NCBI GenBank assembly: GCA_001784175.1
Contig: MFPR01000024.1
Coordinates: 1 to 59,683 of the forward strand
Direction of reading: 5' to 3'
Length of the DNA: 59,683 nucleotides
From: Candidatus Lindowbacteria bacterium RIFCSPLOWO2_12_FULL_62_27
GTDB lineage: Bacteria > Lindowbacteria > 2-12-FULL-62-27
Below, piece by piece: positions 1 to 59,683 of the stretch. How positions within the stretch are numbered: position 1 is the stretch's first letter; each line of letters begins with the position of its first letter. A model generated the notes under the pieces. That model was not told where the DNA came from, made no database searches, and saw only the letters and a list, made by a program, of their open reading frames with translations. A program made the translations under genes and the position numbers.

Positions 1-750
1 ATTCGAGAAGGGGGAATGTGGGGTAGAGGGTTCGGGAGAGGGGGCGCGTCTCCCGATAAAATGCCTCTCTTTTACCCACAGGAAAACCGGAAGACCCGTT
101 TTCAGTCCCTTGGCCAGGTGACTGACGGAGATTTTGGTTCCACCAACCATGATGAGGCGATTTCGTTTGATCGCGGAAACGAAGAGCCAGCCCGTGTTTT
201 GAATGAGGATGAGAATCGGAGCGCAGGTGTACCAGGCATCCATCAAGACGGTCAAAGTCCGACCGGCAAAAAAGGGCATGGATTCGTGCAGAATCTCGAT
301 GGCCAGCTGTATTTTGCTTTTGAATTTGGAGGCGGCACAGGTTTGTTTGGGGCGATATCCCCGGACGGCCCAAGCCCAGCGCTGAGGTTTGGATTTGAGA
401 ATCGCCGTGACGGCGCAGAGTCCTTTCACCAATCCATCCGAGCTGTGATGGATTCCGCTTCCTTCGATGGCGGGACCCTTGCGAGGGCAGGCGGTATCGT
501 CGAAAATAAGAATAGGATTGTCCTCGTTTTGGATCTCTTGGAAGGCCGTGAGTTGAAGTTCCTGTTCCAACGGCCGGAGCTTCCGTGCGGAACCCGTGAG
601 AAACTGATGGAGGCTGTCTATTCGGTGTTGGCCAAAAGCGCCGGCGATTTCCCGGATCGAGCGAAATTTGACGAGCCAGATCAGTCCGACCACAGGGACT
701 TCCAGGGGCGTGTATCCTGGACGATGCGGATCATTTGAAGAGCGTGGCCA
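1..750 (-). CDS. DDE transposase, partial (runs off left edge)
   Basis: The reverse strand is open from 750 to the window edge (about 250 codons). It reads as a DDE-type transposase of the IS4/IS701-like kind. The first catalytic Asp lies in ILIFDDTACPRKG, followed by GIHHSSDGLVKGLCAVTA; the second is in LTVLMDAWYTCAPIL, followed by FVSAIKRNR. The last acidic residue would lie beyond the edge. No ATG is in frame near the 5' end. A GTG at 693 is possible, but residues resembling a transposase N-terminus (PGYTPLEVPVVG) extend upstream of it, and a short ATG frame at 751 (MATLFK, then stop) sits in another phase. The copy may therefore be frame-damaged. The family is clear from motif layout; the exact IS family is not. 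Confidence 0.6.
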
Positions 751-804
751 TCACGGAATTTTGCCTTTGATTCTTTTTTGACATATAGTTAATGTAACGG
801 TCAG

Positions 805-1098
805 ATGGAAATTGCTTACAGTGTCAATGGGGTGCCCATTCGGCTGACACCCGAGCGCTGGCAACATATTGTTGAGAACCGTGATGAGTTGGCAGGCCGA
901 ATGGATGATGTCCTCTACACGATTGAACAGCCGGATTGGGTTTCAAAAGGGTATGCCGGCTGTCTGGCGGCATGGAAGGGATTCGGAAGAACCCAATATC
1001 TGGTCGTCCTGTATCGAGAACTGAGCCGAAATGACGCATTTGTGGTAACGGCGTTTTTTGCTTCTAAACCCAGGAAAGGACAAAAAATATGGCCTTAA
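805..1098 (+). CDS. BECR-fold (PBECR-like) putative RNase toxin
   Basis: Protein of 97 residues. The N-terminal part reads NGVPIRLTPERWQHIVENRD, the middle has YLVVLYREL, and the end is AFVVTAFFASKP. This order (RW.HI near the start, then a strand pair ending VVTAFF) is what I know from small phage-Barnase/EndoU/ColicinE5/RelE-like (PBECR) proteins. They are often followed by a DUF2283 gene, as here: the next gene starts inside this one (10-bp overlap), so the two are probably co-translated. Inferred role: toxin or nuclease half of a toxin-antitoxin-like pair; the activity is not proven by sequence. A DUF4258-like assignment is an alternative. Confidence 0.6.
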   Translation: MEIAYSVNGVPIRLTPERWQHIVENRDELAGRMDDVLYTIEQPDWVSKGYAGCLAAWKGFGRTQYLVVLYRELSRNDAFVVTAFFASKPRKGQKIWP

Positions 1099-1331
1099 GC
1101 GCGCTTAAAGCGAAAGACATTTCCGAGATTTTGAAGGTTGTTCCCAAGCTGGTCCAACTGCCGGCCCGGCGGATGCACGTGGACTACGACGAGGAGGCTG
1201 ACGTTCTCTACTTGAGTCTGCGCAAACCTCAGAAAGCCGCCGACAGCGAGATGCGGGACGACGGCATCATCCTCCACCGTCGCGGAAAGGCGCTGGTCGG
1301 AATCACCATCCTGGAAGCTTCAAAAAGATAA
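1089..1331 (+). CDS. DUF2283 family small protein, putative antitoxin partner
   Basis: Protein of 80 residues with the DUF2283 pattern: VDYDEEADVLYLSL, then DDGIILHRRGKALVGITILEASKR at the C-terminus. The start codon lies inside the end of the preceding BECR-like gene, which indicates translational coupling. About 30 N-terminal residues (ISEILKVVPKLVQLPARRM) precede the core and are longer than in minimal members. The molecular function of DUF2283 is not established. The pairing is what suggests the antitoxin or immunity role; that is inference from neighbourhood. Confidence 0.75.
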   Translation: MALSALKAKDISEILKVVPKLVQLPARRMHVDYDEEADVLYLSLRKPQKAADSEMRDDGIILHRRGKALVGITILEASKR

Positions 1332-1390
1332 TTCGCTCTTCGCCCTTTAGCATGGGTGAAGATTTAGGCCTCCGTCACGGGATGGCTCTG

Positions 1391-1819
1391 TCAGCGAATA
1401 TTCAGCAATACCTCAAACTTCCCGGCAGACACACCCTTTTCCCAGGGCCTTACCAACTGAAACCCCAGTCGAGCGACACCGCTCTCGATCGCCTTGAAGC
1501 GAAACTCCTGCGTCTCGAATCCGCCCGCCAGAAGCGCGGGTGAGTCCGGCCGGGAGACGCTGCTTTCAAGCGCCTGGGTCAACGACGTGTCCGACTCCAA
1601 GAGCACCCAAGAGTATCCTGTCCCGGGTTGGTAGTTCAGCCGAACCGCCACCGTCTGACCCATGGCAAGATGGACCTCACGCCCGGCCATGTCCGGCGTG
1701 ACGACCACCTCACTTGCCGGCGGCGACACGGTGGGCTGACAGGCCGCGAGCAAACACAGGAAACACGCCCGCAGGAGTTGGGGGGCTGTTACTGCTTCGC
1801 CACGCCGATGACGCCGCAT
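1391..1819 (-). CDS. Chagasin-like (I42) protease inhibitor lipoprotein
   Basis: Protein of 142 residues, exported as a lipoprotein: a hydrophobic stretch LLRACFLCLLAAC ends in a lipobox (LAAC, Cys about 27). The mature part has the three loops of the chagasin/I42 family: YQPGTGYSW (the NPTTGY loop), LLAGGFETQEFRF (the GG loop) and LVRPWEKG (the RPWE loop). Members inhibit papain-like cysteine proteases in the periplasm or outside the cell. The gene starts 31 bp before the end of sodC and is read in the same direction, so the two are probably one transcript. The first 12 residues lie in the overlap, so a slightly later start is possible. Confidence 0.85.
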   Translation of the reverse strand: MRRHRRGEAVTAPQLLRACFLCLLAACQPTVSPPASEVVVTPDMAGREVHLAMGQTVAVRLNYQPGTGYSWVLLESDTSLTQALESSVSRPDSPALLAGGFETQEFRFKAIESGVARLGFQLVRPWEKGVSAGKFEVLLNIR

Positions 1820-2352
1820 GACAACCTCGCGCCGGCCGCACCCGCCGGCTGGCTGGTCAGGTCATCCACCTTCGCGTGAACAATCACGGACCGCCCGATG
1901 ATCGTTTGCGCGCCGGACAGACTGAGCCGCGGGTCCACCCGGTCGTAGACGGCCCGGCCGTCTTCGCCCGCCTCGATGTTTCCGAGGTCCCCGACATGCC
2001 GGCTCTCCGTGTCCGGCCCGCCGTGCGGCATGCCTTCCGGATTAAAATGCCCGCCCGCCAAACTTCCGTCGGATGAACTGCAATCGCCATATTGATGGAT
2101 GTGAAATCCATGCGGCCCGGGCGTCAGCCCCTCAAGCTCGGCGTGAATTTTAACGCCGCCGGCATCGGCCGCAAACTTCACCCATCCCTTCACCGCCCCG
2201 GTCTCGGTCGGATGGAGCACGGCAATCGCCGAAGCGACCGCCGACGTGCCCGTGTCATGGGCGTGCCCTTCAACCGCATGAGCCACACAGACCGGCGATG
2301 CGAGGATCCCAAACACGCAGGTCGTTGCAAGACGCGACAAATATATATTCAC
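1789..2352 (-). CDS. sodC: Cu/Zn superoxide dismutase, periplasmic
   Basis: Protein of 187 residues that dismutates superoxide to peroxide and oxygen. A cleavable signal peptide (about residues 1-26, ending CVAHA) puts it in the periplasm. All metal ligands are visible: copper His pair in GFHIHQYGDC, the bridging and zinc His/Asp set in GGHFNPEGMPHG and RHVGDLGN, and the last copper His in SVIVHAKVDD. The disulfide partner is in ARLSCGVIG. The start is a GTG with an excellent AGGAGG about 9 nt upstream. It is coupled to the downstream chagasin-like lipoprotein gene, whose start lies inside this gene. Confidence 0.95.
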   Translation of the reverse strand: MNIYLSRLATTCVFGILASPVCVAHAVEGHAHDTGTSAVASAIAVLHPTETGAVKGWVKFAADAGGVKIHAELEGLTPGPHGFHIHQYGDCSSSDGSLAGGHFNPEGMPHGGPDTESRHVGDLGNIEAGEDGRAVYDRVDPRLSLSGAQTIIGRSVIVHAKVDDLTSQPAGAAGARLSCGVIGVAKQ

Positions 2353-2951
2353 AGCGCTACACCTCCTGATACCAGTTTCGCTTTCTCATTCATCCATGTA
2401 CCAAATTCGCAGCCCGAATCAAAGCCGGGTCGCCGACTTCTTTACCGTCCAATGAAATTTCGTCTTGACTTTTTCACCTTTGGGATTGAAATCGTCAAAC
2501 GGAAAACAGCGCTTCCTCATCATCTCCGCCCCCCGCTGGCTTGCCGGCCTCCCGTAAGTATAACCGAAACGACGCCGAGTCCGCGAGAATCCATCCATGG
2601 ATAAAAAAGCGAGGCGGGCTCTCGTCTGGCCCGCCTCGCAAACGTCTATGGGGGTTTGTCCGCTGCTCGGCCTGTTATGTCTGATGCTGTTACTATGGCA
2701 ATTGGCGTGCCGGACACGATCAAGAAAAGGCAAATAAATGCAAGCCTCTGATAATCAACAGCTGGACAAACCTCGCATGGGAAGCTGAGTTGGACGCCGA
2801 CCTCCGCGTATGGTATTCAAAAGCATACGACTGTCAGAAATTGGATACGGGCCAAGAGAAACGCACGCTGGGAGGACCAATATTGTTATGTGCTGATTTT
2901 TCTGGTTGTAAACTTATTTTTTAGCGTTGTCGTGTTAGACTATATGCGGAA
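2353..2951. other. 599-bp intergenic stretch, no convincing gene
   Basis: Between sodC and the zinc-ribbon protein. It holds the sodC ribosome-binding site (AGGAGGTG just left of 2370) and a strong terminator hairpin at 2603-2639. The part right of about 2640 is AT-richer than its surroundings. I looked for tRNA, riboswitch or small-protein signals on both strands and recognised none. Open frames here have no start with a ribosome-binding site and no family resemblance. Confidence 0.5.
2603..2639 (-). terminator. Rho-independent terminator, minus strand
   Basis: An 11-bp perfect GC-rich stem (GCGAGGCGGGC at 2609-2619 pairing with 2629-2639) with a 9-nt loop. On the minus strand it is followed directly by six T (2608-2603). 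No gene lies upstream of it on that strand before the divergent gene at 2952, so the transcript it ends is unknown. Confidence 0.75.
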
Positions 2952-3644
2952 ATGAGTGGATCGCTGAGAGATATTTTCCAAACAAAGCATTGTTCGGTTT
3001 GTGGGACATATATGTCCAAGAGCGAGAACTTTTGTCACACGTGCGGTTCTGTAGAACGTCCGAAAATCACGTTCAAAATCAGGGTGATTTGTACATTGTC
3101 TATCGTTGCGATTTCTATGGCTTCAATCTCTCTTCAAATCGTGATCAACCCACGCAACGCATCCGTAAGCTCAGAGGAGATCCAAAATACATTATCGGAG
3201 GATGCTGTTGGCATGCCCCAACCCGAGTTCGTTGATGAACTCCTCACCGAATGGCGCGGCAAGGGATGGCGGGTGGATGAAATAGCAGGCCGTATACAGC
3301 ATCTATTCAAAGTAAACGGTAAGACAGTTCTCGTCCGGTACTCCGCGCATCCAAAGCATCATCAATTTATAATCACGCGCAATACAGTTGACTTCCTGAT
3401 ATCTGAACGAGGATATATCGTGGCTATTCTGGGTACATCAGAAAAAATTTTTATCCTGCCAATGGAACGTTTGTCGGATATCTTTCGAACTTCTTCGCCA
3501 CTATCCGGCGATAAAGAACATCGTAAATTCTCGTTTTACATTCGCCAGAATAATGCGGCATCGTGGTACTTCGCCATGCAAGGGCAAGAGGTGGATATTT
3601 CCGAGCAGTATCAAGCATTCAGTGCGTTGGAGCCTTATCATTGA
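2952..3644 (+). CDS. Zinc-ribbon, single-pass membrane protein, unknown function
   Basis: Protein of 230 residues, not recognised as a named family. The N-terminus has a four-cysteine zinc ribbon, CSVCG at about 16-20 and CHTCG at about 28-32. A transmembrane segment follows at about residues 44-63 (VICTLSIVAISMASISLQIV). The remaining 165 residues form a soluble domain with WRGKGWRVDEI and several beta-strand-like stretches; it would lie outside the membrane if the ribbon is cytoplasmic. Base composition is lower in GC than in neighbouring genes, consistent with recent acquisition. The gene stands alone between a terminator and a broken vapC. Confidence 0.6.
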   Translation: MSGSLRDIFQTKHCSVCGTYMSKSENFCHTCGSVERPKITFKIRVICTLSIVAISMASISLQIVINPRNASVSSEEIQNTLSEDAVGMPQPEFVDELLTEWRGKGWRVDEIAGRIQHLFKVNGKTVLVRYSAHPKHHQFIITRNTVDFLISERGYIVAILGTSEKIFILPMERLSDIFRTSSPLSGDKEHRKFSFYIRQNNAASWYFAMQGQEVDISEQYQAFSALEPYH

Positions 3645-3659
3645 CACCGGCCTCGTTCT

Positions 3660-3849
3660 TCACCCCGCCCAATTCTGCACCCGCAACCCCGGCACTCGCG
3701 CGAACCCGGCTCGTTGTTCGTCACCAGGATGCGATCGGGGGAAAGCGCGTGCGCGGCGATGAGCGCGTCCAGAGAGCCGATCTGCGTTCCACGCGACTCC
3801 AAGGCGGCCCGGAGCGGTCCGTACTCACGGGCCGCCAGGTCGTCGACGG
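3660..3849 (-). pseudogene. PIN-domain (VapC) toxin remnant, truncated and frameshifted
   Basis: The reverse strand right after the gspK stop encodes the C-terminal third of a VapC: EYGPLRAALESRGTQIG, then SLDALIAAHALS and RILVTNNE. These are the conserved acidic G..IG..D.LIAAHAL and VTNN motifs. After NNE the frame is wrong, but the next phase continues as expected for the family: FARVPGLRVQNWAG and a stop at 3662-3660. So there is a single-base frameshift near 3705-3710. The N-terminal half with the first catalytic Asp and any antitoxin are missing. It is in the same reading frame as gspK, separated only by the gspK stop. Confidence 0.75.
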
Positions 3850-3856
3850 AGGGCGA

Positions 3857-4822
3857 TCACGCCCAGAAGCCCGCCGTGTAAATCCGGCCGTGGGCGCGGA
3901 GAAGGCGGGCGAAGACGGAGACGGATTGGGCGCCAGGCCGGGAAGCGGTCGATTCCACGAGAAACCAGGAGGACGAGACGGTCAGACGGGATTTGAAAAA
4001 TTCCGCGCGCGCGTCGCCGATGACGGAGGAGATATTCGACACGCTCGTCCACGGAGATTTGGCGCGCGCGTCGCGGAGCCGCGCTACTTCCTCTTTTGTA
4101 AACCCGAGCGCGAGCATGACCGGCGGCGGCGCCGTGTTGAGGTTCACGCGCGTGTCGCCCGTGATCCGCACGCACGCCGCAAACGAATGGGATGCCTTCC
4201 CGTGGCGGGCCGTGCGGTCGAGCAGGTCCGCCGGGGCGCCGCGGATTTGGAGAATTTCCTCGACGGCGTCCAGCGGCGCGTTCCTGGCGCCGGTGAGCAG
4301 TCCCTTCGACTTGTAATAATCGGATTCGGCGCCGTTCAATCGGTGCAGGTCGTTCGAATCGATCCAGTCCAGAAGACTGGCCGAGAGGATGTCCCGCTCC
4401 TGGCGACGCAGGCCGAATTGCTCAAACAAACGCGACAGCATGTCCGGGTCGGCCGCATTCAGATTGATTTTGCCCTCCTCGTCCGTCACGTGGACCGCGA
4501 CCGCCCAACCGTTCAGCCGGCCTGGCATGGCGTGCGTGTCGGCCCAAGGTTCGCCCGGCCAGTCCGGCGCGCCCGTATCGGCGCCGAGCCGGGCCTTGAC
4601 GCGCTCGAGACCCGCCTCGGCCGCGTAAAATCCCGCAAGCTGATCCGACGCGCCGCCCGATCGCTCGGACGCGTTCCGCGTCAGCCGCGTGTACTGCACG
4701 GACAGGACCGTCAACACCGACAGCATGGCGAGCGCCACGATCAAAATAAACCCGCGTTCGGATCGGGATTCTTGAAGACAGGACCCGCGTGTCAGAGGTT
4801 TTGAAATGGCTTCTTGTATCAC
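3857..4822 (-). CDS. gspK: Type II secretion minor pseudopilin GspK
   Basis: Protein of 321 residues, the large tip pseudopilin that caps the periplasmic pseudopilus with GspI and GspJ. The N-terminus has a leader followed by RGFILIVALAMLSVLTVLSV (prepilin peptidase site after Gly, then the hydrophobic helix). The typical GspK body follows: EEGKINLNAAD, SLLDWIDSNDL, DAVEEILQIRG and a second helix-hairpin-helix-like part RVNLNTAPPPVMLALG. The first residue after the cleavage site is Phe, and the +5 Glu common in major pilins is replaced, as usual for GspK. Start is GTG at 4822, overlapping the gspJ stop (GTGA). Last gene of the cluster. Confidence 0.9.
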   Translation of the reverse strand: MIQEAISKPLTRGSCLQESRSERGFILIVALAMLSVLTVLSVQYTRLTRNASERSGGASDQLAGFYAAEAGLERVKARLGADTGAPDWPGEPWADTHAMPGRLNGWAVAVHVTDEEGKINLNAADPDMLSRLFEQFGLRRQERDILSASLLDWIDSNDLHRLNGAESDYYKSKGLLTGARNAPLDAVEEILQIRGAPADLLDRTARHGKASHSFAACVRITGDTRVNLNTAPPPVMLALGFTKEEVARLRDARAKSPWTSVSNISSVIGDARAEFFKSRLTVSSSWFLVESTASRPGAQSVSVFARLLRAHGRIYTAGFWA

Positions 4823-5535
4823 GTGTCGGTACCGGCCGCGGACACGGCCGTCAGAGACTCCGGATCGATTCTCAAAAAACCCGCCGACTCATACTCCCCG
4901 CCGGAGGCGTCGCGGATTCTGAATTCCATCAGCCGCGGCGGCGTGTCGCCCGACTCGCCCCGCGGCGGCCACTGGCTGATCCCCCGGCGGTCGTCACGCA
5001 CCAGCACCGCCGAAAAACGGTCGACCCCCGACGCGAGTGGAATGAAAACGCCGCCCTCGCCCGGCTCGCCGCTCGCCGGCCACTGCCGGCGAAACACCAG
5101 GCGGCCGGGCGGTTGAAGGAAAAACCCGTTTTCCTCGATCCCGGAACGCGACTGCCGGATCATGTGCGCGCTGGAGGCGCCGGCGGCGGTCGTCAATAGA
5201 ATCCGGCCGGCCCCCGGCTCGGCCGATCGCGCAGACTCCACCATTGCGTGCGCCGCAACCCGCATCTGCCCCTGACCCCTGAGCGCCCTTCGGCCGCGCC
5301 GGTAGGCGTCGCCGCCGATAAAAAATGCCTGCGCGAGGACCGCGCTGATCATGCCCATGAGCAGGATGGAAAGGAGTAGTTCGACCAGCGTGACGCCCCC
5401 GTCCGCCGCACCCGCAGTAGCAGTAGGCGCCGCAGCAGTAGGCACAGTAACAGTAGGTGCCGCTCTTGACTTTTTTACTTTTTGGCAAAAAGTCAAAAAG
5501 TCAAGAGCGGCACACATTTTTTTTACGGCACACAT
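4819..5535 (-). CDS. gspJ: Type II secretion minor pseudopilin GspJ-like
   Basis: Up to 238 residues. A prepilin site is present at DGGVTLVELLLSILLMGMIS (cleavage after Gly, Glu at +5), followed by a GspJ-like beta-rich domain ending RLMEFRIRDASGGEYESAGF. Position between gspI and gspK supports GspJ. The N-terminus is odd: the first possible start gives a 44-residue leader made of a hairpin-encoded piece (ALDFLTFCQKVKKSRA) and a PT/AA-rich repeat. A GTG inside the repeat would give a shorter leader without positive charges. The first base after the Gly is Val rather than Phe or Met. The end overlaps the gspK start by 4 bp. Confidence 0.8.
   Translation of the reverse strand: MCAVKKMCAALDFLTFCQKVKKSRAAPTVTVPTAAAPTATAGAADGGVTLVELLLSILLMGMISAVLAQAFFIGGDAYRRGRRALRGQGQMRVAAHAMVESARSAEPGAGRILLTTAAGASSAHMIRQSRSGIEENGFFLQPPGRLVFRRQWPASGEPGEGGVFIPLASGVDRFSAVLVRDDRRGISQWPPRGESGDTPPRLMEFRIRDASGGEYESAGFLRIDPESLTAVSAAGTDT
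5457..5513. repeat. 57-bp near-perfect hairpin in the gspJ leader
   Basis: Outer arms of 19 bp (5457-5475 and 5495-5513, GTGCCGCTCTTGACTTTTT and its complement) pair perfectly. One mismatch follows, then a further 7-bp stem (5477-5483 with 5487-5493) around a GGC loop. It lies inside the apparent gspJ coding start, just downstream of gspI. No T-run follows the stem in the direction of transcription, so it is not a classic terminator. Beside it are CAGTAG micro-repeats (5412-5455) and a duplicated GGCACACATTTT (5509 on). Confidence 0.85.
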
Positions 5536-5543
5536 TTTATCTT

Positions 5544-5969
5544 TTATGGCCAGTATCGCTCTGTGCCCAGAGTTACGCCGCCGTCAGGTCCCGTAACCGA
5601 CAGATCGATCCGCACGAGTGCGCCGGTGTCAACGCCGGCCGGCCGGAAGACCGCCGTCCAGGAAACGTCGTCGTTCGGCGTGTCGAACCGTCCCGCCAGT
5701 CTCCCGGCCGCAGGCGTCTGCCGGCGCGCGACGATGCGCTCCATCGCGCCTTCGGCCAGAATCGCCAGCCGGTCATGGGACTGAACGCGCCGAAGGAGCG
5801 CGTGGGAAGCGGCTTGGGATTGGAGAACCGCAAGGACGCCGATCGTTACGATGACCATTGCGACGAGGACTTCGAGAAGGGTCATCCCCTGAGGGTGACG
5901 TGTTGCCGGATCGCGCCTATGGGTTAAATCTAAAATCCAAAATCTAAAATCTAAAATCTCAATTCTCAA
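5544..5969 (-). CDS. gspI: Type II secretion minor pseudopilin GspI
   Basis: About 141 residues. Prepilin signature QGMTLLEVLVAMVIVTIGVL with cleavage after Gly (about residue 28), then the short GspI domain ending SVTGPDGGVTLGTERYWP. GspI nucleates the tip complex with GspJ and GspK. The frame starts with a TTG whose TTGA overlaps the gspG stop. The first 15 residues (IEILDFRFWILDL) are encoded by an interspersed 32-bp repeat, so the repeat has either lengthened the leader or replaced the old start. A shorter leader beginning near THRRD would be typical, but no ATG is there. Confidence 0.88.
   Translation of the reverse strand: MRIEILDFRFWILDLTHRRDPATRHPQGMTLLEVLVAMVIVTIGVLAVLQSQAASHALLRRVQSHDRLAILAEGAMERIVARRQTPAAGRLAGRFDTPNDDVSWTAVFRPAGVDTGALVRIDLSVTGPDGGVTLGTERYWP
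5927..5958 (-). repeat. 32-bp AATCTAAAATC repeat, copy 1
   Basis: On the minus strand this reads as GATTTTA/GATTTT units; it matches the copies at 41010-41041 and 58618-58649 with a single C/G difference. Here it sits at the gspG/gspI junction and encodes the first residues of the gspI frame. Confidence 0.85.
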
Positions 5970-6400
5970 TCCTGAGTTTCCCAGCTCTTGACGTCCCCGT
6001 CTTCCCCCGTGCCCCCGTCCTTTCCGTCCCGGCCGAGCGAAAAGAGGTCGTAGGACTCCGGACTCGATTTGCCCGGGGAGAGATACCGGTACGGCCGGGC
6101 CCAGGGATCTTTCGGGACAGGCTTCTTAACATACGGCCCGCGCCAGTTGGTCGGCACGGGCGGCGACGAGGGCTTGCGATAGAGCGCGTCCAGGCCCTGC
6201 TGGCTGGACGGAAAGTAACTGTTGTCGAGCCGGTAGGCCTCGAGGGCCGTGCCGAGCATCTCGACCTGCGACCGCGCCGCCGCCGTCTTGGCCTGGCCCG
6301 TGCGCTGAAAGAGCTGCGGCGCCACCAGCGCGGCCAGAACCCCGATGATGATGATGACGACCAGCATTTCAACAAGCGTAAACCCTCTTTGCCGCTTCAT
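5966..6400 (-). CDS. gspG: Type II secretion major pseudopilin GspG
   Basis: Protein of 144 residues, the repeating subunit of the pseudopilus. MKRQRGFTLVEMLVVIIIIG has a short basic leader, cleavage after Gly, N-methylated Phe and Glu at +5. The C-terminal part has the GspG calcium/loop region: YFPSSQQGLDALYRKP, WRGPYVKKPVPKDPWARPY, then SYDLFSLGRDGKDGGTGEDGD. I chose the ATG at 6400 because AGGAGG lies 5 nt upstream; the GTG two codons earlier overlaps that site. It lies 38 bp after gspF and its stop overlaps gspI. Confidence 0.95.
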   Translation of the reverse strand: MKRQRGFTLVEMLVVIIIIGVLAALVAPQLFQRTGQAKTAAARSQVEMLGTALEAYRLDNSYFPSSQQGLDALYRKPSSPPVPTNWRGPYVKKPVPKDPWARPYRYLSPGKSSPESYDLFSLGRDGKDGGTGEDGDVKSWETQD

Positions 6401-6438
6401 GTCCACCTCCTGATTTGGAATAGGTTGGTCAGACTATC

Positions 6439-7626
6439 TTACCCGCCGCCCATCCGCATCATGGGCAAGAGCACCGCGGCGAAAATGAATCCCACCACGC
6501 CGGCCAGGCCGACGATCATGGCGGGCTCCAAAAGCGAGATCAGCGTCTTCGACCGCGTCCGCACCTGCGCTTCGAACACCTCGGCCGCGCGGTCCAGCAT
6601 GTCCGCCAGGTTGCCCGTGTTCTCGCCGACGGCGATCAGCCGCAAAAGCAGGCCCGGAAAGACCGGACTCGCAAGGCTCTCCCCGACCCCCCGGCCCGCG
6701 CGCACCGAATCCACCGCTTCCGCGATCCGCGCGCGCATCGCAAGGTTCTGCACGATGTCTTTCAGAATGTCCAGCGCGCGCAGAACCGGCAGGCCCCCGG
6801 CGAGGAGCGCCGAGAGCGTCCGCGCGATCCGCGCCGCCTCGACTTTTTGCCAGAGCGACCCCACCAGCGGCACGGCCAGCGCCCGGCGGTGCGCTTCCAA
6901 TCGCACGCGCGGCTTCTGATACATCTTCCACATCCCGGCGACGGCGGCCGCGGCGGCGATGAGCAGCCACGGGCCGGCGGACTGGAGATGCGCGCTGAGA
7001 CTCAGCAGCGCCTTCGTCGGAAGCGGCAGGTCCGCCTGCATGTCTTCAAAAACGGTTGCGAATTTCGGCAGGACAAAGAAGACCAGGAAGAAAACGCACA
7101 ACACGCCCACGATCAGCATCAGCGCTGGATAGATCAGCGCGGACATCAGCTCCGACCGCAGCGTCCGCATCTCGTCCAGGTACCGGCCCAGACGTTCCAG
7201 GATCGGTCCGAGCTTGCCGCTTTCCTCGCCCGCCGCCACCAGCCCCACGACCATCGGCGGAAAACATTCCGGGTGCGCCGACAGCGCCTTCGAAAACGAC
7301 GCGCCGCCCCGAAGCTCGACCTTGATGTCTCCCCACGCTTCCCGAAACGCGTCCGACTCCGCCAGACCCTCCATCTCGCTCACGGCCGACAGAAGCGGCA
7401 GGCCGGCGTTCAGAAGTTTCGCAAGCTCGCCCGTTGATTCCGCAAGCTCCGAAAGACTTCCCTTTCGGCGGCGCCGCTTCGCCTGCTCCGCCTGTTCGGC
7501 TTCGATGCTGATCGGATAAAGCTTCCGCGCCAGAAGCGCCGAAAACGCGTCCTCCCGGCGGTCCGCCGCGATCGTTCCTTCCGATACGTTGCCGTCCACC
7601 CCGGCCGCGCGGTACTTGAAGTTCAC
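6439..7626 (-). CDS. gspF: Type II secretion inner-membrane platform protein GspF
   Basis: Protein of 395 residues, the polytopic platform that couples the assembly ATPase to pseudopilus growth. It has the usual two T2SSF domains (about 60-185 and 262-385), with LPLLSAVSEMEGLAESDAF, GEESGKLGPILERLGRYLDE and its repeat GENTGNLADMLDRAAEVFE. Membrane segments lie near 160-185, 215-232 and 370-392. The N-terminal YRAAGVDGNVSEGTI is typical. It is the first gene of the cluster and divergent from the gene at 7693. The partner ATPase GspE is not next to it, so the secretion system is split across the genome. Confidence 0.93.
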   Translation of the reverse strand: MNFKYRAAGVDGNVSEGTIAADRREDAFSALLARKLYPISIEAEQAEQAKRRRRKGSLSELAESTGELAKLLNAGLPLLSAVSEMEGLAESDAFREAWGDIKVELRGGASFSKALSAHPECFPPMVVGLVAAGEESGKLGPILERLGRYLDEMRTLRSELMSALIYPALMLIVGVLCVFFLVFFVLPKFATVFEDMQADLPLPTKALLSLSAHLQSAGPWLLIAAAAAVAGMWKMYQKPRVRLEAHRRALAVPLVGSLWQKVEAARIARTLSALLAGGLPVLRALDILKDIVQNLAMRARIAEAVDSVRAGRGVGESLASPVFPGLLLRLIAVGENTGNLADMLDRAAEVFEAQVRTRSKTLISLLEPAMIVGLAGVVGFIFAAVLLPMMRMGGG

Positions 7627-7692
7627 GGGCCGATCCTATCTACACTTCAACCGCACTTCAAATCCGCCCCGATTCATGATGTTCTGTATGGC

Positions 7693-8703
7693 ATGGCCGG
7701 CATGAAACCGTTGAACACGCGCAAGGTTTCGAAAGGGGACACGGTGCTCCGCGAGGGCGACCGGACCGGTGAGGTCTATCACCTCCGGGAGGGGTCGCTG
7801 CTGGTGCTGAAGGGCGACACGATCATCGGGCAGGTCAAGGCCCCGACGTTCATCGGCGAACTCAGCGTGGCCCTCAACCGGCCCCGAAGCACCACCGTCA
7901 TCGCGCGGACCGACGCGACGCTCGACATCTACGACGGCAAGACGCTCCTCGAAAAGCTCACGCTCCAGAGCGACATGGGATTCCAGTTGATCGGCACGCT
8001 GGTGAACCGTTTCGAGATGACCAAACAGCGCATCAACGAGTACCAGCAGGCGATCATCAAGGAATACGTGAATCTCCTGGCGACCCTGATCGCCGAGAAC
8101 AAGATCAAGGCCGACCGGCTGCCGTTTACCGAGGCCAAGAAACTGAGACGCGACAACGAGATGATGCTGGACGGACTCCTGTCCCACAAGGACGCCTATG
8201 AGGACTACAACACGATGATGCGGCTGGCCGCGGAGAAGAAGACGGAGGAGGAATTCAAAAAACGCGCCGCCACGCGGTTCCGGTCCTTCGCGCCGGTCAA
8301 TCTCAAAACGTTCAAAATCCCGTCCGCCAGTTCCTTCCTCTCGCTCAAGGAAGGCATCGTCAAAATCGGCAACGAGATCGCGGTCCTGTCCCGATACCTC
8401 GCCGGATTTCAGGCGATGGACGTGGGATGCGTCGAATCCGAAATGACGCTCATGGAGGAGTCGGTGCCCTTCGCCGGGCGCGAACAGATGCTGCGCGAGA
8501 TATTGCTCGCGGACAAGACGAGCATCGAGGACATTCAGAAACGCCGCAAGGATTTCGACCTCGAGGTCAAGGGCATGGCCGCAAGCGCCGACCGGGACGG
8601 GACGCCGCTGGCGCCGGTCGCGAAACGATTCGGGCTGGACGTGGAATACGCGAAACAGTTGAGGAAAAAGTGGAAAGAAGGATTTCTGGGGAAAGCGCGG
8701 TAA
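7693..8703 (+). CDS. Cyclic-nucleotide-binding-domain protein with long helical C-terminus
   Basis: Protein of 336 residues. Residues about 12-95 form a cNMP-binding (CRP/FNR-type) beta-barrel: KGDTVLREGDRTGEVYHLREG, then FIGELSVALNRPRSTTVIA, which is the phosphate-binding cassette position (GELS..NRPRSTTV). No helix-turn-helix follows. The rest is charged and helical, with EAKKLRRDNEMMLDG and repeated KK/EE stretches, and ends near a basic KKWKEGFLGKAR. It probably senses a nucleotide and acts by protein contacts rather than by DNA binding; the partner is unknown. It is 22 bp upstream of metH on the same strand, so possibly co-transcribed. Confidence 0.75.
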   Translation: MAGMKPLNTRKVSKGDTVLREGDRTGEVYHLREGSLLVLKGDTIIGQVKAPTFIGELSVALNRPRSTTVIARTDATLDIYDGKTLLEKLTLQSDMGFQLIGTLVNRFEMTKQRINEYQQAIIKEYVNLLATLIAENKIKADRLPFTEAKKLRRDNEMMLDGLLSHKDAYEDYNTMMRLAAEKKTEEEFKKRAATRFRSFAPVNLKTFKIPSASSFLSLKEGIVKIGNEIAVLSRYLAGFQAMDVGCVESEMTLMEESVPFAGREQMLREILLADKTSIEDIQKRRKDFDLEVKGMAASADRDGTPLAPVAKRFGLDVEYAKQLRKKWKEGFLGKAR

Positions 8704-8724
8704 TCGGCGGGGGCGGGAGCGGTC

Positions 8725-11700
8725 ATGAAAACTGAAGAATCGATCACCCGGACCCTGCGCGAGATCCTCGCCGAAAAAATTCTGATCCTCGACGGCGCCA
8801 TGGGCACCGAGCTGCAACGGCGGAACCTCACGGCCTGCGATTTCGGCGGGCCTGACTACGAGGGATGCAACGAACACCTCAACCTCACCCGGCCCGATGT
8901 CGTCCGCGACATCCACTCGGGCTATTACAAGGCCGGGGCCGACATCGTCGAAACCAATTCGTTCGGATCGACGCCCCTCGTGCTCGCCGAATATGGGCTC
9001 GCCGGCCAAGCCTACGAGATCAGCCGGCGCGCGGCCGAGATCGCGGCCGAGGCGGCCCGCGCGCAGTCGACGGCGGACAAACCCCGATTCGTGGCCGGAT
9101 CCATGGGGCCGACCACCAAGACCATCACAGTCACCGGCGGCGTGACGTTCGAGCAACTGATCGAGTCCTATTACACGCAGGCTCGCGGCCTCATCGACGG
9201 CGGCGCCGACCTTTTGATCCTCGAAACGGCGCAGGACACGCGCAACCTCAAAGCGGCGCTCATCGGCATCCGCCGCTACATGAACGAGTCCGGCGCAAGC
9301 CGGCCGCTCATGATCTCCGGCACGATCGAAAGTATGGGCACGATGCTGGCCGGACAGGGCGTCGAGGCGCTGTACACGTCGGTCGAGCATGCCAAGCCCT
9401 TCACGGTCGGCCTCAACTGCGCCACCGGGCCCGAATTCATGACCGACCACATCCGGTCCATGTCCGATATCGCCAAGACGTTCATCTCCTGCTACCCGAA
9501 CGCCGGCCTGCCCGACGAGGAGGGCCGGTACAACGAGACGCCGGAATCGATCGCGAAAAAACTCGAACGATTCGCCGACCATGGCTGGATCAACATGGTC
9601 GGGGGCTGCTGCGGAACGACCGCGGAACACATCGGGATGATCTATCAAATGTCGAAGGGCAAAAAACCGCGGACGCCCAAGTCCTATCGGCGGACCATGG
9701 TATCCGGGATTGACTTTTTGCCTGTCACCGACGACGTGCGGCCGGTGCTGGTCGGCGAGGTCACGAACGTTCTGGGCAGCCGGAAATTCAAACAACTGAT
9801 CGCCGCCGGGAAATATGAGGAGGCCGCAGAAATGGGCCGCGACCAGGTCCGGGGCGGCGCGCAGGTCCTCGACGTCTGCCTGCAGGACCCCGACCGAAAC
9901 GAGATGGAGGACGTGAAAAAATTTCTCGACATCCTGATCAAGAAGGTCAAGGCGCCGCTCATGCTCGATTCGACCGACCACCACGTCATCGAGGAGGGGC
10001 TGAAATACTGCCAAGGCAAGGCCATCATCAATTCCATCAACCTCGAGGACGGCGAGGAACGGTTTCAGAAAGTCTGTCCCCTGATCCACCAGTACGGGGC
10101 GGCCGTCGTCGTCGGATGCATCGACGAGGACAAACAGCAGGGCATGGCCGTCACGGCCGAACGCAAGGTCGCGGTCGCCGGACGCAGCTATAAACTGCTG
10201 ACGGAAAAATACGGGATCGCCGGCGAGGACATCCTGTTCGACGCCCTCGTCTTTCCCGCCGGTACCGGCGACGACAAATACAGGGGTTCCGGCCGCGCCA
10301 CGATCGACGGCGTCGCGGCGATCAAGAAGGCGTTCCCCGACGCCAAGACCATCCTCGGCGTCAGCAACGTCTCTTTCGGCCTCCCGCCGGCCGGACGCGA
10401 AGTGCTCAACAGCGTGTTTCTGTATCTCGCGACGAAGGCCGGACTGGACATGGCGATCGTCAATTCCAAGCGCGTCATGCGCTACGCGTCGATCGCGGAC
10501 AAGGAAAAGGAATTGTGCGAGCGGGTGCTCTTTCGCGGCTCGGACGAGGACATCGCGGCCTTCGCGGCGTTTTACAAGGAGGCCAAGCCGAAGGCGGCCG
10601 TCGACGAGATTCGGAGCAAGCCCCTCGAGGAACGGCTCGCCTACTACATCGTCGCCGGAACCAAGGAGGGCCTCCACGCGGACCTCGACGAGGCGCTCGC
10701 GAAATACCCGGACCCCCTCGACATCATCAACGGCCCCCTCATGGCCGGCATGGCCGAGGTCGGCCGGCTCTTCAACAACAACGAACTCATCGTCGCCGAA
10801 GTCCTCCAGTCGGCGGAGTCGATGAAGGCGGCGGTCGGGCATCTTCAGCCTCACATGAAAAAATCGGCGGTGGGCGGCAAGGGCAAGGTGATCCTGGCGA
10901 CGGTCAAGGGCGACGTGCATGACATTGGGAAAAATCTCGTCGAGATCATCCTGTCCAACAACGGCTATCAGGTCATCAATCTCGGCATCAAGTGCGCGCC
11001 GGAAACCCTCATCGCGGCCTGCCGCGAGCACAAACCCGACATCGTCGGCCTGTCGGGACTCCTTGTGAAATCCGCGCAACAGATGGTCATCACCGCGCAG
11101 GATTTTCACCAGGCCGGAATCGACGTCCCGCTCATGGTCGGCGGCGCGGCCCTGTCCAGAAATTTCACGCTCAAGAAAATCAGCCCCGCCTACGGCCGGC
11201 CCGCCGTCTACGCCCGCGAAGCCATGGTCGGCCTCGACCTCGCCAACCAGATCGTCGAGCCGGCCAAACGCCGCGCGTTGTACGAGCGCCTTGGCCAGGA
11301 AGTTCGGGCCGCTGCCGCGAAGGACATGACGCCGGCGGAGGCGGCGCCGGTCGCGGCTGCTCTACCGGCCCGCAGCCCCGAAATCGAACCCATGGTCCCC
11401 GTGCCGACACCGCCCGATTTGAAACGGCACGCCATCGACAACTACAACCTCGATGAAATCTTCCCGTATATCAATCCGCTCATGCTGTATAAAAAGCATC
11501 TCGGAATTGAACCCCCCCTTTACAAGGGGGGGCAAGGGGGGGTTCCCGACAGGCCCGCTCGCACCCAAGAAATCCTCGACACGCTCGAATCGCTCAAATC
11601 CGACTGCGCCGCCGGCCTTCTGCGTGCACGTGCCGTGTTCCGATTCTTCCCCTGCCGCTCGGAAGGCAACCGGATTCACATCTACGAATCCACGGGCAGG

Positions 11701-12207
11701 AGCTGCATCGAAACGTTTGAGTTTCCGCGCCAGAAAGCGCATCCGTTCCTGTGTCTCGCCGATTTCGTCCGCGCCATGGACTCGCCCGAGCCGGACTACA
11801 TCGCCCTCTTTGTTATCACCTGCGGTGAGGGTGTGCGGCAGAAGGCTGAGTCGCTCAAGAACGCGGGCGCCTATCTGAAGAGCCACGCCCTCCAGGCGCT
11901 CGCCGTTGAGTCGGCCGAAGGCTTCGCAGAACTCCTGCACCAGAAAATCCGCGCGATGTGGAACATCGCCGACCCGGCGGGAACCACGATGAAGGATTTG
12001 CTGAAGGCAAAGTACCGGGGCATCCGCGTGAGTTTCGGCTATCCGGCCTGCCCCAATCTGGACGACCAGAAAAAACTGTTCGCGCTGTTAAACCCGGCCG
12101 ACATCGGCGTCGCGCTCACCGACGGCTGCATGATGGACCCGGAGGCGTCCGTCTCGGCGCTGGTTTTCCACCATCCCCAAGCGGCGTATTTCAGCGCCGA
12201 TAAATAA
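8725..12207 (+). CDS. metH: Cobalamin-dependent methionine synthase
   Basis: Protein of 1160 residues, full four-module MetH transferring methyl from methyltetrahydrofolate via cobalamin to homocysteine. Homocysteine module: GAMGTELQRR at the start, zinc cysteines in NCATGPEF (about 231) and GGCCGTTAEHI (about 294). Folate module: VGEVTNVLGSRKFKQLI (about 345). Cap and B12 module: DVHDIGKN (about 730) with the cobalt-ligating His. The activation module binds S-adenosylmethionine, RVSFGYPACPNLDDQKK (about 1103). Unusual: the linker between B12 and activation modules contains an in-frame GC-rich repeat (11511-11544) encoding PPLYKGGQGG. The stop overlaps the next ATG by one base (TAATG). Confidence 0.96.
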   Translation: MKTEESITRTLREILAEKILILDGAMGTELQRRNLTACDFGGPDYEGCNEHLNLTRPDVVRDIHSGYYKAGADIVETNSFGSTPLVLAEYGLAGQAYEISRRAAEIAAEAARAQSTADKPRFVAGSMGPTTKTITVTGGVTFEQLIESYYTQARGLIDGGADLLILETAQDTRNLKAALIGIRRYMNESGASRPLMISGTIESMGTMLAGQGVEALYTSVEHAKPFTVGLNCATGPEFMTDHIRSMSDIAKTFISCYPNAGLPDEEGRYNETPESIAKKLERFADHGWINMVGGCCGTTAEHIGMIYQMSKGKKPRTPKSYRRTMVSGIDFLPVTDDVRPVLVGEVTNVLGSRKFKQLIAAGKYEEAAEMGRDQVRGGAQVLDVCLQDPDRNEMEDVKKFLDILIKKVKAPLMLDSTDHHVIEEGLKYCQGKAIINSINLEDGEERFQKVCPLIHQYGAAVVVGCIDEDKQQGMAVTAERKVAVAGRSYKLLTEKYGIAGEDILFDALVFPAGTGDDKYRGSGRATIDGVAAIKKAFPDAKTILGVSNVSFGLPPAGREVLNSVFLYLATKAGLDMAIVNSKRVMRYASIADKEKELCERVLFRGSDEDIAAFAAFYKEAKPKAAVDEIRSKPLEERLAYYIVAGTKEGLHADLDEALAKYPDPLDIINGPLMAGMAEVGRLFNNNELIVAEVLQSAESMKAAVGHLQPHMKKSAVGGKGKVILATVKGDVHDIGKNLVEIILSNNGYQVINLGIKCAPETLIAACREHKPDIVGLSGLLVKSAQQMVITAQDFHQAGIDVPLMVGGAALSRNFTLKKISPAYGRPAVYAREAMVGLDLANQIVEPAKRRALYERLGQEVRAAAAKDMTPAEAAPVAAALPARSPEIEPMVPVPTPPDLKRHAIDNYNLDEIFPYINPLMLYKKHLGIEPPLYKGGQGGVPDRPARTQEILDTLESLKSDCAAGLLRARAVFRFFPCRSEGNRIHIYESTGRSCIETFEFPRQKAHPFLCLADFVRAMDSPEPDYIALFVITCGEGVRQKAESLKNAGAYLKSHALQALAVESAEGFAELLHQKIRAMWNIADPAGTTMKDLLKAKYRGIRVSFGYPACPNLDDQKKLFALLNPADIGVALTDGCMMDPEASVSALVFHHPQAAYFSADK
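11511..11544 (+). repeat. GC-rich PP..KGG.GG repeat inside metH
   Basis: Seven C, TTTACAA, seven G, CAA, seven G. The C7/G7 arms form a hairpin. It is in frame and adds PPLYKGGQGG to the interdomain linker. Related copies: 37321-37352, 41429-41465 and 59037-59073. Confidence 0.85.
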
Positions 12208-12734
12208 TGGGGGTCATCATGCCGTGGCTTGAAACTGTTTTTTCAAGCCGCGAGCGCACCCGATACACGATGGACGGCGCCGGCCTTTTTGTGCCGGCCC
12301 CTCTGCCGGATCTGCGCAGAGCGCTCGAAGCCGCCGAATTGAAAGCCGGCGAACTGTTTTGGGACCTCGGCTCCGGCGATGGCCGCGTGGTGTTCCTGGC
12401 CGCCGAAATGGGCGCCCACGCGCGCGGGATCGAGGCCGACGAATCCCTCTTCCGGCAGGCGACGGATATACAGAAGTCCGTTTGCCCGGCGACCAGCGCG
12501 GCCACGGAATTCACTCGAGGTGACTTTCTCGACTGCTCGTTTGAAGAACCAGACGTGATTTTCTATTATGGAGGCGGCGCTCCACGCCGGCAACACGAAC
12601 TCTACACCAAACTCGAACGCGACATGCATCCGGGCACGCGGCTCATCGTCTTCCGAACCTCCCGCCGCCCCCCTCTAAACCTTCGCTCCCACCTGAACTC
12701 CCACCCGCCGGAGTATCACATCCTCGTCGGTTAA
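12207..12734 (+). CDS. Class I SAM-dependent methyltransferase, small
   Basis: Protein of 175 residues with one Rossmann methyltransferase core: motif I is LFWDLGSGDGRVVFLAAEMG (about 49-68), followed by the acidic GIEADESL (ribose-binding acidic end of strand 2) and DVIFYYGGG for motif IV, then RLIVFRTSRRP. The substrate cannot be told; Dot1-like or histone-lysine-like small bacterial methyltransferases have this shape. The ATG overlaps the metH stop by one base, so it is coupled to metH and may draw on the same SAM pool. A second ATG (12219) is an alternative start. Converges with the gene ending at 12731 (4-bp overlap). Confidence 0.75.
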   Translation: MGVIMPWLETVFSSRERTRYTMDGAGLFVPAPLPDLRRALEAAELKAGELFWDLGSGDGRVVFLAAEMGAHARGIEADESLFRQATDIQKSVCPATSAATEFTRGDFLDCSFEEPDVIFYYGGGAPRRQHELYTKLERDMHPGTRLIVFRTSRRPPLNLRSHLNSHPPEYHILVG

Positions 12735-13792
12735 TACACCGTGATCTTCGAGATTCTCCTCCCCCAGCCTCTCTTGCCCTTCCGGTTGACCACTTTCGCG
12801 TACGTGCCGGCACGCAACTTGCGGATGAGACCTGAAATCTCGCGAACATTGCCAATGGGGTCGCCGGTCTTGCTGCTGTACGAATAGTACTGTCCGTCCG
12901 CAATGAAATTGTAGGAACCGGCTTGGTGGTTCGTCACCAGGGTGCGCAAAACATCCTGCGTGTAGACTTCCGTTGTCACCGTATCAGATGAACCGCTTGA
13001 ATCCTTGTCATGCACCCGTTCCTGGTGGGGACCGTGATACAGCGCCAGGGATTCGACAACCCTGGTGGATTTTCGATCTACACTTCGGACGGAGATCTCA
13101 TGGCCGTTCTTGATGTCTTCCGCGAGCCTCGCGGCCGCCTCATGTTTATCCTCAGACCGGACGTCCGGGTCGATGTCAAATACGTATGCATGTTCGGCGT
13201 GTGAAAACCGCAGGGTCCCGCGTTTATCGTTTACGACGAGATCCTCCATTTCCTCGACGGATATGTATTCGTTGACCATCTCCTTCCGCGCCGGCGTGAA
13301 TCCGTATGGCACGATCGGTTCAAATCCCTCCCAAGCGTTGAAATACAGGACAACCGGCGCCGACAAGCCTTTGTAGGTGACCTGATATGTGCTCAAATAC
13401 ACGGGCTTCGACCGGGTACGCACGCTGAACGGGCAGCACTCTCCTATCTTGCCGAAGCGGATTGGCTCGCCATCGGGGCCTGACAGGCTTGCCAGAAACT
13501 GTTCTGCCATATTCTCGTGCCCCGCGTTGTTGAGGCAAATCGGATCCTTGGAGGAATACCCGTAGGTATTGTTGTCCGCATCGCCCTTCATGACCATCGG
13601 TTTGTGATCACCCGTCCTGCCCGTATAGACGATCTTCTGCCCAGCCGGCGCCGACGCCGGGTTCATCACACCTGCGAATACGCCGCACAAAAACGCGGCC
13701 GTCACTTTTCTGATCAGGGCAAACGGGGCCGGGAGGCCAAATGGGGCCGGGTATTGACTTAATTGACTTATTTTCTTCGTGCTCTTTCGCAA
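12731..13792 (-). CDS. Secreted protein of unknown function
   Basis: Up to 353 residues, not recognised. A signal sequence-like segment IRKVTAAFLCGVFAGVMNPASA lies at about residues 27-48, followed by a soluble mature part with CCPFSVRTRSKPVYLS, two adjacent Cys, and a C-terminal part rich in basic residues (KVVNRKGKRGWGRR). The annotated first 25 residues (KKISQLSQYPAPFGLPAPF) come from the end of the neighbouring RAYT element and its inverted repeat. So the native start was probably lost or displaced when the element inserted; no ATG is found between the repeat and the signal segment. It may use a non-ATG start or be silent. Confidence 0.55.
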   Translation of the reverse strand: MRKSTKKISQLSQYPAPFGLPAPFALIRKVTAAFLCGVFAGVMNPASAPAGQKIVYTGRTGDHKPMVMKGDADNNTYGYSSKDPICLNNAGHENMAEQFLASLSGPDGEPIRFGKIGECCPFSVRTRSKPVYLSTYQVTYKGLSAPVVLYFNAWEGFEPIVPYGFTPARKEMVNEYISVEEMEDLVVNDKRGTLRFSHAEHAYVFDIDPDVRSEDKHEAAARLAEDIKNGHEISVRSVDRKSTRVVESLALYHGPHQERVHDKDSSGSSDTVTTEVYTQDVLRTLVTNHQAGSYNFIADGQYYSYSSKTGDPIGNVREISGLIRKLRAGTYAKVVNRKGKRGWGRRISKITVY

Positions 13793-14686
13793 GCCCGAAA
13801 AACGGCAGCCGGTGTACGGTTGAATGTCCTGGCAATATCTGCCGGCGAATATCCGTCACGATAAAGCCGGGACATTATTTTATTGCGGAACCGTGCCACT
13901 ATCCGTTGTCGACTCGGCGTACGCAGTCGTTCCAACAACTGCCCCATTTGTCCGCATATCTTCGCAGCCCGTGACAATACTTGGGACGCGCCGCGTTTTT
14001 CTCGCCATTTGAGACGACTCCGATCCGGCTTCCTACGCTCAATGCCCTTCTCCATCCCCTCTTTCCCGACAAACGTCAGAAAAACGGGTACCTCGAGTTT
14101 CTCCTTTGAAAGCATCAAGTCCTTGTATCTATTCGCGCCCCGTTCCCCTTCAAATCCTGGCACGCGAACCAGTTTGACATACGAGGGCGCATCGTAACCG
14201 CGGTAAAAACGGTCGGAACTCCAGCGGTAATCCATTGCCCGCCGAACCAAACCGGCTTCAACAGGGTTTCGGTGAATATATCGAACGAGGGCGGCCAGGT
14301 ACCGATCGTCAAGTACGAGAAATGCCCTGTAACGCCCCTGAAAAACATACCCCCTCTTCCCATATCGGCGATTAAAATAACGCGCATATCGCGAATGAAC
14401 CAACTGCATGATGCTTGCAAGACTGTTTTCACCGCGATATACAAGGAGATGTACATGATTGGTCATGGGGCAGTAAGCGCCCAGCTTGCCGCCCTTCCTG
14501 TTTAACGCGCTCTGAAGTTCAGTCAGATATCGTACGTAATCAGGTGTTCGGAGAAACAGCGCTTCTCCCCTCTGTCCACGTGCAATCACATGATACCAGT
14601 GATCCTCGACGTCAATCCGTACGGGTCGTGCCACACCCGGAGACTATTTCGAATAAGTCAATTAAGTCAATACCCGGCCCCATTTG
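13738..14686. mobile_element. RAYT unit 1 bounded by perfect 35-bp inverted repeats
   Basis: Left arm 13738-13772 and right arm 14652-14686 are exact reverse complements over 35 bp (CAAATGGGGCCGGGTATTG... with two TTGACTTA units). They enclose a single REP-associated tyrosine transposase gene. A partial extra copy of the outer part (CAAACGGGGCCGGG) lies at 13720-13733. The right arm ends 24 bp before the stop of the transglutaminase gene; the left arm lies within the reading frame of the secreted protein. Confidence 0.85.
13768..14634 (-). CDS. REP-associated tyrosine transposase (RAYT, Y1 family) 1
   Basis: Protein of 288 residues, single-strand DNA nuclease of the IS200/Y1 superfamily thought to mobilise REP sequences. 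Core: RPVRIDVEDHWYHVIARGQRG, the metal-binding HUH pair in CPMTNHVHLLVYRGE (about 55-66), then GYVFQGRYRAFLVLDDRYL and the helix with tyrosine VRYIHRNPVEAGLV. A C-terminal extension (about 215-288) ends with a helix-turn-helix-like YSPADIARTFNRTPAAVFRA, as in RAYTs with a DnaA-like/HTH tail. It is the only gene in the inverted-repeat unit, and its 3' end overlaps the neighbouring secreted-protein frame. Confidence 0.93.
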   Translation of the reverse strand: MARPVRIDVEDHWYHVIARGQRGEALFLRTPDYVRYLTELQSALNRKGGKLGAYCPMTNHVHLLVYRGENSLASIMQLVHSRYARYFNRRYGKRGYVFQGRYRAFLVLDDRYLAALVRYIHRNPVEAGLVRRAMDYRWSSDRFYRGYDAPSYVKLVRVPGFEGERGANRYKDLMLSKEKLEVPVFLTFVGKEGMEKGIERRKPDRSRLKWREKRGASQVLSRAAKICGQMGQLLERLRTPSRQRIVARFRNKIMSRLYRDGYSPADIARTFNRTPAAVFRACERARRK

Positions 14687-14709
14687 CTTTCCCGGCGGCG
14701 GATGGGGTG

Positions 14710-16361
14710 TCAGCGCAAAAGGCCCCGGCCTTCGAAATTGGAGCCGGAGGGATAGATTTGGCTGGCTTCCGCGCTGCGGTTAAGGCGCGTCAGGCTGTGC
14801 GCCAGGATGTACTTCAACATCGGCAGGCGCGGGCTGGCCGGCCAGGTTTTCTCAAACCGTGCGACATCTGATTCGACACGAGCGTAGGCGTTCAGATAAT
14901 AATGGTTCAAGATTGAAAAGTAGTCGCGCTGTTCATGCAGCATTCCGATGGCGTCCCGCGGCGCGTTATCGAGGGCGGCCAGCGCCGCCGCCGCCTCTTC
15001 GTATTGTCCCCGAAGTTGCAGGAGTCGGGCAGGGCGGAGGATGCTTAAAAACGGGAGGACCTCAGCCTTGATTTTTCGAAACATGTTGTATGTGTAGTAT
15101 CCGCGCAGCCAGTAGGGGAAATCCCACCGTCCCACGGCGATGTTCGCGATGGTAACCTTGGGATTGACGTGATCTTCCGTCGAAAAAGGCGACAACTGCA
15201 GAATCTCGGACAACAACCGGTCGGTCAGTCCGTCGATCTCATGCGGCGGCCGGCCCGGCGCCACATGGTCGGCCACGAAGGTGCGCGCCGAATCCCATAC
15301 ATCGAAAAAGAGTATCTGGTCCGGAACATAAAACCGGCAGATCATCTCGGCGAGTCTCATCATCGGCAGAACCGCACAGGCCTCCACCGGATTCAAAAAA
15401 AGCGTCGCGTGTTTGTACTTCGGATCGCTTTTCGACAGCGACCACACCGACTCCGGGTAAATCCGGTTGCCGTAGGGATCGACCGCCTGCCAGCCCCGCT
15501 CGGTCTTGATTTCCGTGATCGTGTGCGACGATGGCCCCTCCGGATCCACGAACAGATACACCATCCGCGCCGGGAGGCCCGAATGAACCGCGAGCGTGGC
15601 CAGCACCCAGGCGCTGCGGTCGCAGGAGCCCATGCCACGGATCATGAGAGACAACGGCACATCGTTGTAGTCGAAAAAATTCCCGCCGGTCGGGGTCGTT
15701 TGCTTGAAATGATTTGAAACGTTCACAAACGTCCACTCCGTCAGCGCCGCCACCCGCTCCGACACAGGCCGGTCCGTCACGCCGCCCTGGGCATGGGCGA
15801 TGTCCCGGTACAGGAGCGCGCGCTCCATATATTGCACGGCGCTCCCCGAAAGCCGGGTGCTGCGCATTTCTTCCGAAGTAAACCCGAAGGTCTTCCGCCG
15901 GATCACATCAAACGCGTACGAGTCCGGATGGGGATCCATGGTGCGGATCAGATCGACGAAGAATTTCACGGCGTTTTCCTGCCGGTCGTAGTATTTCAGG
16001 TGCGTCGAAAAGCGGGTGTTGGCGTCAAACGCCCGAACGACCGTGCTGTCCCGATCCTTCACGATCACCATCTCACCCGCGCGTCGCGCGCGCAGTCGGC
16101 CGACGATGTCGCGGGGTCTCGTGCATCCGGTTCGGGACTTCACGTAATCAACGACCGCCTCAACCTGTCGCGCCAGCCTCTCGGCGCGCTGCGCATGCGT
16201 CAGAGCCAGGAACTGCTCAGGCGAAAGGCGGGGGAAATGACGTCATCCTTGAATTGCACGTCCGGGGGCGCCTTGGGACTCCCCGCCCAACCCCGGACCG
16301 GCAGGAAATGAATCCACGCGGCAACGCAACAATGAAGAATGATGAACAGACGTCGATTCAT
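14710..16361 (-). pseudogene. Secreted transglutaminase-like protein, frameshifted near its N-terminus
   Basis: Two frames make one protein. Frame 1 starts at ATG 16361, which overlaps the rimO stop (ATGA). It encodes a signal peptide (MNRRLFIILHCCVAAWIHF...) and continues to DDVISPAFRLS, then stops at 16200. The next phase is open from 16242 and carries on sensibly: RLSPEQFLALTHAQRAERLA, then about 475 residues to 14710. The shift is at or near a five-C run (16234-16230). The body has a transglutaminase triad: Cys in GMGSCDRSAW, His in SSHTITEI, Asp in AVDPYGNRIYP. The internal GTG at 16143 lacks a signal peptide. Either a real mutation or a base-calling error. Confidence 0.75.
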
Positions 16362-17641
16362 ACCGGCGTTCCGTAAAGGTCGTGCTCATCCGCGGAGTCG
16401 ATCCGCACTTGCGCGAAATCCCCCACACGGACGTAGTGGTCCTTCGCCGAAACGCGGACGACGCCGTCTACCTCCGGCGAGTCGAATTCCGTCCGGCCAA
16501 TGAATTCGCCGCGTTCCTTGCGGTCGAACAACACCGTGAGGATTTTTCCCGCTTTCTCCCGGTTTATTTCGCCGCAAATGCCCTCCTGCAAGTCCCGGAT
16601 TGCCGCCGCGCGGTCCTCCTTGACGTCCGGCGGGACATCGTCGGCCAGATCGAAGGCGTGCGTCTTCTCCTCGTGCGAGTAGGTGAAGACGCCTGCGCGG
16701 TCGAACCGTGTTTCTTCCAGCCACCGGAGCAGTTCCTCGTGGTCGGCGTCCGTTTCTCCCGGATAGCCGGCGATCAGGGTTGTGCGCAGCGCGATCCCCG
16801 GGACGCGCCCGCGGATCGTGCCGATCAGTTCAATCGTTTTTTCGCGCGTGAGTCCCCGCCGCATGCTCCGGAGCAGCCGGTCGGAGATGTGCTGGATTGG
16901 CAGATCGAGATATTTGCAAATGTTCGGCCGGCGGCGGATGACCTCCAGGACATCGAGAGGAAAACCGGCCGGATACGCATAGTGAAGGCGGATCCACGCG
17001 ATGCCATCGACGTCCGCCAGCCGGTCCAGAAGTTCGGCCAGTTTGCGCTTGCCGTACAGGTCGATGCCGTAAAAGGTAGAATCCTGCGCGATGATCACGA
17101 GTTCCCTCGTCCCGTTCTTTGCCAGCGCCGCCGCCCGCCGCACCAGTTCCTCCATCGAGACCGACACATGCCGGCCGCGCATGAGGGGGATCGCGCAAAA
17201 GGAGCATGTGCGGTCGCAGCCTTCTGAAATTTTCAAATAGGCGTAGTGTTGTGGCGTGGTAAGAAGCCGCTCGCCGACGAGTTCGTGTTTGTAATCGGCG
17301 TTGAATGTCTTGAGGAGGCGCGGAAGGTCCCGGGTGCCGAACCAGGCGTCGACCTCCGGGATTTCCTTTTCAAGGTCGGCCCTGTACCGCTCGCTCAGGC
17401 AGCCGGTCACGTAAAGCTTGTCGATCCGGCCCTGGCGTTTTTCCCCGACGAATTGCAGAATCGTGTCGATGGATTCGCGTTTGGCGGTTTCGATGAACCC
17501 ACACGTGTTGATGATGACGGTTCGCGCGCCATTTCGGGTCTCGTGGCCGGCCGCAATCCCGTTTGCGCGAAGCTGGGCCAGGAGCGTTTCCGAATCGACG
17601 AGATTCTTGGCGCAGCCGAGGGTGACGACGTTGATGCTCAA
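16358..17641 (-). CDS. rimO: Ribosomal protein S12 methylthiotransferase RimO
   Basis: Protein of 427 residues, radical SAM enzyme that methylthiolates the conserved aspartate of ribosomal protein S12. N-terminal MTTase domain has its three cluster cysteines in TLGCAKNLVDSE, IINTCGFIE and YVTGCLSERY. The radical SAM motif is CDRTCSFCAIPLMRGRHVS, and HYAYPAGFPLDVLEVI is typical of RimO. A C-terminal TRAM domain runs through the RKERGEFIGRTEFDSPEVDG region. I start it at TTG 17641 because LSINVVTLGC is the family N-terminus and TTGA overlaps the upstream stop. The longer upstream extension is a shadow of the enoyl reductase gene. Its stop overlaps the transglutaminase start. Confidence 0.95.
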   Translation of the reverse strand: MSINVVTLGCAKNLVDSETLLAQLRANGIAAGHETRNGARTVIINTCGFIETAKRESIDTILQFVGEKRQGRIDKLYVTGCLSERYRADLEKEIPEVDAWFGTRDLPRLLKTFNADYKHELVGERLLTTPQHYAYLKISEGCDRTCSFCAIPLMRGRHVSVSMEELVRRAAALAKNGTRELVIIAQDSTFYGIDLYGKRKLAELLDRLADVDGIAWIRLHYAYPAGFPLDVLEVIRRRPNICKYLDLPIQHISDRLLRSMRRGLTREKTIELIGTIRGRVPGIALRTTLIAGYPGETDADHEELLRWLEETRFDRAGVFTYSHEEKTHAFDLADDVPPDVKEDRAAAIRDLQEGICGEINREKAGKILTVLFDRKERGEFIGRTEFDSPEVDGVVRVSAKDHYVRVGDFAQVRIDSADEHDLYGTPV

Positions 17642-18444
17642 CCGGTGATGAACTCTCCGCCGTCGACGCCGATGACGTTGCCGGTCATCCAGCGGGTTTC
17701 GTCCTGGCAGAGGACGGCGATGGTCTCGGCGACGTCCTCCGGCGTGGTCGCGCGCTTGTGCGGGTTCATCTCGAGGGCCCACTGCATCATGCGGTCGTTG
17801 CCGGGGATTTTCTGAAGTGCGGGCGTCATCGTGACGCCGGCGCGGATCGAGTTGCAGGTGATGCCGTGCGGCGCCAGCTCCAGGGTGAGCTGGCGGATGT
17901 GCGATTCGAGCGCGGCCTTGGCGGCCGAAACGGCCCCGTACGTTTTCCAGACCCGTGTCGATCCCGCGCTCGTCATGACCATGATCCGGCTGCCCTTGCC
18001 GAGCAGTCCCGCACGCAGAAGGTCCTGGGTCCACCACACCAGGCTGTGCGCCATGACGTCAACCGTCATCTCCATCTGCTTGCGGTTGAGGGCCTCCTTG
18101 GAATCGGCGGCGATGAACGGCTTGAGGCTGCCGAAGGCGAGAGAATGCAGCAGGAACTTCAGCGGACGCGCGACCTTTGCCTTGACCACCGCGACGACCT
18201 CCGCGCGCTTTTCGTCGTCCGCGGCGTTCACGTTGAAGTATTCCGAATCGGCGCCGAACGATTTGATCTTGTCCCGGATCTCCTGCACGTGGGCCAGGGC
18301 GATCGCCCGGTCGAAATGCACGCCGAACACGCTCATCCCGCGTTTCGCCAGCGCCAGCGCCGTCGCCTCGCCAAATCCGCTCGACGCGCCCAGAATCAGG
18401 CCCCACTGCCCCGCAAACGGTTTCTCGCTCCCGTCCATGGTCAA
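17638..18444 (-). CDS. Enoyl-ACP reductase, FabL/FabI-type SDR
   Basis: Protein of 268 residues, NAD(P)H-dependent reduction of enoyl-ACP in fatty-acid elongation. Nucleotide loop GASSGFGEATALALAKRG at about 18-35. The active site has tyrosine and lysine seven apart, YGAVSAAKAALE, as in FabI and FabL and unlike classical SDRs (four apart). The segment around it (ALESHIRQLTLELAPHGI) and the end (GNVIGVDGGEFITG) look closest to FabL of Bacillus. Upstream HSLAFGSLKPF also fits. The stop overlaps the rimO TTG start. Start at 18444 or the ATG two codons later. A more general SDR role cannot be excluded. Confidence 0.85.
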   Translation of the reverse strand: MTMDGSEKPFAGQWGLILGASSGFGEATALALAKRGMSVFGVHFDRAIALAHVQEIRDKIKSFGADSEYFNVNAADDEKRAEVVAVVKAKVARPLKFLLHSLAFGSLKPFIAADSKEALNRKQMEMTVDVMAHSLVWWTQDLLRAGLLGKGSRIMVMTSAGSTRVWKTYGAVSAAKAALESHIRQLTLELAPHGITCNSIRAGVTMTPALQKIPGNDRMMQWALEMNPHKRATTPEDVAETIAVLCQDETRWMTGNVIGVDGGEFITG

Positions 18445-18521
18445 TTCTCTACATTATCAATTATGAATTGACAACAAAGGCCGTTGGGATAAGATGGGGA
18501 CTTGGAGGTGTGAATGGTTCC

Positions 18522-18731
18522 ATGTCAAGCGAACACGAAGAGATCGACCCCATCAAGAGCAATCCGACCAGCCACAAGGCCATCGGCGTTGCGCTCATGC
18601 TCGTGATCCTGATCGGACTGGCCTGCTGGCTGAAAGGCGACAGGCGGACTTTGAGACAGGCCGGCCCGCACGCCGACTCTGCGATCGAATCCTCAGAAGT
18701 GGCTGTTCCGTCTGACGAAGCTAAACCGTAG
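18522..18731 (+). CDS. Small single-pass membrane protein, unknown
   Basis: About 69 residues from the ATG at 18522, which has GGAGGTG about 13 nt upstream. One hydrophobic helix at about residues 18-34 (AIGVALMLVILIGLACWL), a polar N-terminus (SSEHEEIDPIKSNPTSHK) and an acidic C-terminus. No family recognised. Its last codons overlap, tail to tail, the end of the small minus-strand gene at 18721. Confidence 0.45.
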   Translation: MSSEHEEIDPIKSNPTSHKAIGVALMLVILIGLACWLKGDRRTLRQAGPHADSAIESSEVAVPSDEAKP

Positions 18732-18903
18732 CGTCGTACATCTGGCCGACGCCGACTTCCTTCGCCAGACTTCGAACGTTTTTGGGCTGTTCCTGTGTGA
18801 ATCGCTGGGAAATGTCGATCGCGTCCTCAACCACGTCATACCGTGGCGCCCGCGCGTTATGGATCTGTTCCTGATTCAGGTTCTGGATTACCCCGACGCT
18901 CAT
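18721..18903 (-). CDS. Small acidic protein of 60 residues, unknown
   Basis: MSVGVIQNLNQEQIHNAR start, then PRYDVVEDAIDISQRFTQEQ and a C-terminal half NVRSLAKEVGVGQMYDATV. Probably helical and soluble; not recognised. It looks real because GGAGGAGG stands about 8 nt before the ATG, and a plausible sigma-70 promoter lies about 105 bp upstream (19006-19034). The 3' end overlaps the convergent small membrane-protein gene by 11 bp. Confidence 0.55.
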   Translation of the reverse strand: MSVGVIQNLNQEQIHNARAPRYDVVEDAIDISQRFTQEQPKNVRSLAKEVGVGQMYDATV

Positions 18904-19005
18904 GTTCCCTGCCTCCTCCGTGATTCCAAGGTTCCGATGGGACCCCGCCCCATCCGGCGGCCCATCCTTTGAGCCGCCGACTTCCGAACTTGCGTGAGTC
19001 TGTTA

Positions 19006-19034
19006 AGGATACGGCAGACCTCCATGAAAGTCAA
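19006..19034 (-). promoter_or_regulatory. Candidate sigma-70 promoter for the 60-residue protein gene
   Basis: On the minus strand TTGACT (19034-19029), a 17-bp spacer and TATCCT (19011-19006). The -35 is five of six and the -10 four of six to consensus. It faces the small gene whose ATG is at 18903. Confidence 0.4.
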
Positions 19035-19076
19035 ATTTTTGTTGTCGTCCCTGCTCCCGGAAATTAGACTCATGCC

Positions 19077-20276
19077 ATGACCTACGATGCGATCATCGTC
19101 GGCGCCGGCGTCATCGGCTGCGCCGTGGCTCGGGCCCTGGCCGAAAAACAGCCCCGCTGGAAAATCCTGGTGCTGGAAAAAGAGCGCGACGTGGCGCGGC
19201 ATACGAGCGGGCGGAATTCCGGCGTGATCCACTCCGGGTTCAACGCGGCGCCCGGAACGCTCAAGGCCCGATTCTGCGTGGAGGGCAACCGGCGGCTCCG
19301 CGAATACTGCAAGAAACGCGGCGTGGCGATGCAGGAGGTCGGCACCGTCGTCGTCGCGTTGAACGACGAGGACGAATCCGTTCTCGCCGAACTCCTCCGG
19401 CGCGGACGGGAGAACGGCGTGCCGGGGATCGAGATTGTCCCGCAGGCGCGGTTGCGCGAGCTGGAACCCCATTCGGCCGGCCGCGCGGCGCTTCATTCGC
19501 CGACCGGGTCCATCGTCGACGGCGCGGGCGTCGCGCGAGCCTACGCGGAGGACGCAACAGCCGCAGGCGTGTCCTTCTCTTTTTTCCATCGCGTGCTCGG
19601 CGTCGAATCGTCCGGCCACGGCCATCGAATCCGGACGGACCGGGACATCTGCGAGTCCGATCATTTCGTCAACTGCGCCGGTCTCTACGCCGACCGGATC
19701 GCGCACACGATGGGCGTGGCGAAGGACCTGACGATCTACCCGTTTCGCGGGGACTATTTCCGGCTCGTCGAATCGAAATCGCATCTGGTGCGGTCGATGA
19801 TTTATCCCGCGCCCAACGTCAAGTATCCGTTCCTCGGAATTCATTTCACCAAAAAGGTCACGGGCGAAGTCCTCGCGGGCCCGAACGCCGTGCTCGCGTT
19901 CGGCCGCGAATCGTACCGGCCGCTCGATATTCACCTCGGAGATACGGTGTCGATGCTGTCCGATGCGAGGTTCTGGCGGATGGTGGCCGGCCCGGAGTTT
20001 CGCGCGCTGGCCGTCGAGCAGCTCAAGACCACGCTCTTCAAGCGCGTCTTCCTCGACCGGGCCCGGTGGCTCCTGCCGCAGCTTGAGCTTGGAGACATCG
20101 CGCGCGCCCAGAGCGGAAACCGCGCGCAACTCGTGAACCGCGCCGGCCACCTGGTCGAGGACCTGGTGATCGAGGAATCCGGGCGGTCGATCCACGTCCT
20201 CAACGCGGTGTCCCCCGGCCTTACCTGCTCGCTGCCGTTTGCGGATTATGTGGTCGAAAAATTGTTGAAGCCGTAA
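19077..20276 (+). CDS. lhgO: L-2-hydroxyglutarate oxidase family FAD enzyme
   Basis: Protein of 399 residues, FAD-dependent oxidoreductase of the LhgO/L2HGDH type, which oxidises L-2-hydroxyglutarate to 2-oxoglutarate at the membrane. FAD dinucleotide fold at the N-terminus IIVGAGVIGCAVARAL; then the family-specific RHTSGRNSGVIHSGFNAAPG and KARFCVEGNRRLREYC. Further on: HSPTGSIVDGAGVARAYAED, FVNCAGLYADRIA, LTIYPFRGDYFRLV and the C-terminal HVLNAVSPGLTCSLPFADYV. Length is normal. Stands alone on the plus strand; its 3' end overlaps the convergent MoaD-like gene by 31 bp, so antisense pairing of the mRNA ends is likely. Confidence 0.88.
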   Translation: MTYDAIIVGAGVIGCAVARALAEKQPRWKILVLEKERDVARHTSGRNSGVIHSGFNAAPGTLKARFCVEGNRRLREYCKKRGVAMQEVGTVVVALNDEDESVLAELLRRGRENGVPGIEIVPQARLRELEPHSAGRAALHSPTGSIVDGAGVARAYAEDATAAGVSFSFFHRVLGVESSGHGHRIRTDRDICESDHFVNCAGLYADRIAHTMGVAKDLTIYPFRGDYFRLVESKSHLVRSMIYPAPNVKYPFLGIHFTKKVTGEVLAGPNAVLAFGRESYRPLDIHLGDTVSMLSDARFWRMVAGPEFRALAVEQLKTTLFKRVFLDRARWLLPQLELGDIARAQSGNRAQLVNRAGHLVEDLVIEESGRSIHVLNAVSPGLTCSLPFADYVVEKLLKP

Positions 20277-20554
20277 GCGGACCCCCCGGCGATGGACGCG
20301 ACGATTTCAACGCGGTCGTTTCCGGACAGCGCGGAGTCGAGGCCGTCGAGGTATCGGGCGTCCTCGTCGTTGATGGCGATGATGAAATGATGGTGGATGG
20401 CGCCGTCCGCGCCCAGAAGCATAACTTTAGCGCCGGGGAACTTCCGGTCCAACGCGTCGATCATCTCCCGCACCGACCGGGCCTTCACTGAAACCTCGGC
20501 CTTCTGGCCGGTGAGTTTCTGCATCATGGTCGGGATTTTTACCTTAACGGGCAA
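20246..20554 (-). CDS. MoaD/ThiS-like beta-grasp sulfur carrier
   Basis: About 102 residues. KVKIPTMMQKLTGQKAEVSV begins a ubiquitin-like beta-grasp fold, with VREMIDALDRKFPGAKVMLL and an end at DRVEIVASIAGG, the place where MoaD and ThiS have their C-terminal Gly-Gly. Here ten residues (SAYGFNNFSTT) follow the GG, so the tail would have to be removed before thiocarboxylation, or the protein is not a carrier. Start taken as TTG 20554 because GGAGGA stands 7 nt upstream and the frame fits the fold. That start lies inside the end of the NHL-protein gene. No MoaE, MoeB or ThiG is nearby. Confidence 0.7.
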   Translation of the reverse strand: MPVKVKIPTMMQKLTGQKAEVSVKARSVREMIDALDRKFPGAKVMLLGADGAIHHHFIIAINDEDARYLDGLDSALSGNDRVEIVASIAGGSAYGFNNFSTT

Positions 20555-22799
20555 ATCGGATTCCTCCGTAATACCACGCCGCAACACGCCGGCCCGCGGA
20601 CTGATCCAACATCCAGTCCCGCGCGGCGCGCAGCCGGGACAGAATCCGCCGGCCCCCCGGCGCCGGGTCGAGCATCTCGGAGATGACGCAACTGCGCGGG
20701 AACCCGACGGCCGCAGACGGGCTGGATCCGAAGACGGCGTAGTAGCTGAAATGCGAAACCTTGACCTTGACGTGATTCGAATCGGGGTTGCGGGCGGCGA
20801 TCGTGTCGTGTTTTTTCCATTCCGTGTCCGCGTTGCCCATGGAGTACACGACCAGGCTCGTCTCCTCAACGTCCGTGCCGTCGATCCGGCCGTCGTTGTC
20901 GGTGTCGTTGTAATTGAACGTCAGCGTGACCGAATCCCGGAACGAGCTCGGGCCGCTCTCGAACTCCAGGCTCTGATACAGGATGCCCCGGGCGTTCTCG
21001 ACGCCCTCCGGCACTTTGTCCTTTGGGTTGGTTTCGAATTTTTTGGTCTGCAGGACGGCGTCGGTGTCGAGCGCCGTGGGCGGAATCTCGATCGTCAGTT
21101 CCGACGCGACGTCCACCGTCACCTTGCGGCCCTTTTCGATCTTCTCCTTCTTCTCGTGTTCCGTGCCCGCGTTTTCCTCGATGTCGGCGCCGCTGCGTTT
21201 GATGCGGACGCGCACCGGAATCGAATAGGTCGTGTCGCAGTCGGCGGACATGGCGGCCGCGCGGACCCACACCGTGTCTCCGTCCGACCAGCCCGACACC
21301 GTGGTGTTCCATTTCAACAGATACGGACGGCCCGGCACATCCGGGCCGAGCACGGACCACGCCGTCGCGGGTTCCGTGCGGTACTGAAACTGCATCGTGA
21401 CGCCCTCGCCGGAACCCTTGAGGTGCGCGATGACGCTGACGGCGTTGCCGGAAACCGATTTGCCGGTCTGCGGCGTCGTGATCCACGGCACGGGACACGC
21501 ATTCGCGACCGGCGCGATTTTGTACTTGAGGAGCCGGGAATGGTAGCAGTCGGAGATGTAGAGATTGCCGTCCGGGTCGAAATCGATCCGCTGCGCGCCC
21601 CAGAGGCTCGATGCGGAGGTCGCGAACGTGTCGGCCGCCGCAAAATCGGCCTGGCCGAACACCACGTCCGCCACCGTGTCTTCGGCCAGCGGGCGCTTGT
21701 AAAACAGAACCCGGTTGTTGCCCCAGTCGGCCATGTAAAGGTTGGCATAGGCGTCGACGCCCAGCGAACAGGGCTCGCGGATGCTGCTGGCGCTTCGGCC
21801 ACCCATGTTCGCCGAGTCGGACGAGAAATGCGGCTGGCCGATCACGGCGTCGGCCGCGCCGTCCTCCTCCAGCGGAGAATTGAAAATCAGGCCGCGGCTG
21901 TTGTTGATGTCCGTCACGTACAGATTGCCCGACGGGTCCAGCCGGACGCGATAAGGCTGATTGAAGGACGATGCGGAAACGCCGCCGAGGTTCGCGGTGC
22001 TCGATCCGAAACTGTCCCCCTGGCCCAGAACTTTGTCCGCCACGACGTCGGTGTTGAGCGGATCATAGTAAATGAGAACGCGGTGGTTGCCGCCGTCCGC
22101 GACGTACACGTTGCCCGCGTCGTCCACGGCGACGCTCAAGGGGCCGCTCAGGCTCGAGGCGCTCGCGCCCCCGAGGTTCGCCGTGCGCGTGCCGAAGGTC
22201 CCGGCCTGGCCGAACACCGAGTCGGCGGCGAAATCGGTGCCGATCGGATCCCTGTACGCCAGCACGCGATGGTTGCCGTAATCGGCCACGTACAGATTCC
22301 CCTGCGCGTCGACACAGGCATCCGCCGGCGACCGGAGGCTCTCGGCGTGAGGCAAAGGATTCATGCGGTTGGCCCCGCCGACATCAAAATTCGCCTGGCC
22401 GATGACCGCCCAGGCGGGCTGGCCGTTGGTCAGGCCCTGCGCGCTGTCGAAAACCAGAACGCGGTGGTACTCCTGGTCGACGACGAACAGATAGTGCGTG
22501 TCGCCACGCACATGATACGCGGCGCCCATCGGGTAGCCGATGCAGGTCCGGCAGGGCCCGGTGTCCGTGTTCGTCACGAAATCCGGCTGGCCCAACACCC
22601 AGTCCGCCACGGCGTCCGACGGCTGGCCGAAAAAGCTCGGCGCCGGAAGCGTGGGCGCGCGCAGGACAGGCGCGGCCCGGCCGGCCGACTGCGCAGGCGC
22701 AGACGCCGGCGCCAGCGGCGCGGCGCGCTCCGTCCCGGCGGCCCACGAGACGCCGGGCGTCAAAAGCATACTCACCATAAGGACAACACCCCAAATCAT
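20544..22799 (-). CDS. Secreted NHL-repeat protein
   Basis: 751 residues from the ATG at 22799, which begins a signal peptide (IWGVVLMVSMLLTPGVSWA). Then about six NHL beta-propeller blades, each with a GNLYVADYGNHRVLAY-like strand and a VFGQ..F or VIGQ..F link (about 55-420). An Ig-like part follows (TPQTGKSVSGNAVSVIAHL), then a ZU5/PKD-like part (LTIEIPPTAL) with a calcium-type DTDNDGRIDG. The C-terminus SCVISEMLD...LRAARDWMLDQSAGRRVAAWYY resembles the CFIATAAYGS-type tail of secreted proteins. It is the penultimate gene of the long minus-strand run. Function unknown; surface binding or scaffold likely. Confidence 0.82.
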   Translation of the reverse strand: MIWGVVLMVSMLLTPGVSWAAGTERAAPLAPASAPAQSAGRAAPVLRAPTLPAPSFFGQPSDAVADWVLGQPDFVTNTDTGPCRTCIGYPMGAAYHVRGDTHYLFVVDQEYHRVLVFDSAQGLTNGQPAWAVIGQANFDVGGANRMNPLPHAESLRSPADACVDAQGNLYVADYGNHRVLAYRDPIGTDFAADSVFGQAGTFGTRTANLGGASASSLSGPLSVAVDDAGNVYVADGGNHRVLIYYDPLNTDVVADKVLGQGDSFGSSTANLGGVSASSFNQPYRVRLDPSGNLYVTDINNSRGLIFNSPLEEDGAADAVIGQPHFSSDSANMGGRSASSIREPCSLGVDAYANLYMADWGNNRVLFYKRPLAEDTVADVVFGQADFAAADTFATSASSLWGAQRIDFDPDGNLYISDCYHSRLLKYKIAPVANACPVPWITTPQTGKSVSGNAVSVIAHLKGSGEGVTMQFQYRTEPATAWSVLGPDVPGRPYLLKWNTTVSGWSDGDTVWVRAAAMSADCDTTYSIPVRVRIKRSGADIEENAGTEHEKKEKIEKGRKVTVDVASELTIEIPPTALDTDAVLQTKKFETNPKDKVPEGVENARGILYQSLEFESGPSSFRDSVTLTFNYNDTDNDGRIDGTDVEETSLVVYSMGNADTEWKKHDTIAARNPDSNHVKVKVSHFSYYAVFGSSPSAAVGFPRSCVISEMLDPAPGGRRILSRLRAARDWMLDQSAGRRVAAWYYGGIRFAR

Positions 22800-22842
22800 G
22801 GCAGTTGGATTGATTGTATTCCCCAAAAACGTCCCCGTCAAA

Positions 22843-23811
22843 TCAGCCCGCGAGCCGCGCGATGAGGGACCCCGCGTACAGGACGGGGTTGGACCGGAGC
22901 GAAAACAAAAGGCCGGGGGCAGGGGCGGAAACTTCCGCAATGCGGCCGCCGCCGACCGGATCCACGATGTGTCCGATGAGCGCGCCCCTCTCCAGCCGGC
23001 AGCCGAGCGCAGCGGCCGCGACAAACAAGCCGGCGGCCGGGGAAAGAACCGACAGGACGTCCTTCGGCCAGATGATCCGGCCGGGCAGAGGCCACGGCGA
23101 TTCCGCCGCCGGCGCGGCCGGGCCAGTCCCGGCCCGCTTTTCGAGAACGCCGCTCGCGACAAAATAATTCAGGATGCCCTCGTACACCCGCTCGCAAAAC
23201 AGCGGATCGATCCGGTCCGTTCCTCCAAATTTGAGGACAAAGGTCGGCACGCCCCGCAGATTGAGATTGTGCGCGAGGCTGCCCGTCAAAAGCGGCGTCG
23301 AATGCCGACGCCACACGATCGGCAGATTGAAACTCAGCGCCGACTCGTCCGGCATTGCGATCGACTCGTACAGCCGGATGTGCGGCAGTTCCTCGAAAAA
23401 ACGCGAGCCGCAGCAAAGATCGATGCAGCTTCGGCAGTCCCGCAGCGACGCCAGTACCGCCGCGGCGATCCGCTCCGTCGTCTCGCCCATCGACACGCCC
23501 GGGAACGACAGATTAATGTCGCGCTGGTCGAATGGCCAGTATCGCCGGTGCGCCATGGTGCCGAGCGGATTCAGGGCTGGAAAAATTTTCACACGGCCCT
23601 TCAGGCGCCACCCGGCCGCGCGGCCCTCGGTCACTTCCGATAAAAACCCGATCAGCTTGTGGCACACGTAGAGGCCGTTGTACTCGTCGCCGTAAAATCC
23701 GCTCGTGATCGCGACCTCCGGATCGCCGGCGCCGAACGTGAAGGCGTAGAAGGCGAGATTCTCGTTGAAGGGCAGTTCGATCGAGAGGATCGTTTCGGGC
23801 CGCGCGCTCAT
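22843..23811 (-). CDS. AstE/AspA-family protein lacking catalytic residues
   Basis: Protein of 322 residues, clear paralogue of the next gene upstream (succinylglutamate desuccinylase/aspartoacylase fold), but the active site is gone. The zinc motif HGDE is YGDE (Tyr40 for His). The DVNR.FPG substrate motif is DINLSFPG (Arg to Leu). The second zinc His in VDVHSSN is IDLCCGS. The general-base Glu of VVEMG is VLKFG. The rest of the fold is kept: RYWPFDQ, HNLNLRGVPT, and the C-terminal beta-domain ending NPVLYAGSLIARL. Probably a non-enzymatic binding or regulatory partner of the active paralogue. Start ATG 23811 overlaps the upstream stop (ATGA). Confidence 0.85.
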   Translation of the reverse strand: MSARPETILSIELPFNENLAFYAFTFGAGDPEVAITSGFYGDEYNGLYVCHKLIGFLSEVTEGRAAGWRLKGRVKIFPALNPLGTMAHRRYWPFDQRDINLSFPGVSMGETTERIAAAVLASLRDCRSCIDLCCGSRFFEELPHIRLYESIAMPDESALSFNLPIVWRRHSTPLLTGSLAHNLNLRGVPTFVLKFGGTDRIDPLFCERVYEGILNYFVASGVLEKRAGTGPAAPAAESPWPLPGRIIWPKDVLSVLSPAAGLFVAAAALGCRLERGALIGHIVDPVGGGRIAEVSAPAPGLLFSLRSNPVLYAGSLIARLAG

Positions 23812-24773
23812 GCAATTTCAATGACCCGCGCCATCAGGCTGCCCGGATAGACGATCGGGTGCGCGCGGATCGTGAACAGATACCCGTTCCAGCGCGACGC
23901 GACGTCCTCCTTGACCTCGCCCGACAGCGCGTCCAGAATGCGGCCGATCCGCTGGCCCTGTTCGACCTTGAAACCGACGCTGATGTCCGGGACGAAAAAT
24001 CCGCCGGATTCGGAATTCAGGTACCGCACGTTTTGATCGGTCGCGTAAATCGGCCGGCTCGGCGGTGCGGGCGGCAGCGCGCCCGAGAGGATGCCAAGCT
24101 TCTGAAGCAACGACAACACGCCTTGGAAAACGATTTCCACGAACTCCTTCTGGATCCTCAGTCCCACGCCCATCTCGACCACCAGCGTCGGCACGCCGGC
24201 GGCGTTGAGGTTGCAGGACAGCGTGGTTTCGATGACCGTGGGCGCGTCATGGACCCAGACGACATCGACGTTCGTGTGGTCGGCGTACGTTTCGGCGACG
24301 GCCCGGTACCGGTTCAGAACGCGGATCTGCGGACACTCACGCAGGAAAAGGTTGCTGGAATGGACGTCGACGACCAGGTCGAAGCCCTTGAGATGCTCAA
24401 ACAGCGCGCCCGCCCACACGTGCGACGCACCCTCGCCCTGCGGCGGCGGGTCGGCCGCCGTGCCGTTCGTGCCCGGAAAACAGCGGTTCACATCGATCTG
24501 TCCGAACGGCCAGAACCGCTCGGTGGCGGCGGTCGCCAGCGGGTTGGCGACGGGAATGAGCGACACCTGGCCGCGGATGGATTTTCCGGCCGACTCCCAC
24601 TCGCGCAAAAACCGGGCGAGGTGATACGAAAGGTACAGCCCGTCCAGCTCGTCCCCGTGAATCCCCGACACGAGCGCAAACCGCTTGCCAGCGCCGTCGC
24701 CGAAGGACGATTCGAACAGCCCGATTTTCTCCTGCAGGGGAGTTTTCATACGGTAGAACTCCCGAATATTCAC
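23808..24773 (-). CDS. AstE/AspA-family zinc deacylase
   Basis: Protein of 321 residues, M14-like zinc amidohydrolase fold related to succinylglutamate desuccinylase and aspartoacylase. Catalytic residues are present: HGDE (His39, Glu42), QIDVNRCFPG, second zinc His in VVDVHSSN and general-base Glu in LVVEMGVG. A C-terminal barrel follows (SGGFFVPDISVGFKVEQGQR). Substrate unknown; the family cleaves amide bonds to small carboxylic acids. It begins at a GTG overlapping the ATP-grasp stop (GTGA); ATG 24749 is an alternative. Its place after a ligase and before a dead paralogue suggests it removes or trims what the ligase makes. Confidence 0.87.
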   Translation of the reverse strand: MNIREFYRMKTPLQEKIGLFESSFGDGAGKRFALVSGIHGDELDGLYLSYHLARFLREWESAGKSIRGQVSLIPVANPLATAATERFWPFGQIDVNRCFPGTNGTAADPPPQGEGASHVWAGALFEHLKGFDLVVDVHSSNLFLRECPQIRVLNRYRAVAETYADHTNVDVVWVHDAPTVIETTLSCNLNAAGVPTLVVEMGVGLRIQKEFVEIVFQGVLSLLQKLGILSGALPPAPPSRPIYATDQNVRYLNSESGGFFVPDISVGFKVEQGQRIGRILDALSGEVKEDVASRWNGYLFTIRAHPIVYPGSLMARVIEIA

Positions 24774-26164
24774 CGAAGCACCCAGGTGTCCTTGATGAGG
24801 CCTCCGGAGGAGCTGTTGACGACGCGCGTGCCCAGCGGCGCGACCCGGCTGATGCCGCCGGGCATGACCTGGACCTTTTCGCCCATGAGGACGTACGTCC
24901 GAAGATCCACGTAGGTGTCATCGAGGACGATGTCGTCCTGCGTGAACCGCGTGAGGCAGTGGGTCGAAAAATCGAGGCAGTCCTGTGCGATGAAGTTCAG
25001 CGGGTTCGCCAGCATCTCCCGCCGCCACTCCTCCTGCTGGTCCTTCGTGGCCTCCGGGCAGATCCAAATGCCATGGCCGCCGTAGCCCTCCCGGCACTTG
25101 ATGACCATCCGCGGGAAATTCGAGAGGATATATTTCAGGTCCTCCTCGACGAGCGGCGAGTAGGTCGGGGCGTTGGGCAGGATGGGATCCTGGTCGAGAT
25201 ACCGGCGGATCATCTTCGGCACGAACGGGAACGTGCCCTTGTCGTCGAGGACCCCGGTGCCCCAGGCATTCGCGAGATTGACTTTGCCCGCGATGTAGCT
25301 TTTCGACAGGTTCGGCACAAAATCGTCGATGTCCTGGATCCGCCGGTAAATGACGTCGACCCGCAGGTTGCCCCGGTTCGTCCGCATCTGCACGAATCCC
25401 TCGTCATCGACAAACAAGTCCTTCGGCACGCACAAGGACACGCCGGTTTCCTCGGCGAGGTACTTGTGATCGTAGTAGGCCGCGTTGTAGGAGCCCTCGG
25501 TCAGCAGGACCGCGACGGGCTCGCGGCCGCCGTTCGAGGGCGGCGCGATGTATTCGAGGTTCTTCCTCAGAAAATGCGGATAGAGGTGGACGGGATAAAT
25601 GTCGTAGGAGGAAAGAAAATCCGGAAAGAGGCGCTTGGCGATCTCCCGGTACTTGAGCGCGTACGACACGCCGGACGGGATGCGGATGTTGTCCTCCAGA
25701 ATGTACCAGGTGTCGCCGTCCATCCGGACGAGGTCGGGGCCGTAAATGTGGAGGTAGATCTTCCTCGGCGGCGTGAATCCCATGCAGGCCGGATAATAAT
25801 AGAGGCTAGACCGGATGACGTCCTCCGGGACCACATCTTGCCGGCCGGTGTAGAGATCGTTGAGAAAGAGGTTGATGGCGGTCGCGCGCTGGATCAGCCC
25901 CTCGCGGATGCGGTCGAACTGCGCGCTTTCGATGATCCTCGGAATCCAGTCGACCTTGAGGATCCGCTCCTCGCCGGGTCTCAGCAGGAACGTCACGCCC
26001 TCCTCGATGTTGATCTGGTCCGCGCGGCTGAAGCGGTCACGGAATTCCCTGAGGTCGGCCTTCTTCAGGTAGTCCATGATCGGCCGGTACAGCGGCCGGA
26101 CCTCGCCGGCCGGATCGAAGATTTCGCTGTAGGCCGAAAGGCCCCGGGCGACGGTCACCGGCAT
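24770..26164 (-). CDS. Circularly permuted ATP-grasp ligase (DUF404/407 type)
   Basis: Protein of 464 residues, in the circularly permuted ATP-grasp group (CP_ATPgrasp, COG2308). Recognisable parts: PLYRPIMDYLKKADLREF near the N-terminus, RDQ-like DQINIEEGVTF, PRIIESAQFDRIREGLIQRA, LNDLYTGRQ, DLVRMDGDTWYILEDNIRIP and SGVSYALKYRE. Then VAVLLTEGSYNAAYYDHKYLA, VIYRRIQDIDDF, and the nucleotide-binding end VIKCREGYGGHGIWICPEA with MPGGISRVAPLG. The family joins amino acids or peptides by ATP-driven amide formation and is often beside alpha-E and transglutaminase genes; here the partners are AstE-like hydrolases. No alpha-E (DUF403) gene is seen in the window. The product is unknown. Confidence 0.88.
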   Translation of the reverse strand: MPVTVARGLSAYSEIFDPAGEVRPLYRPIMDYLKKADLREFRDRFSRADQINIEEGVTFLLRPGEERILKVDWIPRIIESAQFDRIREGLIQRATAINLFLNDLYTGRQDVVPEDVIRSSLYYYPACMGFTPPRKIYLHIYGPDLVRMDGDTWYILEDNIRIPSGVSYALKYREIAKRLFPDFLSSYDIYPVHLYPHFLRKNLEYIAPPSNGGREPVAVLLTEGSYNAAYYDHKYLAEETGVSLCVPKDLFVDDEGFVQMRTNRGNLRVDVIYRRIQDIDDFVPNLSKSYIAGKVNLANAWGTGVLDDKGTFPFVPKMIRRYLDQDPILPNAPTYSPLVEEDLKYILSNFPRMVIKCREGYGGHGIWICPEATKDQQEEWRREMLANPLNFIAQDCLDFSTHCLTRFTQDDIVLDDTYVDLRTYVLMGEKVQVMPGGISRVAPLGTRVVNSSSGGLIKDTWVLR

Positions 26165-26171
26165 GTGCGGT

Positions 26172-27938
26172 TCAGCGTTTGTGAAAAGCGAATTCGGATT
26201 CGGAGATGAGCTTGTCCGAGGGCTGCGCGAAATAAAAGCCCTGGCAGAGGTCGCATTTGAACTCGCGGACCACGTCCAGTTCCTCCTGCGTCTCCACGCC
26301 CTCGGCCACGCTGACGGCGCCGATGTCCTGCGTGAACTGGCTCAGGGTTTTCAGGAGCGCCTGTTTCGTCGGCGACAGCTCAATTCCGCGCACGAGGGTC
26401 ATGTCGAATTTGATGTAGTCGGGGTCGAGGGAGGCGATGAGGCCGAGAGAGGTGTATCCGCTGCCGAGATCGTCGATGGCGATTTTGAATCCCGTCTTCT
26501 TCAAAAAGTCGATCGCCTCCCGCAGTTTCTTCGGGTCCCGGATCGCCGACCGCTCCGTCACCTCGATCACGACGCGCTTCGGGTCCGTGCGGAAGATCGG
26601 TTCATCCGGAGAGGCCAGGAGCAACTGGTCGTCCTGGAAGTCCTCCGGATGGAAATTCACGAACAGGAGCTTGCCGTCCGGCAGTTCCGGGAACCGGCCC
26701 ACGGCCTTGTCCCGGCAGAGCCGCGACAGCGCCAGGACCTGGTTCGATTCCTCCGCGACGTCGAACATGAGCTGCGGTTTTTCCAGCTCCGGATACAGGC
26801 CCCGGCCCAGGGCCTCGTAGGCCGCGATCTTGAAGTCGACCGACCGGACGATCGGCTGGCAGACGATGCGGAGGGACTGGGTGCGGATCATTTCGCGGAG
26901 GAGATTGTGGAGGCGCTGCCGGCCCTTGGACTGGAAATTGTACGCGCTGTTGGCGGCCTCTCGGACGGCGTTTAGAATCTGGCGCTGGTAGGACAGCCGG
27001 TAGGTGGTCGACACCCAGGACACGCCGGTGCTGAGGTTCAGGATCGGCACGACCTCCTTTTTCAGAAACTGCGCGTCCATGCAGAACCGCACGTGCTTGA
27101 GCAGGTCGGCGCCGAAATCGTCGACGTTGGACGAATTGAGTTTGAGCCGGGTCAGCGCGGCGTCCGGCAGAAAAATCACGAAATCGTCCGAAAGGTTCCG
27201 GCAGATGCGGATGGCGTCCAGGTCGATCGACAGTTCCCGCAGGTACTCGACGGTCTTGTTGAAGATGAACGCGTGCGTTTCGACGACGATGTCCGAGCCG
27301 AACAGAAGGTCGACGCGGTCCATGTTGTCGACCGCCAGATACAGGATCACGAACTGCCGGTTCTCCCGAATGAACGCCACCAGCGACTCGTCGATGTCCG
27401 AAATCACCGAGAGGGGGTTGGAGGGCGTGATCCGGAAGGCGTGGGCCAGGGCGTCCTCGGCCACCGATCCGGCCAGGCGCTTTTGAAGGCTGTTGCGCTC
27501 CTCCTCCAGAATCTTGACGCGCTCGATGAGATTGGTCGTGCTCTTGACGCGGCGAACGAACTTTTCCACCTGCGCCAGGATTTCCTCCGGGATGAAGGGT
27601 TTCGTCAGAAACTCCTCGCCGCCCGCGCGCAGGCCCCGCAGGCGGATCTCGCTGGTGGCGTGGCTGGTCACGAAAAGAATCGAGATGTGGGAAGTCTCCG
27701 CGGATTCCTTCAGTTTCCGGCAGGCGCCAATCCCGTCGAGTTTCGGCATTTCAATGTCGAGCAGTATGAGGTCGGGCTTCCGGGCGCGCGCCACCTCCAC
27801 CGCCTGATGACCGTCTTCGGCGGTGTAGACCTCGTACCCTTCGGCCTCGAGCAGACGCTCAAGGCTCTGGAGGAAAAATTTGCTGTCGTCGGCGACGAGA
27901 ATCCGCCCCTTGACGCTCTCGGTCAACTCCGATGCCAC
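26172..27938 (-). CDS. Response regulator with degenerate GGDEF and EAL domain
   Basis: Protein of 588 residues. REC domain at about 12-130: DDSK acidic pair, phospho-Asp in LILLDIEMPKLDG, Thr in LFVTSHA and Lys in FLTKPF. The middle (about 170-330) resembles a GGDEF domain, but the signature reads NLSDDFVIF, so it should be catalytically dead. EAL domain (about 340-588) looks active: YEALGRG, FVNFHPED, VIEVTER, IAIDDLGSGY, YIKFDMTLV, AEGVET and QGFYFAQP, which supply the metal and general-base residues. Predicted to degrade c-di-GMP when phosphorylated. No histidine kinase is adjacent. Start is a GTG. Confidence 0.9.
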   Translation of the reverse strand: MASELTESVKGRILVADDSKFFLQSLERLLEAEGYEVYTAEDGHQAVEVARARKPDLILLDIEMPKLDGIGACRKLKESAETSHISILFVTSHATSEIRLRGLRAGGEEFLTKPFIPEEILAQVEKFVRRVKSTTNLIERVKILEEERNSLQKRLAGSVAEDALAHAFRITPSNPLSVISDIDESLVAFIRENRQFVILYLAVDNMDRVDLLFGSDIVVETHAFIFNKTVEYLRELSIDLDAIRICRNLSDDFVIFLPDAALTRLKLNSSNVDDFGADLLKHVRFCMDAQFLKKEVVPILNLSTGVSWVSTTYRLSYQRQILNAVREAANSAYNFQSKGRQRLHNLLREMIRTQSLRIVCQPIVRSVDFKIAAYEALGRGLYPELEKPQLMFDVAEESNQVLALSRLCRDKAVGRFPELPDGKLLFVNFHPEDFQDDQLLLASPDEPIFRTDPKRVVIEVTERSAIRDPKKLREAIDFLKKTGFKIAIDDLGSGYTSLGLIASLDPDYIKFDMTLVRGIELSPTKQALLKTLSQFTQDIGAVSVAEGVETQEELDVVREFKCDLCQGFYFAQPSDKLISESEFAFHKR

Positions 27939-27983
27939 CCCTCGTACTTTTTGAGCTATCGGATCATCGCCGGAAAGCCTATC

Positions 27984-28769
27984 TTACGCGCGCGCCGTTG
28001 TCGATGAGCCGAACCGCCGCGCGGCGAGGGCGGCGCCGATGATGCCGGCCTTGTTTCGGAATTTCGCCGGCACGAGCCTGGCCCGGACGGCCAGATACGG
28101 GAAAAACTTTTCGTGTTTCCGGCTGACGCCGCCGCCGAGGACGATCAGGCCGGGCCAGAACAGGCGTTCCATGGTGGTCAGATACTCGTTGAGCAGGGCC
28201 GCCCATTTTTTCCAGGAAAGATTGTTCCGCTGACGCACCGCGTCGGACGCGCGGTGTTCCGCCTCCTTCCCTCTGATTTCGATGTGGCCCAATTCCGTGT
28301 TCGGAAGAAGCATTCCGTCCGAGAACAGCGCCGTTCCGAGGCCCGTGCCGACGGTGACGAGGAGAACCACACCCTTGCGGCCTCTCCCCGCGCCGAAGGT
28401 CATCTCGGCGATGCCGGCGGCGTCGGCGTCGTTGAGGACGAACGCCGGGCAGCGCGTCGACTTCTTCAACATCGCCGCCACATTCTTGCCTATCCAGCTT
28501 TTGTGAATGTTGGCGGCCGTGAGGGCCACGCCGCCGCGGATCGCCGCCGGAAACCCGCAGCCGATGGCGCCCCGCCATTTGAAATGCTTTGCAATCCGCG
28601 CAACCGCCCGCGCAATGTCAGCGGGTCTCGCCTGATCGCGGAGCGGGAGCCGGAGCCGCTCCGCCAGATACTTGCCCCTCCGAACATCCACCGGCGCGCC
28701 CTTGACGGCCGACCCGCCCACGTCAATTCCCAGAATGGCGGGCGCGGAATACTTTGAATTGCGCTTCAT
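27984..28769 (-). CDS. ppgK: Polyphosphate glucokinase (ROK family)
   Basis: Protein of 261 residues, phosphorylates glucose with polyphosphate (or ATP). ROK phosphate loop [16 protein letters not shown], the sugar-binding [13 protein letters not shown], and [27 protein letters not shown], the part diagnostic of PpgK. A C-terminal [19 protein letters not shown] also matches. ATG 28769 has AAGGAG upstream and overlaps the stop of the Memo-AMMECR1 gene (ATGA). Its presence inside the AmmeMemoRadiSam run is not explained by known biology. Confidence 0.88.
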
Positions 28770-30355
28770 GGCAAACTCCTTTCCAGCACGTTGGCTGAAT
28801 ATCGATAGAGTGCGGCGCGAGCGTCACCCGTGTCCGACCAGCAGGTGGCCGGGGATTTCTGCTTGAGGCAGAGCTGGGAGAGGAAATCGGCGGCGTTCGG
28901 AATCTCATGCCACACTTCCGGAAGAAACGTCGACTGCCGGCCCTGATAGATGAGAATCACGCCGTCTTTGTTCGGCCGCAGGACCGTCAGGTACTCCCGG
29001 GGGTCGTTGACGTAGACACGCTGAGGATATTCCAGGACCGAAATGGAGACGGTCAGCCGGTCCAGCTCCTCCGGCGTGACGGGAGAAAACCGGACATCGT
29101 GGACCGCCGCGTCCACGGCATGGGCCCGCACATCCTCGTACAAGGACGTGCGCGGAAGGAGACTGCCGATACAGCCTCGCAGTCGGCCGGCCTTTTTGAG
29201 CGTCACGAACGCGCCTCGTGGGATGCGGAACACCGGATGGCGCTCCACGAGGCCGGGGTCATGTGGCGTCTGGCCGGTCCGGACGTATTCCTCCGCCGCG
29301 CGGCGGGCGAAGGCGAGCAGGTCGCGCTGTTCCTGCTCGGAAAAATCCAGAGGCTCGTGAAAGACGATGGAGGCGTACCCGACGACGCGATTCTTGTCGG
29401 CGCCGACGTCGCCGGAATTTCGATACATGAGAAAGGTCGGATCCCAGCCGCGCCGCGCGGCGAGGAAGAGCATCGCCAGCAGAACCTGGTTGCCGTCCGT
29501 GACGGCGCGCCGGAGCTGCGCATCGTCGCGGCTCATGATGGCCTGAATGGTGAAGTGGTCGAGGTTCCGCGCCTCTTCATACTTGTAATAATGCGACAGA
29601 TCGACGCTGAACACAAACAGCGTCTCGGGGTCGGCGTAGCGGTCAAAGATTTCCGCCAGGCGCTGCACGGCCGGCAAATCCATGCCGCCGGCGATCAAGG
29701 GCACGATGGAAAAATCGCCGCGACGCAGGCGGTGGAGATACGGCAGCTCAACTTCAATCATGTGCATCCCGTGCGCGCGGGGTTCGTCGACAAAGAGGGG
29801 GTCGGACTTCAGCTCATCGACGACGGCCGAGATCGGGATTTCGGCGCCGGGGACGGCGTAGTGCGATTCGCGCGGGATCGAGACGCCGTTGAAATGGACG
29901 TCGCCGCTGTGATTGGAGGCGAGAATGAAGACGCGCTTGAAAGGCATGCCGATTTCCCGGAATGACGCGGCCGCCACTTCCGCGCTGAACACGTAACCCG
30001 CGTGCGGCACAAGAACCGCGCGCGCGCCCCGAATGCCGACCGGCGGCGACGCCGACAGGGTCCGGTCGACGAACTCGTACAGTTCGGCGGTGTCGGCCGG
30101 ATAGAATTGCCCGGCGACCGCCGGCGGCCGGACGATGCGCGGGCCGGCGCGGAGCGCGAGGGGGAGGGGCAAGGGTGCGGGCGGGGATACGGGTGCAGGT
30201 GGGGGCACAGGCGAGGGCGAGGCCGAGGGCGCAGTCGGCAGGCCGTCGGCCCAATTTGCCGGCCAGCCTTGCCCGGACGACGCGGCCAGCGTCAAGGCCG
30301 CGGATATCGCCAGAAGGCCGGTCAGGTCGACGACGAGCCGAGGGGCCGGACTCAC
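28766..30355 (-). CDS. AmmeMemoRadiSam proteins B and A fused (Memo-AMMECR1)
   Basis: 529 residues from a GTG at 30355 that overlaps the radical SAM stop (GTGA). A hydrophobic N-terminal segment ([19 protein letters not shown]) and a Pro/Ala-rich linker come first, so the protein is probably exported or anchored. Memo domain, about 75-330: [41 protein letters not shown] and [13 protein letters not shown], with metal-site histidines. AMMECR1 domain, about 345-529: [21 protein letters not shown]. The AMMECR1 and Memo genes are often fused or adjacent, next to a radical SAM gene. The biochemical role of the trio is unresolved. Ends overlapping ppgK. Confidence 0.93.
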
Positions 30356-31509
30356 GCCCACACCCCCGGGATTTTTTCGCCGCAGGCGCACCGGCCTTTG
30401 TCCAGCAGGAATTTCTTGATGAAAAACCCATCGCGCTCGATCGCGGTCTCTTTGCAGCCCGGGCAGACCGTATTCTGCGTCGGGTGGCCCGGCACGTTGC
30501 CGACGTAGACGAAATGCAGGCCCGCCTCGAGCGCGACGTCGCGCGCGCGCTCCAGAATGTCGGTCGGCGTCGGCGGAAGGTTCTGGAGCTTGTGCGCGGG
30601 ATGGAATCGCAAAAAGTGCAGCGGCGTGCCCGGACCGAGCGCCTGAACGATCCACTTGCACATCCGGCGGATGTCTTCGATGTCGTCCGAATGGGTGGGT
30701 ACGACCAGCCGGGAGACTTCGATCCACATGCCCTCCTCGCGCATGACTTCCAGGCAGCGCAGGACAGGCGCAAGCTTGGAGCCGGTAAGTTTGATGTAGA
30801 GCCGGTCGTTGAACCCTTTCAGGTCGAGTGTGGCCGCGTCCACGACGCGACAGAGTTCGCGGAGCGGTTTTTCGGAAATGAATCCGGCGGTCACGAGGAC
30901 GTTGCGAATCCCGCGCTCTTTCGCCAGCGCCGAGGAGTCGCGCACGTACTCGTAATAGATGATGGGCTCGGAATAGGTGTAGGCGATGGACCCAACGTTG
31001 CGCCGGGCGGTGGCGTCGACCAGCGCCGCCGGCGGGACGTCCATGTTCTGCGTGGTTTCCGGTTTGGCTTGCGAGATTTCCCAGTTCTGGCAGTTGGGAC
31101 ACCGCAGATTGCATCCGGCGGTGGCGAGGGACAGAATGGCCGAGCCGGGAAGGAAATGGTAGAGAGGCTTTTTTTCCATGGGATCGATATGGATCGTGCA
31201 GGGATTGCCGTAGACGAGCGTGTGGAGTTTTCCGTTCTTGACGACGCGGACCCGGCAAAATCCCCGGTCGTTCTCGCCGAGGATGCACTCGTGCGGACAC
31301 AGGACGCAACGGACCATTTCGCCGCGCGATTCGTACCACGCGGCCTCCCGGGACCATTTCCAGAGTTCGGCGGGCGCGTCGTTTCGAAATCCGACGCGCA
31401 GGCCGCCGCCGGCGTTGTCTTCGACAAAAAAATCGTGGACCGCATGGGCGCCCAGCGCCGCACTGCAGCCGCCCATCACGCATCGCTTGATGAATTTGCG
31501 CCGGTCCAT
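30352..31509 (-). CDS. amrS: AmmeMemoRadiSam radical SAM enzyme AmrS, with Tat-like signal
   Basis: Protein of 385 residues. Radical SAM cluster motif in TAGCNLRCPNCQNWEIS (about 132-148). Additional cysteines precede it in RCVLCPHECILGENDRGFC, and follow it in CPGCKETA and CACGEKIPG, as in the AmrS family. YTYSEPIIYYEYV and FLRFHPAHKL are typical. The N-terminus MDRRKFIKRCVMGGCSAALG is a twin-arginine-like signal (RRKFIK), which is strange for an oxygen-sensitive radical SAM enzyme. Start ATG 31509 is 8 bp after the membrane protein gene. The GTGA overlap couples it to the Memo-AMMECR1 gene. Confidence 0.93.
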   Translation of the reverse strand: MDRRKFIKRCVMGGCSAALGAHAVHDFFVEDNAGGGLRVGFRNDAPAELWKWSREAAWYESRGEMVRCVLCPHECILGENDRGFCRVRVVKNGKLHTLVYGNPCTIHIDPMEKKPLYHFLPGSAILSLATAGCNLRCPNCQNWEISQAKPETTQNMDVPPAALVDATARRNVGSIAYTYSEPIIYYEYVRDSSALAKERGIRNVLVTAGFISEKPLRELCRVVDAATLDLKGFNDRLYIKLTGSKLAPVLRCLEVMREEGMWIEVSRLVVPTHSDDIEDIRRMCKWIVQALGPGTPLHFLRFHPAHKLQNLPPTPTDILERARDVALEAGLHFVYVGNVPGHPTQNTVCPGCKETAIERDGFFIKKFLLDKGRCACGEKIPGVWA

Positions 31510-31517
31510 GCCCGCCC

Positions 31518-34433
31518 TCAGCCGCGCCCCGCACGATCGAGCTTCAACATCAAATCAGAAAATGTTCCGACCGGGCAAAGCGATTCGCAAAACGCGCGGC
31601 GCAGCCGCCAGGCCAGCACAATCAGAACCGCCGCCGTCGCCAGAACCGCCGCGCTGACGCCAAAGGCGTTCAGGTAGAAGAACGCGTACCAGTCGGCCGC
31701 CGCCGGCGGCTCGGCAAGATCATGCTTCAGCATGAAATAGGCCGCCGCCGTGAAAATCAGAACGGCGATCGCGGTCACGCGAAACACGATCGGCCGGCGC
31801 GCGGGCTTGCCGCCGGTTCGCGCCTGGCAATCGTAGAATGTGCCGATCGGGCACGCGTGGTAGCACCAGTGGCGCTTTTCGAGGTTCATAATAAGCGCGG
31901 CCGGAACGAGCCATGGGCGCAAAAATCCGAAGACACATTTTCGCGGGCAGACGTGACAGAAGAGGTACGGGATTTTGAAATAGCATCTGAAAATCGGGTA
32001 GAAGACAGCCAGCGAGAACGCGGCGAAATGGATCCAGCGCATCGGATGCATTCCGCTTCTCCTCCAGGCGGCGCCGAAATCGAATTCCATCGCCCGGATC
32101 AGGCCCACGGCCAGAAGCGCAAGGAGCGCCCAGTGATAGGCGGGAACGAACGAGACGGCGTAAACGCCCGCGGCTGTTTCCTCCAGCACGATCAACAGAC
32201 CAATGGCCGCGAAGACGAAGCCCGCGACGGCGAAGGGGGCAACGGCGCCCGTGTCCCGAACGACTTCGGCCTGCGATTCCGCAGGCGCCCCGCGGCGCAG
32301 TCGCAGCGCGACGGCGCTCGCCAGTTTGACGCCGCCGAGACAATAGCAGGCGCCGGCGATTCCGATGAGCGGAATCAGAAGGGCGCTGATGACGATGGAT
32401 CCGAACGCGGCGCCCAGAAGATCGACAGCGTAGAGGCGTCCAAAGGTTTTCTCGGCGCCCTGGAACGTCGCCTTCGCCGCAAGGGGAAACTGCGCGCCCC
32501 CAAGAAATCCCGTCACGCCGGTCAGGACGGGGAATATCACCGGCGGCCCGCCGGCCGCGATCAAGGGATGATCCACCGCCCGCAGCGCCTCCAGTGCCGG
32601 CGCCAGAACAAACGCGAACACGGCCAACAGGCCATCCAAGCGCGCGAGCCGTGCGCGCGGATCGCCGGCCCTTCGCGCGGACCACGCCGCGCCGGCGGCC
32701 GAGCCGATCATGAACGCCGTCACGATCAAGCCGATCTGCCGGTACGCGTATCCATAACAGATTTGAAACGCGACGATCAGCACGATCTCGATTCCCATCC
32801 CGGCGAATCCCGTCGCCGAAATCGCCGCCGACACCGGACGGTCCGGCGACGCCCGCACGAGCGCGGCGATCCCGATCCCGATGACAAGCACGAGCAGCCC
32901 GGGCGCGGCCATGCCGCCGCCGAAATGGCCGAGCCAGTACCGCAGATGGGCATGGACGCCGGTCGGATAAAAGTCGCGGTTGAGATCGACCGTGTCGGAG
33001 ACACTCTCTTTTGCCTCGCGGATGCGCTCCTCCGTCAGTTTCGCCGTCAGGTAGCTCCGGTGGACGTAGCGGGTCTCGATTCGCCTCTCTTCAAGACGCG
33101 CGGCGATGTTGTAATCGAGCGGTTCGTCGGAGGCCAGAAAATAGCGGCGCGCGCCGGGAATCACGAGAACGTGTTTGAACACAGAGGCGCAGGACCGGTA
33201 AACGGACGAGGCCAGACGGCGCATCTCCGGGCCCGCGTAATTTTCCGAGCCGCTCAGCCTGAAACTGAGCGCGCCTCCGGGACGGAGCGCCCGTTTGGCC
33301 TCCGCGAAAAATTCCGCCGTGTAATACCGGTTGATCTGCGCGTTCGAGGGATCGGGCATGTCCATCAGGATGGCGTCGTATCTTCCCCGGGCGCGCCGGA
33401 GAAATCGCCGGGCGTCTTCGGAAATCATCACGACCCTTGGATCCTTCTCGGGCGCTGATATTTTTCGCACCACCGCCAGGACCTCCGGATCAAGTTCCAC
33501 CTGGTCGATGCGGGCGAGCGGATACTTCGCCGCCTCGCGGATGGCGCCGGTCAGCGCGCCCGACACGAGAAGGACGTGTTTTGCCGCCGGGCGCTGGGCG
33601 AGCGCGTAATGCACGGTTTCTTCCGCCGCGACAAAGTCCTGGGTCGATCCGACCGGCACGCCGTTTTCGTAGACGTTGATCTGGGTTTCCTGCCGGGTCA
33701 CGGCCAGCGTGCCGTAGGGCGTGGACCGCTCGTGCAAAAGTTCCTGGCCGGGATACAGGGCGCGCGCGGTCAGGCGCTCGACGTCGATGTTCCAGAACGC
33801 GGCCAGCGCGACGATCAGCGCGGCCAGGACGACAACGCCGAGCGCGGGCCGGCCGGCGGTCATCGCGAGCAGAACGGCCGACAGCAGACTGAGAACCATC
33901 ACGAACGTGAGAGATTGAAACGGCGAGAAATAATGGACGAGACAGAAACTGAACAACAGGCCACCCACGACGTATCCGAGCGTGTCGAGCACAAAGACAT
34001 GGCCGATCTTCGCGGCGCCCTCCCGGTCGGCCACGAGCCCGCCGAATCGCGTCAGCAGAAATCCCGAAAGCAGGCAACACGGCGCGAGAAGCGCGATCGA
34101 CACGATCGTCGCCGCGCCGATGCCCGGCTGAATTCCCTGAAGGAAAAATTGCTTGACGAGCCGGATGGCGACGAGGAGCGCAGGAGACAGAAGGGCCGAC
34201 GCCGCCTGGCAGAGAATGATCTTCCGAACCGGGCTGACCGCCGGGCCGGGCCGGCGGCCGAGGAAACTGCCGAGACCCGTCAGCAGCATCCAGTTGCCCA
34301 ACATGACGCCGATGACAAGCTCGTTGCCGGCAAAGAGGGTCAGAAATTCCCGGAGCGCGATCACCTGCGTCACGAACGCGGTTATGCCGAGGCTGGCGAC
34401 GCCAAGCCGCACGGAGCGCTGCATCGGCGCCAC
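31518..34433 (-). CDS. Spermidine-synthase-like membrane protein fused to NapH-like Fe-S domain
   Basis: Protein of 971 residues. An N-terminal set of membrane helices (about 1-225) is followed by a soluble spermidine-synthase-like methyltransferase fold (about 235-440), with VLLVSGALTGAIREAAKYPL, IDQVELDPEVL and YDAILMDMPDPSNAQINRYYTAEFF. A second membrane section follows (about 500-790). The C-terminal part is NapH/NosR-like: FCHVCPRKCVFGF, WCYHACPIGTFYDC and FCESLCPVGTFSDL, giving cysteines for iron-sulfur clusters at the membrane. The glycine-rich nucleotide loop is altered (SGALTG), so aminopropyl transfer is doubtful. Directly upstream of amrS; likely supplies electrons or substrate to it. 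Confidence 0.85.
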   Translation of the reverse strand: MAPMQRSVRLGVASLGITAFVTQVIALREFLTLFAGNELVIGVMLGNWMLLTGLGSFLGRRPGPAVSPVRKIILCQAASALLSPALLVAIRLVKQFFLQGIQPGIGAATIVSIALLAPCCLLSGFLLTRFGGLVADREGAAKIGHVFVLDTLGYVVGGLLFSFCLVHYFSPFQSLTFVMVLSLLSAVLLAMTAGRPALGVVVLAALIVALAAFWNIDVERLTARALYPGQELLHERSTPYGTLAVTRQETQINVYENGVPVGSTQDFVAAEETVHYALAQRPAAKHVLLVSGALTGAIREAAKYPLARIDQVELDPEVLAVVRKISAPEKDPRVVMISEDARRFLRRARGRYDAILMDMPDPSNAQINRYYTAEFFAEAKRALRPGGALSFRLSGSENYAGPEMRRLASSVYRSCASVFKHVLVIPGARRYFLASDEPLDYNIAARLEERRIETRYVHRSYLTAKLTEERIREAKESVSDTVDLNRDFYPTGVHAHLRYWLGHFGGGMAAPGLLVLVIGIGIAALVRASPDRPVSAAISATGFAGMGIEIVLIVAFQICYGYAYRQIGLIVTAFMIGSAAGAAWSARRAGDPRARLARLDGLLAVFAFVLAPALEALRAVDHPLIAAGGPPVIFPVLTGVTGFLGGAQFPLAAKATFQGAEKTFGRLYAVDLLGAAFGSIVISALLIPLIGIAGACYCLGGVKLASAVALRLRRGAPAESQAEVVRDTGAVAPFAVAGFVFAAIGLLIVLEETAAGVYAVSFVPAYHWALLALLAVGLIRAMEFDFGAAWRRSGMHPMRWIHFAAFSLAVFYPIFRCYFKIPYLFCHVCPRKCVFGFLRPWLVPAALIMNLEKRHWCYHACPIGTFYDCQARTGGKPARRPIVFRVTAIAVLIFTAAAYFMLKHDLAEPPAAADWYAFFYLNAFGVSAAVLATAAVLIVLAWRLRRAFCESLCPVGTFSDLMLKLDRAGRG

Positions 34434-34473
34434 TGTCTCCGATCAGGGAGAATCTGTCAAGCGAGGAGGGGGG

Positions 34474-36021
34474 TTACTCCAAACCGAATTCCTCGATCAT
34501 GCGCCGAAGCGTGTGGCGGTGCACCCCCAGAATTTCCGCGGCCTTGCCCCGGTGCCAGCGCGTTTGCTGGAGAACTTCGAGGACGTGCTGCCGCGTGAGA
34601 TGTTTGAGGCTCGAGGGGGCCGCGGGCGGCGGCATGGATGTCAGCCGCCCCTGCCCTCCGTCCGACAGGGATGTCGGACGCTCCGGCGGGGGCGGCGACA
34701 CGGAGGCGGAGGCGGGTTTCTGGCCGCGCGTCGACTCGAGCTTGTAGGGAATGTGTTCGGCGTGGACGATGTTCGACGTCGTCGTCAGCACCATGCGCTC
34801 CACGCAGTTGGCCAGCTCCCGGACGTTGCCCGGCCAGTCGTAGGTCTGGAAAATTTCGATCACCTTCGGCACGGCGAACTTGACGTCCCGGTTGTGTTTT
34901 TTGTTGAAGACCTTGATGAAATAATCGACCAGAAGCGGAATGTCCTCCTTGCGGTCGCGCACCGGCGGGAGCGTGAACGAGAACACGTTGATCCGGTAAT
35001 AGAGGTCGGTGCGGAACCGGCCCTCCGCCATCTCCTTTTCGAGGTTGCGGTTCGTCGCCGCGATCAGCCGCACGTCGGTCTTCAGGGTCTGCCGCCCGCC
35101 CAGGCGCTCGAATTTGCCGTCCTGCAAAACCCTGAGAAGTTTGATCTGAATGGGAATCGGCATGTCCCCGATCTCGTCCAGAAAGAGCGTGCCGCCGTTG
35201 GCCAGCTCGAACCGGCCCTGCGTCTGGGCGTAGGCGCCCGTGAACGCGCCCTTTTCGTAGCCGAACATCTCGCTCTCGAGCAGCGTTTCCGGGATCGCCG
35301 CGCAACTGACTTTGATGAAAGGCTTGTCCTTCCGCCGGCTGTTCTGGTGGATCACGTTCGCGAAATTTTCCTTGCCGGTGCCGGTCTCGCCCAGAAGCAG
35401 AATGTTGGCGTCGGTGCGGGCGGCGTGACGGACCTGCGTGAAGAGCTGCTGAATGACCAGGGACTCGCCGATCACCGCGATCTCGCGGCTGTACGGAAAA
35501 CCGGGCTCCTCTTCCAGGTCCGGATACTCCGTCGCGAGGCCGGTCGGCGCGTGATACCGGTTGAATTCCTCCCGGCCCATCCCGTAGTGCCGGCAGAGGG
35601 CATCGATCGTCTGTTCCTTGTCGGACAGCGCCAGATCCACCGACTTGTCCAGAAAATACGAAAGATCCTCCAGCACCGTCCGGCTGATGAATCGGGGATG
35701 ATGGGTCGCGAGGACAATTTCTTTTGAGGTCTCCTCCAGCGGCAGGATCACGTACTTGCAGGCCAGCTTCGCAGGAATTCGTTTGAGAACTGCCTTGGGA
35801 ACTTCGGCCTCATTCACATTCACATAGCGCAACCCGTATTGCATCGCATACGCCATCTGGACCTGCTTGTAGGTCGCAACGCCCATCTCTTCCAAAATGG
35901 CGCCGAGCAATTTGTAGGGAGTGGCAGCCTGATTTTCCAGCGCCGCCTTAAGCTGGTCCTTCGTTATAATCTTCTGATCAACAAGAATTTGTCCGATCTG
36001 GTCTTTTTTGTCGATCTTCAT
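34474..36021 (-). CDS. Sigma-54-dependent activator with GspE-N/MshEN-like sensor
   Basis: About 515 residues from ATG 36021 (AAAGGA 9 nt upstream). N-terminal 150 residues are a GspE-N/MshEN-like domain: IGQILVDQKIITKDQLKAAL, then LLGAILEEMG and IPAKLACKYVILPLE. In several ATPases this domain binds c-di-GMP. AAA+ domain follows: Walker A GETGTGKENFA, sigma-54 contact loop GAFTGAYAQ, Walker B GGTLFLDEIGD, arginine fingers in RFRTDLYYRINV. A Ser/Pro-rich linker and Fis-type helix-turn-helix (KAAEILGVHRHTLRRMIEEFG) end it. No REC domain. First gene of the long minus-strand run, so a likely local regulator. Confidence 0.93.
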   Translation of the reverse strand: MKIDKKDQIGQILVDQKIITKDQLKAALENQAATPYKLLGAILEEMGVATYKQVQMAYAMQYGLRYVNVNEAEVPKAVLKRIPAKLACKYVILPLEETSKEIVLATHHPRFISRTVLEDLSYFLDKSVDLALSDKEQTIDALCRHYGMGREEFNRYHAPTGLATEYPDLEEEPGFPYSREIAVIGESLVIQQLFTQVRHAARTDANILLLGETGTGKENFANVIHQNSRRKDKPFIKVSCAAIPETLLESEMFGYEKGAFTGAYAQTQGRFELANGGTLFLDEIGDMPIPIQIKLLRVLQDGKFERLGGRQTLKTDVRLIAATNRNLEKEMAEGRFRTDLYYRINVFSFTLPPVRDRKEDIPLLVDYFIKVFNKKHNRDVKFAVPKVIEIFQTYDWPGNVRELANCVERMVLTTTSNIVHAEHIPYKLESTRGQKPASASVSPPPPERPTSLSDGGQGRLTSMPPPAAPSSLKHLTRQHVLEVLQQTRWHRGKAAEILGVHRHTLRRMIEEFGLE

Positions 36022-36083
36022 GGGCCACATCCTTTGTAAATTTTGGATAAGCCTTGTACAATCCTGACAAGATGTATGTCCTT

Positions 36084-36111
36084 ATTGTATAGTATTTGTC
36101 CTGTTTGTCAA
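36084..36111 (-). promoter_or_regulatory. Near-consensus sigma-70 promoter of the minus-strand run
   Basis: TTGACA (36111-36106), a 16-bp spacer, TACAAT (36089-36084) on the minus strand. It is about 63 bp upstream of the activator start codon. A short TTGTACAA palindrome lies between it and the gene (36053-36060). Confidence 0.7.
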
Positions 36112-36231
36112 ATGATCCAGTAGAATTTACCAGCGGGGCTCCACAAATTAACTAACTCATAATCTAAATCTTATACATATTTTCCGCAAATGGGCCCACG
36201 GCGGTACTCTAATTGCAATACTATAATTAAT

Positions 36232-37293
36232 ATGAAAACAAACGAAACGGCAAACGGCAAAATGAAGATCGGCACAGCGGTGGTTCTGGTGATTGCGATT
36301 GTTTTGGCGGCCGGCTTCCAGCCGGTTTCGGCGCAGGTGATGACCGCCAATGGATTCAAGGTCTACTTCAACACGCCTCCCGCATCCAACTACATCGACA
36401 ACCGCGTTGTGGACCTCATCAATTCCTCCACGAGCTACTGCTACGTCGCCGTCTATGCCTTCAACCGGGCCAGCATCAAGACCGCCCTGATCAACGCCAA
36501 AAATCGCGGGGTGTCGGTCAAAGTCGTCACCGAAGCCGACAACCGCAACAACGCGACCTACAAGCCCGCGTATGACGCGCTGGTGGCCGCCGGCATCACG
36601 GTCGTCAGCGACAACCGCACGGCCCTCATGCACCACAAATTCATCGTGATCGACGACATCGAAGTCCTCTCCGGCTCCTACAACATGACGGACGATCAGA
36701 CCACGGCCGACAAGAACAACGTCCTCATCATTCATTCGAGCGGCGTCGCCTCCCGCTACAAGAGCGAGTTCAACCAGATGTTCAGCGGCATCTTCGGCGC
36801 CTCCAAGGTCGACTATTCCGGATCGAACACCGTCGCCACCGCCACCGTCTACACAAAGTTCTCGCCCAAGACCGATGTGCTGGCCTCCATCAAGTCCCAC
36901 ATCGGCACCGCCAACACATCCGTCTATTTCAATATCTTCACCTTCACCGACAGGGGCGTCGCCGACGCGCTGATCGCGCGCAAGAACGCCGCCGTCACCG
37001 TCAAGGGATCCTTCGACGCATGGCAGGCGGGCCTCAGCGCCTCGCAGTACAACTACATGCTCTCGAGCGGCGTGCCGGTCAAGAAGGACACCTACACGGG
37101 ACTTCTCCACGACAAATTCATGGCCATCGACGGCGGCACCACCAGCGGCCCCCGCACCATCACCGGGTCCTTCAACTGGACCCAGGCCGCCAACACCTCC
37201 AACGACGAAAACTGCCTCGTCATCCTCGACGCCACCGTCACCAACTCCTACAAGGGCAACGCGGTTTACGTCTACACGTACAAGGCGCAGTAA
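36232..37293 (+). CDS. Exported phospholipase D-like protein
   Basis: 353 residues from ATG 36232. Signal peptide at about 10-34 (KIGTAVVLVIAIVLAAGFQPVSA). Two PLD half-sites, each H-x-K-x4-D: HHKFIVIDD with SGSYNMTDD (about 139-160), and HDKFMAIDGG with TGSFNWTQA (about 294-320). Both are intact, so phosphodiesterase activity is likely. Substrate could be phospholipid or nucleic acid; similar short secreted PLDs include Nuc-type nucleases, but this one is a two-site protein. Upstream is AT-rich. The gene is followed by a GC-rich repeat and a lipoprotein gene on the same strand. Confidence 0.9.
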   Translation: MKTNETANGKMKIGTAVVLVIAIVLAAGFQPVSAQVMTANGFKVYFNTPPASNYIDNRVVDLINSSTSYCYVAVYAFNRASIKTALINAKNRGVSVKVVTEADNRNNATYKPAYDALVAAGITVVSDNRTALMHHKFIVIDDIEVLSGSYNMTDDQTTADKNNVLIIHSSGVASRYKSEFNQMFSGIFGASKVDYSGSNTVATATVYTKFSPKTDVLASIKSHIGTANTSVYFNIFTFTDRGVADALIARKNAAVTVKGSFDAWQAGLSASQYNYMLSSGVPVKKDTYTGLLHDKFMAIDGGTTSGPRTITGSFNWTQAANTSNDENCLVILDATVTNSYKGNAVYVYTYKAQ

Positions 37294-37320
37294 AGAATCT
37301 CCGGAGACCCTCTTTTCATC

Positions 37321-37352
37321 ACCCCTTGCAAAGGGGGGACTGAGGGGGGTTA
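37321..37352 (+). repeat. GC-rich repeat, intergenic copy
   Basis: CCCC, TTGCAAA, six G, ACTGA, six G. Same layout and orientation as the copy in metH, here 28 bp after the phospholipase D stop. It can fold as a hairpin (CCCCTT with AAGGGG). Confidence 0.75.
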
Positions 37353-37400
37353 CTGTTTTTCTCCGACCTCCATCGAAATTGTATGATTGAATAGCCTGCG

Positions 37401-37787
37401 ATGAACCGCAGGCGGGGATTTTTCTTGTGCGCGCTGGCCGCCGTAGCCGTTTGGGCCTGCGCGCAGCCGGAAAAGGAGTGGTTCGGGCTGGCAGACCGGG
37501 CGGGTAATCCGGTGAGTTCACCGGTTCGCGCGCGGGGAGAACTCTACGCCGCATACAAAACCCCGCGCGGCACCACGGACAAAATCGCCTTTGAACTCTA
37601 TTTCAAAGATGAGGCCGGCGGCTGGAAACTCATTTTTCTGAACATCCAACAATCCGACACGCCGGCGGCTCTGGTCCGTGAGCCGCTGGTCGTGGAGGAT
37701 CTTCCGCCCGGGGCCTACAAGATCGTCTTCATCCGAAACGACAAGCCCATCGGCGAAACGGTGTTCGAGTTGCTCGCGACCGAATGA
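37401..37787 (+). CDS. Small lipoprotein, unknown function
   Basis: Protein of 128 residues. Basic start MNRRRGFFLCALAAVAVWAC with a lipobox-like VWAC (Cys 20), then a beta-rich domain (IAFELYFKDEAGGWKLIFLN and AYKIVFIRNDKPIGETVFEL) that looks like a small immunoglobulin- or CBM-like fold. Not recognised as a named family. The last 4 bp (ATGA) overlap the start of the next gene, so the two should be made together and may interact at the membrane. Confidence 0.7.
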   Translation: MNRRRGFFLCALAAVAVWACAQPEKEWFGLADRAGNPVSSPVRARGELYAAYKTPRGTTDKIAFELYFKDEAGGWKLIFLNIQQSDTPAALVREPLVVEDLPPGAYKIVFIRNDKPIGETVFELLATE

Positions 37788-40651
37788 GCAAGCTCGGCAA
37801 ATGCTCTCTCGTCCTGGCCGCAGCGCTGGCGCTGGGGGCGCTGGTGTTCTATTTCGCGGGGGGATTTGATTCTCCAGCGACGCAAGGCGGCGAAGGGCCA
37901 GCCAGCGTTCCGTCGAAAGAAGCGGCCGGCGAATCGGAGCGGTATTTTTGGGAACGGGCGGTCGAAGAGGCCCGGCGGCGTCTGGATGCGTTGAGAGCGC
38001 CGGGCCGGGACGCCGGGCCGGAAGCCGCGCTTCCGCCGCCGGCGCCGCTGGAGACCTCGAATCAGGATCGATTTCCCGATGTCGCCGTCCCAACCGACCT
38101 TCCGCAGGCGGACGAGGAAAACCGTTTTGAGATTCCGGAATCGTTTCTGGTCAACGTCTACAAGGCGCTCCTCAGGCACGCCCGATCCGACCCGGCCGTG
38201 TCGGCGCCGGCGTTGCGGAGGCTCGCAAGCCGAACGTGGGCGTACCAGTCGATGTGGCAGATCGCTCACGGTACCGCGCTGATGAATCTGCCTCCGCCGC
38301 CCGGACCGGAGGGTTGGAAGGACCTGACGTTTCTTCTCATGGATGCGGACCGAAACGCTGACGCAATCGAGTCCCTGCGCCTGTCGGGCGCCGCGACCAA
38401 CCACACGCTGAAAAATTATCTCGAGATCGTGATCCTCCAGGCCTTGAACCGCAACCCGGACCAGCCGGTCCGTCGGCTGCAGGACGATCTCGAGGAATTT
38501 CCGCGGCATGCGCAGTTTCTTGTGACCAATCCATCCAACCGGCCTCATGTTCTCCCCGCCGCGATCGCCGGCAAGATTCGGGAGGCCGAGGAGATGTTCA
38601 ACCGCCGGCGATTTGGCCGCGCCGGATTTCGGCTCGACGAGGCCGGCGCGATTGAACTTCTGACCGAGCACGCCGCGCCGGGGCAGGACATTTGGCTGTT
38701 GATCGACGAAAGCCGCCGGCCGGCAGCCGACAAAGCCAGGTTCGTCCAAGGCCGGACGGAACATCCGATCGGCGCGTGGGGAGAGGAACGCGAGATCACG
38801 AGCGACAGCGGGCTCGCCTACTGGATTCGATCGGCCGCAATCCCGATGACGCTTCGGCCGGGGCAGGCGGAGTTTCGCATGGGGCCGGCGCGGAAATCCT
38901 TTTTTGTGACCGCCGACCCCGCGCCGCCTGATGTGTCGTGGATGGCGAGCCGCCGGGTCGTGGCGGGCGAGTGGGTTTCGGTCGACGTCCGCAGCCTCCC
39001 GCCGGCGGCGGACCGCATGAGAGCGGATGCGATCGTATCGCAGGAAAACAAGCATTGGCCGGCGGCAACCCGGGAGGGCGGCCCTGCGATGGCGATTCGC
39101 ATTCCGCGGGAAGTCCTGTCCGGCATCGCTGACCTGCGAGTCCGGGCCGGCGTCAGGATTTCGGAGCCGTATCCGTTCGAAGTCGTCGATTATCCCGTGC
39201 CCGTCAACGAGCAGACGCGCATCCGCCGGCCGGAACTTGCGGCGCTTGTGCCGGACGAGAAACTCAACTTTCAGTTCGCGACCCTTGCCGACGCCTATGC
39301 GGCCGTATGCCTGATGCCGAACGGCGAGTTCGCGGTCTGGACGCCGGAGGTCCCGGTGGATACGAGCCACGTTCCTCCCGCAGGTCGCTGGCAGGTTCCG
39401 GCCGGATGGCCACAGGGACCGGTGTGGATGGCGTGGGCCGAACGGCGCGGCGAACACTGGGTGCTGCCGACAATCGAGGGAGAACGCGTAACGGTCGGTC
39501 CCGTCGCCAATCCGCCGGAAATCCATCACGCCGCCTTTTACCGCACAGGCGTCGGCGTCTACACGGCCTTCGACGCGGAAAAAAAACGGTATGTCACTTC
39601 AGCCTTCAAGAAAGGTGACCTGGCGGTGCGCGGGATTGATCTTTGGCCGGGCGAACCATACGCCGTGAAGGTCGTATTCGAGCGCGGCGGGGAACTTCCA
39701 CTCACAGTGGAGTCAACCCTCCGGGGGCTTCTGACGGTGAATCTGGACGCGAACGGGCCGGCGCCGGTCAAAATCAGGGTGGCCAAACTGATTCGGAACC
39801 AGCCCGGCGAGTTCGCTGCGCTGCCGGTGCATGACGCGTCCGACGCCGACGCGCTGAACGCCCAGACGCCGCAGGGCCGGGCTGCAGCCGAGTGGCTGCG
39901 GCAGGCGGTGTTGGCGGCGCGCATCGAAGGCGGGCCGGCCGCGCCCGTGCCGGTCTCGCCGTGGGGCGGCGCGTGGAAGTACGCCGCGGAGCCAGAGGGA
40001 ACCACCTACACGTGGATGGCGTTTGACGGAGCGGGCGTGCTGCGCGCACAGTTTCGTTCCGACGGCGGCGCCGCCTCGGAATGGATCGAATACGATCTTC
40101 TGACCGGAGGGGAATCCATCGGAGAGTTGCGGGCGAACGCGCTGCAAACGGGAAACGGACTCGGCAACCTTGTGGCCGATGCGATCCGCGAGGCCGCGCA
40201 GTCGCAGATGAGCCTGATTTCGGCGAACGATCTGCGCGGAAACATTCCGGCGGGGCCAGTCACCCTGGGACTGATCGAACGCGCCGTCGAGGATCCGCAG
40301 GGGAGGCCGCGAACCCTCCATCTCACCGGGCGCGAACTCAGAGAATGCACGCTCCAGATCCTCGATCAGGCGGCTGCATTCGGTTCAGGGTTCACGGCGG
40401 AGATCACCGATCCGACCGACCCCACACAGGTGAGGATTCTCCTGCAGGGTGTCAACGCCGTCTGGGATGAGCAGGTCTACTCGGTCACGCTGACGGAAAG
40501 GCAGGCCGAACGCCTGTCGTCCACGCTGGGCCGGGACGCCTGGCAGAACGCCGAAAGTTCCGCGACGATTCAGGCGGCGCTGGAAAAATACGTCCGGCGG
40601 CATTCCCCCCTCTCACCCGACGAGCGAGAGAGAGTGGCGGTTCGGAAATAA
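37784..40651 (+). CDS. Large membrane-anchored protein with 5'-nucleotidase C-terminal-like domain
   Basis: Protein of 955 residues. N-terminal signal anchor (CSLVLAAALALGALVFYFAGG), then a long low-similarity periplasmic region with Pro/Ala-rich and helical parts and several beta domains. The last 170 residues look like the C-terminal domain of 5'-nucleotidases: GNGLGNLVADAIREAAQSQM, LISANDLRGNIPAGPVTLG and LHLTGRELRECTLQILD. In that family this domain carries the nucleotide-binding part, while the metal site is in an N-terminal metallophosphatase domain that I do not see here. Translationally coupled to the lipoprotein gene. Ends 14 bp from the convergent giant gene. Confidence 0.65.
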   Translation: MSKLGKCSLVLAAALALGALVFYFAGGFDSPATQGGEGPASVPSKEAAGESERYFWERAVEEARRRLDALRAPGRDAGPEAALPPPAPLETSNQDRFPDVAVPTDLPQADEENRFEIPESFLVNVYKALLRHARSDPAVSAPALRRLASRTWAYQSMWQIAHGTALMNLPPPPGPEGWKDLTFLLMDADRNADAIESLRLSGAATNHTLKNYLEIVILQALNRNPDQPVRRLQDDLEEFPRHAQFLVTNPSNRPHVLPAAIAGKIREAEEMFNRRRFGRAGFRLDEAGAIELLTEHAAPGQDIWLLIDESRRPAADKARFVQGRTEHPIGAWGEEREITSDSGLAYWIRSAAIPMTLRPGQAEFRMGPARKSFFVTADPAPPDVSWMASRRVVAGEWVSVDVRSLPPAADRMRADAIVSQENKHWPAATREGGPAMAIRIPREVLSGIADLRVRAGVRISEPYPFEVVDYPVPVNEQTRIRRPELAALVPDEKLNFQFATLADAYAAVCLMPNGEFAVWTPEVPVDTSHVPPAGRWQVPAGWPQGPVWMAWAERRGEHWVLPTIEGERVTVGPVANPPEIHHAAFYRTGVGVYTAFDAEKKRYVTSAFKKGDLAVRGIDLWPGEPYAVKVVFERGGELPLTVESTLRGLLTVNLDANGPAPVKIRVAKLIRNQPGEFAALPVHDASDADALNAQTPQGRAAAEWLRQAVLAARIEGGPAAPVPVSPWGGAWKYAAEPEGTTYTWMAFDGAGVLRAQFRSDGGAASEWIEYDLLTGGESIGELRANALQTGNGLGNLVADAIREAAQSQMSLISANDLRGNIPAGPVTLGLIERAVEDPQGRPRTLHLTGRELRECTLQILDQAAAFGSGFTAEITDPTDPTQVRILLQGVNAVWDEQVYSVTLTERQAERLSSTLGRDAWQNAESSATIQAALEKYVRRHSPLSPDERERVAVRK

Positions 40652-40664
40652 TCGTGTAACAAAA

Positions 40665-43600
40665 TTACCGGACGATCGCGAGTTTGTCGACGAGCTTGTT
40701 TCCGGCCGCCTCCAGAATGTAGATGTACACGCCGGAACCGACCTTCTGGCCGGTCCGGTTCGTGCCGTCCCATTGCAGGCTCGTGTTGCTGCCGGGCGCG
40801 CCGGTTTCCTTCATCTCCCCGACCAACCGGCCGCCTACGTCGAATATTTTTAGCGTGACCTCCCCGGCCGCCTGCAGGTTGTACTTGAAGGTGACGCGGC
40901 CCGCCGCGTCCGGGCCCGGGTTCGGATACGCGAAGGTCTGATCCGCCGAAAGCGGCGCCGCGAGAAACGCGGCGAGATGCCCGGGCATGCCCACGGCCAG
41001 GGTCAATGAGATTTTAGATTTTAGATTTTCGATTTTAGATTCTAAAACCAATGACGATGACGCGCGTAAATCGACGGGGCCGGACGGGGCGCCCAGGAGA
41101 TACGCGCCGTAGTCGGACGGCAGGCCGCTCGCGTCCCATTTCAGCGTCACGCTGCCGGTCGCGCCGCTCACGACCACGGGCCAGACCGACGCTGTCTTCA
41201 CGGGCGCCGCGATGCTTGTTGCATAGGACTTCATTGCGAATTGTTCATTGCCTGCATTGGCCTCTCCGACCATTACCTGCAAATCACCAATCATCCCCGG
41301 CGCTTTCCACAGGTCGTTCATGTCCTCACCGTCGACGGCGGCCGGCGCCACGCCAAGATACGCGTACTCGTCCCTGATCTCGGGCACGCCGCTGTACGCC
41401 ATCAGGCGCAGGCGCCAGTTGGAGACGTCACCCTCCCCTGCCCCCCCTTGTGAAGGGGGGGTGTAAATCGGCGACGCCTGTCTCACCCGGCCTGTCTGCG
41501 GCATGCGTTTGTTCGGGATGAATACCATCGTGCACGGCGCGTTGACTTTCACCCAGTATCCGACCCACGGTTTGAGTTGAACCGTCGTGTCGCCGGCGGC
41601 CCACGGGTTCTCGTACTGGTCCGCGACCTGACTGCGCCACTGAAGGCCCGTGTCGATCGCGGGTACACCGGGCGTGAAACTTCTCAGCGACAGGAGCATG
41701 TCCGGCGCCGTGTCCAGCGTGACAAACACGTCGTCCAGCCAGTCGATGAAGTGCGGGAAAGGATTGCCGATCATGTGCGCGCCCGCGACGGCGAGTCGCA
41801 CCTTGAATGTGTCGGCCGCGGCGATCGGCGCATAAGCGCCGGCGTCGTAGAGGCCGAGCCCTGTCGCCTCCATGGTCTTGAACCAGTAGCCACGGCCGAG
41901 TTTGTATTCGCTGAATATGTTGGGCGACGCGTCGTTCGGGGCCGCCTGGCCGGAGATCGACCGGTACCGGTTGAAAGGCGCGACCGGCGAGAGCGCGGGA
42001 TCGTATTCGTAGGAAAGCGCCGCGCCGCCGTACGAGAGTTTGCCGAGCGCCGTGGCGGTGGCCGTGACGGTGTCGGGATGTTTGAAGGGCGCGAACATCG
42101 TCCACTTGTTCGCGAGGACGCGGCGCTTGTTCGTGTAAATCGCAAAGATGACGTCATCCGCGGGGCCGGACCGAACCGACGCCGTGATCATGTAGAGGCC
42201 GTCGCCGCTTGAGAGCGCGGTCGTGTATGTGAGCCGGCCATCGGAGTTGGCGCGGCCGGCGGTCAGGGCCGTGGGGACGCCGCTGTCGTAGGAGACTTCG
42301 AACGAAACGTTCGCGAAGGGAATGAGCTGGCCGAGCGGCCCGTCCTTGACGTCGACCACGAGCGTGCAGGTTTGGCCGTTGGCGATGACCTGGTGGTTGC
42401 CGCTGACAAGGAAGAGCGTATCACCGTTGGCGAAGACGGTGGCTTTGGAGAACGTGTCCGAGAAAAAGCTTGCGTTGACCAGCGTCGCGGTGTCCTCCGC
42501 GGTCAGGCGGTAATAATAGGTGACGGTATCCAACGCGTTCGTGTCCGTGAACGTCGTCTGGCCGCCGGTCAAGGTCGCGTAGAGCGCGTTGGCCCAGTGG
42601 GTCGTGTCGGGCGATCCGGCCAGCCGGTAAATCCGGACGGCGCCGAATCCGGTCCGGGGCGAGGCGGAGTCCTCGTCGAGGGTCGGGTTGGACCACGTGA
42701 GTTTGAGGACGTTGGGCGTGATCGTGTCGACGGCAATATTTTGCGGCGGCAGGGGCGGGACGGAGTCGGCGGTCGGCGCGGTGTCGATCAAGCCGAGACG
42801 GTAGGGAGAGAACAGGACCGAGTCGCCATTCGATGCTTGATAGATCATCTTCTTGATCCTGGTTTCATCCGTCGTGCCCCACCAGTTGCGGGTGAAGGTA
42901 AATTTGTTGGTCGCCGAAGTCGAGCTGTTATAGACCGCGCTGTCGGGATTTGTCGTAGACGGAACGATGTTGTTCTTCTGGACGGTGTCGGAGGAGGAAG
43001 CGCCGTCGATATAGACCTGATATTGGGCGTTGTTCCTGACATCGTTCTGAACGATGGTGTTGTTCGAACTCAGTTCCAGTTGGATCCCTTCGGCCGAATT
43101 CGAATTGGCCGTGTTGCCGCTCACCGTGTTGTTCGAACTTGAAACCAGACCGATACCGCCGTCCGCATTCGAAGTCGACGTATTGCCCGTCACCGTGTTG
43201 TTCGAACTCAGTTCCAGATAGATGCCGACATCCGCATTCGAACTGGATGTGTTGCCGCTCACTATGTTGTTCGTCGTCGTCCACAGGCCAAATCCTTTGT
43301 TCCAATTCGAACCGGCCGCGTTGCCCGTCACCGTGTTGCTGTTCGAATTCAAAGACAGATAGATGCCCCACTGATTGAAATGGGCCGTGTTGCCGCTCAC
43401 CGTATTGCTGTCGGATCCGTTTAAGAGATAAATGCCGTGGCTCCCATTGGAACACGCGCTATCTCCGAAAATGGATGAGAGATCGACATTATTGAAATAG
43501 ATGCCTTCGAAGGCGCCTGTGACGCCCATGGTTTTGATCAAAAGCCCCGTGCGGCCCGTGGCGTAGATTCCGTACAACGTGGTTACGCTCGAATCTCCCG

Positions 43601-46600
43601 GCGGGTCGATCACCGTCGCGACCGAGTCCTTGCCGATCAGCGCCACGGCGTTTGTGTCGATTACGACGGTTTCCGCGTACAGCCCCGCGTCGATCAGGAC
43701 CGTGTCGCCCTGCGACACGAGCGTCAGCGCTTTCTGGATCGTCCGAAACGGCGTCGCTCTCGCCAAACCCGACTGCGTGTCACTGCCCGCGCCTGTCGAG
43801 AAGGAGTCGCCCGTCAGGGACGTGTCGTTCACGTACCAGACATTCGGGATATTCGTGTCGACGGCCGGCGTGACGGTTTTCGTGTCCGCAAACGGAGACT
43901 CGTTGAAGAATCCGCCGGCCAGGGTCTCCGATGCGCTGAGTCTATAATAATAGGTTGTCCCGGCGACAACCGTGAAGTCTGTGTAGCTCACCACGCCGGC
44001 CCCGACGCTCGCCAGAAACGCGTTTCTCCAGTCGGTCGTATCGGGCACGGTCAGACGATAGACGCGGTACTCGGTGAGATCCGCCGGGGACTTACCGTCC
44101 TCGTTGAAGTCGGGCGTGTCCCAGGTGACGAGGACCTGATTGCCGGACCCGCTCACGCCGTTCAAGGCGAACGTATCGGGCGTTCCGGGCGCGGCTGTGT
44201 CGGCCGCGACCATGAACGTGTCCACCGGGCTGGTGCGCGCCGGGAACAGTTTGACGGAGCCGTCGTTGATCGTTTTCGACAGGATCACGTTCATGTCCCG
44301 GAACCCCCACCAATTGCGGCGCGCGTCGAAGTTCGGGGACGATCCCATGTCCATGAGGGTCGATGACATGTTGATGACGTTGTTGGCCACGAAGGAGTCG
44401 GCGCCGGCGCCGGAAAGCCATACACCCGTGTCGGAGTTGTAAATCTGGTTGTGGTAGATGCGGTTGCTTCCGCCGGTCGATACGAATTCCATCGCCATGT
44501 TGCTGTTTCGGACGATGTTGTCACGGACGGTGTTGCGCGCCGCGCTGGTCTTGAGCTTGATGCCGTGTCCGTGCCGGCCGGAGTGACTTTGCCGTTCGAT
44601 CGTGTTTTCCGCGATGACGTTATCCTGACTGCCGTTGTCGAAGTGGATGCCGTCCCGGACCAGGTCTGAAATGTGATTGTTCAACACGCGCGTCAGGTGC
44701 GCGCTGTCGCCCACGACGCCGAAATGGACGTTGCGGATGTCAACCGAACGGATGACGGCCGACGAGCAGGAAGACGCGAGAAAGACGGCGTTGTGCTCGT
44801 TGACGTTCGCCAGGGGCGGATCCGTGCCGATGCTGGTGCGGCTGGAATCGATTCCGTCGATAAAAAGGCCTTCAAGCCGGGTGTTTGTCCATGCCCGGAT
44901 GATCGTGCCCGTGTCATAGGCGATTTTGGCCCACGTGTCGAACACCGCGTCGGCGCCGGAGAAGGCCTTCTTCGAAATCAGCGTCAGCCCGGTATCGCCG
45001 CGCAGGTCGAGCTGTTGGTAGTAGGAATCTCCGCCCGGCTTGGCGAAGACGACGATCGTGTCCCAGCCGCTGGTGGGGTTGAGCGCGGCAAGCGCCTCGT
45101 TGATGTTGCGGTAGGCCTTAGTCGTGTCGCCCGCGTCGGGGGCGGTTGAGTCGCCAAACGACGAGACGTAGACCGTGACGGCGCCGGTGTCGGCAAAAAC
45201 CCGCATCATCGACGGCTGGGAGTCGGAGAAGAACGACTGGTTGTCCAGCGTTGCCGTGTCGTAGGCCGTCACACGGTAATAGTAAGTCGTTCCGACGGAC
45301 GCGGACGTATCCTGAAACCGGATCCCAGCGCCGACGATCTTTCCGATCATGATCCAGGATGAAGTGTCCGGAATGGCGCTGCGGAATATCCGGTATCCCT
45401 CGAGACCCGCGCCGCCGGCCACGCCTTCCTCGTTGGCCGTGACCGATGTCCACTCCAGAATGATGCTCGTGTCGGTGTTGGCCGAAACGACGGCGACGGT
45501 ATCGGGGGCTTTGGGCGCGGTCGTATCCGCGCCGGCGGTCGTGTCGACCTGCCCCAGCCGGAACGGCTGCCAGATCACGGAATCGCCGTTCGATTCCTGA
45601 AAGATCATCTTCTTGATCCGCTCCGTGTCGGTCGAGTTCCACCAGTTGCGGGTGAGGGTGAATTTGTTGGTCGTCACTGTCGATCCGTTATAGACCCCGC
45701 TGTCGGGGTTTGTCCCGGACGGCACAAGGTTGTTCATCTGGACGGTGTCCGAGGAGGACGTGCCGCTGATATAAACCTGATATTGGGTGTTGTTTCTGAC
45801 GTCGTTCTGAATGATCGTATTGCTTGAACTCGAAGACACATTGATACCGTCAACGGAATTCGAACTGACCGTGTTGTTCGTCACCGTGTTGTTCGAACTC
45901 GAAGACAGCAAGATACCGTAGATCGAATTCGAATTGGCCGTGTTGTTCGTCAGCGTGTTGTTGCTCGAATTCGAAAGCAGATAGATGCCGACCGAGAAAT
46001 TCGAACTGGCCGTGTTGTTCGTCAACGTGTTGTTGTTCGAACTCGTAGTCAGATTGATGCCGTCGTTGGAATTCAATCTGGCCGTGTTGTTCGTCAACGT
46101 GTTGTTCGAACTCGAAGATAGAACGATGCCGTACGCCAAATTCGAACTGGCCGTGTTGTTCGTCACTGTGTTGTTGTTCGAACTCGTACCCAGAACGATG
46201 CCGATCGATGTATTCAAACCGGCCGAGCTGTTGCTGATGGTATTGGAATCGGAATTGACGCTCAGGGAGATGCCGTTATTGCCGCAGGATGCCGCGCTGT
46301 CGCTTTCGATGGTCGAATTGTCCACATTGTGGAAATAAATTCCGTCAAACGCCCCGGTAACGCCGATGTTTTTGATGAGCAAGCCCGACTGTGTGTCGGC
46401 GTAGATGCCGTAGAGGCCGGACAGCCCATTCGCCCCAGGCGGATTGATCACCGTCGCGCCCGAATCCTTACCGATGAGCGTGATCGAGTCCTTGTCGATG
46501 TTCACGCCGTACGTTTCGGTGGCGGTGGCGGCGGTGACGTACGAGTCGTACAACCCCGCATCGATGTATATCGTGTCCCCGGCGGTCGCCATCCGCATGG

Positions 46601-49600
46601 CCATCGGGATCGAGGCGAAGGGGCTGGAAATCGTCCCCTGGCCCGTGATGTCCGACCCCGTCGCGGTGGCCCAACTGTCGCCCACGGTCGAGCCGTCGTT
46701 CACGTACCAGTTCACGCGGCTGGTGAATGACGCGCTATCCGACGGCTGGGAGTCGGAGAAAAAGCTCGCGTTATCGAGCGTCGCGGTGTCATAGGCCACG
46801 ACGCGGTAGTAATAGACACGCCCCGGCGCCACGTCCGTATCCTGATACCGGATCCCCGTCGGCTTCCAGACCATGATCCACGACGATGTGTCTTTCACGG
46901 CGCTCCGAAAGACGCGGTATCCCTCCAATCCCACCGCGCCGCCGTTGGCCGGTTCCTCCAGCGCGGTGACCGCCGTCCACTCCACGATGATGGACGTGTC
47001 GTTGCCCGTAGCCGCAACCGTGTCCGGCGCTTTCGGCGCGGTCGTATCGGCGCCGGCGGTGGTGTCGACCTCGCCGAGGCGGTAGGGCTGGAACTGGATG
47101 CGGCTTGGCGTGGCTGTGTCGAAAATCATTTTGCTGATGCGCCCGGAGTCCGTCGAATTCCAGTAATTCCGCTTGAAATCGAAGGTTTTGCCGGTACTGT
47201 TGTACGCGCCGCTGTCGGGGTTGGTCGGCGATGTTCGAATGTTGTTCTTCACCACCGTGTCGGAACTCGATGCCCCGTTGATGTAGACCTGGTACAGGAG
47301 GTTCGAATCAATCGTGTTCTGAGTGATGACGTTGCCGACAGGCGAAGCGTCCAGATGGATGCCATGGGACGCGTTGTTCTGAATGAGGTTGTTCTTCAGC
47401 AAGTTGTTGTTGCTCGCCAAATTCAACCGGACGCCCTGTGAGGTGTTGTTCCGGCTGATGTTGTCCTTGAGGATGTTGCTGCCCGACGACTGGAACCAGA
47501 ACCCGATCGCGGTGTTTTTCTCGCTGGTGTTGCCGGTCAGGGTGTTGCCGGAACTGACGCCGTCAACGAAAAAGCCGTGCGATGTGTTGTTCCGGCTGGT
47601 GTTGTTGGCGACGGTGTTGTTGTTGCAACTGGAATTCAATCTGAACCCGAAGGCCGCATTGTTCCCCGCGGTGTTGTTCGTCAGGGTGTTGCTGACGCAG
47701 TTCGTGAAGAGGCTGAATCCCATCGATGTGTTGGTATCGCTGGTATTGCCGGTGAGCGTGTTGAAATCACTGTTGTTCTGGAGGACAAATCCATCGTCGT
47801 TGTTGTGGCTGGTGTTGTTGATCAGGGTGCTGCGCGTGGTGGTTGTCAAAGAAAATCCGGCCACCCCGTTGTTCCTGGACAGGCTGTTCGACAGGGTATC
47901 ATTTGAACTGGACGCGATATAAACGCCGTTTCCTGAATTGAAGTTCGTTGTCAGCTGAGCGAGGGTGTTGGTGTCCGACCCGCCCGAGAGAGACACGCCC
48001 GAGTTCCCATTGGCCGACGCGCTGTCTCCCGTCAGATTTGAGAGATCAACATTTTCAAGGTGGATCCCATCATACGCTCCTGTCACTCCAAGGTTCTTGA
48101 TCCACAGACCCGTCTGCGTGTCGGCGTAAATGCCGTAGAGATTGGCCTGCGTATTCGGCCCGGGCGGGTCGATCACCGTCGCGCTCGAATCCTTGCCGAC
48201 CAGCGTGATCGAGTCCTTGTCGATGTTCACGCCGGCCGTGTCCGTTCCGTTGACGACTACGTAGGAGTCAAACGTCCCGGCGTCGATGAAGATCGTGTCG
48301 CCGGCGGTCGCCATCCGCATCGCCATCGGGATCGACGCGAACGGGCTGGAGATCGTCCCCTGGCCCGAGAGGTCCGACCCCGTCGCGGTGGCCCAGCTGT
48401 CGCCCGCGGTCGAGCCGTCGTTCACGTACCAGTTCACGCGCGAGGCGAAGGAGGCGCTGTCGCCCGGTTGGGAATCGGAGAAAAAGCTCTCGTTGGCGAG
48501 CGCCGGGGTGTCTAAGGCCGTCACGCGGTAATAGAATTTCTGGCCGGGCGCAAGGTCCGTGTCCTGCCAGCCGTCGACGGCCGATCCCACCTGCGCGACC
48601 TTGATCCACGACGACGTGTCTTTCACCGCGCTTCGGTAAATCCGATATCCCGAAAGGCCCACCGCGCCGCCGTTGGATTCCTCAAGGCTTGATGTAGCCT
48701 GCCAAGTGACGGTGACCGACGTGTCGTTCCCGGCCGCCGCCACGGTGTCCGGCGCTTTCGGCGCGGTCGTGTCGGCGCCCGCCGTCGTGTCGACCTCGCC
48801 GAGGCGAAACGGGATGTATCCGATGCGGTTGACGTAGCCCGTATCGAACATCTTGCGCCCGATGGCCACCGTGTCCACCGTGTTCCACCAGTTGCGCGCG
48901 AAGTCGTACGTGTTGCCGGTCCAGTTGTACACCCCGCTGTCGGGATTCGTCGACGACGTCACGATGTTGTTCTTCTGCACCGTGTCCGACGACGAGGTGC
49001 CGGTGATAAAGATCTGATACGACGTATTCAGCCTCAAGTCGTTTAGACTCACCGTATTGTTCGAAGACGAGGTTAGATTGATTCCATAGTATCCATTCGA
49101 ACTGAGCGTGTTGTTTGTGACCGTGTTGTTGTTCGAACTCGAAGTCAAAAACAGGCCGGTGCTGCTATTCGACGTGATCGCGTTGTTCGTTATCGTGTTG
49201 TTCGAACCCCCGGTCAGATAGATGCCGGTGCTGCCCGAACGAATCGTGTTGTTCGTTATCGTGGCGCCGCCTGTGCCGTTAACCAGTTGGATTCCGGTGC
49301 TGTTCGAAGTGAGCGTGTTGTTCGTCACCGTGCTGCCGTTTGAACCATTGTTCAATATGATGCCGTAGGCGTTCGAAGTGAGCGTGTTGTTCGTCAGCGT
49401 GTTGTTGAACGAAGACGCAAGCACATCGATGCCGTTGTTTGTATTCGACTGCGCCGCGCTGTTTTTGACGGTGTTGGTGTCGGAACCGTTGCCCATGCGG
49501 ATGCCGTCGTTGCCGCAGGAACTTGCGCTGTCGCCGTCGATGGTCGAGTAGTCCACGTTATAGAAATGAATCCCGTTATACGCCCCCGTCACGCCGATGT

Positions 49601-52600
49601 CGCGGATGAACAGATTGATCCGCGTGTTGGCATAGATGCCGTAGAGGCCGGACAGCGTCTTCGCCCCCGGCGGGTCGATGACCGTCGCGCCGGAGTCCTT
49701 GCCGATCAGCGTGATCGAGTCCTTGTCGATGTTCACGCCGGCGGTTTCGGTGGCGGAGATCACGACGTAGGAGTCGTACAACCCGGCGTCGATGTAGATG
49801 GTGTCGCCGGCGGTCGCCACTTGCATCGCGCGCGGAATCGACGCGAAAGGCTTGCCGATCGTTCCAAGGCCAGTCACGTCCGACCCGGCGGCTGTCGTCC
49901 AGCTGTCGCCCGTGGTTGAGCCGTCGTTCACGTACCAGTTCATCGTCGACGTAAACGGCGCGGAGTCGGACGGCTGGGAGTCGGAGAAGAAACTTTCGTT
50001 GGCGGAGGGCGTGGCCGTGTCGAAGGCGGTGACGCGGTAGAAATAGATGCGGCCCGGCGCGACATCCGTGTCCTGCCAGTTGACGACGGTGTTCGCCGTC
50101 TGCGCGACCTGACGCCACGACGACGTGTCTTTGATTCCGCTTCGGTACACGCGGTATCCGGAGAGCGACGCCCCGCCGGCCACGCCTTCCTCGTTCGCCG
50201 TCACCGCCTGCCACGTGACGATGAGGGACGTGTCACTCGGCGCCGCCGCCACCGTGTCCGGCGCTTTCGGCGCGGTCGTGTCGGCGCCCGCCGTCGTGTC
50301 GACCTGCCCCAGCCGGAACGGCTGCCAGATCACCGAATCGCCGTTCGACGCCTGATAGATCATCTTCCTGATCCGGTCCGTGTCGGTCGAGCCGAACCAG
50401 TTGCGGGTGAAAGAGAATTTGCTGGTCGGGGCCGTCGACCCGTTGAAGACCGCGCTGTCGGGGTTGCCGCTGGACGGGATGATGTTGTTTTTCTGCACGG
50501 TGTCCGACGAGGACACGCCGGTGATATAGATTTGATATTCAGTGTTCAATTGAAGGTCGTTTTGCGCGATGGTGTTGTCCGAACACAAATTCATTTTGAT
50601 GCCGTAGAGTCCGCTGGAGCGGGACGAGTTGCCCGTGATCGTGGTGTTCGAACTTGAATAGACATCGATGCCGTAGACACTCCCGCTGATGGCGTTGCCC
50701 GTCACCTTGTTGTTCGAACTAGATTCGATGTGAATGCCGTAGATACCGGTCGAAGTGACCGTGTTGTTGTTCACTGCGTTGCCGTTCGCGCCCCCATCCA
50801 CATAAATGCCGTATCCGTTCGACTTGACGGTATTGCCGCTCACCGTGTTGTTGGAACTCGCCAGCACCCGGATGCCGGGCCCCCCATTCGAAACGGCCAC
50901 ACTCTTGCTGATCGTGTTGGTATCTGAACCATTGGTGACAAAAATCCCGGCGTCGCCGCACGAAACCGCGCTGTCCATGGTAATCGTTGAACGGTCCACA
51001 TCGTTGAAACGGATTCCGACGTAGACGCCGGTGACACCTATGTTTTTGATCAAAAGGCCGGTTCGCCCGGAGGCGTTGATGCCGAACCGATTGTTTGGGC
51101 CGGCCGGGCCCGGCGGGTCGATGACCGTCGAGCCTGAATCCTTGCCGATCAGCGTGATCGAGTCCTTGTCGATGTTTATTCCGTATGTTTCGGATGCCGT
51201 CGCATCGGTGACGTAGGAGTCGTACAGCCCGGCGTCGATCCAGATCGTGTCGCCGACGGTTGCGAGTGCCATCGCTTTTGAAAGCGATAGGAATGGTTTT
51301 TGCGGCGTTCCGTTGCCCGACGTGTCCGATCCGGCCGTGTAGGTGTAGGAGTCGCCTGTCGTAGACGTGTCGTTCACGTACCAGTTCACCGTCGACGTAA
51401 ACGGCGCGGAGTCGCCCGGCTGGGAGTCGGAGAAGTAACTTTCGTTTTTGAAAGGCGTCGACGTGTCGTAGGCCGTGACGCGGTAGGAGTATACCCGGCC
51501 CGGAGCGACGTCGGTGTCCTCAAACTGGGTGGCCGTCGTGACCGCCACGGAAAGCCACGAGGACGTGTCCTTGACCTCGCTCCGGTAAATCGCGTAGGCC
51601 GAGAGGCTCGGCCCGCCGCCGGCGCCTTCGTCGTTGGTCGTCACCGCGTTCCAGGAAACGATCAGCGACGTGTCCGAGGACGTCACGGCGACCGTATCCG
51701 GCGACTTCGGCGCCGTCGTGTCGGCGCCCGGCGTCGTGTCGACCGCGCCAAGCCGGAACGGCGTGAACGCGTCGGCGGTGTCGACGAATTTGTTCTTGAT
51801 CGTGACCGTGTCGGTGGAGCCGAACCAGTTGCGCGACAGGCCCGCCTGTGCGATGCCGCTCTGGTTGGTGACGCTGCTTTTATTGTTGCCGGTGATATTG
51901 TTTTTGGAAACGAGGTTGCCGGTGGCGGTCGACTGGATCATGACGCCGGTGTCGTTGCCGGAGATGTCGTTCAGGGTGACGATGTTCGAGTCGGCGCCGC
52001 CGCGAAGGTCGACGCCGGAGATCGTGTTGTTGGAGATGTTGTTGAACCGCGCGATGTTGCCGGACGCGGAGGTGATGCGGAGGCCGTCCTGGGAGTTCGA
52101 CTTGACGACGTTGCCGCTCATGATGTTGTTGGCCCCGCCGGATGAGTAAATCCCGACCTGCGAATTCGAGTTGCAGGTGTTGCCGTAGACGGTGTTGGTC
52201 GAGCCGGAATTGAAAAAGATGCCGTACTGGGAATTGGAATTGAAGATGCTCGAATCCACCGTATTATTGTTGGCGCTGTCGAGCCAGAGGCCGTAGACGT
52301 TGCCGCCGCTCGCGTCGCAGCGCCGGACCTTGGACTGCTTGCTCGAAAACAGCCGGATGTTGCCGTTGCCCGAGTTGGACTGGGCGAGACAGTCCACGAG
52401 CGTGTTGAAATCGCTCGTCGACACATACAGGCCCGTCTGGCTGTTGTACGACGCCGTGGTGGCCGACACCGTGTTGGTGTCCGAGCCGTTGTTCAGATAA
52501 ATCCCGTTGAGGCCGTTCGAGCAGACGCTGTCACCGCTGATGGTCGAGAGGTCCGTATTATCAAAGTAGATCCCGCGGTAGGCGCCGGTGACGCCGAGGT

Positions 52601-55382
52601 TACGGATGAAGAGGTTCGTGCGGCCGGTCGCGTAAATGCCGTACAGGCCGGAGACGGAGTTGGCGCCGGGCGGATCGATCACCGTCGCGCCCGAATCCTT
52701 GCCGACGAGCGTGATCGAGTCCTTGTCGATGTTCACGCAGGCCGTTTCCGATCCCGCCACAATCGTCACGATCGAGTCGTACATGCCGGCGTCGATGAAA
52801 ATCGTGTCGCCCGTGGTCGCCACGCGCATGGCCATCGGCAGGCTTCGAAACGGCCGCGAGGACGAGCCGTTGCCGTACGCCGTGTCGGACCCGCCGGCGT
52901 ACGTGAACGAATCCGCGCCGGTGTAGGTGTCGTTCACGTACCAGTCCGGCCCGAAATAGGGCACGGCGGTTACGGTGTCGGCGAAGAATCCCTCGTTGAC
53001 GAACGCAGCCGCGTCGCGGGAGGTGATGCGGTAATAGTACGTGTTGCCGGCCGCGATTGAGACCGTGTCGACGAGTTGCGTGTCCGTGGCGCTCGAGCTG
53101 GTGAAATGCAGGGCATTCGCCCAGTGGGTCGTGTCGGCCGTGTTGGTCAGCCGATAGATCTTGAAGCCCGCATACCCCACCGACCCCCCGTTTGTTTCCT
53201 CGTCCAGGACCGGCGCCGTCCATTCGAGCGTGATCTGTCCGCTGTCGCTGGTTCCCGTCACGCGAAACGCCCCGGGCGCGGCCGGCGCGGTCGTGTCGGC
53301 GCCCGCGGCGGTGTCGACCTGGGCGTGGCGGTAGGGCTTGAATGTGATTTTTTTGGTGGATGCGGTGTCGAATATCCTGGAGCTGATGATCGTTTCGTCC
53401 GTCGTGCCCCACCAGTTCCTCGTCAGCGTCTGGACCGTGTCGGACCGGTTATAGACGATGCTGTCAGGGTTGGTCGAGGAAGCCTTGAAGTTGTTCTTCT
53501 CGACGATGGAGTTGGACGGCCCGAGGGGGTCGAAGGAAATTTGGTACTCGGTATTGTCGGTGATCGTGTTCTGGGCGGCGTAGAGGTTCGAGCCGTTGAT
53601 GACCCAGAGGCCGAAGATGGAATTGAGGGACATGACGTTGTTGGTGACGATGGCGCTCGGCCCCGCGATCACGATGCCGTACTGGTTGGAGTTGGCGGTG
53701 TTGCCGGTAAATACGCAGTTTGAGCCATTGTTCAGCCGGATGCCCTGCGACGCGCCGCCATTGACGGTGTTGTTCTTGACGGTGAGACGCGAGCTGTTCA
53801 GAAGAAACATCCCGTAGCTCGAATTGGAATTGACGGTATTTCCCGAGACGGTATTGTTGTGGGCGGACGACTGCGTATAGACGCCGTACTGTCCGTTGGA
53901 ATTGAGGATGCTGTTTGAAATCGTATTGAACGTGCTGGCGTTGAATTCGATCCCAAACCCCGACCCGACGACGTTCCGGCTGAGGTCGCACTGGGTGATG
54001 GTGTTGGTGTCGGACCCGCTCACAAGCTCGATCCCGTGCCGGCCGTTGGAGCCGAAGCTGTCGCCGGTGACGGTCGAGAAATCGACGTTGCTAAACCGCA
54101 CGCCGGTATAGGCGCCGGTCACGCCGAGGTTCTTGAGAACAAGTCCCGTCACATTCTGCGCCAGAATCCCGTAGAGGCCGGCGGTCGCGTTCGACCCCGG
54201 CGGATCGATGACGGTAGTGCGCGAGTCGGCGCCGATCAACCAGAGGTTGCTCGTACTGATGACGACCGTCTCCGTGTACGCCCCGGCGTCGATGTAAATC
54301 GTGTCCCCGGCCTTGGCCTTCGTCAGCGCCTTCGTAATCGTCAAAAACGGCCGCCCGGACGAGCCGTCGCCGGTGGTGTCGCCGGTCCTGCTCGTGAACG
54401 AGTCGCCAGCGGTCGAAACGTCGTTTACGTACCAGTTCGGGCCGGAGTAAAAAGGGACCGTGTAGCCCCAGAAGTTGGTGGTTGTATTACCTCCGAGAGC
54501 ATAGACCGTGTCACCCGAACCGGGATACACCAATGCGCCGCCACTAGCCACAGAGTCCGGCGCGGACGCCATCGTCGTCCATGTGTTATTTGTGATGGAA
54601 TACGCCCAGAAGTTGGCGGTTGTATTACCTCCGAGAGCATAGATCGTGTCACCCGAACCGGGATACACCAATGCGCCGCCACTAGACGCGGTGGCCGGGG
54701 CGACCGCCATCGTCGTCCATGTGTCATTCGTGATGGAATACGCCCAGAAGGTGGTGGTGGTATTACCTCTGAAAGCATAAATCGTGTCACCCGAACCGGG
54801 ATACACCAATGCGCCGCCACTAGCCACAGTAGCCGGGGTGGCCGCCATCGTCGTCCATGTGTTATTTGTGATGGAATACGCCCAGAAGGTGGTGGTGGTA
54901 TTACCTCTAAAAGCATAAATCGTGTCACCCGAACCGGGATACACCAACGATCCACCAGACTCCACGGTTGCCGGGGCGGCAGCCATCGTCGTCCATGTGT
55001 TATTTTTGACGGAATACGCCCAGAAGCTTGTGGTGAGATTACCTCCAAAAGCATAAATTGTGTCACCCGAACCGGGATAAACCAACGATCCACCAGATTG
55101 CACGGTTGCCGGGGCGGCCGCGAGGGCTGCCCAAATGTTATTTGCGATAGAATAGCCCCAGAAGGTGGTGGTGGTATTACCTCTAAAAGCATAAATCGTG
55201 TCACCCGAACCAGGATACACCAACCTACCACCCTGAGCCACGGTGGCCGGGGTGGTCGCGAGGGTGGTCCAGGTGTTGGGGGCTGCGGAGGCCGGGTCGG
55301 TGAAAAGTGAAAAGAGGAAAGTGGAAAGGGCGATCAGGAGCGATCCAGAGAAACGGAGAAACGGAAGGAAGGGGTCAAGCAT
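40665..55382 (-). CDS. Giant surface protein: kelch repeats, beta-helix/Fn3 cassettes, C-terminal sorting domain
   Basis: About 4,905 residues from ATG 55382, which opens a signal peptide (FLRFSGSLLIALSTFLFSLF); ATG 55493 gives 37 more residues without a better site. Order: six 46-residue kelch-like repeats (about 40-315), then eight cassettes of 450-575 residues starting near 315, 812, 1332, 1814, 2315, 2890, 3401 and 3847. Each has a WYVND start, GDTI.IDAG.Y entry, a NosD-type right-handed beta-helix of NNTV..NT..SN rungs, and an Fn3 domain with GYRIYRSAVKDTSSW. Cassette 7 has a divergent start (VYVSSFGDS). Then a Big-1-like domain and a FlgD/T9SS-like end (YPNPGPDAAG, LQWDGTNRTGQKVGSGVYIY, KLAIVR). 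Confidence 0.85.
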   Translation of the reverse strand: MLDPFLPFLRFSGSLLIALSTFLFSLFTDPASAAPNTWTTLATTPATVAQGGRLVYPGSGDTIYAFRGNTTTTFWGYSIANNIWAALAAAPATVQSGGSLVYPGSGDTIYAFGGNLTTSFWAYSVKNNTWTTMAAAPATVESGGSLVYPGSGDTIYAFRGNTTTTFWAYSITNNTWTTMAATPATVASGGALVYPGSGDTIYAFRGNTTTTFWAYSITNDTWTTMAVAPATASSGGALVYPGSGDTIYALGGNTTANFWAYSITNNTWTTMASAPDSVASGGALVYPGSGDTVYALGGNTTTNFWGYTVPFYSGPNWYVNDVSTAGDSFTSRTGDTTGDGSSGRPFLTITKALTKAKAGDTIYIDAGAYTETVVISTSNLWLIGADSRTTVIDPPGSNATAGLYGILAQNVTGLVLKNLGVTGAYTGVRFSNVDFSTVTGDSFGSNGRHGIELVSGSDTNTITQCDLSRNVVGSGFGIEFNASTFNTISNSILNSNGQYGVYTQSSAHNNTVSGNTVNSNSSYGMFLLNSSRLTVKNNTVNGGASQGIRLNNGSNCVFTGNTANSNQYGIVIAGPSAIVTNNVMSLNSIFGLWVINGSNLYAAQNTITDNTEYQISFDPLGPSNSIVEKNNFKASSTNPDSIVYNRSDTVQTLTRNWWGTTDETIISSRIFDTASTKKITFKPYRHAQVDTAAGADTTAPAAPGAFRVTGTSDSGQITLEWTAPVLDEETNGGSVGYAGFKIYRLTNTADTTHWANALHFTSSSATDTQLVDTVSIAAGNTYYYRITSRDAAAFVNEGFFADTVTAVPYFGPDWYVNDTYTGADSFTYAGGSDTAYGNGSSSRPFRSLPMAMRVATTGDTIFIDAGMYDSIVTIVAGSETACVNIDKDSITLVGKDSGATVIDPPGANSVSGLYGIYATGRTNLFIRNLGVTGAYRGIYFDNTDLSTISGDSVCSNGLNGIYLNNGSDTNTVSATTASYNSQTGLYVSTSDFNTLVDCLAQSNSGNGNIRLFSSKQSKVRRCDASGGNVYGLWLDSANNNTVDSSIFNSNSQYGIFFNSGSTNTVYGNTCNSNSQVGIYSSGGANNIMSGNVVKSNSQDGLRITSASGNIARFNNISNNTISGVDLRGGADSNIVTLNDISGNDTGVMIQSTATGNLVSKNNITGNNKSSVTNQSGIAQAGLSRNWFGSTDTVTIKNKFVDTADAFTPFRLGAVDTTPGADTTAPKSPDTVAVTSSDTSLIVSWNAVTTNDEGAGGGPSLSAYAIYRSEVKDTSSWLSVAVTTATQFEDTDVAPGRVYSYRVTAYDTSTPFKNESYFSDSQPGDSAPFTSTVNWYVNDTSTTGDSYTYTAGSDTSGNGTPQKPFLSLSKAMALATVGDTIWIDAGLYDSYVTDATASETYGINIDKDSITLIGKDSGSTVIDPPGPAGPNNRFGINASGRTGLLIKNIGVTGVYVGIRFNDVDRSTITMDSAVSCGDAGIFVTNGSDTNTISKSVAVSNGGPGIRVLASSNNTVSGNTVKSNGYGIYVDGGANGNAVNNNTVTSTGIYGIHIESSSNNKVTGNAISGSVYGIDVYSSSNTTITGNSSRSSGLYGIKMNLCSDNTIAQNDLQLNTEYQIYITGVSSSDTVQKNNIIPSSGNPDSAVFNGSTAPTSKFSFTRNWFGSTDTDRIRKMIYQASNGDSVIWQPFRLGQVDTTAGADTTAPKAPDTVAAAPSDTSLIVTWQAVTANEEGVAGGASLSGYRVYRSGIKDTSSWRQVAQTANTVVNWQDTDVAPGRIYFYRVTAFDTATPSANESFFSDSQPSDSAPFTSTMNWYVNDGSTTGDSWTTAAGSDVTGLGTIGKPFASIPRAMQVATAGDTIYIDAGLYDSYVVISATETAGVNIDKDSITLIGKDSGATVIDPPGAKTLSGLYGIYANTRINLFIRDIGVTGAYNGIHFYNVDYSTIDGDSASSCGNDGIRMGNGSDTNTVKNSAAQSNTNNGIDVLASSFNNTLTNNTLTSNAYGIILNNGSNGSTVTNNTLTSNSTGIQLVNGTGGATITNNTIRSGSTGIYLTGGSNNTITNNAITSNSSTGLFLTSSSNNNTVTNNTLSSNGYYGINLTSSSNNTVSLNDLRLNTSYQIFITGTSSSDTVQKNNIVTSSTNPDSGVYNWTGNTYDFARNWWNTVDTVAIGRKMFDTGYVNRIGYIPFRLGEVDTTAGADTTAPKAPDTVAAAGNDTSVTVTWQATSSLEESNGGAVGLSGYRIYRSAVKDTSSWIKVAQVGSAVDGWQDTDLAPGQKFYYRVTALDTPALANESFFSDSQPGDSASFASRVNWYVNDGSTAGDSWATATGSDLSGQGTISSPFASIPMAMRMATAGDTIFIDAGTFDSYVVVNGTDTAGVNIDKDSITLVGKDSSATVIDPPGPNTQANLYGIYADTQTGLWIKNLGVTGAYDGIHLENVDLSNLTGDSASANGNSGVSLSGGSDTNTLAQLTTNFNSGNGVYIASSSNDTLSNSLSRNNGVAGFSLTTTTRSTLINNTSHNNDDGFVLQNNSDFNTLTGNTSDTNTSMGFSLFTNCVSNTLTNNTAGNNAAFGFRLNSSCNNNTVANNTSRNNTSHGFFVDGVSSGNTLTGNTSEKNTAIGFWFQSSGSNILKDNISRNNTSQGVRLNLASNNNLLKNNLIQNNASHGIHLDASPVGNVITQNTIDSNLLYQVYINGASSSDTVVKNNIRTSPTNPDSGAYNSTGKTFDFKRNYWNSTDSGRISKMIFDTATPSRIQFQPYRLGEVDTTAGADTTAPKAPDTVAATGNDTSIIVEWTAVTALEEPANGGAVGLEGYRVFRSAVKDTSSWIMVWKPTGIRYQDTDVAPGRVYYYRVVAYDTATLDNASFFSDSQPSDSASFTSRVNWYVNDGSTVGDSWATATGSDITGQGTISSPFASIPMAMRMATAGDTIYIDAGLYDSYVTAATATETYGVNIDKDSITLIGKDSGATVINPPGANGLSGLYGIYADTQSGLLIKNIGVTGAFDGIYFHNVDNSTIESDSAASCGNNGISLSVNSDSNTISNSSAGLNTSIGIVLGTSSNNNTVTNNTASSNLAYGIVLSSSSNNTLTNNTARLNSNDGINLTTSSNNNTLTNNTASSNFSVGIYLLSNSSNNTLTNNTANSNSIYGILLSSSSNNTVTNNTVSSNSVDGINVSSSSSNTIIQNDVRNNTQYQVYISGTSSSDTVQMNNLVPSGTNPDSGVYNGSTVTTNKFTLTRNWWNSTDTERIKKMIFQESNGDSVIWQPFRLGQVDTTAGADTTAPKAPDTVAVVSANTDTSIILEWTSVTANEEGVAGGAGLEGYRIFRSAIPDTSSWIMIGKIVGAGIRFQDTSASVGTTYYYRVTAYDTATLDNQSFFSDSQPSMMRVFADTGAVTVYVSSFGDSTAPDAGDTTKAYRNINEALAALNPTSGWDTIVVFAKPGGDSYYQQLDLRGDTGLTLISKKAFSGADAVFDTWAKIAYDTGTIIRAWTNTRLEGLFIDGIDSSRTSIGTDPPLANVNEHNAVFLASSCSSAVIRSVDIRNVHFGVVGDSAHLTRVLNNHISDLVRDGIHFDNGSQDNVIAENTIERQSHSGRHGHGIKLKTSAARNTVRDNIVRNSNMAMEFVSTGGSNRIYHNQIYNSDTGVWLSGAGADSFVANNVINMSSTLMDMGSSPNFDARRNWWGFRDMNVILSKTINDGSVKLFPARTSPVDTFMVAADTAAPGTPDTFALNGVSGSGNQVLVTWDTPDFNEDGKSPADLTEYRVYRLTVPDTTDWRNAFLASVGAGVVSYTDFTVVAGTTYYYRLSASETLAGGFFNESPFADTKTVTPAVDTNIPNVWYVNDTSLTGDSFSTGAGSDTQSGLARATPFRTIQKALTLVSQGDTVLIDAGLYAETVVIDTNAVALIGKDSVATVIDPPGDSSVTTLYGIYATGRTGLLIKTMGVTGAFEGIYFNNVDLSSIFGDSACSNGSHGIYLLNGSDSNTVSGNTAHFNQWGIYLSLNSNSNTVTGNAAGSNWNKGFGLWTTTNNIVSGNTSSSNADVGIYLELSSNNTVTGNTSTSNADGGIGLVSSSNNTVSGNTANSNSAEGIQLELSSNNTIVQNDVRNNAQYQVYIDGASSSDTVQKNNIVPSTTNPDSAVYNSSTSATNKFTFTRNWWGTTDETRIKKMIYQASNGDSVLFSPYRLGLIDTAPTADSVPPLPPQNIAVDTITPNVLKLTWSNPTLDEDSASPRTGFGAVRIYRLAGSPDTTHWANALYATLTGGQTTFTDTNALDTVTYYYRLTAEDTATLVNASFFSDTFSKATVFANGDTLFLVSGNHQVIANGQTCTLVVDVKDGPLGQLIPFANVSFEVSYDSGVPTALTAGRANSDGRLTYTTALSSGDGLYMITASVRSGPADDVIFAIYTNKRRVLANKWTMFAPFKHPDTVTATATALGKLSYGGAALSYEYDPALSPVAPFNRYRSISGQAAPNDASPNIFSEYKLGRGYWFKTMEATGLGLYDAGAYAPIAAADTFKVRLAVAGAHMIGNPFPHFIDWLDDVFVTLDTAPDMLLSLRSFTPGVPAIDTGLQWRSQVADQYENPWAAGDTTVQLKPWVGYWVKVNAPCTMVFIPNKRMPQTGRVRQASPIYTPPSQGGAGEGDVSNWRLRLMAYSGVPEIRDEYAYLGVAPAAVDGEDMNDLWKAPGMIGDLQVMVGEANAGNEQFAMKSYATSIAAPVKTASVWPVVVSGATGSVTLKWDASGLPSDYGAYLLGAPSGPVDLRASSSLVLESKIENLKSKISLTLAVGMPGHLAAFLAAPLSADQTFAYPNPGPDAAGRVTFKYNLQAAGEVTLKIFDVGGRLVGEMKETGAPGSNTSLQWDGTNRTGQKVGSGVYIYILEAAGNKLVDKLAIVR
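41010..41041 (+). repeat. 32-bp AATCTAAAATC repeat, copy 2, inside the giant gene
   Basis: GATTTTAGATTTT units; differs by one base from the gspI copy. Read on the minus strand it adds ESKIENLKSKIS in frame just before the C-terminal sorting domain. Confidence 0.85.
41429..41465 (+). repeat. GC-rich repeat inside the giant gene
   Basis: Runs of C, then CCCCCCCTTGTGAAGGGGGGG. On the coding (minus) strand it gives TPPSQGGAGEGD in frame. Same relative orientation to coding as the metH copy. Confidence 0.8.
42420..54436 (-). repeat. Eight beta-helix/Fn3 cassettes (about 1.3-1.7 kb each)
   Basis: Cassette starts, marked by the WYVN codons on the minus strand, are near 54436, 52943, 51383, 49937, 48431, 46709, 45170 (variant) and 43838. 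Stretches such as the GQVDTTAGADTTAPKAPDTV linker and the NIDKDSITLIGKDSGATVID segment are almost identical at DNA level between cassettes. Confidence 0.85.
54437..55290 (-). repeat. Six tandem 138-bp kelch-like repeats
   Basis: The block TCACCCGAAC recurs at 54511, 54649, 54787, 54925, 55063 and 55201, exactly 138 bp apart. Each unit encodes 46 residues with LVYPGSGDTIYAF.GN and FWAYSITNNTWTTM. High DNA identity points to recent expansion. Confidence 0.92.
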
Positions 55383-55397
55383 TAAGTTATTGAAGTT
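55377..55397 (+). repeat. REP-like RAYT-2 end sequence, solo copy at the giant gene start
   Basis: AAGCATTAAGTTATTGAAGT plus T, identical to the copy at 56266-56286 and to the reverse complement of 57318-57338. The complement of its GCAT is part of the ATG (55382) of the giant gene. Confidence 0.85.
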
Positions 55398-55559
55398 ATT
55401 GTTGTCGTGGGGAAGGTTTCTCGAAATCCGGCTCAGACCGTTAGTTGTTAAGTTGTGATGCAACTCATTCATGATGTGCGAGTTCCGGGTCATCTCAAGA
55501 GACCAACTGGACGACGGTGGACCGACTCGTCAGGGGGTTCGCATATCCTCATCCACCGA

Positions 55560-55928
55560 CTATCTCGAAGCATTTTCAATCGCCACCCGGCCCGACACAA
55601 AATTGATCCGCAATTCCATACCGTCCAGAAGACGCGTACCGATCAAAACTTCGGACGGCGAACCCGCGACAGCGACCACCTGCCGGCGCTTTCCACCAAA
55701 GATCACGATGCCCAGATAGGTGTCGGATTCCATTTTTTCTCCGGACGCCAACTCGTATGTTTCGATCCCTATCCGATTCCAACCAAGACGCTTCAACAGG
55801 CGGGCGGGTACGCTCAAGTATTCATTGAAACCGGTGTCGATCACGGCTGACACGGTCATGCGTGTCTTCCCCCTAAGCACGATGGAAACAACAGGCTCCA
55901 TGAATTCATTGACATGGCCTTTAATCAT
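55560..55928 (-). CDS. Clan AA retropepsin-like aspartic protease, DTGF type
   Basis: 122 residues from ATG 55928. Core VSAVIDTGFNEYLSVPARLL carries the catalytic Asp in DTGF, the sequence typical of the AF_0612-like clan AA family. EPVVSIVLRGKTRM precedes it and SGEKMESDTYLGIVIFGG and VLIGTRLLDGMELRINF (the hydrophobic glycine motif) follow. Such single-domain proteases act as dimers; substrate unknown. The ATG lies 8 bp inside the end of the upstream gene, so the pair is coupled. A start at 55979 would add 17 residues inside the upstream gene and has less support. Confidence 0.8.
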   Translation of the reverse strand: MIKGHVNEFMEPVVSIVLRGKTRMTVSAVIDTGFNEYLSVPARLLKRLGWNRIGIETYELASGEKMESDTYLGIVIFGGKRRQVVAVAGSPSEVLIGTRLLDGMELRINFVSGRVAIENASR

Positions 55929-56181
55929 ATCCACGTCTGAGTTTGTGGACGGTTTTGAAACCGACACGGAAGAAACCAAAGAGAGCGCGGGGGAAAACCC
56001 GACGCGCTTTCAGCGCCACTTCCAACGTGTCCTTGCCGACAAAATAGGATCCCGTGTCGGGTTCAATCGCAACAATCTCGCCGCGGTGGGACTTGCCGAT
56101 CCTTTTGGACAGCCGGCGAAACTGCCGTTCACAACGCGCAAACATCTTCGAATCTCCGCCGTTGGCTTTCATGGCTTTCAT
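55921..56181 (-). CDS. Small partner protein of the DTGF protease
   Basis: Protein of 86 residues: a basic helical N-terminus (RCERQFRRLSKRIGKSHRG), then EIVAIEPDTGSYFVGKDTLE and VALKARRVFPRALFGFFRVG. The EP.TG.YF.G.T..EA..KAR..FP...F.FRVG pattern is familiar from small genes placed just upstream of DTGF proteases, but no function is established. AGGA lies 7 nt before the ATG at 56181. By arrangement it could be an antitoxin- or inhibitor-like partner; that is inference. Confidence 0.65.
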   Translation of the reverse strand: MKAMKANGGDSKMFARCERQFRRLSKRIGKSHRGEIVAIEPDTGSYFVGKDTLEVALKARRVFPRALFGFFRVGFKTVHKLRRGYD

Positions 56182-56199
56182 ATCAGCATCCTACCCGCA

Positions 56200-56263
56200 A
56201 CGTCGCCAGAAGGCAATCTGCGGGATGGAGCGGGCGATTTCCGTCGCGACGAGCAGGACGGTG
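56200..56263 (-). pseudogene. Remnant of a RAYT C-terminus
   Basis: GATGGAGCGGGCGATTTCCG at 56224 on matches the complement of the C-terminal HTH of RAYT 2 (GATGGAGCGGGCGATATCCG near 56378) with few differences over about 30 bp. On the minus strand it reads VATEIARSIPQ, against AATDIARSIHR in the intact gene. It lies just outside the left REP-like end of RAYT unit 2. Confidence 0.5.
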
Positions 56264-56265
56264 TT

Positions 56266-57338
56266 AAGCATTAAGTTATTGAAGTTATTGGCGGATCCGG
56301 GAAGGTGGAAGGATTTCACGCCGGTTGTTTCGATTCAAGGGATTTGGCGAGCTGAAGGACGGCCGAGGTGCTGCGGTGGATGGAGCGGGCGATATCCGTC
56401 GCGGCGATGCCCTCCCGCAGACCTTGCAGGCACAGCATCGCGCGAACGCGACTGGTCTTACGGTCACGCCCGTTGCCCGTAATCCGCGACTTCGGAATCT
56501 CCGTCTCCGCAGAGAGTTCGGACAGAATCTCATCCATCGTCTTCCCTGTCGGCCTGAGATTGAGGTTTCTCCGCTCCGTCCTCCGCTCGACGGACGATTC
56601 GATCCGATCGAGAAACGATTTGACGCCGGCGACGTCCAGTCGCCTGACTTTTCGGCTTCCCGGGAGCGTGTCATCGGGCACGATCTGCCCTGCCGGACCC
56701 GCCGGGTCATCTTCCGATTTCTTCAAAAGTGTGGCGTAAGACGACACGCCACCGCTGATTTCGATTATGAAATCCTTCGCGATTGGAACATCGCTCCTCC
56801 CGCCCAAATAATACGCCGCGCTGGACCAGCGGTAATCCCCGGCATTCTTGACCATTCCCGCGCGAACCGGGTTGTTATGGATGTAGCATGACGCGACGAT
56901 CAGATAGGACTCTCTGTCGACCCATTCGGCGTTATACGTGCCGTTAAACACGTGGCCAATTCTTCCACGACGCCGGTTCCACGCTTTGGCGAAATCTCCG
57001 TGGACCCTCTGAATGGCATCAGGGAGCCGGCCGCCATCCACATCCTGCACCAGAAGATGAAGATGGTTTGTCATCAGACAGTAGGCATGAAGGCGAATTT
57101 TACAGGCAGCCAGAGCCTTTATCAGCCGGTGCAGATAATCGAGCTTGTCCTCGTCCGTTTCAAAAATATTCTGCCGATTGTTCCCCCGCGCGGTCACGTG
57201 GAAAAAGGCGAGAGGCTCGCGGATCCGGTGGGGACGTGTCATTGCAGAGCCTCCCGGCAGCCAATTGCAATTCCCAACGGCACGAGGCGGAGGCCTATGG
57301 CATCCCGACAATGCAAAAACTTCAATAACTTAATGCTT
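56266..57338. mobile_element. RAYT unit 2 bounded by 21-bp inverted repeats
   Basis: AAGCATTAAGTTATTGAAGT plus T at 56266-56286 is the exact reverse complement of 57318-57338. The unit encloses one RAYT gene. A third, solo copy lies at 55377-55397 in the left-end orientation. The ends share an ATTAAGT..(A)T core with those of RAYT unit 1. Confidence 0.82.
56316..57242 (-). CDS. REP-associated tyrosine transposase (RAYT) 2
   Basis: 308 residues from ATG 57242, with GGGAGG upstream. Y1 core: REPLAFFHVTARGNNRQNIF, HUH pair in CLMTNHLHLLVQDVDGG (about 56-62), RIGHVFNGTYNAEWVDRE, and the tyrosine helix SCYIHNNPVRAGMV. It has a C-terminal extension with IPKSRITG and a helix-turn-helix ATDIARSIHRSTSAVLQLAK. 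Clearly distant from RAYT 1, so two separate RAYT families sit in one window, each with its own ends. The frame from 57311 (MSGCHRPPPRAVG) is an unlikely extension lying next to the right inverted repeat. Confidence 0.93.
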   Translation of the reverse strand: MTRPHRIREPLAFFHVTARGNNRQNIFETDEDKLDYLHRLIKALAACKIRLHAYCLMTNHLHLLVQDVDGGRLPDAIQRVHGDFAKAWNRRRGRIGHVFNGTYNAEWVDRESYLIVASCYIHNNPVRAGMVKNAGDYRWSSAAYYLGGRSDVPIAKDFIIEISGGVSSYATLLKKSEDDPAGPAGQIVPDDTLPGSRKVRRLDVAGVKSFLDRIESSVERRTERRNLNLRPTGKTMDEILSELSAETEIPKSRITGNGRDRKTSRVRAMLCLQGLREGIAATDIARSIHRSTSAVLQLAKSLESKQPA

Positions 57339-57732
57339 GACCCGCAAAAAAAAATGCAAAAAATGCTCATCGCTTCATCTCCACTGCACAATTTTTATTC
57401 AACAATTCATTTATTACCAACGCCTGGCACCAAACTGCCAAACTGCCTGGCACCAAACTGCAAACTGCTGCCAAAATGCTGGCGGGGATGCGCAGACAAC
57501 GATCGCGGCGGTGCAGAGGCGGGTACTGAACGCGTGATTCGGACGGATATGCTCTCCCCTTGCCCTCGCGCCCGCGAAAGCTCTTCATTCCTCACCCCGT
57601 CCTGGAAGATAAATATTATTGTCAATAGTACTAACCTCCACACAGTGCCCAATAACCGTCTTGATGTCAAGTAGATAGGGCCGAATTTCAGATAGATTGT
57701 GTCGTTTGGCCCGCGTTTGGACCGCTGGCTTA
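57339..57732. other. AT-richer intergenic stretch with direct repeats
   Basis: No gene seen. GCCTGGCACCAAACTGC occurs twice, at 57422-57438 and 57445-57461 (23-bp period), followed by a partial third AAACTGCTGCC. The rest, to about 57730, is of lower GC than the neighbours and shows open frames with no ribosome-binding site or family resemblance. Confidence 0.5.
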
Positions 57733-57761
57733 TTGACAATTGATCCGTTCACATCTACGAT
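57733..57761 (+). promoter_or_regulatory. Sigma-70 promoter of the cold-shock gene, long leader
   Basis: TTGACA (57733-57738), 17-bp spacer, TACGAT (57756-57761). Transcription from here leaves a 5' leader of about 170 nt before the start at 57941, a length typical of cold-shock mRNAs that refold with temperature. Confidence 0.65.
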
Positions 57762-57940
57762 GTGCGTACAAGCCTTGACCAGCGTCCATCTGCAGAGTGC
57801 AGTACGCGGTCGAGTGAGGTTCTGGGATTTGCCCGGTAGTTGCGGTATTGGCTTTGCGTTCCTTTGCTTTCGGCCAAGATCAGCGGGTGTAATAACAGTG
57901 TTCCTGACTTGGGCTGAATGAGGAAAAGGAGGTAAAGCGA

Positions 57941-58150
57941 ATGGCACAGGGTAAAGTGAAGTGGTTTGACGCCAAGAAGGGCTACGGCTTTATCGAGCTC
58001 GAAGGTGGCTCCGGAGATTTGTTTGTGCATTTCTCCAGCATCGCCGGCGAGGGATTCAAGAATCTCGACGAAGGCCAGAAGGTCGAGTTCGAGATTGGCG
58101 ATGGCAAGAAAGGCAAGCAGGCATTGAACGTCCAGAAAGTGGCCGTTTAA
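57941..58150 (+). CDS. cspA: Cold-shock protein, CspA family
   Basis: Protein of 69 residues, one OB-fold that binds single-stranded nucleic acid and melts RNA structure. [19 protein letters not shown] contains RNP1 (KGYGFI); RNP2 is [29 protein letters not shown] and the end ALNVQKVAV complete the standard fold at standard length. AAGGAGG lies 8 nt before the ATG. It has its own promoter with a long leader and a strong terminator, so it is a single-gene unit between two repeat-rich regions. Confidence 0.97.
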
Positions 58151-58183
58151 GTCCGTTTCGGATTTTCAGCAGAGAGAATTCTC

Positions 58184-58217
58184 CAGTCCCGGCGGAATCC
58201 CGCCGGGACTGTTTTTT
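58184..58217 (+). terminator. Rho-independent terminator after cspA
   Basis: 12-bp perfect stem CAGTCCCGGCGG with its complement, 4-nt loop AATC, then six T (58212-58217). It is 34 bp past the cspA stop. Confidence 0.9.
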
Positions 58218-58272
58218 GGGGCTCGGACTGGCTGGCCAGTCAATGCATGGCCATTGAAACTCGAGTGTCCGG

Positions 58273-59682
58273 TTATCTGATAATGGCGAGCTTATCGATC
58301 CGCCGGCCGCCGGCGCCCTCCAGAATGTAGATGTAAACGCCCGACCCGGCCTTCTGCCCGTTCCTGTTCGTGCCGTCCCACTGGAGCGTCGTGTTGCTTC
58401 CGGGCACGCCGGTCTCCCGGAGTTCCTTGATGAGCCGTCCACCCACGTCGTATATCTTCAGCGTCACCTCGCCGGCGGCCTGCAGATTGTATTTGAACGT
58501 CACGTTTCCGGCCGCGTCTGGGCCCGGGTTCGGGTAGACGAAGGACTGCGCCGCATCCAGGGCCGGCGCCAGATACGCGGCCAGGTACTCGGGCAGGCCC
58601 ACAGCTAAGACCAATGAGATTTTAGATTTTAGATTTTCGATTTTAGATTGTAAAACCAATGACGATGACGCGCGTAGATCGATGGGGCCGGACGGGGCGC
58701 CCAGGAGATACGCGCCGTATTCGGACGGCAGGCCGGACGCGTCCCATTTCAATGTGACGGCGCCCGGCGGGCCGCTTACGACTACCGGCCATGTGGTCGC
58801 GGTCTTTACCGGCGCTGCGATGCTCGCGGCGTATGTTTTCGTTGCCGATGGCTCGTTGCCTGCATTCGCCTCGCCCACCGCCACCTGCAGGTCTCCCATC
58901 ATCCCCGGCGCCTTCCACAAATCGTTCATGTCTTCGCCGTCCGCCCCCGCCGGCGCGACGCCCACGTATGTGTACTCGTCGCGGATCTCGCTCACGCCGC
59001 TGTACGCCATCAGGCGGAGGCGCCAGTTGGAAACTGAACCCCCCCCTGCCCCCCCTTCGGAAGGGGGGGTGGTGTAAACCGGGGACTGCTGTTTGACCCG
59101 CGGACCCTGCGGCAGGCGTTTGTTGTGCGGCACGAACACCATCGTGCAGGCCGTGTTCACTTTCACCCACGCCGCCGCCCATGGTTTCAGTTGCGCCGTC
59201 GTGTCGCCGCTTTCGAACGGCGTCACGTACTGCTCCGCAGACTGGTCCCGCCATTGGAGACGCGTGTCGATCGCCGGCGTGCCCGCCGTGAAGGAATCGA
59301 GAGCCAAGAGCGTGTCCGGCGCCGTGTCCAGCGTCACGTACACGTCGTCCAGCCAGTTGATCACGTGCGGGAAAGGATTGCCGATCATGTTCGCGCCTGC
59401 CGCCACATGCAGACGGAACGTATCCGTCAGCGCGTAGTTCGTGCCCGCCAAGCCCACGCCGCCTGCCGCGCTCGACTTGATCCAGTACCCGCGGCCGCTC
59501 TCGAACACGCTGAACTCGCCGCTCGCCGAATTGTTCGGCGACGCCTGACCCGAGATCGATTTGTATTTGCTGATCGCCGGGTCGTACCAGTACGACAACA
59601 GCGCGCCCGATCCCACGAGTTTCGCGATGCCCGTCAGCGACGTCGCCTGCGTGTCCGCCTGCCGCGCCGGAGAAAACATCAC
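58273..59682 (-). CDS. Paralogue of the giant surface protein, C-terminal part (runs off right edge)
   Basis: 470 codons are open to the window edge; the true start lies beyond it. It matches the last 470 residues of the giant protein throughout: ANMIGNPFPHVINWLDDVYV, TLDTAPDTLLAL, SNWRLRLMAYSGVSEIRDEY, DGEDMNDLWKAPGMMGDLQV, then the FlgD/T9SS-like end YPNPGPDAAGNVTFKYNLQ, LQWDGTNRNGQKAGSGVYIY and KLAIIR. So this end is a reusable secretion or anchoring module. It also carries both interspersed repeats in the same places as the giant gene (58618-58649 and 59037-59073), so they were present before the duplication. Confidence 0.85.
   Translation of the reverse strand: MMFSPARQADTQATSLTGIAKLVGSGALLSYWYDPAISKYKSISGQASPNNSASGEFSVFESGRGYWIKSSAAGGVGLAGTNYALTDTFRLHVAAGANMIGNPFPHVINWLDDVYVTLDTAPDTLLALDSFTAGTPAIDTRLQWRDQSAEQYVTPFESGDTTAQLKPWAAAWVKVNTACTMVFVPHNKRLPQGPRVKQQSPVYTTPPSEGGAGGGSVSNWRLRLMAYSGVSEIRDEYTYVGVAPAGADGEDMNDLWKAPGMMGDLQVAVGEANAGNEPSATKTYAASIAAPVKTATTWPVVVSGPPGAVTLKWDASGLPSEYGAYLLGAPSGPIDLRASSSLVLQSKIENLKSKISLVLAVGLPEYLAAYLAPALDAAQSFVYPNPGPDAAGNVTFKYNLQAAGEVTLKIYDVGGRLIKELRETGVPGSNTTLQWDGTNRNGQKAGSGVYIYILEGAGGRRIDKLAIIR
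58618..58649 (+). repeat. 32-bp AATCTAAAATC repeat, copy 3
   Basis: Identical over 32 bp to the copy at 41010-41041 and at the equivalent place in the paralogous gene, encoding QSKIENLKSKIS on the minus strand. Confidence 0.85.
59037..59073 (+). repeat. GC-rich repeat in the paralogous surface protein
   Basis: CCCCCCCTG, then CCCCCCCTTCGGAAGGGGGG. On the minus strand it gives TPPSEGGAGGG in frame, at the same place as 41429-41465. Confidence 0.8.
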
Positions 59683-59683
59683 C

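Follow-up and report, generated by a model that had tools for sequence, protein, structure and literature searches.

A conserved, translationally coupled pair of an AstE/AspA hydrolase and its predicted pseudoenzyme beside an ATP-grasp ligase in Candidatus Lindowbacteria

Results

Gene organization of the locus

The window analyzed here is the whole stretch of 59,683 nt of contig MFPR01000024.1 (GCA_001784175.1) from Candidatus Lindowbacteria bacterium RIFCSPLOWO2_12_FULL_62_27. Positions 22843–26164, minus strand, carry three genes in a row. The first (24770–26164, minus strand; 464 aa) encodes a circularly permuted (CP) ATP-grasp protein of a divergent subfamily, a putative amide ligase (PF14403, 377 bits; PF04174, 309 bits). 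Next comes AstE1 (23808–24773, minus strand; 321 aa), a predicted AstE/AspA zinc hydrolase with a complete active site and a GTG start, and then by AstE2 (22843–23811, minus strand; 322 aa), its pseudo-hydrolase paralog. The stop of the ligase and the GTG start of AstE1 share a 4-bp GTGA overlap (24770–24773, minus strand), and the stop of AstE1 and the ATG start of AstE2 share a 4-bp ATGA overlap (23808–23811, minus strand). The coordinates, profile matches, and sequence bear out this row and both junctions as the sequence-only reading had described them. The gene of a response regulator-EAL protein (26172–27938, minus strand; PF00072, 104 bits; PF00563, 158 bits) lies immediately upstream of the ligase start with a gap of 7 bp, and the downstream neighbor encodes an NHL-repeat protein. 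In the sister genome, G001, an EAL protein 71% identical to that of the window is encoded directly upstream of AstE1 and AstE2, with no ligase between. Because the adjacency recurs there, the EAL regulator is a local member of the cluster, in the phylum of the window only.

The CP-ATP-grasp of the window keeps 87 of the 113 columns that are invariant in 13 relatives, with a short internal segment missing around residue 282; its conserved residues include K309, E157-D158-N159, R275, K356, D420, R422, and N450. The cluster contains neither an alpha-E nor a transglutaminase gene. The absence of alpha-E beside the ligase, noticed earlier, holds for the cluster; a half-length alpha-E gene lies elsewhere in the genome (contig C17), as do two transglutaminase-N genes.

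AstE1 retains and AstE2 has lost the catalytic glutamate

AstE1 matches the AstE/AspA family profile PF24827 at 82 bits (cut-off 25). Its active-site set, H39, E42, R86, N96, R97, H138, and E200, is entirely present and comprises the zinc ligands His/Glu/His as well as the Asn, Arg, and catalytic Glu of the family. These seven positions are intact in 96/96 AstE1 sequences in an alignment of relatives. The active site of ASPA consists of His21, Glu24, His116, Arg63, Asn70, Arg71, and Glu178 (PMC5412892), and AstE1 shares the zinc ligands, Asn/Arg, and Glu with the M14-like members of this family (DoeB, 6TWM; CphZ, 8EIN; ASPA). AstE1 is predicted to be a zinc-dependent amide hydrolase acting on N-acyl or isopeptide bonds. 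In a PDB profile search, the AstE1 and AstE2 profiles both matched DoeB, 3CDX, 2QJ8, and CphZ. AlphaFold models built on alignments of four sequences were of low quality (mean pLDDT 47 and 57), so geometry is not to be read from them; AstE/AspA structures were still their top matches in Foldseek.

AstE2 fits PF24827 over the catalytic domain (55 bits) and lacks the complete set of catalytic residues. Aligned with AstE1, GIHGDE becomes GFYGDE, DVNRCFPG becomes DINLSFPG, DVHSSN becomes DLCCGS, and VVEMG becomes VLKFG; in AstE1 numbering, these are H39Y (first His), R97L (Arg), H138C (third-ligand His), and E200K (catalytic Glu). The alignment confirms the four substitutions proposed at first sight, but the statement that they remove the whole catalytic center is slightly too strong, as the second zinc ligand (Glu of GDE) and the Asn of DxNR remain. 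Nor are all four positions lost in every relative: only the loss of Glu is universal. Glu200 is present in 0/97 AstE2 sequences versus 128/129 other family members (Fisher p ~1.6e-64, which is merely indicative because the sequences share ancestry). The rest of the pocket is eroded differently from lineage to lineage. AstE2 of an order resembling Geobacterales keeps all other catalytic residues, including the zinc and Asn/Arg sites, in 35/35 sequences. Within the phylum of the window, one genome has DLCCGS where the other has DLHSGA, and erosion is therefore ongoing there. AstE2 also has near-invariant residues of its own. A Glu in the motif FPG...GE occurs in 95/97 AstE2, 1/96 AstE1, and 0/33 outgroup sequences, and Trp88 occurs in 92/97 AstE2 sequences. 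The Asp of WPxD was dropped as an AstE2 novelty, since 31 of the 33 outgroup sequences have it and AstE1 is the branch that lost it. Judged by its residues, AstE2 is classed as a presumably inactive AstE/AspA pseudoenzyme rather than a functional member of the family.

The pair is widespread, coupled, and under purifying selection

The AstE1-AstE2 tandem occurs in four phylum-level groups, namely that of the window, G038/G183, the Geobacterales-like order (37/141 genomes), and the G007 phylum (about 56/77 genomes). A lone AstE1 or AstE2 was seen only at contig ends, and one genome (G754) has two complete pairs. The 4-bp NTGA overlap is exact in 84 of the 94 pairs. Given this proportion and the distribution of the catalytic Glu, overlap and motif loss exceed chance. 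The GTGA overlap of ligase and AstE1 was found in the genome of the window only, among the genomes read. Scans of genome contigs returned nothing besides the sister genome, a plasmid search only distant family members, and a second domain-wide sample mostly the same genomes with no additional group. The proposed coupled pair of active and dead hydrolase is thus upheld, with the second copy dead in every relative found; neither of the two outcomes that would have spoken against it, local decay and occurrence in a single genome, was seen.

In the phylogenetic tree, AstE1 and AstE2 together form one clade apart from other AstE/AspA proteins (support 100/100). All AstE1 sequences fall in one clade (100/99), which rules out an independent recent duplication in each lineage, and a single AstE2 clade is not rejected (p-AU 0.351). 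The loss of Glu200 maps as one change, whereas the other catalytic positions require 2–6 changes. The dN/dS values of AstE1 and AstE2 are 0.149 and 0.150 in the Geobacterales-like order and 0.139 and 0.152 in the G007 phylum. AstE2 is therefore constrained as strongly as AstE1, at about 0.15 each, and is almost certainly a pseudoenzyme under selection. Differing losses in the two genomes of the window's phylum are what a decaying duplicate, a pseudogene, or a product of assembly errors might display. However, frames that stay open over their full length in all four groups, purifying selection as strong as that on AstE1, the absence of Glu200 from 97/97 sequences, and the conserved overlap make such an origin extremely improbable; local decay or a pseudogene is rejected by dN/dS, frames, and distribution.

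The ligase is an optional partner

In 18 Geobacterales-like and two G038-type regions read, the order is ATP-grasp, alpha-E, transglutaminase, AstE1, AstE2. The CP-ATP-grasp thus lies two genes farther upstream in these operons and adjoins the pair in the window. The three-gene order of the window had been taken as a possible conserved unit. This is contradicted by the sister genome, which has no ligase beside the pair, and by the G007 phylum, in which many pair-bearing genomes have no CP-ATP-grasp at any locus. Whole genomes that keep the pair and in which no ligase was found include G007, G155, G753, G759, G762, and G784. In G731 and G737, the ligase lies in a separate Anbu-type operon. Moreover, in several near-complete genomes carrying the pair, neither CP-ATP-grasp, alpha-E, nor transglutaminase-N was detectable; some members of the G007 phylum are without all three. 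The ligase therefore cannot be a general partner of the pair; it is an optional one.

Discussion

Conservation, order, coupling, loss of Glu, and purifying selection are established for AstE1-AstE2. Two linked hydrolase copies in distant groups, the first complete and the second dead, suggest an enzyme working with a deliberately dead twin. We consider it probable, judging from sequence, that they form an obligate enzyme/pseudoenzyme pair derived from one old duplication within the AstE/AspA amidohydrolase family. The catalytic Glu would have been lost first in AstE2, which would have been retained as a non-catalytic partner. A physical complex of the two proteins is likely; AstE2 would then most readily be a subunit of a hetero-dimer or hetero-tetramer assembled via coupled translation, in which it may stabilize AstE1 or shape and present its substrate. 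With its zinc ligands and substrate-anchoring Asn/Arg, the Geobacterales-like AstE2 would resemble a naturally occurring equivalent of the substrate-trapping mutants made in the laboratory, and in other lineages the unused pocket may have been eroded repeatedly. It counts against this reading that the Geobacterales-like AstE2 departs from an active enzyme at a single checked residue and could retain weak or altered activity. The E251A mutation of CphZ (FELG to FALG) aligns to the same column as the Glu lost in every AstE2. That protein (8EIP) is a laboratory mutant crystallized with ligand, whereas in AstE2 the loss arose naturally, dates far back, and has been maintained in a partner protein. 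Aminoacylase 3 E177A (3NH5) is another engineered AstE/AspA Glu mutant, likened here by description and not by aligned position.

AstE2 might instead be a repurposed enzyme or binding protein that acts alone, through new chemistry or as a metal-free sensor of a ligand or chaperone of a substrate; its gene would share a transcript with that of AstE1, and the two proteins would form no complex. Its own near-invariant residues and the intact zinc and Asn/Arg sites of the Geobacterales-like sequences are in keeping with such a role, but near-invariant coupling and the absence of lone copies favor a joint one. Since the pocket is eroded in a lineage-specific manner, no common new active site is evident at that spot, and we regard this reading as improbable. 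A dedicated pathway in which the neighboring CP-ATP-grasp makes a product for AstE1 to trim and AstE2 to read would agree with the gene order, as the ligase precedes the pair in the window and also in the operons of the Geobacterales-like and G038-type genomes. It would also agree with the proposal of peptide synthesis that Iyer et al. 2009, as cited in PMC5666114, made for the comparable Anbu operon. Such a pathway is nevertheless rather unlikely in view of the genomes in which the pair has no ligase beside it, no ligase at all, or a ligase in a separate operon.

In our preferred reading, the ligase is an occasional associate of the enzyme/pseudoenzyme pair. Where a CP-ATP-grasp precedes it (window, Geobacterales-like order, G038/G183), the pair would probably provide the hydrolysis step in a cycle of ligase and hydrolase, in the place of Anbu. 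That AstE1-AstE2 hydrolyzes the product of the neighboring ligase in these forms is conceivable, although we hold it with some doubt. The fullest version is more speculative and remains tentative: a heteromeric zinc amidohydrolase whose dead, folded twin presents or gauges the substrate and which, in some lineages, replaces Anbu as the eraser of a peptide or isopeptide modification made by the ATP-grasp.

The Anbu operon consists of CP-ATP-grasp, alpha-E, a transglutaminase-like protein, and Anbu (PMC5666114, PMC6376114); as cited in PMC5666114, Iyer et al. 2009 proposed it as a peptide-synthesis system with Anbu as the peptidase. Co-expression of the operon revealed no specific complexes (PMC6376114), which counts against a complex of AstE1 and AstE2. 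The first three components of the Anbu operon recur in the Geobacterales-like and G038/G183 operons, which add a hydrolase, AstE1-AstE2 occupying the place of Anbu. The window has the CP-ATP-grasp and lacks the alpha-E and transglutaminase genes found in those operons, and the Anbu peptidase is absent from its cluster, flanked by the EAL regulator and the NHL-repeat protein. Some genomes of the G007 phylum have a separate Anbu-type operon in addition to the pair.

RimA, RimB, and RimK are an EAL phosphodiesterase, a protease, and an ATP-grasp ligase with ribosomal protein S6 as the target. The window resembles this system in logic only, with EAL protein, ATP-grasp, and hydrolase adjacent; its ATP-grasp is circularly permuted and its hydrolase belongs to AstE/AspA. 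Membership is rejected, as the EAL protein scores 120 bits against a RimA cut-off of 430.

Enzyme/pseudoenzyme pairs are known from other families. No description of one in AstE/AspA was found in the literature searched, which did not take in Iyer et al. 2009. AstE1-AstE2 differs from other AstE/AspA proteins in forming a separate clade, in the constant lack of Glu in AstE2, and in its tandem arrangement with coupled translation. The otherwise unexplained ATP-grasp/alpha-E/transglutaminase operons gain a hydrolase component, and identifying its substrate may prove less difficult than identifying the substrate of Anbu. Besides being of old origin, the pair is widespread and tightly coupled, and its lineages form a graded series from loss of the catalytic Glu alone to erosion of the whole pocket; the contribution of the dead partner is therefore directly testable, and cultured relatives are probably available for this purpose.

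Gene cluster in the window and occurrence of the pair

In the window, four genes follow one another on the reverse strand: a response regulator-EAL protein (26172–27938), a circularly permuted ATP-grasp, a putative amide ligase (CP-ATP-grasp; 24770–26164), AstE1 (23808–24773) and AstE2 (22843–23811). AstE1 and AstE2 match PF24827 with 82 and 55 bits, respectively. Only 7 bp separate the end of the EAL gene from the ligase start. The ligase stop and the GTG start of AstE1 share GTGA, and ATGA is common to the AstE1 stop and the ATG of AstE2; the four-base overlaps described in the sequence-only reading are thus borne out. By eye, the EAL catalytic motifs (YEAL, VIEVTER, DDLGSG) are apparently intact. 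Directly downstream of AstE2 lies an NHL-repeat beta-propeller protein (20544–22790, reverse strand), whose start near 22790 is compatible with a signal peptide; no such protein was seen at the corresponding place in the sister genome, G001. Radical SAM, MEMO-like and AMMECR1-like segments stand together at 28766–31534 (reverse strand) and, by eye only, resemble an AmmeMemoRadiSam cluster.

The window's phylum comprises three genomes in our collection. G001, a groundwater MAG, carries the pair on contig JACQOF010000134.1 (AstE1 76% and AstE2 about 60% identical to the window's) in the order EAL-AstE1-AstE2, and G002 gave no match. Because the EAL protein of G001 is 71% identical to the window's and immediately precedes the pair, the cluster may be under c-di-GMP control in this phylum. 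In a domain-wide sample of 386 genomes, tandem pairs were found in three further groups, each then searched more fully: the order of G310 (37 of 141 genomes), called Geobacterales-like here on our assumption that its member G921 resembles Trichlorobacter lovleyi SZ; the phylum of G038 and G183 (2/2); and the phylum of G007, G155 and G294, possibly Nitrospinota, with a match in 59 of 77 genomes, three of the 59 having ordinary AstE/AspA only. The sample is wide but thin, and further groups may carry the pair.

AstE1 and AstE2 form an obligate, coupled pair

Wherever either member is present, the other directly adjoins it, with AstE1 first, in every such genome (copies cut by contig ends excepted), and G754 has two whole pairs. 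The overlap is exactly four bases in 84 of the 94 pairs compared (ATGA 49, GTGA 34, TTGA 1), and most others lie within a few bases. As three of the four bases that can precede a TGA stop automatically yield a start codon, the signal is not the start codon itself but the constant frame offset between the genes and the onset of AstE2 homology at that point.

In a 90-sequence tree, AstE1 and AstE2 together form one clade apart from other AstE/AspA (support 100/100). AstE1 is a single clade (100/99) and AstE2 is one or nearly so; the AstE2 of the window's phylum groups with AstE1 at weak support (86/70), and the topology test does not reject AstE2 as a single clade (p-AU 0.351). In both halves of the tree, G038 clusters with the Geobacterales-like sequences, as would be predicted if the two genes were transferred or inherited jointly.

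The ligase often accompanies the pair but is dispensable

The order CP-ATP-grasp, alpha-E, transglutaminase, AstE1, AstE2 occurs in the 18 Geobacterales-like regions examined and in G038 and G183, if one contig edge (L197) and conflicting ORF displays (L193, L194) are allowed for. The G310 and G038 transglutaminases carry the expected motifs (GVCQDF, HAW, D(A/P)THN). These operons have the genes of the Anbu operon (CP-ATP-grasp, alpha-E, transglutaminase, Anbu; PMC5666114, PMC6376114), with the AstE pair where Anbu would stand. In the window, only CP-ATP-grasp of this set adjoins the pair, and the absence of alpha-E noted earlier holds for this cluster. A half-length alpha-E (152 aa, matching positions 8–137 of 294 in PF04168) lies on contig C17 of the same genome (L214:7909-8367), directly preceding a gene reading as tyrosyl-tRNA synthetase; the G038 and G183 alpha-E are short and barely recognisable. 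Several Geobacterales-like genomes have a class I glutamine amidotransferase gene immediately after AstE2 (L205:2763-3464, L206:10228-10908, L203:9139-9843).

In the G007 phylum, the pair is preceded by a class IV aminotransferase, an FmdB-like zinc ribbon, a PAS histidine kinase and a sigma-54 response regulator. The order from aminotransferase to AstE2 is conserved in regions L053, L136-L143, L120 and L126 and suggests that expression of the pair is regulated. In genomes of this phylum, CP-ATP-grasp is either missing or located away from the pair; in G731 and G737, it lies within an Anbu-type operon, Anbu being assigned by gene order and sequence reading. Six genomes of at least 92% completeness (G007, G155, G753, G759, G762, G784) have the pair, yet CP-ATP-grasp, alpha-E and transglutaminase-N genes were not detected in them. 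The conserved unit is therefore the AstE pair; the ligase often lies beside it but is dispensable. The earlier proposal of a three-gene unit fails on these six genomes and on G001, where no ligase stands between EAL and the pair.

Active-site residues of AstE1 and AstE2

Judged by alignment, AstE1 H39, E42 and H138 (zinc), N96, R97, R86 and E200 (catalytic Glu) would correspond to His21, Glu24, His116, Asn70, Arg71, Arg63 and Glu178 of ASPA (PMC5412892). Relative to AstE1, the window's AstE2 carries H39Y, H138C, R97L and E200K, with E42, N96 and R86 unchanged. The four losses previously described are real; the whole catalytic centre is not gone, since the zinc-ligand Glu, Asn and R86 remain. 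All seven positions are kept in 96/96 AstE1 and the catalytic Glu in 0/97 AstE2, although these sequences are kin and the counts not independent. Nor are the four positions always lost together: in the 35 Geobacterales-like AstE2, the catalytic Glu is the sole loss, replaced by R in 26, Q in 5 and T in 4. In the G007 phylum, Ser mostly replaces this Glu, Leu the Arg and Asp the Asn, and Gln often replaces the first His; in G038 and G183, not only the Glu but also zinc ligands one and three have gone. Mapped onto the tree, a single change accounts for loss of the catalytic Glu, against 6 for the first His, 5 for the Asn, 4 for the third-ligand His, 3 for the Arg and 2 for the second-ligand Glu. 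Plausibly, the catalytic Glu was lost first, in the ancestor, and the remaining pocket eroded independently. In CphZ E251A, a mutant made in the laboratory and crystallised with its ligand, FELG becomes FALG at this same column.

Selection on AstE2 and its proposed role

Median dN/dS is 0.150 for AstE2 versus 0.149 for AstE1 in the Geobacterales-like order, and 0.152 versus 0.139 in the G007 phylum; AstE2 is under the same constraint as AstE1. The data show that the pair is conserved and coupled and that AstE2 has lost the catalytic Glu and evolves under selection. These findings would be most economically explained if the active hydrolase AstE1 were made alongside an inactive twin on which it depends, the two probably forming a heteromer. 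Inactivity of AstE2, its complex with AstE1, the kind of substrate and the connection to what the ligase makes are inferences. The Glu of FPG...GE is present in 95/97 AstE2 versus 1/96 AstE1 and 0/33 outgroup sequences, and Trp88 is near-invariant in AstE2 (92/97).
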